Source of the DNA: a virus
Length of the DNA: 30,707 nucleotides
Virus record (IMG/VR): IMGVR_UViG_3300027714_000071
Span: 1 to 30,707 of that record
Strand: one strand, 5' to 3'
The translations under genes and the position numbers were made by a program. Each line of letters starts with the position of its first letter. The stretch's first letter is position 1. A model generated the notes under the pieces. That model ran no database searches, was not told the DNA's origin, and saw only the letters and a program-made list of their open reading frames with translations. This document shows positions 1 through 30,707 of this stretch, piece by piece.

Positions 1-1581
1 CTTATTACAGAATTAGATTTCAGAAATCAAAAAGCTTTTCAGAAATATGATGCTGAAAATAAGATACGTAAATCAACTAAAATAACAGTTGGTGGTAAAT
101 CAACTACAGCAGGGGAACAAGGTGGTGGTACAGATGTTGAAGGTTCAAAAGGTGATGCAAGTGGTGGTAAAGATGTTGAAGGTTCAAAAGGTGAAGCAAG
201 TGGTGGTAAAGGTGCTCAAGGTTCAAATGCATTTTATAACTCAGATAAAAAAGAAAGAAGAAAACTTTTCAAAAAGCATAATACATGGAAGAAAGATGCA
301 GATAAAAATATCAACAAGGAAAGATATCGACTCTTTCACATGCCTGACAGAAAAAATCCTGAAGAACTTAAGAATACAAAAATCACAACACCCCCTGAGT
401 TTAGAGCTAGTGTAGAAAGCCAATTAAGGTATCCAGGTGTAAGAGATGATGACCAGTGGGTGCAATCTGTTAGAGATGCCATAGATAAAGCGGACACAGA
501 AACAATTAACTCTGCAATAGATTTTCTAGATGCATATCATACAGATCTACACAAACGAAAAGTTGCTGAATACATGCCAGGTGGTAAAAAGTACGAAGCG
601 AATCCAGAGGCTTATAAGGATGGAACTAGAGGTTATGACGACGCAGTTATGCAGGACCCAGATCAATATTCACGAACATTAGCTGGTATCCTTTCAGGAA
701 GAACAAATACAGGTGATGGTATGTTCAGACATGTTGGTATATGGACACCTCCTAACGACACTGGTACAACTAGAGAAGATTATAATAACAACTATGATAA
801 AGATGGTAATAAGATGAAGAAAGAATCAGTAAATCCACGATCCACAAGAATTCAAGAAGCAAAAATGTATCGAACTATTCAAGAATTGACAAGGTTAGAC
901 AAACACTTAATCAAGGAATCTAAATTGAAAGAAATGGATTTCAAAGATAAAGCTGCGTTTGATAAATACCAGTCTAAACATAAAATGCGATCAACTACCA
1001 AAGTGAACGTAGCTGGTAAAGATACAACAGCAGGTGAAGCAGGTGGTACTCACGCAGCTGCAAGTAGGGATGGTGCATACACATTTGATAAAGGTGATGC
1101 TAAAATCGATTATGACAAAGAATGGGAAAAGAGAAAAGCTCGAATAAAATCAACGCCTGATATTAAGTCTGGTGATTCTCTTGGAAAGACGTCAAGTGGA
1201 AAAGATATGGTAGTATATAAGAATAATAAAGCTTTTTTTGAAGATACTAAAGACTATACATTAGAAGATCATCAAGAGGCGTTAAAAGTCCTGACGGACA
1301 TGCCTCACGAGAATCATATTAATGTTCAGAACCAATTCAAGCATGAAGATGCTATAGATAGGTTGAGTAATAGTCCCTTACATCAATTCAAAGAGGTTAG
1401 TAAACAAGCTGACAAGCTCCGATCAAGCATTGAAAGAAGAGAAGAAGACTTTCTAAATTTTGGATATACCGACAAACAGGAAGCAAAGGCAAAAGCTGAT
1501 AAGAAAAAGCTGAAAATGATGGATAAGCAAGTGGATAAGCTCCAAAAGAAGCACTATAAAGCTTTAGAGAAAGGTTTATAA
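1..1581 (+). CDS. Unknown protein, 5'-truncated, with internal duplication
   Basis: The reading frame is open from base 1 to the TAA at 1579-1581, so the start lies upstream and 526 residues are visible. An ATG at 340 exists but has no reason to be the start, because the frame before it is clearly coding. The protein is very hydrophilic and Lys/Asp/Glu-rich, with no membrane segment. Visible parts are: a first copy of a module containing AFQKY and TTAGEQGG (residues 1-45); a Gly/Ser/Lys tandem repeat (45-77); a central region containing GIWTPPND; a second copy of the module, AFDKY and TTAGEAGG (about 303-348); and a basic, probably coiled C-terminus. It lies directly before a small gene and the capsid protease. 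In T4 that position holds portal and prohead core genes, so a head-associated or packaged protein is possible, but I do not recognise the family. Confidence 0.75.
   Translation, partial: LITELDFRNQKAFQKYDAENKIRKSTKITVGGKSTTAGEQGGGTDVEGSKGDASGGKDVEGSKGEASGGKGAQGSNAFYNSDKKERRKLFKKHNTWKKDADKNINKERYRLFHMPDRKNPEELKNTKITTPPEFRASVESQLRYPGVRDDDQWVQSVRDAIDKADTETINSAIDFLDAYHTDLHKRKVAEYMPGGKKYEANPEAYKDGTRGYDDAVMQDPDQYSRTLAGILSGRTNTGDGMFRHVGIWTPPNDTGTTREDYNNNYDKDGNKMKKESVNPRSTRIQEAKMYRTIQELTRLDKHLIKESKLKEMDFKDKAAFDKYQSKHKMRSTTKVNVAGKDTTAGEAGGTHAAASRDGAYTFDKGDAKIDYDKEWEKRKARIKSTPDIKSGDSLGKTSSGKDMVVYKNNKAFFEDTKDYTLEDHQEALKVLTDMPHENHINVQNQFKHEDAIDRLSNSPLHQFKEVSKQADKLRSSIERREEDFLNFGYTDKQEAKAKADKKKLKMMDKQVDKLQKKHYKALEKGL
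133..231 (+). repeat. 39-bp in-frame tandem repeat
   Basis: Two full 39-base units (133-171 and 172-210) differ at a single base, GATGCA versus GAAGCA. A decayed third unit follows (211-231). Each unit encodes the 13 residues DVEGSKGDASGGK or its E variant. It is a flexible, charged linker inside the first gene, lying between one module copy and the basic middle section. Near-identity at DNA level suggests recent duplication or slippage. Confidence 0.85.
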
Positions 1582-2088
1582 ATGGAATCATACATTAAAA
1601 AAATGTTAAACGAGTTAGAGGAATCTCAAGAAGAATTAGATGAGATGAGTGTGACTGGTAATCTTGATGGTGGTGAAGGGCCTCCAAAAACTCCATTTGC
1701 GTTTGGGAAAGGTCGAAAAAAAGACAAAAAGAAAACTAAAGATGTTGCAACCAATAGTACTGGAATGACTTTAGTAAAGAAAAAACCTAATCGTATATAT
1801 AAAGGTAACATAGGTGAGTCAACTTATAAAAAATTTATGGCAGAAGTGAACTATAATGATTATAAAAAAGATGATTCAATGTCAGCAAAGCAAAAGGTTA
1901 ACACTTCAATTAAAGAGGTAAATCGGAAGCTTTTCGAGATAGAACGAATAATCCACCAGAACAACAAGTTAAAAACTGAGATGGGTGTAACTAATGGTAA
2001 CTACTGGAAATCAACACAAGCTAAATTTGGAAAAATTAGTGAACGTATGGTTCGAATTGGTTCCGCAATAAGGAAATTGGGATCATAA
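1582..2088 (+). CDS. Small unknown protein next to capsid protease
   Basis: This 168-residue protein starts immediately after the upstream TAA, and its own TAA shares one base with the ATG of the next gene (TAATG), so translation is probably coupled. The N-terminal 25 residues are an acidic helix. Then comes a short Gly/Pro stretch, VTGNLDGGEGPPKTPFAFGK (residues 24-43), followed by a Lys-rich stretch. The C-terminal half (from about residue 80) is helical and ends in a basic region. The Gly/Pro motif looks like a conserved element rather than random sequence. Acid-to-basic organisation and position between an unknown head-region gene and gp21 would suit a prohead core or minor capsid protein, analogous in place to T4 gp67/gp68. 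No homology is claimed. Confidence 0.75.
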   Translation: MESYIKKMLNELEESQEELDEMSVTGNLDGGEGPPKTPFAFGKGRKKDKKKTKDVATNSTGMTLVKKKPNRIYKGNIGESTYKKFMAEVNYNDYKKDDSMSAKQKVNTSIKEVNRKLFEIERIIHQNNKLKTEMGVTNGNYWKSTQAKFGKISERMVRIGSAIRKLGS

Positions 2089-2720
2089 TGGAAAGACAAG
2101 TATTAGTAGATTATATACCGTTTCACGTAACTCCACAGCAAATTAACGAATCAATGTCTAGTAACGGTGGACGAGTGATAGTAGAAGGTGTATTACAGCG
2201 ATCAGGAGCTAAAAATCAAAACGGTAGAATATATCCAAAAGAAATTTTAGCTCGTGAAGTAGCTAACTATAAAAAAATTCAAATAGCAGAAAAACGAGCT
2301 CTAGGAGAATTAGATCACCCTGAATCATCAGTAGTAAATTTAAACAATGTATCTCATAATATATTAGATTGCTGGTGGAATGGTGACGATGTTATAGGTA
2401 AAGTTGAAATTCTAGGCACACCATCCGGTAATATCCTTAAAGAATTACTTCAAGCAGGTATTCTATTAGGTATCAGCTCAAGAGGGTTAGGATCAGTCAG
2501 AGAGCTAGATGAAGGTACAGTAGCAGTAGAAGATGATTTTGAACTTATATGTTGGGACTTTGTAAGTAACCCATCAACACATGGAGCATTTATGAAACCT
2601 GTACAGAGTGAGGGTGTTTTATCAGAAGGTGTATTAAAACAAAATCAAAGTTATGCAAAAGTAAACACAATTATTAGAGACATCCTCTGTGAGATGAAAG
2701 GGTGCTGTCCAGTAGACTAG
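2088..2720 (+). CDS. 21: Prohead core protease, T4 gp21-like
   Basis: This serine protease of the T4 gp21 family (herpesvirus-assemblin-like fold) cleaves scaffold and capsid proteins inside the prohead before packaging. Seen in its 210 residues: the N-terminal block with NGRIYPKEI (45-53), the catalytic-His block GELDHPES (His77), and the catalytic-Ser block GISSRGLG (Ser130/131), in the usual order and spacing. Length is close to T4 gp21 (about 212 residues). The protein contains sites fitting the gp21 cleavage rule (hydrophobic-X-Glu before Gly/Ala), namely IVE|G near residue 33 and LSE|G near residue 180, so self-processing is plausible. The start overlaps the previous stop by one base. 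The tail holds four Cys (95, 201, 206, 207), of which three cluster at the C-terminus, which is unusual. Confidence 0.92.
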   Translation: MERQVLVDYIPFHVTPQQINESMSSNGGRVIVEGVLQRSGAKNQNGRIYPKEILAREVANYKKIQIAEKRALGELDHPESSVVNLNNVSHNILDCWWNGDDVIGKVEILGTPSGNILKELLQAGILLGISSRGLGSVRELDEGTVAVEDDFELICWDFVSNPSTHGAFMKPVQSEGVLSEGVLKQNQSYAKVNTIIRDILCEMKGCCPVD

Positions 2721-2728
2721 GGAAAACT

Positions 2729-3214
2729 ATGATTAGAATGAAAAAAATATTGACAGAAACAAAGCAAGAAGAAAATTACCGTAAATTAAGCGGTAAACAG
2801 AGAAAGCTTGTAGTAGATGCAGTTAACAAGTTTAATAAATTTGAACAACACATTTATAGACAAAAAGATGTTAAGGATGTAGTTGAAGCAATAAAAATTA
2901 TAAGTGAGTATGCTGGTAGGTTAGCTTTAGATGAAACAGGTGATTGGTTTGATGGTGTAACTGTTAAGAAGGATGTTAAAGAAATTAATGACAGTGTTAA
3001 GTTATTTGAAAAAACAGCTAAAGAAGTAGGCACCTTGCAACATCGTTTAGAAGCTATGTACGAGAATATCGGTGGTAAATTAAGCCGTTACTATGAAATA
3101 GCAGATGTAGATAATACTGTCCCAGTAGCTCCAAAAAATGCTAATTTAAAAGAAAAGCAAGTTTTTTACACCGATGATAAAGGTAGAAAACGTAAATTTG
3201 ATGACGGTAAATAG
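2729..3214 (+). CDS. Small unknown helical protein
   Basis: I place the start at the ATG at 2729, 8 bases after the gp21 stop and with GGGAAA just upstream. The same frame extends back to a GTG at 2702 inside gp21, which is less likely. A second ATG at 2738 is also possible. The product from 2729 is 161 residues, Lys- and Glu-rich, almost entirely predicted helical, with a short basic tail containing DDKGRKRKFDDGK. There is no signal peptide or membrane segment. Its place between protease and scaffold suggests a prohead core or internal protein, but no family is recognised. Confidence 0.72.
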   Translation: MIRMKKILTETKQEENYRKLSGKQRKLVVDAVNKFNKFEQHIYRQKDVKDVVEAIKIISEYAGRLALDETGDWFDGVTVKKDVKEINDSVKLFEKTAKEVGTLQHRLEAMYENIGGKLSRYYEIADVDNTVPVAPKNANLKEKQVFYTDDKGRKRKFDDGK

Positions 3215-3222
3215 AGAGAATT

Positions 3223-3546
3223 ATGAAAGTAGATAAACAATTTAGCAATATGAAATTAAAGCAACTATTAAGTGAAAATGTATTAGGTGCTTTACCATCC
3301 TCAAAATTAATGAAGATGAAATGGAATCCGGTAACTGATGAAAAATCTCAAGTAACTGAAGATACAATAAACGAAGAGTATGTTGAATCTATGGATTCTA
3401 TAAAACTAGATAAACACCTAAAAGACATTGAAAAGCTATGGAAGGCTTGGAAAAATGGTCCTATGACAGAGAGAAGTGATATTGTTCCTGCAGGAAAGGA
3501 ATTAACACATTATATTTTGTTATGGATGAGAAAGACATTCAAATAA
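3223..3546 (+). CDS. Small unknown protein
   Basis: This 107-residue protein starts 8 bases after the previous stop, behind a GAGAGAA purine stretch. The N-terminal third is basic (FSNMKLKQLL) and could be an internal-protein-type leader. The LLSEN segment is followed by a short acidic linker and a C-terminal helical part with KLWKAWKNGPMTER and a hydrophobic ILLWMRKTF end. No family is recognised. It is the last gene before an AT-rich spacer, so it probably ends the first operon. Confidence 0.68.
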   Translation: MKVDKQFSNMKLKQLLSENVLGALPSSKLMKMKWNPVTDEKSQVTEDTINEEYVESMDSIKLDKHLKDIEKLWKAWKNGPMTERSDIVPAGKELTHYILLWMRKTFK

Positions 3547-3622
3547 ATTGGTATTCAGTAGGTTGTTTAAATTATTTTTCGTATATTTAATATAAATTAA
3601 GTAATAAACTAAAATAAACTAA
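3547..3622 (+). promoter_or_regulatory. AT-rich leader/promoter region of bS21 gene
   Basis: This is a 76-base spacer, nearly all A/T in its second half. It contains GTATATTTAATATAAATT (3581-3598), which resembles the shared CATATTTATATA motif found upstream of three other genes but is not an exact copy. TATAAATT at 3591-3598 is one base from the T4 late promoter core TATAAATA. There is no purine-rich Shine-Dalgarno sequence in front of the ATG at 3623; the last 25 bases contain no G-run at all. A promoter here is inference. Confidence 0.45.
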
Positions 3623-3997
3623 ATGGCTTACAACAGACAACAAAAGCATCGTAATCAATCAGATACGAGCACCCGGAATCACGATTCCAAAAAACCGCAC
3701 TTTAAGAAAAGAAAGCGATTAACTCGGGAAGATTATCAAATACCAGGTTGCGCTCGAGGTATTAAAATTCCAGAAGGATCAAGTATTGATATGGCATTAA
3801 AACGTTTCAAGAAAATGATGAAAATGACTGGTGTAATTGATGAACTTAAAGAGAGAAGGAGATATGAAAAACCTTCCAAAGCAAAGTATGAAGCTCGTAA
3901 GAGAGTTGCAGCTATAACCAGTATGAATGATATTCGTAATATAAAGCGTGAAAGTAAGCAAACTTGGGTGGCTATAGTTGATGGTAAAGCGCAGTAA
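3623..3997 (+). CDS. rpsU: Ribosomal protein bS21 homologue, extended
   Basis: Residues about 47-98 align without gaps to the core of bacterial small-subunit protein bS21: IKIPEGSSIDMALKRFKK matches the first strand and helix, GVIDELKERRRYEKPS matches the GVL-E-RR-x-(F/Y)YEKP signature, and a basic helix follows. bS21 sits on the 30S platform next to the 3' end of 16S rRNA and the anti-Shine-Dalgarno sequence. Cellular bS21 is about 65-70 residues. This one is 124, with a basic, disordered N-terminal extension of about 46 residues and a C-terminal extension of about 26. An in-frame TAA immediately precedes the ATG, so the start is fixed. The gene has its own AT-rich leader and terminator. It presumably joins host ribosomes during infection; what it changes there is unknown. 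Confidence 0.9.
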   Translation: MAYNRQQKHRNQSDTSTRNHDSKKPHFKKRKRLTREDYQIPGCARGIKIPEGSSIDMALKRFKKMMKMTGVIDELKERRRYEKPSKAKYEARKRVAAITSMNDIRNIKRESKQTWVAIVDGKAQ

Positions 3998-4020
3998 TAA
4001 TAGTATACTATATAAATTAA

Positions 4021-4048
4021 AGGAAACCCTAGTGGTTTCTTTTTTTTT
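4021..4048 (+). terminator. Rho-independent terminator after bS21
   Basis: A stem GAAACC (4023-4028) pairs with GGTTTC (4034-4039) around the 5-base loop CTAGT, followed by a run of nine T. The stem can be lengthened by a G-T and an A-T pair. It lies 24 bases after the bS21 stop and separates that gene from the scaffold/capsid operon. Confidence 0.88.
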
Positions 4049-4073
4049 GCTCTATTTATTTCTAGATAAGAAT

Positions 4074-4106
4074 ACACTACGCTTTTTTAAGCAACCTATG
4101 TAGTGT
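4074..4106 (+). promoter_or_regulatory. Nested hairpin in leader of scaffold gene
   Basis: ACACTAC (4074-4080) is the exact inverse complement of GTAGTGT (4100-4106). Between them GCTT (4081-4084) pairs with AAGC (4089-4092) across TTTT. Together they form a two-level stem in the spacer between the bS21 terminator and the scaffold start at 4181. The rest of the leader (4107-4180) is AT-rich and ends in a strong AAGGAG site. The hairpin lacks a T-run after the outer stem, so it is not a normal terminator. A 5' mRNA stabiliser or processing site is possible. Confidence 0.5.
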
Positions 4107-4180
4107 GAGATATAGAAACTAATTATTATTAAGAATTCAAATATTCTTATTTCCACAAACAAATTTAAGGAGAATAGACA

Positions 4181-5335
4181 ATGAATGATCTATTAAAAGA
4201 AGCAATCGCTGATGCTAAAGCTGTTCGAACAACCGCTCTTGCTAATGCAAAACTTGCTCTTGAGGAAGCTTTCACTCCAAAACTACAATCAATGATTTCT
4301 GCTAAAATTCAAGAAGAAGCAGAATACGATGATTTAGATGAGGAAGAAATGGATGACATGGGCGAAATGCGTGAAGACGAGCATGAAGCAATGGACGATA
4401 TGGAAGAAGGCGGAATGGGAGAAGACGAACACGACATGGGTGAAATGCGTGAAGACGAGCATGAAATGCGTGAAGACGAACATGAAATGGAAGAAGACAT
4501 GGAAGACGAAATGACTGAAATGGACGATGAAATGGAAATGGAAGGACATCACGAAGGACATGACGAAATGCGTGAAGACGAGCATGAAATGGATGACATG
4601 GAAGAAAGTGACGATGAGTTAGAATTAGAATCTATCATCAAAGAACTAGAAGATGAAATCGAAGAAGATGAGCATGAACTTGAAGAAAGTAATGATGCAT
4701 CATCAGGAATCGGAGGATCCGATAACAAACAACCTGCACCAGCAGCTAATGCAGATAGCACAGATGATCCAGAAGGAACAGGTGCTAAAGTAGTAGCCGA
4801 GTCAGAAGACGGTATGGAAGGTGAATCTGAAACTTTAGATACTTTAAAAGAAGAAGATGAAGACGAAATCGATTTAGAGGAAGTCATCAGATCTTTAAGA
4901 GAAGAAGAAGAAGAATTAGAAGAATCGGAAGACGGAATGGAAGGTGAGTCGGAAACGATTAACAACCTAACTGAAAAACTTAAAGAATCTTACTCAGTAG
5001 TAAAATTCTTACGAAGTAAAATCAATGAAGTTAACCTATTAAATGCTAAATTGTTATTTACTAACAAATTATTTAGAAATGGTAACTTGAACGAAAGTCA
5101 GAAGTTAAGAGTAATCGAAACTTTCGACAGAGCAAAATCAACTAGAGAAGTTAAATTAGTTTATACTACTTTAGCAGAATCTACAATGGCTACTAGAATG
5201 AAAAGAAGCAAAAAAGCAATTAAAGAAGGATTTGCATCAAAAGCGGTTGGGTCAACTAAACCACGTAGAGCAATTATTTCTGAGGGCGCTGACATGGCTT
5301 CAAGATTTAAAAAACTAGCCGGATTAACAAAATAA
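4181..5335 (+). CDS. 22: Prohead scaffold (core) protein, T4 gp22-like
   Basis: This 384-residue protein is the likely internal scaffold on which the capsid shell assembles and which the gp21-like protease later degrades. Residues 1-45 form an Ala-rich helix. Residues 46-255 are extremely acidic and Met-rich, with repeats of the type GEMREDEHE and a duplicated DGMEGESET. The C-terminal 120 residues, from KFLRSKINEVNLL on, are a well-ordered helical region ending in a basic tail (FKKLAGLTK). This layout, and the position just before the major capsid gene, match T4 gp22. Possible gp21 cleavage sites (hydrophobic-X-Glu before Gly/Ala) include LEE|A near residue 30, and IKE|G and ISE|G near the C-terminus. 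The start has a strong AAGGAG 9 bases upstream. Confidence 0.85.
   Translation: MNDLLKEAIADAKAVRTTALANAKLALEEAFTPKLQSMISAKIQEEAEYDDLDEEEMDDMGEMREDEHEAMDDMEEGGMGEDEHDMGEMREDEHEMREDEHEMEEDMEDEMTEMDDEMEMEGHHEGHDEMREDEHEMDDMEESDDELELESIIKELEDEIEEDEHELEESNDASSGIGGSDNKQPAPAANADSTDDPEGTGAKVVAESEDGMEGESETLDTLKEEDEDEIDLEEVIRSLREEEEELEESEDGMEGESETINNLTEKLKESYSVVKFLRSKINEVNLLNAKLLFTNKLFRNGNLNESQKLRVIETFDRAKSTREVKLVYTTLAESTMATRMKRSKKAIKEGFASKAVGSTKPRRAIISEGADMASRFKKLAGLTK
4364..4581 (+). repeat. Acidic-coding repeat in scaffold gene
   Basis: The 17-mer GAAATGCGTGAAGACGA occurs exactly four times, at 4364, 4442, 4463 and 4565, each followed by a His-Glu codon pair. It encodes EMREDEHE units in the acidic middle of the scaffold. 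The copies are unevenly spaced (78, 21 and 102 bases), which points to duplication with divergence of the intervening stretches. Confidence 0.85.
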
Positions 5336-5359
5336 TAATTATATCGAGGAGATAAAAAA

Positions 5360-7063
5360 ATGGCACGACAAACTACAGTTGGAAATATCCTTGCTAATAC
5401 TAGTAATAATCACAAAGCACAATTATCTGAAACAAGAGGAATTGTATCTAAGTGGAACAGAACTGGTTTATTAGAAGGAATGGACAACGAATACGAAAAG
5501 CATGGTATGGCAATATTGCTAGAAAACCAAGCTAAACAACTTATCGACGAAGCATCAAGAACTGGTACATCAACTAACTCAGAAGAGTGGTCAGGTGTTG
5601 CATTACCATTAGTTCGAAGAGTGTTCGCCGAGATCGCAGCAAAGGAATTTGTTTCGGTTCAACCTATGAATTTACCTTCAGGTCTAATTTTCTACTTGGA
5701 TTACAAGTATGGAACTGATGACTCAAAAGGATTCACAACTACCTCAGGTAAAGATTCACAAAAAGACTCAGTCTTTGGTGAAACTGATGCTACCGGTGAC
5801 CCTACAGAAGGTCTTTACGGATCAGGTCGTTATGGATACTCAATTAACTTTGTATCTTCATCTAATTCAATTACTGCAGCTACAGGATCGTTAACAGGTG
5901 ATATGTATAACTTTAATACAGTATTCTCTCAATCTTATGCTGGTCAATTCGGTTTAGGTGGAGCAGTATATAATGTACTTATTCCATTATCAGGTGTAAC
6001 AGAATCATTAGCTACAGGAACTACTTATGACCTAGATGCAGTTAAATCATGGAAATTAAATCACTCAACTACTGATGCAGTAAAAGCTCAGTTTAGTGAA
6101 TTTACACAATTAACTAATGCAGCTGGTACTGAAGTAACTAGAGATGCAGCAACTCACGTTAGATTTGTAGCTTCTGGTTCAAATGGTGCTGGTGTTGGTG
6201 CAGGTATGATTAAAACTACTTTTGGTGTTAAATTCCCAGTATTACCAACTGATACTACAAGAGGTGACTTTGAGGATGGTAAAGCAGGACAGCCAAGAGA
6301 TACAGACAACCTTGAGATTCCAGAAATTAATTTGGAAATGAAGTCTATTGCAATTGTTGCTAAGACTAGAAAACTTAAGGCTGTATGGACTCCAGAGTTC
6401 GCGCAAGATCTTAATGCTTATCACTCAATTGATGCTGAAGCTGAATTAACTTCTATGTTATCTGAATACATCTCTCAAGAGATTGACTTAGAGATTTTAG
6501 ACATGTTAATGAACAATGCATTAGTTGAAGAAAATTGGTCAGCTATAGTAGGTGAAAAATACGATGGTAACAACGTATTCGCAACTGCTAATACAGGTGA
6601 AGCTTACAACCAAGGTACTTGGTTCCAAACTTTAGGTACGAAAATACAAAAAGTTTCGAATAAAATTCACGCTAAAACAATGCGTGGAGGTGCTAACTGG
6701 TTAGTTTGTTCTCCAGACGTTGCAACTATCTTAGAATCAATTCCAGGATATGCAGCATCAACAGATGGAAACCAATCATCATTTGCAATGGGTGTTCAGA
6801 AAGTAGGGCAATTAGCAAACAGATTTACTGTTTACAAAAATCCTTATGTACAATCTAACACTATCTTAATGGGCTTTAGAGGTACACAATTCTTAGAAAC
6901 GGGTGCAGTATATGCTCCTTATGTTCCATTGATTATGACTCCTTTAGTTTATGATCCTACAAACTTCACTCCACGTAAAGGTGTTATGACACGTTACGCG
7001 AAGAAAATTGTAAGACCAGAATTTTATGGTAAAATCAACATTAGAGGGTTACATACTATCTAA
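5360..7063 (+). CDS. 23: Major capsid protein, T4 gp23-like
   Basis: This 567-residue HK97-fold shell protein is close in size to T4 gp23 (521). Conserved blocks run in order: an N-terminal prodomain; PLVRRVFAEIAAKEFVSVQP (residues 78-97), matching the T4 LVRRAIPNLIAFDICGVQPM region; VAKTRKLKAVWTPEFAQDL around residue 334, matching T4 EAKSRALKAEYTIELAQDL; and a C-terminal NFTPRKGVMTRY. A good gp21-type cleavage site, LIDE|ASRTG, lies at Glu64|Ala65, essentially the position used in T4. Residues about 115-300 are Thr/Ser/Gly-rich and more variable, probably an inserted surface domain. The start has GAGGAG 8 bases upstream, 24 bases after the scaffold gene. A strong terminator follows. Confidence 0.94.
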   Translation: MARQTTVGNILANTSNNHKAQLSETRGIVSKWNRTGLLEGMDNEYEKHGMAILLENQAKQLIDEASRTGTSTNSEEWSGVALPLVRRVFAEIAAKEFVSVQPMNLPSGLIFYLDYKYGTDDSKGFTTTSGKDSQKDSVFGETDATGDPTEGLYGSGRYGYSINFVSSSNSITAATGSLTGDMYNFNTVFSQSYAGQFGLGGAVYNVLIPLSGVTESLATGTTYDLDAVKSWKLNHSTTDAVKAQFSEFTQLTNAAGTEVTRDAATHVRFVASGSNGAGVGAGMIKTTFGVKFPVLPTDTTRGDFEDGKAGQPRDTDNLEIPEINLEMKSIAIVAKTRKLKAVWTPEFAQDLNAYHSIDAEAELTSMLSEYISQEIDLEILDMLMNNALVEENWSAIVGEKYDGNNVFATANTGEAYNQGTWFQTLGTKIQKVSNKIHAKTMRGGANWLVCSPDVATILESIPGYAASTDGNQSSFAMGVQKVGQLANRFTVYKNPYVQSNTILMGFRGTQFLETGAVYAPYVPLIMTPLVYDPTNFTPRKGVMTRYAKKIVRPEFYGKINIRGLHTI

Positions 7064-7084
7064 TAGATTTCACATTTATTTAAG

Positions 7085-7118
7085 AAAAGACCTCATTTAT
7101 TTGAGGTCTTTTTTTTTT
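7085..7118 (+). terminator. Strong rho-independent terminator after capsid gene
   Basis: A 9-bp perfect stem, AAGACCTCA (7087-7095) with TGAGGTCTT (7102-7110), closes a 6-base loop TTTATT and runs into about ten T. Upstream A residues can pair with the T tract as well. It ends the scaffold/capsid operon 21 bases after the capsid stop. Confidence 0.93.
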
Positions 7119-7165
7119 GGTTAAGCGTATATACGACTACTTATATAAAAGTTTTAGGAGATTAT
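7119..7165 (+). promoter_or_regulatory. Spacer with palindrome and probable phoH promoter
   Basis: This short spacer between a strong terminator and phoH contains the perfect 10-base palindrome CGTATATACG (7126-7135), then CTTATATAAAAG, then an AGGAG ribosome binding site 6 bases before the ATG at 7166. Because the terminator should stop upstream transcription, a promoter is expected here. The TTATATAA element is a candidate core, but I cannot define the boxes. Confidence 0.45.
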
Positions 7166-7828
7166 ATGTACAAAGACAAGCCAAAGAACAACAAGAAGGG
7201 ATATCGTTTCAAGCTATCATTAACTCAAGAACAAAAGACTGCAAAAGCGGAGATATTGCAAAATGATGTATCCGTTATAGTAGGTAAAGCTGGTAGTGGT
7301 AAGACATTGCTTGCATGCCAAATTGCCTTACAAGCTTTACTTGAAAAGCAAGTTAATAGAATAGTAATAACGAGGCCAACTATATCTAAAGAAGATATAG
7401 GACACCTACCAGGTAATATTAAAGAAAAGATGGACCCTTGGGTAGCACCTATCTATGGTAACATGTACCAGTTGTTACGTAAGGAGCGCATTGATGAAAT
7501 GGTTGCTAGAGAACAGATAGAGATTGTTCCAGTATCTTATATGAGAGGTAGAACTTTTACCAATTCAGTAGTATTAGTAGATGAGTGTCAAAATCTTGAT
7601 AACGCTCAAACTTTAATGATCTTGCAACGTATTGGTAGAGATTCAAAAATGTTTTTCTGTGGTGATGTAGGTCAAGTCGACTTAAAACGACAGAGGGATA
7701 GTGGTTTAGCGTTTCTATCATCTATTAAACGGGTTAAAGGTATACATACGATTGAGTTATTAGAAAATTACCGACACCCTATTCTTAAAGACCTATTAGA
7801 AGTATACGAAAACTTCCCTTCTTCTTAG
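7166..7828 (+). CDS. phoH: PhoH-like P-loop ATPase
   Basis: This 220-residue protein is a single P-loop NTPase domain of the PhoH family (RNA-helicase-like core, exact role in phages unknown). Seen: Walker A GKAGSGKT at residues 40-47, preceded by a Q-motif-like LTQEQ (19-23); ITRPT (68-72); DIGHLPG (77-83); YMRGRTF (125-131); Walker B VVLVDECQN (135-143); and GDVGQVD followed by ENYRHP near the end. All key residues are present. Length is typical for phage PhoH, which lacks the extra N-terminal domain of cellular PhoH. It sits between the capsid and neck genes, with a terminator before it and a shared promoter-like motif just after it. Confidence 0.93.
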   Translation: MYKDKPKNNKKGYRFKLSLTQEQKTAKAEILQNDVSVIVGKAGSGKTLLACQIALQALLEKQVNRIVITRPTISKEDIGHLPGNIKEKMDPWVAPIYGNMYQLLRKERIDEMVAREQIEIVPVSYMRGRTFTNSVVLVDECQNLDNAQTLMILQRIGRDSKMFFCGDVGQVDLKRQRDSGLAFLSSIKRVKGIHTIELLENYRHPILKDLLEVYENFPSS

Positions 7829-7835
7829 GTTCCTT

Positions 7836-7859
7836 CATATTTATATATGATAAACTATA
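7836..7859 (+). promoter_or_regulatory. CATATTTATATA motif upstream of neck gene
   Basis: This is the first of three exact copies of the 12-mer CATATTTATATA (7836-7847). It is followed by TGATAA and then ACTAT (7854-7858). The start codon is 34 bases beyond the 12-mer. The motif with its flank forms an inverted repeat, CATAT-TTAT-ATATG. It sits just after phoH and in front of the neck operon, so it is a candidate phage promoter. Activity and direction are inferred. Confidence 0.55.
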
Positions 7860-7881
7860 ATCATATTTTAAGGGAATTTTT

Positions 7882-9057
7882 ATGGCACGATTAGATATTC
7901 AGATTTGGCCCGGAAGCGGGAGTATAAGTACAGTTAGTGGAAGCACACCTTTTGGGTTATATGATAACGATTCAATTTATGTATCTGAGAGCTTAAAGGT
8001 AGCTGATTTCTGTGCTAAAAAGTTAGGTTACCCTATCACCGACATTGAAATGCAAGATATTCAATTCTATGCATGTTTTGAAGAGTCAGTAACTGAGTAT
8101 GGTGCACAAGTAAATCAGTTTCGTATACGTGAAACTATGTTGGATGTAAAAGGGTATTCAACCGGAAGTTCATTCACAGGAAAAAACATAACATCAACAT
8201 TAGGGGCTCAAATAGCTATTGCAGAGAATTATGGAACTGAAGCTGGTTCCGGAGGTAATGTATCTTATAAATCGGGATCTGTAACTTTAAAGAAAAACGA
8301 GCAAGATTATAATCTTCAAAAATTGTGGGCAAATGATAATGAAGAAGGTAAACGGATAGTAGTAACTAAAGTATTTTTTGAAGCTACACCAGCTATAACT
8401 AGATTTTTTGATCCTTTTGTAGGTACAGGTATGGGCTCTCAGCAAATGTTAGATGGATTTGGATTTGGAGGAATGTCACCAGGGATTAATTTCTTATTAA
8501 TGCCAGTTTATGCAGATGTATTACGTATGCAAGCAATTGAGTTCAATGATCAGATAAGAAAATCAGCATACAGCTTTCAATTACGTAATAATGAGTTAAA
8601 ACTATTTCCTAGACCAGGATCATCCGGAGGAAAGGTTTGGTTTGAATATTACGTAGAAGCAGAACGAAACGATCCTCTACGAACTAATGATTATGGAAAC
8701 AACGGTGAGGGGGTAATTAGTGATTATAGTAATGTACCACTAACTAACTTAACATACAAAGAAATTAATAGTGTTGGAAAGCAGTGGATATGGAAGTATG
8801 CAGCAGCATTAGCTAAAGAACTATTAGGTGCAGTAAGAAGTAAATTCGGAACTATACCTATTCCAAATTCAGAAGTAAGTTTAGATGGATCTACTCTAAA
8901 ATCTGAAGCAGCAACAGAAAAAGAGTATTTACTTACTCAGTTAAGGGAAACATTAGAAGCAACAAGCAGGACAAAACAGTTAGAGATGAAGCGAGAGGAA
9001 TCAGAAAATCTTCAACAATCATTAAACCGTGTACCATTAAAAATTTATATAGGATAA
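7882..9057 (+). CDS. 13: Neck protein, T4 gp13-like
   Basis: This 391-residue protein belongs to the head-completion/neck family that, in T4, joins the filled head to the tail. The recognisable part is the C-terminal half: INSVGKQWIWKYAAALAKELLGAVRSKF followed by IPIPNSEVSLDG, then a long Glu/Arg-rich coiled coil, a pattern shared with gp13-like proteins of T4-like phages. The N-terminal half has an acidic block (YPITDIEMQDIQFYACFEE) and a Gly-rich FGFGGMSPG loop. It is longer than T4 gp13 (309). The ribosome site is AAGGGAA 9 bases upstream. The next gene starts 2 bases after the stop. Family assignment rests on motif resemblance and gene order. Confidence 0.7.
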   Translation: MARLDIQIWPGSGSISTVSGSTPFGLYDNDSIYVSESLKVADFCAKKLGYPITDIEMQDIQFYACFEESVTEYGAQVNQFRIRETMLDVKGYSTGSSFTGKNITSTLGAQIAIAENYGTEAGSGGNVSYKSGSVTLKKNEQDYNLQKLWANDNEEGKRIVVTKVFFEATPAITRFFDPFVGTGMGSQQMLDGFGFGGMSPGINFLLMPVYADVLRMQAIEFNDQIRKSAYSFQLRNNELKLFPRPGSSGGKVWFEYYVEAERNDPLRTNDYGNNGEGVISDYSNVPLTNLTYKEINSVGKQWIWKYAAALAKELLGAVRSKFGTIPIPNSEVSLDGSTLKSEAATEKEYLLTQLRETLEATSRTKQLEMKREESENLQQSLNRVPLKIYIG

Positions 9058-9059
9058 TT

Positions 9060-9584
9060 ATGCCACTATTTTCAGGAGCAAGAGATATTAGTTTATTTGA
9101 AAAACTTAATGAAGAACTCATTAATAGTGTTATTCAAACCGAAATTTATTTTTATAAATTAGTTATAGATGAAACTGGTGATAATGTATACGGTGAAGGT
9201 ACAGATAAAAGGTATTATGCAGGAATAAAGCTGCCAACGTTAGTTGATAGAAGTAATCAAAGTTACGTTGAAGAAGCTTATGGAGTTGATTTACAGCAAG
9301 CTGCAGTATTCTCTTTTTTAAGAAAAGAGTTTACAAAGATATCTTTAGTACCTGAGGTTGGTGATATAGTTGAATGGGATAAAGCATATTTTGAAATAGA
9401 TTCAATGGTAGATAATCAAATAATTGGTGGTAAGGATCCAGATTACTCGTTAACTGGTGGCGAGCATGGTAGCTCACACTCTATAATATGTACAACACAT
9501 ATGACTAGAATGAGTAGATTAAATATAGAAGATGTTAGGTATGGCTCTAATACTTCTGAATACTCGTTTCCTAAAGGAATATAA
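9060..9584 (+). CDS. 14: Neck/head completion protein, T4 gp14-like
   Basis: This 174-residue protein follows the gp13-like gene by 2 bases. Seen: an N-terminal helix with ELINSVIQTEIYFYKL, then DNVYGEGTDKRYY, an FSFLRKEF stretch, and EVGDIVEWDKAYFEID, which resembles the 'G-D-(I/L)-x-(Y/W/F)...-F-E-I' block of gp14-type neck proteins. The last 30 residues include a Gly/His/Ser loop and THMTRMSRLNIED. It is shorter than T4 gp14 (256). The order 13-14-15 supports the call. It probably acts in the neck ring together with the preceding protein. Confidence 0.65.
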   Translation: MPLFSGARDISLFEKLNEELINSVIQTEIYFYKLVIDETGDNVYGEGTDKRYYAGIKLPTLVDRSNQSYVEEAYGVDLQQAAVFSFLRKEFTKISLVPEVGDIVEWDKAYFEIDSMVDNQIIGGKDPDYSLTGGEHGSSHSIICTTHMTRMSRLNIEDVRYGSNTSEYSFPKGI

Positions 9585-9586
9585 TT

Positions 9587-10462
9587 ATGGCTAGAAACAC
9601 ACCTATATCAACCCTTCATAGATTTCATCCAGCTGCATTTAACCCTTTAGAAACTGCAGAACCGACATCAAAAGCTTTTAGTAAAGCACCTAGATCTGCT
9701 AAACTGGTGAGACGTGAGTCACAGATACGCAGAGATATTGATACAAATAACGGTATTAGTATTACCTTATATGATATTGATTTTGCAATTAAGCGGTATA
9801 TAGAGCAGGTAATAAACCCTTACATTCTAGAGAACGGCAGAAAGGTACCTGTACCAGTTCAGTATGGTTCACCAGAAAAATGGACATCAATGCAAAAATT
9901 AGCTGCTTTGAAAGATGGAAAATCAAAAAGTAATTTCCCTTTAATTGTGTACTCAAGAACTAATGTAAGTAAAAATACAGAATTAGCTAAATTAAATGTA
10001 TTTAGTGGTCGTGAAGATCAGATGATGGATCACTTTATTAACCGGTACTCGGAAATAAATAAATATGATAAATTTTCAACCCAAATTGGTAGGCAACCGA
10101 AGAGGGAGAGGTATTCCATGATTGTACCTACTTTTGTAGATATATCATATAATATACAAATATATTGTGATTATATTGAACAGATAAACGGTATAAATGA
10201 AATGTTTTGGGATCATCAAGGAAAGGCTTGGGGAATAGAGTATAAGTTTATGACTGCATATTCATCAACTGACCTAAGTACAACAGTACCATCAGATGGT
10301 GACAGGCTAGTAACAAGTAATATTGATCTAAATGTAAAAGCAGGTCTAATATCTAAAGATAAAGATATGCAACCTTCAACAGGTAAAAACATTACATCAT
10401 ACAATATTGCATTTAAAACAAGAACGATAAGTGATATAAATAATATAAGTGATTTTCTATAA
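9587..10462 (+). CDS. 15: Tail completion/sheath stabiliser, T4 gp15-like
   Basis: This 291-residue protein starts 2 bases after the previous stop. Its first 55 residues are basic and poorly ordered. The domain then reads ITLYDIDFAIKRYIEQVINP, RKVPVPVQYGSPEKWTSM (like the RVPITYASKEHF block of T4 gp15), a FPLIVYSR strand, and later RERYSMIVPTFVDISYNIQI, comparable to the PIKMIYELSIFTRYEDDM region of gp15. T4 gp15 (272 residues) caps the tail tube and sheath and is needed for head joining. The assignment combines these weak but ordered matches with its place after the gp13/gp14-like genes. TATAAATA at 10435-10442, near the 3' end, is an exact T4 late promoter core and could serve the next gene. 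Confidence 0.65.
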   Translation: MARNTPISTLHRFHPAAFNPLETAEPTSKAFSKAPRSAKLVRRESQIRRDIDTNNGISITLYDIDFAIKRYIEQVINPYILENGRKVPVPVQYGSPEKWTSMQKLAALKDGKSKSNFPLIVYSRTNVSKNTELAKLNVFSGREDQMMDHFINRYSEINKYDKFSTQIGRQPKRERYSMIVPTFVDISYNIQIYCDYIEQINGINEMFWDHQGKAWGIEYKFMTAYSSTDLSTTVPSDGDRLVTSNIDLNVKAGLISKDKDMQPSTGKNITSYNIAFKTRTISDINNISDFL

Positions 10463-10466
10463 AATA

Positions 10467-10491
10467 CATATTTATATAGGATAGATACTAT
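10467..10491 (+). promoter_or_regulatory. CATATTTATATA motif upstream of fibre gene
   Basis: This is the second exact copy of the 12-mer (10467-10478), followed by GGATAGAT and ACTAT (10487-10491). It lies 24 bases before the ATG at 10503 and 4 bases after the gp15-like stop. It is a candidate promoter for the giant fibre gene. A T4-type TATAAATA (10435-10442) lies 24 bases further upstream, so two candidate promoter elements are stacked here. Confidence 0.55.
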
Positions 10492-10502
10492 TAGGGAAAG
10501 AT

Positions 10503-13500
10503 ATGGCTAAACCAGGCGATTTAAGCAGCAAAAAAATAAAGAATTCATATAAAGCGATCGTGCAACACGATGGTGCAACCTCTAGGTTGTATGATGGTAC
10601 AGGTTCACGTGTTAACAGCATTGATGTACCGAGAATTACTGCAAGTAATGCATCTCTCGCTAACATACAAGATCTACAGCACCTAACTGTCTCAAGAGTT
10701 CAAATAGATACACATTTATCAGTTTCTGGTTCAACCTTTTTAGGGGATGATTGTGGAACTGATCAAGTTAAGGTAGTTGGAAATACCTGGATAACAGGCT
10801 CACTGACCGTATCAGGATCATGTCAAGGATCTTTTAGAAGTATAGGTCAAGCTAAATTTATTTATTTAGATAATCCTGGTATTGAAGATCAAAAACCTGC
10901 TCGTGTTACTCGAGGGATGGTAAAGGGTAAATATAATGTACCTCGATTTGGTGGTGAAGTAGCTGCCTTAGATGTATATGGAAATGCAGTTATTACAGGT
11001 TCCCTTATAGTAACTGACACAGTATTTGCTCAAGAATTTCATTCTGAAACTGTATCGCAATCAATAATATTTACAAGTGGTTCAACTAAATTCGGTGGCG
11101 ACTTTAATGATACAATGACTGTTACTGGAAGTATTTTTCAATCCGGATCAGATGTTTATTTTTTAAATGGCATTGGTATTGGAACCACCGGTAGTTTAAA
11201 AACTGGTACATTTGATGAACCAGGTCAAGATAATCCTGTAGAGTTTACGCATCTACTGACAATATCTGATCCAGGACATAACGGGTTACAGTATAAAAAA
11301 GGTAAACTTATATATGCCGGGTATGGTAGTAAAAATGCAACCCATGTATCTGCAAGTGATACGGTAAGGGTAAGAGATTATTCAGCTGGTACAGTAGGTG
11401 ACGATGTATTTGTAATCTCTCAAGTATCTAAATCTGTATTTTTCTCAACTAATGATGAATATAATGTTGGTATAAGTGTACCGTCTGGTTCAAATTCACA
11501 AGTAGATCAAAAACTTGTAGTAAGCTCATCATCAGATACAAGAGTAAAAATAGAATCTGCAACTAAAGCCACATCAGCATCTTTATATTTAGAATCCGGT
11601 CAAGGAGTTTGGGAGCTAGCAGTAGCATCTAGATCGGCTGCAGAAGAGAATATGCTTGAAGAGTCGTTAGTATTTAGAACGCGTAATTCAAAAGCTATTC
11701 ATAGTGCATGGAGTGCTAACGGTACTTATGCTGAATCACTTAGATTGAACAATTTAGGTAAAGCAGGATTTAATATACCGTACGATACAGCAACTTATGA
11801 ACTCAACCAGCAAGTTACTGTAAGTGGTTCCTTAAATATAATTCAAGGAAGAACTATAGATATAAATTCAGGTACATTCCATAACTCAGATAATACAAAC
11901 GGAATTTACTTCAACAATCAGAAAATGATATATGTTTCTGGTTCAGGTGCAGCTACAAGTATATTCTTAGGTGTAGCCGCTGGTGGTGTAGCTACAGCTA
12001 CTGATGGTCACGCTAATATAGGATTTGGTTACCAGTCAGGTATGTCTTTAACTAGTGGTCATCGGAATGTACTGATAGGGGATAATGCTGGTAAAGCAGT
12101 AAGTACAGGTGATGCGAATGTGTTCATAGGAGAAGCTGCAGGACTAAAAGCTACTACCGCTGAGAATTGTATTGCAATTGGGACTGGTGCATTATATAAC
12201 ACAGTAGCTGGTGCCCAAAGTAATATTGCTATTGGACATATGGCTATAAAAACTGGTGTAGCTACTGGTGATTATAACACTGCTATAGGAACTCTAGCTT
12301 TAGAAGATTTAACTACAGGTGCAGATAATGTAGCAATTGGTAGTTCAGCAGCTTTAAACTTAACTACTGCAACTGATTCAATTGCAATCGGACACGATGC
12401 AATGTCAGGTGGTGTAACCACAGGTAACACTAACATAGGGATAGGTAAAACTACCTTGAACAGTTTAATAGCAGGTACAGGTAATATTGCTTTAGGTAGA
12501 AGTGCTGGAAAAGCAATGGTTGACAACGAACATAATATTGCTATTGGTCATCACGCACTTTATACATCAGCTGGAACTGCAGATAAAAATATTGCTATCG
12601 GTTACAATGCAATGAAGGGATCTCTTGTAACTGGAGCTGATAATATTGGTATTGGTCAACTAGCATTAGATGCATTGTTAGGAGGAGCCAACAATATTGC
12701 ATTGGGTAAACAAGCTGCAGAAGAGTTGACAACAGGTTCAGATAATATTGCACTTGGATTAACTGCAATGGGTGCAGGTATTACTACAGGTGATAGAAAT
12801 ATTGCTATTGGTAAACTATCTTTGAATACAGTAACTGGTGGAGAAGATAATATAGCAATAGGGTACCGAGCTCTAAGAGATACACAAGCAACTGCAGCAA
12901 GAAATGTTGCTATAGGGTATCAAGTTGCATATGATGGCGTACTCACTGGTGTAGATAACATAATAATGGGTACTGATGCAGCAAATGCTGCAACTTCATT
13001 AACTGAAAATATAGTTATTGGGCATAAAGCAGTAGAAACTGGTGTCATGACAGGTGATCATAATACAGTAATTGGTCCAAGAGCTGCACAAATTATAACA
13101 TCTGGAGCGGATAACGTAATAATAGGTGGTTCTGCTGGAGTATCAGTAAATACAAACACAAAAAATGTTTTAATAGGATCAGGTTCTGATGCATCTGCTG
13201 GTTTAGATAATGCGTATGCAATTGGAACAGGTGCTTCTGTAGCTCAAGCTGATTCATTAATACTAGGTGGTCAAACTGGTAAACGGTTTAGAACTGCAAT
13301 AGGAGGTATAACGAAACCAAATGCAACTTTAGAAGTATCTGGAACGATTAACGTAACAGGTTCAGCTGTATTCTCAGGATCAGCAACTAATGGTTTAGGT
13401 CATGAAGGTCATACATTGAAAACTATCGGTACTACTGTAATGTCAGGTACCTTAAACAATGAGCACTTCAGAAAAATGAGAGCTCTTGAAGTATCCGGTA

Positions 13501-16151
13501 CTACAAGTTTTCATGGTAATATGTTTATAACTGGTAATCTATTTGTATCTGATATTGTAGTTGCTCAAGAGTTTCACACTGAATTTGTATCAGCTTCTAT
13601 AACATTCTCGTCTGGCTCTAATAAGATGGGTGATACTAATGATGATATGCAAATGATGACAGGCTCACTGCGAGTTTCAGGGTCAGGAGCTCACTACTTT
13701 ATGGGTAAACAAGACTCATCAGGTGTAGGTCCAGGTGCAGGTGGTTCTGGAAATGCAAAAGTTGGTATCAATACAATGGCTCCTGCATATGAATTAGAAG
13801 TTGCTGGTGACGTAGGTATTGATAGATTTATATACCACTCAGGTGATACAGATACACATTTACTATTTAGTAATACAGATAAATTAAGATTATCAGCTGG
13901 TGGTCATAGATTATCAGTATCAGGATCAACTAATAATAGTAAAGTAGTAATTAACGAGAGCAAAGGTGAGATGAACTTCCAGATACAGGGACTCACGCAT
14001 GCTGGTAGTTTAGATGAGGAAAATGTATTATTTGTATCAGGTGGAGCTTTAATTACTGAAAACTCTGCTACTCAGAGAGGTTCAGTCGGTATACGTACCT
14101 CTAACCCTACTAAAGCATTGACTGTATCTGGTTCAATTAGTGCAAGTAATGATCTATACGTTCTAGGTGACGGTACATTTGGTACTGCAACTGTGAATAT
14201 TAAAGCTAACGGACAACTTACTGCATCTAGTAATATATGGGCAAGTGGAATTGGTAGTTATATTAGTTCAAGTACATTAAGAGTTCAACATCTAACCGCC
14301 TCCAGAGTAACTGCAAGTGTGGTAAGTGCAAGTCTTATGGTTGTAGCTAAATCAGGTAGTTTTCTGAATTTAGTTGTGACAGGTTCAGGTGCAGCTGGAT
14401 CAGGATCATTTGGTAGGATAGATGTTGATAGAATTCGAATTCATAATCATGAGATAGTGGATGGAGCTGGGTTAACTGTAGATGGATTAACTACTATTTT
14501 AGGAACTGCAGGGCAGAACGATCAACCAACAGTAATGCACGGAAATCTTACTGCTTCTAATGCATGGTTCAGTGGATCAGGTGGTAATATATCTGCATCT
14601 ACAATGACACTTACTAACAATTTAACAATAATGGGTAATATATCAGCTACTCATATAACAGCATCCGGTGAAATAAGTTCAAGTAGTACAGGTTCATTTG
14701 CATACTTAAGAGTAGCAGCTAATCCAGTACCTGCAGCATCTAATAATGTAGTAATAGCTGAGTTTGTAGGAGATTCAGATTCACTTATAATTAAGAATGA
14801 AGCAGAAGGTGACTATTCAATTGGTAATAATGCACAAGACAATAAAATTGTATTTAGAGATGGCTCAGGTGGATTAGATTTCTATTATAATAACTTAAAT
14901 TTAATGGCTCTTACTGAGCATGGAGTTGGTATATCTGCTACTAACTCTACAGTAAATAACGCAGCTGGACAAACACTTCAAGTCCGTGGTAATATATCAG
15001 GTTCAGGAGCATTAACTGTTCAAGGGTCAGGATCGTTTGGAGGTCACGTTACAGCATCAGGTAATATAAAATCAGCAGGTGATATAAGCGCAAGTGGGAC
15101 TGGTTATTTTGGTAATGTTTACGCTCCAGGAAATATAAGTTCAAGTATAACTGCAACAGGTTCGTTTGGTGATGGTAGATTTATAAGTCGTGTTGGTATA
15201 GGAACAAATACACCAGATTGTAGCCTTGAAGTAGATGCTGCAGCAGATAATTTAATTGCAAGATTTAATTCAACAACTAATGAAGACATTACAAAGGGAA
15301 TAAGAATTAATGCCCCAGATGCTGGTGGAACACAAATATATATGGATCTTGTAGTTGATCCTGTTGGAGATAAAGTAGGAATCGGAATTGGTACAGCTGG
15401 TGGTAATTTACCAATTGGAGATGCTAATCTTGATAATGCAGAATTGGTAATAGATTCTTCTGGTAATATTGGTATAGGAACATCTTCACCAACTGAAATA
15501 TTAACAGTAGAAGGTACAATATCAGGTTCTAGTGACCTACACCTTGGACATGGTTCTGACGGAACAGGTAATATTCGCATAAGTGGTTCAGTTGCATCAC
15601 GTAACTACAGATCTTTCTATATAGCAGCTGCAGGTATGACGCCATCAGTTACCAACGGTGCATCAACAGGGACTGAAGAACGTCCAGGTAACGCAGGTGG
15701 TGATATAACATATTCAACAGTCGATTACCTTGCATTTGATGCATCAACTAATGAAGCCGCTAATTTCCAGATTGCAATGCCAGGTGAATGGGATCTTGGA
15801 ACTATTAAAGCTAGATTCTATTTTATGACTGATACAGCTGATGGTGGTACAAATAATGATATAAGGTGGGCGGTATATGCAGAAGCAATAAGTGATAATG
15901 AATCAATTAATAATGATTTTAATAGTGCAGTTGCTATTACTTCTACAGCTCATAATGACGATGAAAAACTAGTTATATCAGACGCTACAGTAGCCCTTAC
16001 AGTTGAAAACTCACCAGCAGCTCTCGATTTAATTACTTTTCAGGTAACAAGATTTGCAGGTGCTGCTGCAGATACATATGCAGGTGACGCACATCTACTA
16101 GGTGTTTCAATTCAATATCAAGAACGCGTAATTCCAGAAGCTGCATGGTAA
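10503..16151 (+). CDS. Giant fibre-like structural protein, 1882 residues
   Basis: This is a long, repetitive, Gly/Ser/Thr/Asn-rich protein, probably a trimeric tail or whisker-type fibre. The N-terminus (1-90) is the likely attachment part. Most of the chain is built from VSGS/ITGSL-type beta repeats. A FxAQEFHxExVSxSIxF module occurs twice (about residues 173-195 and 1018-1040). Residues about 503-924 hold over twenty repeats with the core N(I/V)AIG, like the left-handed beta-roll of YadA-type heads. Four linkers of the type VGI(G/N/R)T..P.LEV.G lie further on. From about 1700 on there is a compact C-terminal domain starting RSFYIAAAGMTPS, probably the receptor-contacting tip. There is no intramolecular chaperone (S74) ending that I can see. 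Ribosome site AGGGAAAG. LamG gene follows after 12 bases. Fibre role is inferred. Confidence 0.8.
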   Translation: MAKPGDLSSKKIKNSYKAIVQHDGATSRLYDGTGSRVNSIDVPRITASNASLANIQDLQHLTVSRVQIDTHLSVSGSTFLGDDCGTDQVKVVGNTWITGSLTVSGSCQGSFRSIGQAKFIYLDNPGIEDQKPARVTRGMVKGKYNVPRFGGEVAALDVYGNAVITGSLIVTDTVFAQEFHSETVSQSIIFTSGSTKFGGDFNDTMTVTGSIFQSGSDVYFLNGIGIGTTGSLKTGTFDEPGQDNPVEFTHLLTISDPGHNGLQYKKGKLIYAGYGSKNATHVSASDTVRVRDYSAGTVGDDVFVISQVSKSVFFSTNDEYNVGISVPSGSNSQVDQKLVVSSSSDTRVKIESATKATSASLYLESGQGVWELAVASRSAAEENMLEESLVFRTRNSKAIHSAWSANGTYAESLRLNNLGKAGFNIPYDTATYELNQQVTVSGSLNIIQGRTIDINSGTFHNSDNTNGIYFNNQKMIYVSGSGAATSIFLGVAAGGVATATDGHANIGFGYQSGMSLTSGHRNVLIGDNAGKAVSTGDANVFIGEAAGLKATTAENCIAIGTGALYNTVAGAQSNIAIGHMAIKTGVATGDYNTAIGTLALEDLTTGADNVAIGSSAALNLTTATDSIAIGHDAMSGGVTTGNTNIGIGKTTLNSLIAGTGNIALGRSAGKAMVDNEHNIAIGHHALYTSAGTADKNIAIGYNAMKGSLVTGADNIGIGQLALDALLGGANNIALGKQAAEELTTGSDNIALGLTAMGAGITTGDRNIAIGKLSLNTVTGGEDNIAIGYRALRDTQATAARNVAIGYQVAYDGVLTGVDNIIMGTDAANAATSLTENIVIGHKAVETGVMTGDHNTVIGPRAAQIITSGADNVIIGGSAGVSVNTNTKNVLIGSGSDASAGLDNAYAIGTGASVAQADSLILGGQTGKRFRTAIGGITKPNATLEVSGTINVTGSAVFSGSATNGLGHEGHTLKTIGTTVMSGTLNNEHFRKMRALEVSGTTSFHGNMFITGNLFVSDIVVAQEFHTEFVSASITFSSGSNKMGDTNDDMQMMTGSLRVSGSGAHYFMGKQDSSGVGPGAGGSGNAKVGINTMAPAYELEVAGDVGIDRFIYHSGDTDTHLLFSNTDKLRLSAGGHRLSVSGSTNNSKVVINESKGEMNFQIQGLTHAGSLDEENVLFVSGGALITENSATQRGSVGIRTSNPTKALTVSGSISASNDLYVLGDGTFGTATVNIKANGQLTASSNIWASGIGSYISSSTLRVQHLTASRVTASVVSASLMVVAKSGSFLNLVVTGSGAAGSGSFGRIDVDRIRIHNHEIVDGAGLTVDGLTTILGTAGQNDQPTVMHGNLTASNAWFSGSGGNISASTMTLTNNLTIMGNISATHITASGEISSSSTGSFAYLRVAANPVPAASNNVVIAEFVGDSDSLIIKNEAEGDYSIGNNAQDNKIVFRDGSGGLDFYYNNLNLMALTEHGVGISATNSTVNNAAGQTLQVRGNISGSGALTVQGSGSFGGHVTASGNIKSAGDISASGTGYFGNVYAPGNISSSITATGSFGDGRFISRVGIGTNTPDCSLEVDAAADNLIARFNSTTNEDITKGIRINAPDAGGTQIYMDLVVDPVGDKVGIGIGTAGGNLPIGDANLDNAELVIDSSGNIGIGTSSPTEILTVEGTISGSSDLHLGHGSDGTGNIRISGSVASRNYRSFYIAAAGMTPSVTNGASTGTEERPGNAGGDITYSTVDYLAFDASTNEAANFQIAMPGEWDLGTIKARFYFMTDTADGGTNNDIRWAVYAEAISDNESINNDFNSAVAITSTAHNDDEKLVISDATVALTVENSPAALDLITFQVTRFAGAAADTYAGDAHLLGVSIQYQERVIPEAAW
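12010..13275 (+). repeat. YadA-like NIAIG repeat block
   Basis: More than twenty degenerate units of about 18-24 residues (54-72 bases) each contain N-(I/V/T)-(A/G/V/I)-(I/L)-G followed by an Ala-rich turn and a (T/S)TG(A/D)xDN step. Examples are NVFIGEAAG, NIAIGYNAM, NIALGKQAA and NVIIGGSAG. The period is at protein level; codons differ between units, so this is an old repeat. The pattern fits a trimeric beta-roll shaft. Confidence 0.85.
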
Positions 16152-16163
16152 TAGGAGATAATT

Positions 16164-17768
16164 ATGGCTTATAGATCATTCACACCATTATCTACTAGAA
16201 AAAGTCCCGCATTTCGTGGTAAATCTCTACAGCTTGATGGAGTATCAGATTTTATTGATCTTCAAGGTGAGAAATGCGGAGCTATACGTCAGGCAGCTTT
16301 CTCAAGTTTGCAAGGTCCCAATGCTTTTTGCCCTGATACACCAATGTCATGGTCATTTTGGGTAAAATTTCCCGCTTCAACTATTTCAGATGTTATATTG
16401 AATCATGTACTCGGTGGTGACATGAAGCATTTTATCTTAAAAACACATGCAGCTAACGGTGCACCTAACCCAACCTCTATAGGAACAGATTCTGAAAATG
16501 GTTACTGGTCTGGTCCTTTTCTTGGATTAGTAGGTACTTTAAGTGATGGAGCTAGAATTGGTATAGGACACGGAAATATGCATTATGGTAATGGTATCAC
16601 AAAGAGAAGAATTCTTCAAAGTCAAACAACTCAAATAGTAGCAGATACTTGGTACAATATAGTAGCAACTTGGTATGGGTTTAGTGATATAAGACTGTAT
16701 ATAGATGGTGTAGATGAAGAAAGTGGAGGAGCTTTTATAGACCATGTACCAAATGGCTCTGGAGGAACTGGTGGTGTTCAATACCACTATCCAAATTCCT
16801 ATGATATACCATTTGCACCTAATGTTAATCATGGATCAGGACATACACAAGGAGAGGTAGATGCTTACCTAGCAGCTGAATTTGAGTTTGCAGCTTATAT
16901 AGGGAGAAATCAATCAGATTATCTAGCTATGACAGTACATGACGCAGTTTTCTGGGGAAATATTGCACTAGATGTAAATGATGCTATTGGTATATCATTA
17001 AGACAAAACATCGATCAAATTCAATACCATGTTAATACTAGTGATTATGATAAAGCTTTAGATATACATGCTATAGTAGATAATTTAGACTTTACAGGCG
17101 ATAGTGCTAAACCAACTAATGAAACTATTACTTTAACTGATATAGCAGGTAATGATTATGTATTCAAATTTATTGGAGGAGGTCAAACCAACGGAGCTCT
17201 TCAAGCAGACGGCTCTTATGCAGTAATATATACTGGTAATAATGGGTCTAATATGGATAATCTTGCCTGTTGTGGAAATTTTGTAGCTGCAATTAACTTG
17301 GTTTGTAAGATTGGTGAATTTAATATAATTGAAGCAGCTGATAATAGTGGTAGTTTAGACATAACTCAAGGTTATGGTGGAGCATCAGGAAATACACCAA
17401 TAGCTTACAGTAATACATTTGGATCTGATTATGTTAGATCTGACGGAGGAGCTGCACCAGTTAAATTCACTGGAGGTGTAGACAGACTGCATGCAGTATG
17501 GAAGTTTAGAGGAAAGCGAAATGATAGTTCTTTAGATAGTAGGTTACAGAGTACAGATAACAGGGTAAGTGAGTATCACGAGGAAGATTTTGGAAGAGCT
17601 TTAACTAGTCAAACATTATCAGGTAGAAGAACACTCTCTTACCCTGTATGGAGTTCAACTCAGAATCTAGGTTTCTTTGTAGCTTTTGATGAATGTGAAT
17701 CTGATACTTTACCGGCTTTAAATAATGGTGGTACTTGGGTAAGTGAAATTCCACCTGACACAATATAA
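16164..17768 (+). CDS. LamG/concanavalin-like virion adhesin
   Basis: This 534-residue protein starts 12 bases after the fibre gene behind AGGAG. Residues about 20-290 look like a LamG/concanavalin A-type jelly roll: SLQLDGVSDFIDL near 21-33, MSWSFWVKF near 60-68, WYNIVATWYGFSDIRLYIDG near 163-182, and a LxVNDAIG strand later. Such domains usually bind sugars. A second section (about 310-430) has TITLTDIAGNDYVFKF, a double-Cys ACCGNFVAAINL and SGSLDITQGYGGASGNTPIA, a beta-rich module of the sort found in phage surface proteins. The last 100 residues are less ordered. It is probably part of a fibre or baseplate periphery acting with the preceding giant protein; the sugar is unknown. Confidence 0.75.
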   Translation: MAYRSFTPLSTRKSPAFRGKSLQLDGVSDFIDLQGEKCGAIRQAAFSSLQGPNAFCPDTPMSWSFWVKFPASTISDVILNHVLGGDMKHFILKTHAANGAPNPTSIGTDSENGYWSGPFLGLVGTLSDGARIGIGHGNMHYGNGITKRRILQSQTTQIVADTWYNIVATWYGFSDIRLYIDGVDEESGGAFIDHVPNGSGGTGGVQYHYPNSYDIPFAPNVNHGSGHTQGEVDAYLAAEFEFAAYIGRNQSDYLAMTVHDAVFWGNIALDVNDAIGISLRQNIDQIQYHVNTSDYDKALDIHAIVDNLDFTGDSAKPTNETITLTDIAGNDYVFKFIGGGQTNGALQADGSYAVIYTGNNGSNMDNLACCGNFVAAINLVCKIGEFNIIEAADNSGSLDITQGYGGASGNTPIAYSNTFGSDYVRSDGGAAPVKFTGGVDRLHAVWKFRGKRNDSSLDSRLQSTDNRVSEYHEEDFGRALTSQTLSGRRTLSYPVWSSTQNLGFFVAFDECESDTLPALNNGGTWVSEIPPDTI

Positions 17769-17769
17769 T

Positions 17770-18066
17770 ATGAAAACAACACAGTACATAATTATTACAG
17801 TAGCTGATCATACAGAATCAGAACTAGCTAGTATCGGTAATATTAGTGAGACGTTCTTATCTCATGCTAGGTATAATACTGATAAAACTAAATGCATTAT
17901 GAAGATAATATCAAATAGCGAAGGTAAGTACCCATCTATTATTAATTCAATAACTAGGTATACTATAGCTGAAATAGCAGATACCTTAAAATCAGATGAA
18001 TGGATAATAGTTAAGTGTTCACCTAGTTCACATACCAGCGAGCCTGGGATATTGCCATCTACATAG
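17770..18066 (+). CDS. Small unknown protein
   Basis: I place the start at the ATG at 17770, one base after the upstream stop. The same frame reaches back to 17743 inside the LamG gene, which is less likely. The 98-residue product opens with MKTTQYIIITVADHTESEL, which could be a first beta strand of a small alpha/beta domain. Later it has IMKIISNSEGKYPSIINSITRYT and IIVKCSPSSH. There is no membrane segment. No Shine-Dalgarno is visible apart from coupling to the preceding stop. Function unknown; it may be a chaperone or small partner for the adhesin, but only position suggests it. Confidence 0.65.
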   Translation: MKTTQYIIITVADHTESELASIGNISETFLSHARYNTDKTKCIMKIISNSEGKYPSIINSITRYTIAEIADTLKSDEWIIVKCSPSSHTSEPGILPST

Positions 18067-18187
18067 TAGGTAGTATAACACTATTTAGATAACATAAAAC
18101 AGAGTGTTTGAGTATAAATTAGGATATTTATTAAAGACTACATCGAGGTTTAGTATGTCAATTTTATTAAAAACAAGGAGTTAAGTT
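18067..18187 (+). promoter_or_regulatory. Leader region before tail operon, with tiny upstream ORF
   Basis: This 121-base spacer contains AACACT (18077-18082) complementary to AGTGTT (18103-18108), with no T-run; TATAAATT (18113-18120); and GGATATTTATTAAAGACTAC (18122-18141), a degenerate form of the CATATTTATATA...ACTAT motif. A nine-codon reading frame MSILLKTRS (18155-18184) follows a CGAGG site. Its last codons overlap the AAGGAG of the next gene, and its stop ends 3 bases before that gene's ATG. A promoter for the sheath/tube operon is likely here; the tiny frame may be translated. Confidence 0.45.
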
Positions 18188-18466
18188 ATGTCAGAAGCAA
18201 TTAAGTTTACATCCACAGAGATGGACAAGATTAAAGAGGTACAAAAAACGTACCAAGAAAAAACAGCAATGTTTGGACAGTTAAGTTTTCAAAAATTTCA
18301 ATTAGAAAGACAACTAGACACTGCACAACAAGCTGAAACGAAGTTAAAAAAAGAAATTATTGATCTAGAGCAACAAGAACGAACACTAGTCAAGGAATTA
18401 AATGATAAATACGGCGCAGGTACATTAGATCCACTAACCGGGGAATTTAAGCCAGCCCAATCTTAA
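18188..18466 (+). CDS. Small coiled-coil protein
   Basis: This 92-residue protein has a strong AAGGAG site 7 bases before its ATG. Residues 10-78 form a nearly continuous heptad-type helix rich in Gln, Glu and Lys (SFQKFQLERQLDTAQQAETK), ending in a short tail LDPLTGEFKPAQS. It resembles prefoldin-like small phage proteins in shape only. It lies just upstream of the tail sheath genes and could be a tail assembly helper or a structural rod. No family is assigned. Confidence 0.75.
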   Translation: MSEAIKFTSTEMDKIKEVQKTYQEKTAMFGQLSFQKFQLERQLDTAQQAETKLKKEIIDLEQQERTLVKELNDKYGAGTLDPLTGEFKPAQS

Positions 18467-18484
18467 ACATAGGAGTCGCTAATT

Positions 18485-21049
18485 ATGGCAGAAAAAATCG
18501 TCAGTCCAGGTGTATTTACCAGAGAAAGAGACTTATCTTTCTTACCAGCAGCTATCGGAGAAATCGGAGCAGCTATTATAGGACCAACAGTAAAAGGTCC
18601 AGCTTTTGAACCAACTATCATCGAATCTTTCAAAGAATTCGTACAGGTGTTTGGACCTAAATCTAAAGAATCGTATGTACCTTATACAGTTGAATCGTAC
18701 CTAAAAAGTGCAGGTCGTGTAACTATAGTAAGAGTCCTAGGATTAAAAGGGTACACACTTACTAATGGATTAGTAACAGTAACCGCTGATCTAGGATTAC
18801 CAGCAGCTAAAGTATCTAAAACAGTAGCAGCATTTCATCCATCACAAGTTGATGATGATGCTAAATTCACTGCAACTTCAGGATCTATACTAGATGTATC
18901 AGGTTCAGGTTTTGTAATGCTTTTATCAGGTTCTGCTGCAGATTATGCTCCAGCAACTAATACTACAGTAGGTATTACAGGACATCAAATTCAAGCTCCT
19001 GTAGCAACTAAACCAAATCATGTAGGTTCAGCAGCAACAGGTGATACAGCTTATTCAATGTCATTGAATCCAGCATCTGCTAACTTTATATCAAAAGTAT
19101 TTGGTAAAACACCTAAGGATAGAAAGAAACCAGTATATAGCTACGTATTCTTTAGTAACGAAGCTTCAAGATCAAATGCAAATTCTAGCCCCGCTAACGG
19201 TATAACAACTGTAACAACAAGAGGTAGAAAAACTTTAGATTTAAGTACATTATATAATACTAATAAAGATGAATATGAAGCTAGAACACCATTTGTACAA
19301 TCACAGAAAATTGGTGGTAAGGTAATAGATTTATTTAAAATTCATAGACGAGCACACGGGTCAGCTACTAATTACGAATTCAAAATAGCTATCGATAATA
19401 TTAGAGCAGCTGGCACAGTTGCAGGTAGTGAATACGGTTCATTCTCAATAAGATTAAGAAGTGTTGATGTAAATTCAACTATACACAGTCAACTATCACC
19501 ATTTGCAAATAGCAATGATCAAGATAGAAGGCCAGAAATTATTGAGCAGTTTAACAACTTAACTCTAGACCCTAACTCACCTAATTTTATTGCGAGAGTC
19601 ATTGGTGATAAGTTTCAATCTTTTGATGCTAATGGTAAAGTAACAATAAAAGGTGATTATGCTAATCTTTCAAGACATATATGGGTAGAAGTTCCTGAAG
19701 ATGTTAAAGATAAAGGTATACCACCTACATTAGTTCCATTTGGTCATGCAGCATTAACTGATCCTATTTCAATGACAACCAATGGCGTAACAGCTTGTCC
19801 ATCTGCATCTATTATTGGACAGACAAACCCATCAGTTAGCAAGAGAACACAAATTCTAGATAATGTATATAACAAAAACGTTTATTACGGTTTTGATTAT
19901 TTAGAATCTGATAATCATAATTACTTAAAACCACTTCCAGATGAGGGTAAATCAGTTGGTAACAATGTAGCATTTAATTTAAGTAACGAGAAACAACATC
20001 CATCAGCATCTTTAGCTGGAGGCCTTACAATTACAATTACACCAGGTGGTTCTACAATTAATTTAGCTACTAAGAAATTTATATTACCTTTCCAAGGTGG
20101 TTTTGATGGATTTAATCCTTCAAGATTTGTAGGATTAGATACAAACATTTCAGCTGCAAATATGCAAGGATTTGATTTATCAACTGCAGAAAAGGATGGA
20201 TCTTTAGCTTACAAACGTGCTATAAACGCAGTAAGTAATCCAGATGAATACGATATTAACATGATGGTTACTCCAGGTGCTAATCATAGACTTCACTCAG
20301 TAGTAACTACACATGCTAAAAATTTATGTGAAGAACGTGGAGATGCATTCTATGTAATGGATGCAGCTAACTATGGTGACTCAATCGCTACAGTTACTAA
20401 TACAATTAAAGCTTTTGATTCCAATTATGCTGCAACGTACTATCCATGGTGTAAAATACTTGATACTGATATTAATAAACCAGTATGGGTACCACCATCA
20501 GCAGTAGTACCAGGAGCTATAGCATTTAACGATCAGGTTGCATTCGAATGGTTTGCACCAGCTGGTCTTAATAGAGGGACACTTACTGAAGTTATTGAAA
20601 CAGCAGATAGAGTAACACACGAAGAGCGAGATGATCTTTATGAAGGTAGAGTAAATCCTATTGCAACATTCCCTGGTCAGGGAGTATGTATATGGGGTCA
20701 AAAAACACTTCAAGGAAGGCCATCGGCATTAGACAGAGTAAATGTTAGAAGATTATTAATTGCAGTTAAGAAGTTTATCGCATCAGCTACTAGATACTTA
20801 GTATTTGAAAATAACACTTCAGCAACAAGAAATAGATTTTTAAACATTGTAAACCCGTATTTAGAATCAATACAACAAAGACAAGGATTACATGCATTTA
20901 AAGTAATAATGGATGGATCTAATAACACACCTGATGTAATAGATAGAAATCAGATGGTAGGTGAATTATTTTTACAACCAGCTAAAGCAGCTGAATTCAT
21001 TATATTAGACTTTAACATATTACCAACAGGTGCAGCGTTTCCTGAATAG
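18485..21049 (+). CDS. 18: Tail sheath protein, T4 gp18-like, copy 1
   Basis: This 854-residue contractile sheath protein is longer than T4 gp18 (659). The N-terminal domain (1-88) reads SPGVFTRERDLSFLPA, AAIIGPTVKGPAFEP, VQVFGPKSKESYVPYTVESY and GRVTIVRVLG, the standard start of contractile sheath proteins. Residues about 90-198 are a variable, Ala/Ser/Gly-rich insertion. From KVFGKTPKDRKKP on, the conserved body resumes, including NRGTLTEV, ERDDLYEGRVNPIATFPGQG, VCIWGQKTL, and the C-terminal strand region DVIDRNQMVGELFLQPA ending in FNILPTGAAFPE. Ribosome site AGGAG. It is followed 31 bases later by a paralogue with the same ends. Confidence 0.93.
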   Translation: MAEKIVSPGVFTRERDLSFLPAAIGEIGAAIIGPTVKGPAFEPTIIESFKEFVQVFGPKSKESYVPYTVESYLKSAGRVTIVRVLGLKGYTLTNGLVTVTADLGLPAAKVSKTVAAFHPSQVDDDAKFTATSGSILDVSGSGFVMLLSGSAADYAPATNTTVGITGHQIQAPVATKPNHVGSAATGDTAYSMSLNPASANFISKVFGKTPKDRKKPVYSYVFFSNEASRSNANSSPANGITTVTTRGRKTLDLSTLYNTNKDEYEARTPFVQSQKIGGKVIDLFKIHRRAHGSATNYEFKIAIDNIRAAGTVAGSEYGSFSIRLRSVDVNSTIHSQLSPFANSNDQDRRPEIIEQFNNLTLDPNSPNFIARVIGDKFQSFDANGKVTIKGDYANLSRHIWVEVPEDVKDKGIPPTLVPFGHAALTDPISMTTNGVTACPSASIIGQTNPSVSKRTQILDNVYNKNVYYGFDYLESDNHNYLKPLPDEGKSVGNNVAFNLSNEKQHPSASLAGGLTITITPGGSTINLATKKFILPFQGGFDGFNPSRFVGLDTNISAANMQGFDLSTAEKDGSLAYKRAINAVSNPDEYDINMMVTPGANHRLHSVVTTHAKNLCEERGDAFYVMDAANYGDSIATVTNTIKAFDSNYAATYYPWCKILDTDINKPVWVPPSAVVPGAIAFNDQVAFEWFAPAGLNRGTLTEVIETADRVTHEERDDLYEGRVNPIATFPGQGVCIWGQKTLQGRPSALDRVNVRRLLIAVKKFIASATRYLVFENNTSATRNRFLNIVNPYLESIQQRQGLHAFKVIMDGSNNTPDVIDRNQMVGELFLQPAKAAEFIILDFNILPTGAAFPE

Positions 21050-21080
21050 AATTAAAATATAAACTCTAGGAGTATAAGAA

Positions 21081-24000
21081 ATGGCAGAAAAAATAGTTAG
21101 CCCAGGTGTATTTACAAGAGAAAGAGACTTATCTTTCTTACCAGCAGGTGTTGCACAGATAGGAGCCGCAATTATAGGACCAACAGTAAAAGGTCCTGCG
21201 TTTGAACCTACAATTATAGAATCATTTAAGGAATTCGTACAAGTATTCGGACCAAAAACTTTAGATAGTTATGTTCCTTATACAGTTGAATCTTATTTAA
21301 AAAGTGCTGGTCGAGTAACAGTTATACGTGTGCTTGGATTAACAGGTTACACGCCGAACTTAATTGGAATTAAAGCAGTAGAATCCTCTGCTGGAAGTTT
21401 ATCTTCTGCAGGAGGTACTAGTAAGTTAGTCGCAGTACTACACCCAACTCATGTTGATAGTGATGCTAAATTTAATGCTAAATTTAATGATGGTGTAGGA
21501 GAAATCTCAAACCTTTATTTCACTGGTTCAGGTGGTAATGCAACTGGTTCTTTTAGAGGATTTTTCCTTACATTATCTTCACCAGATCCTGCAGGAGGAG
21601 CAGCTGATGAAAAATTTGGATTCTTCTTTACAGGTTCGCAAGGAGTAAAAGCTCCGCAAACTAATATGCTAGGAAATGCAGCACCAACTGGAATGCCATC
21701 AGTAACTAAACAAATTAAAATGTTTATGCCATCTTCATCTACTAGTGCTAACACTACTAACCCACAAGCTGCAGTTGTTGGTGCTAAAATAAATGCACTT
21801 AACTTATCTGGTTCAATAGTACAAGTTATTGCCTCAGCTATTAATAGAATTACATCAAGTAGAGTACCAGGTGTAAAATTATTCTCTGCAAGAACATTCC
21901 AAAGTTCTTCAACTCAAGGTGGTAACTCAGGTACATTTACTTCAGGAACAATGGGAGCATTTGCTAACCTACCAGCAGCGAATTCAATAGAAGTTCGTAA
22001 TAAGTTTACTGGAAATGTAGCTAATCCTCAAGTAGGGCATGATGCATCATTAACTCAACCAGTTGCAGGACCAGCTACAGCATCATTTACTATAAAGATA
22101 GGTAGTGATAGTACGTTGAATGGTTCTATTGACGGAGGTTCATTTACATTGTATTTAACTGATGATCAAGCAGGAACAGGAGTAACTACTTACTCACCAC
22201 AAACAAACTTTACAACTGGTCATACTGACACAGGTAATATATTAACTTCTAATACAACTTACTCTAGTTCAATAGATACAACGAATGAGAATTGGCTTGG
22301 TAACGTATTCGGAAGAACACCTAAAGATAGATACAAACCAGTATACAATTATATGTTATTTAACTCATATGCATCAAAATCATATGCTGCAGATAGTTTA
22401 GTAACAGTAGCTGCAAATATAGCAGACAATAAATACTTGCATACATATGCAGGTAATAATGCTTATGAAGCAAGAACGCCATTTATTGTATCACAAAATT
22501 TAGGCTCTTATGCATCACCTAAAACAACTAGGTTATTTAAAGTTCATACTAGATCTCATGGATCATGTGAAAATTATGCATACAAAATCGCAATTAGTAA
22601 TATTAAAGATTCAAGTGCAGTAGCTGGATCAGATTACGGTACATTTACTCTAACATTACGAAGAGTAGACGTTGATGGTACTATACATGCAGCTAACTCA
22701 CCTTACCCAGCATCAGGTGACAAAGATTTAAGACCTCATATATTAGAGACTTACAGCAATCTAACTCTGGACCCTAACTCACCTAATTTTATTGCGAGAG
22801 TTATTGGTGACAGATATCAAGAAATTGATGCAAACGGTAAAGTAACAGTTTATGGTGATTATGCAAACTTAAGTTACTATATACGAGTAGAGGTACCGGA
22901 AGATGTTAAAGACCAAGGTATATCAGCTGATTTAGTACCGTTTGGATTTGAAGCTTTATCTCAACCAGTTATAGCAAATGTAGGTACTATGCCATCAGCA
23001 TCACTTATTGGTCACACTAATGCAACTGTAGAAATAGGTTCAGGTGGTACAATTACTACTCACAATCTTAAGAAAACTCAAATAGCAGATAACGTTTACA
23101 ATAAGAGAATTCATTATGGATTTGACTATTTAGATAAAGATAACTATAATTACTTACTACCAATACCGTCAGAAGATTCAACTGTAGGGGATAACAAGCA
23201 CTTTAACTTATCACATTGTACACAACACCCATCAGCTTCTTTAGCAAATGGAGCAGAATTAACTATAACACCTGATGGAGCACTTATTAATCTATCAACT
23301 AAGCAATTTATAGTACCTTTACAAGGTGGTTTTGATGGACTTAATCCTTCAAGATTTATTGCAAAGGATAGTGATATAGTAGCTACTAATATGCAAGGGT
23401 TTGATTTATCAAACGCAGAAAAAGGTGGTTCAAAAGCTTATAAAAGAGCAATTAATGCAGTAAGTAATCCAGATGAATACGACATTAACTTAATGGTAAC
23501 TCCAGGACCTAATCACAGATTACACTCAGTAGTAACTACACATGCTAAAAATCTATGTGAGGACAGAGGGGATGCTTTATATCTAATGGATGCAGTAGGG
23601 TATGATACAACAACTATATCTACAGTAACTAATACAGTTAAGCCACTTGATTCTAACTACGTAGCTACATATTGGCCTTGGGTTAAAATACTTGATACTG
23701 ATAAGAATAAACCGGTATGGGTACCACCTTCTGCAGTAATGGCAGGTGTAATATCTAAAAATGATCAGGTTGCATTCGAATGGTTTGCGCCAGCTGGATT
23801 GAACAGAGGTATTTTAACTGAAGCTATTGATGTACCAACAAGATTAACGCATGCAGAGAGAGATGATCTTTATGAAGGTAGAGTAAATCCAATTGCTACG
23901 TTTAAAGAAGGAATTTGCATCTGGGGTCAAAAAACACTTCAAGCTAGACCATCAGCATTAGATAGAATTAACGTACGAAGATTATTAATAGCAGCTAAGA

Positions 24001-24278
24001 AATTTATTGCATCTGCAACTAAATACTTAGTATTTGAAAATAACACTTCAGCAACTAGAAATAGATTTTTAAATATAGCAAATCCATACTTTGAAAGTGT
24101 ACAACAACGACAAGGGTTATATGCTTACAAGGTGATAATGGATGGATCTAATAACACAGCAGATGTAATAGATAGAAATCAGATGATTGGTGAGATATTC
24201 TTACAACCAGCTAAATCTGCAGAATTTATTATACTAGACTTTAATATTTTACCAACAGGAGCAGTATTCCCTGAATAA
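21081..24278 (+). CDS. Tail sheath protein, T4 gp18-like, copy 2 (long)
   Basis: This 1065-residue paralogue of the preceding sheath protein is nearly identical over the first 60 residues and strongly similar over the C-terminal 660. The difference is the variable region: here residues about 90-402 (some 310 residues) against about 110 in copy 1. It is Ser/Thr/Gly/Asn-rich (FTGSGGNATGSFRGF, SGTFTSGTMGAFANLP) and probably forms an extra surface domain on the sheath. All the conserved sheath blocks, including VCIWGQKTL-like ICIWGQKTL and DVIDRNQMIGEIFLQPA, are present, so it is not a broken copy. Start has AGGAG 8 bases upstream. Whether both copies enter the same tail, or one forms a special ring, is unknown. 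Confidence 0.92.
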   Translation: MAEKIVSPGVFTRERDLSFLPAGVAQIGAAIIGPTVKGPAFEPTIIESFKEFVQVFGPKTLDSYVPYTVESYLKSAGRVTVIRVLGLTGYTPNLIGIKAVESSAGSLSSAGGTSKLVAVLHPTHVDSDAKFNAKFNDGVGEISNLYFTGSGGNATGSFRGFFLTLSSPDPAGGAADEKFGFFFTGSQGVKAPQTNMLGNAAPTGMPSVTKQIKMFMPSSSTSANTTNPQAAVVGAKINALNLSGSIVQVIASAINRITSSRVPGVKLFSARTFQSSSTQGGNSGTFTSGTMGAFANLPAANSIEVRNKFTGNVANPQVGHDASLTQPVAGPATASFTIKIGSDSTLNGSIDGGSFTLYLTDDQAGTGVTTYSPQTNFTTGHTDTGNILTSNTTYSSSIDTTNENWLGNVFGRTPKDRYKPVYNYMLFNSYASKSYAADSLVTVAANIADNKYLHTYAGNNAYEARTPFIVSQNLGSYASPKTTRLFKVHTRSHGSCENYAYKIAISNIKDSSAVAGSDYGTFTLTLRRVDVDGTIHAANSPYPASGDKDLRPHILETYSNLTLDPNSPNFIARVIGDRYQEIDANGKVTVYGDYANLSYYIRVEVPEDVKDQGISADLVPFGFEALSQPVIANVGTMPSASLIGHTNATVEIGSGGTITTHNLKKTQIADNVYNKRIHYGFDYLDKDNYNYLLPIPSEDSTVGDNKHFNLSHCTQHPSASLANGAELTITPDGALINLSTKQFIVPLQGGFDGLNPSRFIAKDSDIVATNMQGFDLSNAEKGGSKAYKRAINAVSNPDEYDINLMVTPGPNHRLHSVVTTHAKNLCEDRGDALYLMDAVGYDTTTISTVTNTVKPLDSNYVATYWPWVKILDTDKNKPVWVPPSAVMAGVISKNDQVAFEWFAPAGLNRGILTEAIDVPTRLTHAERDDLYEGRVNPIATFKEGICIWGQKTLQARPSALDRINVRRLLIAAKKFIASATKYLVFENNTSATRNRFLNIANPYFESVQQRQGLYAYKVIMDGSNNTADVIDRNQMIGEIFLQPAKSAEFIILDFNILPTGAVFPE

Positions 24279-24352
24279 TAACAGAAAAAAAGGATACTTT
24301 TTATATAACTACATACTTATTAATGTAGAAACAGAATAAACGAGGAGAACAA
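24279..24352 (+). promoter_or_regulatory. Spacer with hairpin before tail tube gene
   Basis: CTACAT (24309-24314) pairs with ATGTAG (24323-24328) around an 8-base loop, with no following T-run. Just upstream TTTTTATATAACTAC resembles the TTTATATA...ACTA(T/C) pattern of the candidate promoters. A GAGGAG ribosome site precedes the ATG at 24353. The tube protein is needed in high amounts, so an extra promoter or an mRNA-stabilising hairpin here would make sense, but neither is proven. Confidence 0.4.
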
Positions 24353-24841
24353 ATGGCACAATTAATCGACCCAACAGAAGCAATGTTCACGGCATTCGAG
24401 CCGAAGACACAGAATAGGTTTATCATGTATATAGATGGTATTCCTGCATATTTAATTAAAAAAATCGACAGACCATCAATTACTTTTGGTGAGGTAACTC
24501 TTGATCACATTAATGTGAAGAGAAAGCTAAAAGGTAAAGGTGATTGGGGAACAGTCACATGCGACTTATACGATCCAGTAGTACCATCAGCAGCACAAGC
24601 TGTAATGGAATGGGTTAGACTATCTCATGAATCTGTTACTGGTCGTGACGGATATGCAGATTTCTACAAGAAGGACATTACTTTTAATGTATTAGGTCCT
24701 GTAGGTGATAAAGTCGAAGAATGGACATTGAAAGGTGCGTACGTACAATCAACTGCTAAAGGTAGTTTAGATTGGAGTACAGATTCAGCATTGATGCTTT
24801 CAATTACATTATCTTACGACTATGCAATACTACAGTTCTAA
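24353..24841 (+). CDS. 19: Tail tube protein, T4 gp19-like
   Basis: This 162-residue protein matches the length of T4 gp19 (163). It forms the inner tube of the contractile tail. Seen: N-terminal FEPKTQNRFIMYIDGIPAYL, then PSITFGEVTLDHINVKRKLKGKGDW, CDLYDPVVPSAAQAVMEWVR, FYKKDITFNVLGPVG, and WTLKGAYVQSTAKGSLDWST with a C-terminal beta strand ending LSYDYAILQF. These strands and the Lys-rich loop are standard for the T4-type tube family. It directly follows the sheath genes, as expected, and has a GAGGAG ribosome site. Confidence 0.95.
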   Translation: MAQLIDPTEAMFTAFEPKTQNRFIMYIDGIPAYLIKKIDRPSITFGEVTLDHINVKRKLKGKGDWGTVTCDLYDPVVPSAAQAVMEWVRLSHESVTGRDGYADFYKKDITFNVLGPVGDKVEEWTLKGAYVQSTAKGSLDWSTDSALMLSITLSYDYAILQF

Positions 24842-24888
24842 TATATTAATAAACATATATTAAATTAAAAAATAAAGGGAAAACAGTT

Positions 24889-25692
24889 ATGAGCGAAAAC
24901 ATTAAAGTTACGGCTAAACAAGAAAACAAAAAGAAATTTCCAACCGAATTTATCGATCTTCCAAGTCAAGGGTGGTTCTATCCAGAAAACCACCCTTTGG
25001 CATCTGGTCAAGTAGAGTTAAAATACATGACTGCACGAGAAGAAGATATTCTTACATCCGCAAATCTTATTAGACAAGGTAAAGTTATTGATACACTTAT
25101 CAATGCACTTCTAGTATCAGATATTAATTACGATGATATATTAGTTGGTGATAAAAATGCAGTAATGATAGCTGCAAGAATATTAGGTTATGGTAAAGAT
25201 TATGAAATTGATCTTAACTGTCCTAAATGTGGTGAAGTTAATAAACTAACTATAGATCTTACTAGTCTATCAAATAAAGAACTACCTTTTGATAAATACA
25301 CAAAAAATTCATCTGAGTTTGAATTTGAATTACCATTATCTAAATCTTCAATTACTTTTCAATTAATGAACGGTACAAGTGAGAAAGCATTAGAAAGTGA
25401 AATGAAAGGGTTAGCCAAGTTTGCAAACAAAAAAGGACCTGGTAAAACACTTACAACTAGATTAAAACATCAAATAGTTGCTATCAACGGTAATCGTGAT
25501 ACAAAAGCTATACGAGATTTTGTAGATAATGAATTATTTGCACAAGACTCTTTAGCATTACGTAATTATATGAGAGAAGCTGCTCCGGATGTAATAACTA
25601 AATTCAACTTCGAATGCGATAGTTGTTCACATACGGAGACTGTCGATATGCCTATCGACGCCGGCTTTTTTTGGCCTAGCTCCGAAGCATAG
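24889..25692 (+). CDS. 26: T4 gp26-like baseplate/tail assembly protein
   Basis: This 267-residue protein belongs to the T4 gp26-type base plate family: FPTEFIDLPSQGWFYPENHP near residue 17-36, LKYMTAREEDIL (44-55), and a long helical middle. Two CxxC pairs, C111/C114 in LNCPKCGE and C243/C246 in ECDSCSH, probably bind a zinc ion. In T4, gp26 is involved in hub assembly. In this phage the gene sits between tube and tape measure, the slot of frameshifted tail-assembly chaperones elsewhere. The 0-frame ends MPIDAGFFWPSSEA just after a run of seven T; the overlapping downstream frame appears to be its continuation (next entries). It starts with an AAGGG site. Confidence 0.85.
   Translation: MSENIKVTAKQENKKKFPTEFIDLPSQGWFYPENHPLASGQVELKYMTAREEDILTSANLIRQGKVIDTLINALLVSDINYDDILVGDKNAVMIAARILGYGKDYEIDLNCPKCGEVNKLTIDLTSLSNKELPFDKYTKNSSEFEFELPLSKSSITFQLMNGTSEKALESEMKGLAKFANKKGPGKTLTTRLKHQIVAINGNRDTKAIRDFVDNELFAQDSLALRNYMREAAPDVITKFNFECDSCSHTETVDMPIDAGFFWPSSEA
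25666..25672 (+). other. Possible programmed frameshift site (T7)
   Basis: In the gp26-like frame the codons are GGC TTT TTT TGG. The seven T at 25666-25672 let two Phe codons slip. A +1 shift (or a -2 shift) moves into the frame of the downstream extension, giving AGFF or AGFFF followed by GLAPKHRALIHEEVF. The 0-frame stop is at 25690-25692, 18 bases after the T run. A single-base error in the homopolymer would give the same picture. Confidence 0.6.
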
Positions 25693-25906
25693 AGCTTTAA
25701 TTCATGAAGAAGTTTTCATGCTTTGCTTTTACGGTAAAGGTGGATTTACTCATGATGAAGTTTATAATATGCCTAGGTACCTCCGTCAGTTTTACCTTAA
25801 ACAGATAGAGAAGATTAATACTGAGAGAGCTGAAGCTCAAAAAGCTTCTGATAATCACTCTTCAGGTAGGTCAGAAATATTTAGTCCCCCCACGGTAAAA
25901 CAGTAG
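25670..25906 (+). CDS. Frameshift extension of gp26-like protein
   Basis: The reading frame in the +1 phase continues from the T run to TAG at 25904-25906, adding 78 residues. An internal ATG at 25718 exists, but coding-like sequence clearly begins earlier: APKHRALIHEEVFMLCFYGK precedes and spans it, and this ATG has no proper ribosome site. The segment contains GKGGFTHDEVYNMPRYLRQF followed by a Lys/Glu-rich helix YLKQIEK and a polar tail. The pattern 'H-E-E-x-F...FYGKGGFT-x-E-V-x-N-M-P-x-x-x-R' resembles the small helical domains added by frameshifting in tail chaperones (lambda G-T type) and similar ones in myophages. A full-length fusion would be about 338 residues. Independent expression from 25718 is the alternative. 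Confidence 0.65.
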   Translation, partial: FGLAPKHRALIHEEVFMLCFYGKGGFTHDEVYNMPRYLRQFYLKQIEKINTERAEAQKASDNHSSGRSEIFSPPTVKQ

Positions 25907-25921
25907 GTTTTCTAGGTATTA

Positions 25922-25946
25922 CATATTTATATATGTAAAACTATGT
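25922..25946 (+). promoter_or_regulatory. CATATTTATATA motif upstream of tape-measure operon
   Basis: This is the third exact copy of the 12-mer (25922-25933). Here it lies inside a longer inverted repeat, TTACATAT-TTAT-ATATGTAA (25919-25938). It is followed by TGTAAA and ACTAT (25940-25944), the same spacing as the copy at 7836. The ATG of the next gene is 25 bases beyond the 12-mer. Candidate promoter or operator for the tape-measure genes. Confidence 0.55.
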
Positions 25947-25958
25947 AAAGGGAGTCCT

Positions 25959-26195
25959 ATGAAAAATACAAAGAAAACTATTATAAGTGAAAGCACCTTT
26001 AATTGGCTGCTAAAAATCTTATTAGGTAAAAATAATGCAATGAAACTAAAATATTTTGCAGCTATTAAAACTAATCCAAAATTATTAAAACTATCTAAAG
26101 AGCTTGAGAAAACTGCTGCTGAAATGGAACAGCAAATGAAACGAACTCATGGTGATTTAGATCCATCTGATCTTAAAAGAATGAGAGGGAATTAG
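25959..26195 (+). CDS. Small unknown helical protein
   Basis: This 78-residue protein is preceded by AGGGAG 4 bases before its ATG. Its basic N-terminal half includes NWLLKILLGKNNAMKLKYF, which could be an amphipathic helix but is too charged for a plain membrane anchor. The C-terminal half is a Lys/Glu-rich helix (LSKELEKTAAEMEQQMKRTH) ending LDPSDLKRMRGN. It is followed 9 bases later by the tape-measure gene. Possible tail assembly or tape-measure partner; function unknown. Confidence 0.7.
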   Translation: MKNTKKTIISESTFNWLLKILLGKNNAMKLKYFAAIKTNPKLLKLSKELEKTAAEMEQQMKRTHGDLDPSDLKRMRGN

Positions 26196-26204
26196 TAGAT
26201 AATC

Positions 26205-29200
26205 ATGGCTAAAAAGAATAGTAGAAATATTGTAAAAGGTGTTGGACCTGATGCTTATAATCAGTCAGGTCCGAAGGTTGCAAATGAACATAAAAAGAAC
26301 ATTGATTTAACCGGTAAACAGTTAGATCAAGTTCACGATATGGCGACTGCTTATGAAAATATATCAGATTTACAGCAGAAGATGTATATGGAAGCTGACG
26401 CATTACATGGTATAGAGAAAAAAACTTTAAATCTTTTAAAAGTCCAAGATAATAAATTAAAATCTATTTCACTTCAAACACAAAATCTTTTAGATATGAA
26501 GCGAGAGGATAGAAATATCTTAGAAAAAACTATAAGTGATTATGATGATTATAACTCTGCAGCAGCTCAGGTAGCTGAACGAGCAAGTGAGCTTAATAAT
26601 TTCATGAAGCAACGGATTCCTTTTGAAGATAAGATTAAAAGTATTAGATCTGAAATTGACTCATTACAGCAACGTGAAAGTAAAGGCTTATCTGCAATGC
26701 AGAAGCAGCGAATGGATGAACTAGGTACATTAGAAACTCAGTTTAAGACTCTTTCTAAAAAAACAGAAGTTCTTGATAAACAAGAAAAAATACAGAATAA
26801 TATAAAAGAAGCGATAGATGGCCAGTTAGGAGCCGCTGGTCAAATATTTAACACTTTAAAAGATATAGTTACTAATCCATTAACACTATTTACTGGTCTA
26901 CTTGCAATTGGATTGCAAAGATTTGAAACCATGCGTCAACGTGGTAACGAGTTAGCAGAAGAGATGGATCGAGTTAATAAAAAACTAGCTGGAGCAGGCC
27001 CTTACCAAGATAAGATATTACAGAAAGCTGATTTAATTAAAAAGCGTTTCTATGAAATGGGAGAAGGATTCTCTAGTAGCCTCGAAGGATCAGTTGATGC
27101 AATAGTAGCACTAGGTGATGAAATGGGTAAAGTTGATTATGTAACCGGTGATCTAGTTAAAACTATGGCCGAGTTAAAATTATCGATCGGATTAAGTGAT
27201 GAATCATCAGCTAAAGTTCTTAGTAATTTTATGATGGTAAACGGTCAATCAAGTGAAGCTGCTGTCAATATGACTGATTTGACTTATCAAATGGCAGAAC
27301 AAGCAGGTTTAAATCCACAGCAGGTGTTTCAAGATATAGCTGCTGCTTCAGGTGATACCTTAGCTACGTTTAGCGGTTCAGCTGACGAACTAGCTAAATC
27401 TGCAGTTCAAGCTAGGCGTTTAGGTTTAACTTTAGATGATATGGCTAAAGTGTCTGAAGGTTTACTAGATTTTGAGACATCTATAGAAAAAGAAATGGAA
27501 GCTCAATTAATCACTGGGATGGATCTTAATTTCCAAAAAGCTAGAATGTTAGCTATGCAAGGTGATGAAGCTGGAGCAATGGAAGAGGTAATGAGGCAGG
27601 TTGGAGGTCTAGATAAATTTAATAAAATGATGCCTTACCAACAAAGAGCTCTAGCTTCAGCTGTAGGGCTTACAGTAGGACAATTGCAGAAAACAACTGA
27701 TCAGCGAGAAAAGGAAGCAAAGCATGCTGAGATGAAACACGATCTAGTAGATAAGCAATACAAGTTAGCTGAAAAAGCATTGCCAATGTTAGGCAAACTT
27801 GATGCAGGGTTGGGTGTGATGGAACGTATAGCTGTAGTTATAGGTGATTTATTCTTAGATGTATTTGGTACTGGGTTAAAAGAATTAGAAGCTACATTCT
27901 TTACATTTTTAGAATCTAAAGCTTTTAAAACTGGATTTAAAAATGTACTATTCACTATTAAAGGTGTTATTATAGGTATTAAAGATGCTGTTATGGGAGT
28001 TGCATCATTTATTGATAAACTATCAGGAGGTGCAATAGGAGGATTCTTAAAAAGTTTTGCTTCAAAAGATTTTTCTGGAAGCTATGGAAAAGCTGAGGGT
28101 GTTGGTAAAACAATCGGAAAAGGTATTGCAGTACTTTTGGGTACTAAGTTACTTCTAGGTTCTTCACCACTTACACCTATGTTTGTATCGATGGGTGGAG
28201 GAATGTCAAGTATGTTTGGTGGGTTGAAGAAAATGTTGAGCGGTGGGTTAAAATCTGATGGTACACCAGATTTGCGACTTAAAGGTAACAAGTTTGGAGG
28301 TGGAGTAATGCAAAATGTAGGCTCTAAAATGTTTGGAAAAGCCAGTGTAAAAGGTATGGGAGGATTAAGTTCATCTGCAGGAGGAGCTTTAATGGGAGGA
28401 TTAGCAGGAGCAGCAATTATTGGAAAAGGAATTTACGATGTAGCAACTTTAAAAGGTGATGCATCTGGTAGAGAAAAGGGTGCAGCTAAATCAGGCTTAG
28501 GTGGAGCAGCTCTTGGTGCTGCAATTGGAACTATGATTCTACCTGGTATTGGAACAGGTGTTGGAGCTGCTATTGGATATATAGGAGGACATTTAGTTGC
28601 AGAAACTGGTATATTTGATGATGAATTAGATAAATCACGTAAGAATTTACAACGTCAGCAGGAGCAGATGAACCGTATGCAGAGAGTTGAATCAAATAAG
28701 ATGATGTACGCTGAAAAGAAAGTTCATTCTAGTATTATAGCTAGCTTCAAGGAATTATCAGGCGGTACAGATGATTTATCTAAAGAAGGTTTAAAGACAT
28801 TTAAAGACAAAGTTATAAAGGCAGGTTATGTTACTGAGAATGAATGGAACAAGCATGTTAGAAATGGTGCAAGTGACATCGACTTGATGAATATTGCAAC
28901 CCGAGGAGCTACTACAAAACTAGACAACTTTGCAAAAGCTAAACAGAATGAGATAGATAGGTTAAACGAAGAATCTGGTTATAGTGGAAGGCAGATGGGT
29001 ATAGAGAATAGACAGAGTGAAATTAGTAGTCTTGATCTAGTAAGTAGAGCTGATATAGAAGCATTTGTTGAAGGGGTTAATGGGAAAAGAGATGCAGTTG
29101 ATGGTGTAAATGCATATTTCACCGGTGATGCAGTCAATCTTTTCCGAGATGAATTTCATACCTTAGCAAAGCAATTGATTGATGAATCTACTGGGTTAGA

Positions 29201-30707
29201 ATTCACTGATGCTCAAATTGCTAAAGCATTGCAAGGAGCAGGTACTGAAATTAATGCATTTGTAACTGACGACGGACTTACAGCTGATGTTATTGAAGAT
29301 GTTATTCATTATCTAAAAAAGGATATTAAAACGAACTTGAATACTGAGCTAGCTGAACAAACTAAAATTGTAAATAAAAATATAATTGCAACAAATAAGA
29401 AAATGAAAGTTGATGAAGCTATCACCACTATAGATGGTGGTAAGGTAATGAAAGTCACAAATGTTGATAAAGTAGAAAAAAAACTAGCAGACGGTGGATT
29501 ACTTAATGGACCTTCACATGCATCAGGGGGTATTCAAACTCCATTTGGTGAGATGGAAGGTGGTGAAGCAGTAATAAATAAACGTTCTACTTCAATGTTT
29601 AAAAACACACTATCACAGATGAATGAAGCTGGAGGAGGAGTTGCATTTGGAGATGGAGGTGTTACTAATAAATTTGAAAAAGGAGGTACTGTTGGTCCAT
29701 ACGGTGTTCCTTTAGAAAATGTACCAACTAAACCATCAGGTGAAATATTTCCTTTATCAACTAGTAATACTAAAGGTGGTGATAGAATCAGTTATACACA
29801 AGATATCCGAAAAGATAATTGGATTAATAAAATGGTTGACACAGGTAAACACGGATTCGATCATGATTTCGGAGGTACACGAACTCTAAAGAACCCTTAT
29901 AAAGGTATGTCGAAAGCGGATATGAAAATGAGAGATATGGGTCCTCAAATATCAAAAATGCATTCATCTGGTATGAGTCAAGAAGAGATACAGGAGTTTA
30001 TACGAGGTAGGACTTTGGGTGGAACGATGGACGATGATTCTAAAATGTCTCCTGGTATGCATTTAGCGCTTGATTTAATGGGTTTGATTCCAGTAGTAGG
30101 TAATTTTTTCGATTTAATTAACGCAGCAGCATACACTAGAGAGGGTCATTATGCTCATGCAGCACTCTCTGCAGCAGCAGCTATCCCAGGAGCTGGTTAT
30201 GCAGCAGCAGCAACCAAGTTAGGTATTCAAGGTACTAAAACTGCTTCTGTAATAGGTGCTGGATTCCATGCAGTAGAATACCTAAATATAGGTAATGAAG
30301 CTAGAAAGCTTGTATTTGAAAATCCTGAGGACCCTGGCCATGGATTTGCAATAGAAGGAGATCCAGGATTTGAAGTACCTAGAGGTGGGAAAGTCAGTGA
30401 TGAAGCTAAAATGAACATGGGATTAGATAAGAAAATGCTCAGTGGAGAAGATGCTTTTGGAGAAAGAGGTGGTATAACTGCTAAATCACCTGTTACTAAA
30501 GTAAATGACATGATCTTAACTAAAGATGGTCAAATGATCGAAACACATCAAGACGATAACTTGATAGCTAAAAAAGGTAATATCACTCAAAATACAAATA
30601 CAAGTACAGGTGGTAAGAGTAAAGTAGAAGAATTATTAGAAAAATTAATAATGGTAACGAGTCAAAAAGGTGACGTATTTATGGATGGAGCTAAAGTATC
30701 AGCTGCA
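26205..30707 (+). CDS. Tail tape-measure-like protein, 3'-truncated
   Basis: The frame from the ATG at 26205 stays open to the end of the window: 1501 residues, no stop. Seen in order: a coiled-coil N-terminus (residues 1-200); a hydrophobic TLFTGLLAIGL (about 225-236); long helical sections including MAEQAGLNPQQVFQDIAAAS and RLGLTLDDMAKVSEGLLDFE; a hydrophobic stretch FTIKGVIIGIKDAVMGVASF; glycine-zipper-rich stretches (about 725-800) such as GLGGAALGAAIGTMILPGIG; then a C-terminal region with GPSHASGGIQTPFGEMEGGE and AVINKRS, typical of tape-measure proteins; a pretoxin-like hydrophobic patch (about 1280-1350); and the VFMDGAKVSAA strand at the edge. A tape measure sets tail length and is ejected. 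The ribosome site is weak (GAGGG 17 bases upstream), so translation may be coupled to the preceding gene. Confidence 0.85.
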   Translation, partial: MAKKNSRNIVKGVGPDAYNQSGPKVANEHKKNIDLTGKQLDQVHDMATAYENISDLQQKMYMEADALHGIEKKTLNLLKVQDNKLKSISLQTQNLLDMKREDRNILEKTISDYDDYNSAAAQVAERASELNNFMKQRIPFEDKIKSIRSEIDSLQQRESKGLSAMQKQRMDELGTLETQFKTLSKKTEVLDKQEKIQNNIKEAIDGQLGAAGQIFNTLKDIVTNPLTLFTGLLAIGLQRFETMRQRGNELAEEMDRVNKKLAGAGPYQDKILQKADLIKKRFYEMGEGFSSSLEGSVDAIVALGDEMGKVDYVTGDLVKTMAELKLSIGLSDESSAKVLSNFMMVNGQSSEAAVNMTDLTYQMAEQAGLNPQQVFQDIAAASGDTLATFSGSADELAKSAVQARRLGLTLDDMAKVSEGLLDFETSIEKEMEAQLITGMDLNFQKARMLAMQGDEAGAMEEVMRQVGGLDKFNKMMPYQQRALASAVGLTVGQLQKTTDQREKEAKHAEMKHDLVDKQYKLAEKALPMLGKLDAGLGVMERIAVVIGDLFLDVFGTGLKELEATFFTFLESKAFKTGFKNVLFTIKGVIIGIKDAVMGVASFIDKLSGGAIGGFLKSFASKDFSGSYGKAEGVGKTIGKGIAVLLGTKLLLGSSPLTPMFVSMGGGMSSMFGGLKKMLSGGLKSDGTPDLRLKGNKFGGGVMQNVGSKMFGKASVKGMGGLSSSAGGALMGGLAGAAIIGKGIYDVATLKGDASGREKGAAKSGLGGAALGAAIGTMILPGIGTGVGAAIGYIGGHLVAETGIFDDELDKSRKNLQRQQEQMNRMQRVESNKMMYAEKKVHSSIIASFKELSGGTDDLSKEGLKTFKDKVIKAGYVTENEWNKHVRNGASDIDLMNIATRGATTKLDNFAKAKQNEIDRLNEESGYSGRQMGIENRQSEISSLDLVSRADIEAFVEGVNGKRDAVDGVNAYFTGDAVNLFRDEFHTLAKQLIDESTGLEFTDAQIAKALQGAGTEINAFVTDDGLTADVIEDVIHYLKKDIKTNLNTELAEQTKIVNKNIIATNKKMKVDEAITTIDGGKVMKVTNVDKVEKKLADGGLLNGPSHASGGIQTPFGEMEGGEAVINKRSTSMFKNTLSQMNEAGGGVAFGDGGVTNKFEKGGTVGPYGVPLENVPTKPSGEIFPLSTSNTKGGDRISYTQDIRKDNWINKMVDTGKHGFDHDFGGTRTLKNPYKGMSKADMKMRDMGPQISKMHSSGMSQEEIQEFIRGRTLGGTMDDDSKMSPGMHLALDLMGLIPVVGNFFDLINAAAYTREGHYAHAALSAAAAIPGAGYAAAATKLGIQGTKTASVIGAGFHAVEYLNIGNEARKLVFENPEDPGHGFAIEGDPGFEVPRGGKVSDEAKMNMGLDKKMLSGEDAFGERGGITAKSPVTKVNDMILTKDGQMIETHQDDNLIAKKGNITQNTNTSTGGKSKVEELLEKLIMVTSQKGDVFMDGAKVSAA

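Follow-up and report, generated by a model that had tools for sequence, protein, structure and literature searches.

Programmed frameshifting is established in phage tail chaperones at large, and a +1 shift is thought very likely in HSTV-2 (PMC5009743). For T4, gp26 and gp51 are counted among the chaperones of hub assembly (PMC3004832), where gp51 is given as an essential protein whose function is unknown and which the particle does not contain. According to PMC10885494 and PMC12846349, the tail assembly chaperones of T4-like phages were identified by Vladimirov, Gautam and Davidson (2022), who reported that some of these phages carry one short and one long fused gene; poly-T -1 signals are also known in T4-like TAC-N genes (PMC12846349). 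The farthest-reaching point of an earlier note on the DNA analysed here, that T4 gp26-like proteins are relatives of tail assembly chaperones, therefore holds but, going by these citing papers, is not new, and the T4 gp26/gp51 chaperone pair was dropped as a novelty for the same reason. In the part of the literature covered, we found no description of a +1 site in this T4-type group; that site, its breadth and its change of direction appear to be new.

The probable frameshift gene and its neighbourhood

The window, the whole stretch of 30,707 nucleotides analysed (IMG/VR record IMGVR_UViG_3300027714_000071), contains a T4-type tail module of two sheath-like genes, a tail tube gene, a gp26-like gene, a small gene and a tape measure gene. 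The order tube, gp26-like gene, tape measure puts the gp26-like gene in the slot occupied by G/GT-type genes. The features considered are the following.

24353-24841, plus strand: tail tube gene (T4 gp19-like), upstream neighbour (PF06841, E 5e-7; PHROG 4542 tail tube, E 2e-26)
24889-25692, plus strand: gp26-like gene, putative short chaperone form (TAC-N), 267 aa (PF12322 T4_baseplate)
25666-25674, plus strand: proposed +1 slip site TTT_TTT_TGG (sequence; conservation in relatives)
25667-25906, plus strand: +1-frame C-terminal domain (TAC-C), slip site to stop inclusive, three helices
24889-25906, plus strand: predicted long form (TAC-NC), 338 aa via a +1 shift (translation with one +1 step)
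25718-25720, plus strand: first ATG of the +1 frame, within helix 1, an unlikely start
26205-30707, plus strand: tape measure gene, running off the end of the window, neighbour on the downstream side (PHROG 167 tail length tape measure, E 6e-13)

The small gene (25959-26195, 78 aa) that separates the gp26-like gene from the tape measure gene has no convincing family match, and a gene of similar size lies at the matching place in Microcystis phage Mel-JY01. Two adjoining genes, 18485-21049 (854 aa) and 21081-24278 (1065 aa), match the tail sheath family PHROG 23 and form a duplicated or two-type sheath, and several stretches of the ORF at 10503-16151 (1882 aa) match tail spike and virion structural families.

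The 3' end of the gp26-like gene reads GGC TTT TTT TGG CCT AGC TCC GAA GCA TAG, with the stop at 25690-25692. The seven T that the earlier note had placed in the codons TTT TTT TGG are indeed present (25666-25672; frame 0 GGC TTT TTT TGG CCT), and they recur in other metagenome contigs identical over the C-domain (L103-L105). The +1 frame stays open over 25598-25903, with its stop at 25904-25906, and reads FFGLAPKHRALIHEEVFMLCFYGKGGFTHDEVYNMPRYLRQFYLKQIEK...; translation with one +1 step gives the long-form junction ...MPIDAG-FF-GLAPKHRALIHEEVF... The site does not follow the canonical -1 heptamer pattern (X_XXY_YYZ), as the domain sits in +1, but by sequence it fits a +1 P-site slip, with re-pairing one base downstream (UUU to UUU) and a slow A-site codon, UGG making up 0.65% of the codons in the window. 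An Rfam search of the site region gave no match, and the downstream RNA structure is slightly enriched (mean z -0.80 vs -0.31), an enrichment too weak to be counted as evidence. No Shine-Dalgarno-like match precedes the ATG at 25718, unlike most other genes in the window, and an ATG at the equivalent position is missing in most relatives.

The gp26-like protein belongs to PF12322, the gp26/gp51 family (E 7e-14, 52.5 bits, cut-off 24.5). AlphaFold2 models were made of the N-domain and the C-domain separately rather than of the fused protein. The gp26-like model (pLDDT 87) matched many phage gp26-like baseplate hub proteins in Foldseek. The C-domain model (pLDDT 83, with a mean above 90 over residues 11-60) has helices at residues 6-22, 29-33 and 37-64. 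Its helix 1 starts upstream of the ATG at 25718, in line with the earlier proposal that the domain runs continuously across this first +1-frame ATG. Solved structures searched by sequence gave no relative for either domain. The C-domain falls just below the threshold of DUF6760 (PF20546), a family of unknown function (24.9 bits against a cut-off of 27), and 10 of 47 relatives match that family at E up to 0.01, so DUF6760 may include the chaperone C-domain; a search for the family in 295 bacterial genomes of one class gave no match, but neither did any positive control, so this negative carries no information. The C-domain model also resembles one stretch of the tape measure chaperone of Moogle (TM 0.63, with an E-value of 2.2 that is not significant), a likeness that is suggestive only.

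Conservation of the site and of the two frames

The site was compared across eighty IMG/VR relatives (45-84% identity, one identical), the window and three phage records, which gave 83 usable sites in 33 clusters at 70% identity. TTTTTTTGGCCT is kept in 72 of the 83 relatives and the same C-domain lies in the +1 frame in 79 of 83, in agreement with the earlier proposal of a gp26-like protein fused by frameshift to a C-terminal helical domain, with a conserved T-run and offset frames; the exceptions keep a different but workable slip site. None of the assemblies examined has six or eight T giving a single open frame. Among 23 loci fetched with the C-domain, independently of gp26 and partly overlapping the gp26-based set, 22 have the exact TTTTTTTGGCCT motif and one has TTTCTATGGCCT. 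A further six contigs, from bins of bacterial or archaeal genomes, are all +1, five with TTTTTTTGG and one with TTTTTTTTC. The two cultured carriers are Microcystis phage Mel-JY01 (TTT TTT TGG) and Flavobacterium phage immuto (TTT CTT TGG). The +1 sites that lack a long T-run are TTCTTTTGG (L016, L024), TTTCTTTGG (immuto), TTTCTATGG (L122), TTTCTATTC (L084), TTCTTTCGT (GXN1) and CTGTTTCGC (BRock). With the arrangement retained in about a hundred sequences of related phages, the conserved frameshift is, on this comparative evidence, a real biological feature, of a type that other phages are already known to have. In the immuto record (L083, 2527-2788) most of the C-domain is unannotated, a missed reading frame. 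In one relative (L009, about 3001-3130) an indel, probably from misassembly, breaks the reading frame in the early part of gp26, and the frameshift site is intact.

The substitution pattern agrees with the view that the +1 frame is coding from the T-run onward. In the close clade, substitutions upstream of the site follow 0-frame periodicity (143/79/270 at positions 1/2/3), those downstream follow +1-frame periodicity (33/22/124), and where the two frames briefly overlap ahead of the 0-frame stop, +1 position 1 is already avoided (1/10/16). The residues FFGL directly after the T-run are invariant in 42 aligned fusions. The 0-frame Pro codon after TGG is CCT in 83 of 83, at a CCT usage of 35% of Pro codons, because the +1 frame requires CTN there. 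In 23 of the 83 loci at most three codons separate the opening of the +1 frame from the site, and in 40 of the 83 no ATG, GTG or TTG is able to start the C-domain before the middle of helix 1. The excess of T7 over codon expectation is only mild (P 0.017 over 33 clusters), and the claim therefore rests on the frames and not on the T-run by itself.

The direction of the shift varies across the wider family. In one sub-clade (L034, L037, L052, L055) a canonical A_AAT_TTC precedes the domain, which lies in -1, and these four loci nest as a single clade among +1 members (support 0.999); a change of direction that preserved the fusion would be difficult to account for if the fused product were not the thing that counts. 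The domain lies in -1 behind T_TTT_TT(C/T) in cyanophages (79 of 79 contigs), KVP40-like phages (2 of 2), Cassandra (PA5oct-like), 121Q, GAP32-like phages, Atu_ph07, Vibrio 2.275.O and XacN1, with T_TTT_TTC at the same place in the cyanophages, the KVP40-like phages, GAP32, 121Q, Atu_ph07 and the PA5oct-like phage; in Ackermannvirus 3M it lies in -1 at a less clear site. Rhodothermus phage RM378 retains TTT TTT TGG and +1, and +1 is also found in the distant gp26 genes of SP-15, LIS04, GXN1, BRock and GiJojo, with a UUU_C type site in SP-15, GXN1 and BRock. The gp51 annotated in cyanophage S-RIM50 and in Vibrio phage phi-ST2 is the -1 frame, shortened so as to begin at an internal ATG (L127, 2235-2372, in the cyanophage; L129, 1908-2075, in the Vibrio phage), and these annotations probably miss the fused product. 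A C-domain encoded as a clearly separate gene, which the earlier note would have counted against a frameshift, is not the general arrangement and is found in one distant jumbo phage only, L086 (LR756511, 2001-2771), in which the C-domain is an ORF whose own ATG overlaps the gp26 stop and gp26 carries a longer tail of its own; for these reasons the frameshift seems to have been replaced there by coupling.

Relationship to T4 gp26 and gp51

PF12322 matches both T4 gp26 and T4 gp51, and the two proteins, encoded by divergently transcribed genes, align with each other (hhalign E 2.8e-22), gp51 being about 48 residues longer. All hhalign comparisons are pairwise between profiles, and their E-values are those of a single comparison. 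Over their whole lengths the cyanophage -1 fusion and T4 gp51 align with E 5.7e-21 (236 columns), and the cyanophage C-domain alone aligns with the gp51 tail (E 1.4e-10), whereas the reversed-profile control gave no match (E 0.14). The window C-domain matches that of cyanophages (E 8.6e-7) and T4 gp51 directly only weakly (E 0.0015), so the cyanophage set is needed as a bridge. T4 gp26 retains FF (EFFELL) at the position of the slip site.

Homology to the established T4 chaperones is thus traced through PF12322 and the cyanophage bridge, and comparative sequence analysis points to a short form together with a frame-shifted, C-terminally extended one. The fused reading across the frames is conserved among the relatives, and the predicted long form is homologous to T4 gp51 over its full length via cyanophage intermediates. 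Because the fusion aligns with gp51 over the full length and gp26 and gp51 share PF12322, T4 gp26 would correspond to the short form and gp51 to the long form; judged by sequence, gp26 is the short form, and gp26 plus the C-domain the long form, of a tail assembly chaperone of the lambda G/GT type. We lean towards a broader view in which the conserved Phe-Phe ending the gp26 domain is a fixed slip pivot in T4-type phages, around which evolution switched direction, with +1 by a P-site slip at UUU_Y and -1 at T_TTT_TTC or A_AAT_TTC, T4 having replaced slipping by two genes; the short/long pair would then be the conserved trait, and the +1 version, common in a large uncultured group, would be a previously undescribed variant.

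Proposed mechanism, alternatives and known systems

The window very probably encodes a two-form tail assembly chaperone gene, read normally to give the short form and, by a +1 slip at UUU_UUU_UGG, the long form. Normal reading should yield the 267-aa gp26-like protein, and some ribosomes would slip +1 with the rare codon UGG standing in the A site. The peptidyl-tRNA-Phe would move from UUU at 25669-25671 to UUU at 25670-25672, the next codon would be GGC at 25673, and reading of GGC CUA ... would then produce the 338-aa protein with its added three-helix domain. The frame required at the site is +1 (or -2), and +1 P-site re-pairing is possible from UUU to UUU (UUU_UGG, UUU_UAU, UUU_UAC), from UUU to UUC (UUU_CUA, UUU_CAC, UUU_CGU, UUU_CGC) and from CUU to UUU (CUU_UGG), the last as in prfB (CUU_U). 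By analogy with lambda gpG/gpGT, the short form may coat the product of the downstream tape measure gene, the domain added in the long form may recruit tail tube subunits, and both forms would depart before tail completion; T4 would have one gene for each of the two products, 26 for the short and 51 for the long. The slippage rate, the P-site mechanism and the chaperone action are what we infer from this comparison, and the proteins would presumably be absent from the virion and bind the tape measure and tube proteins.

Other routes to the same product have to be weighed against a +1 ribosomal slip. A slip by -2, as reported for phage Mu, would reach the identical frame with one extra Phe, and UUU UUU permits such re-pairing in the T7 members; at TTC TTT TGG (L016/L024), TTT CTT TGG (immuto) and CTG TTT CGC (BRock) it would break the pairing that +1 keeps (UUU to UUU or UUC, CUU to UUU), and we regard it as quite unlikely. 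RNA polymerase might instead omit one U at T7, leaving the ribosome a single frame to read, and the homopolymer present in most members would yield the same product in that way. Seven U is short for slippage by a bacterial polymerase, and the +1 domain is retained without a long run in L016, L024, immuto, L122, L084, GXN1 and BRock, which makes transcript slippage very unlikely. The earlier note had named an error of sequencing or assembly as its main alternative, homopolymers being prone to such errors; that standing is lost, since the same offset occurs in about 100 assemblies and in isolates and the selection pattern switches frame at the site, and the probability left to it is negligible.

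Whether the C-domain is fused at all, and what the products do, bears on the interpretation as well. The domain might be made as a protein of its own, initiated at ATG 25718 or at a non-AUG codon and perhaps through translational coupling to the gp26 stop, as the arrangement in L086 and the overlap of the phi-ST2 gp51 ATG with the stop would suggest. Against this, the ATG at 25718 falls within helix 1 and has no Shine-Dalgarno sequence, an ATG before residue 14 is missing from 68 of 83 relatives, and the +1 codons are under selection directly after the T-run; a separate start is accordingly highly improbable. The frameshift might also be real and its products structural hub proteins instead of chaperones, gp26 relatives being annotated as baseplate hub and genetic studies placing gp26 in the hub (PMC3004832). 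The genomic slot, the short/long pair and the absence of T4 gp51 from the virion fit chaperones, an assignment that, according to the papers citing it, others have published, and the hub reading is unlikely.

With the +1 slip as the preferred reading, a large uncultured T4-type group with isolates on Microcystis and Flavobacterium joins the phages that frameshift their tail chaperone, as do more distant relatives on Bacillus, Streptomyces and Rhodothermus. A function can be offered for C-terminal reading frames that are truncated, unannotated, or named hypothetical or gp51, and the natural series of +1, -1 and two genes lends itself to probing the short/long ratio in tail assembly. The group also supplies +1 sites (UUU_UGG, UUU_CAC, UUU_CGC) in a direction poorly handled by a current predictor, PRFect having predicted 0 of 481 forward shifts in one test set (PMC10885494).

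Among known systems, T4 gp26/gp51 share the PF12322 N-domain with the window protein, and gp51 has an N-domain and a C-terminal domain like the frameshift product; T4 uses two genes, whereas the window phage has one gene and a predicted +1 shift. The poly-T -1 chaperones of cyanophages, KVP40-like phages and jumbo phages agree in gene, in the position of the site at the FF codons and in the domain, but shift -1 at T_TTT_TTC where the window has TTT_TTT_TGG and +1. Lambda gpG/gpGT (Xu 2004; PMC5009743) likewise pair a short form with a C-extended long one at a locus that immediately precedes the tape measure gene, but by a -1 slip; in a Foldseek comparison with solved chaperones in the PDB, the N-domain fold has no significant similarity to the HK97 relative of the lambda-type chaperones (2ob9, E 3.0, probability 0.15). 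The myovirus chaperones of Vandenendeviridae and Andersonviridae (Adele, Moogle) also frameshift at poly-T, at GTTTTT and in the -1 direction as opposed to +1 here, and the chaperone of the haloarchaeal myovirus HSTV-2, described as very likely +1 (PMC5009743), would share the direction.
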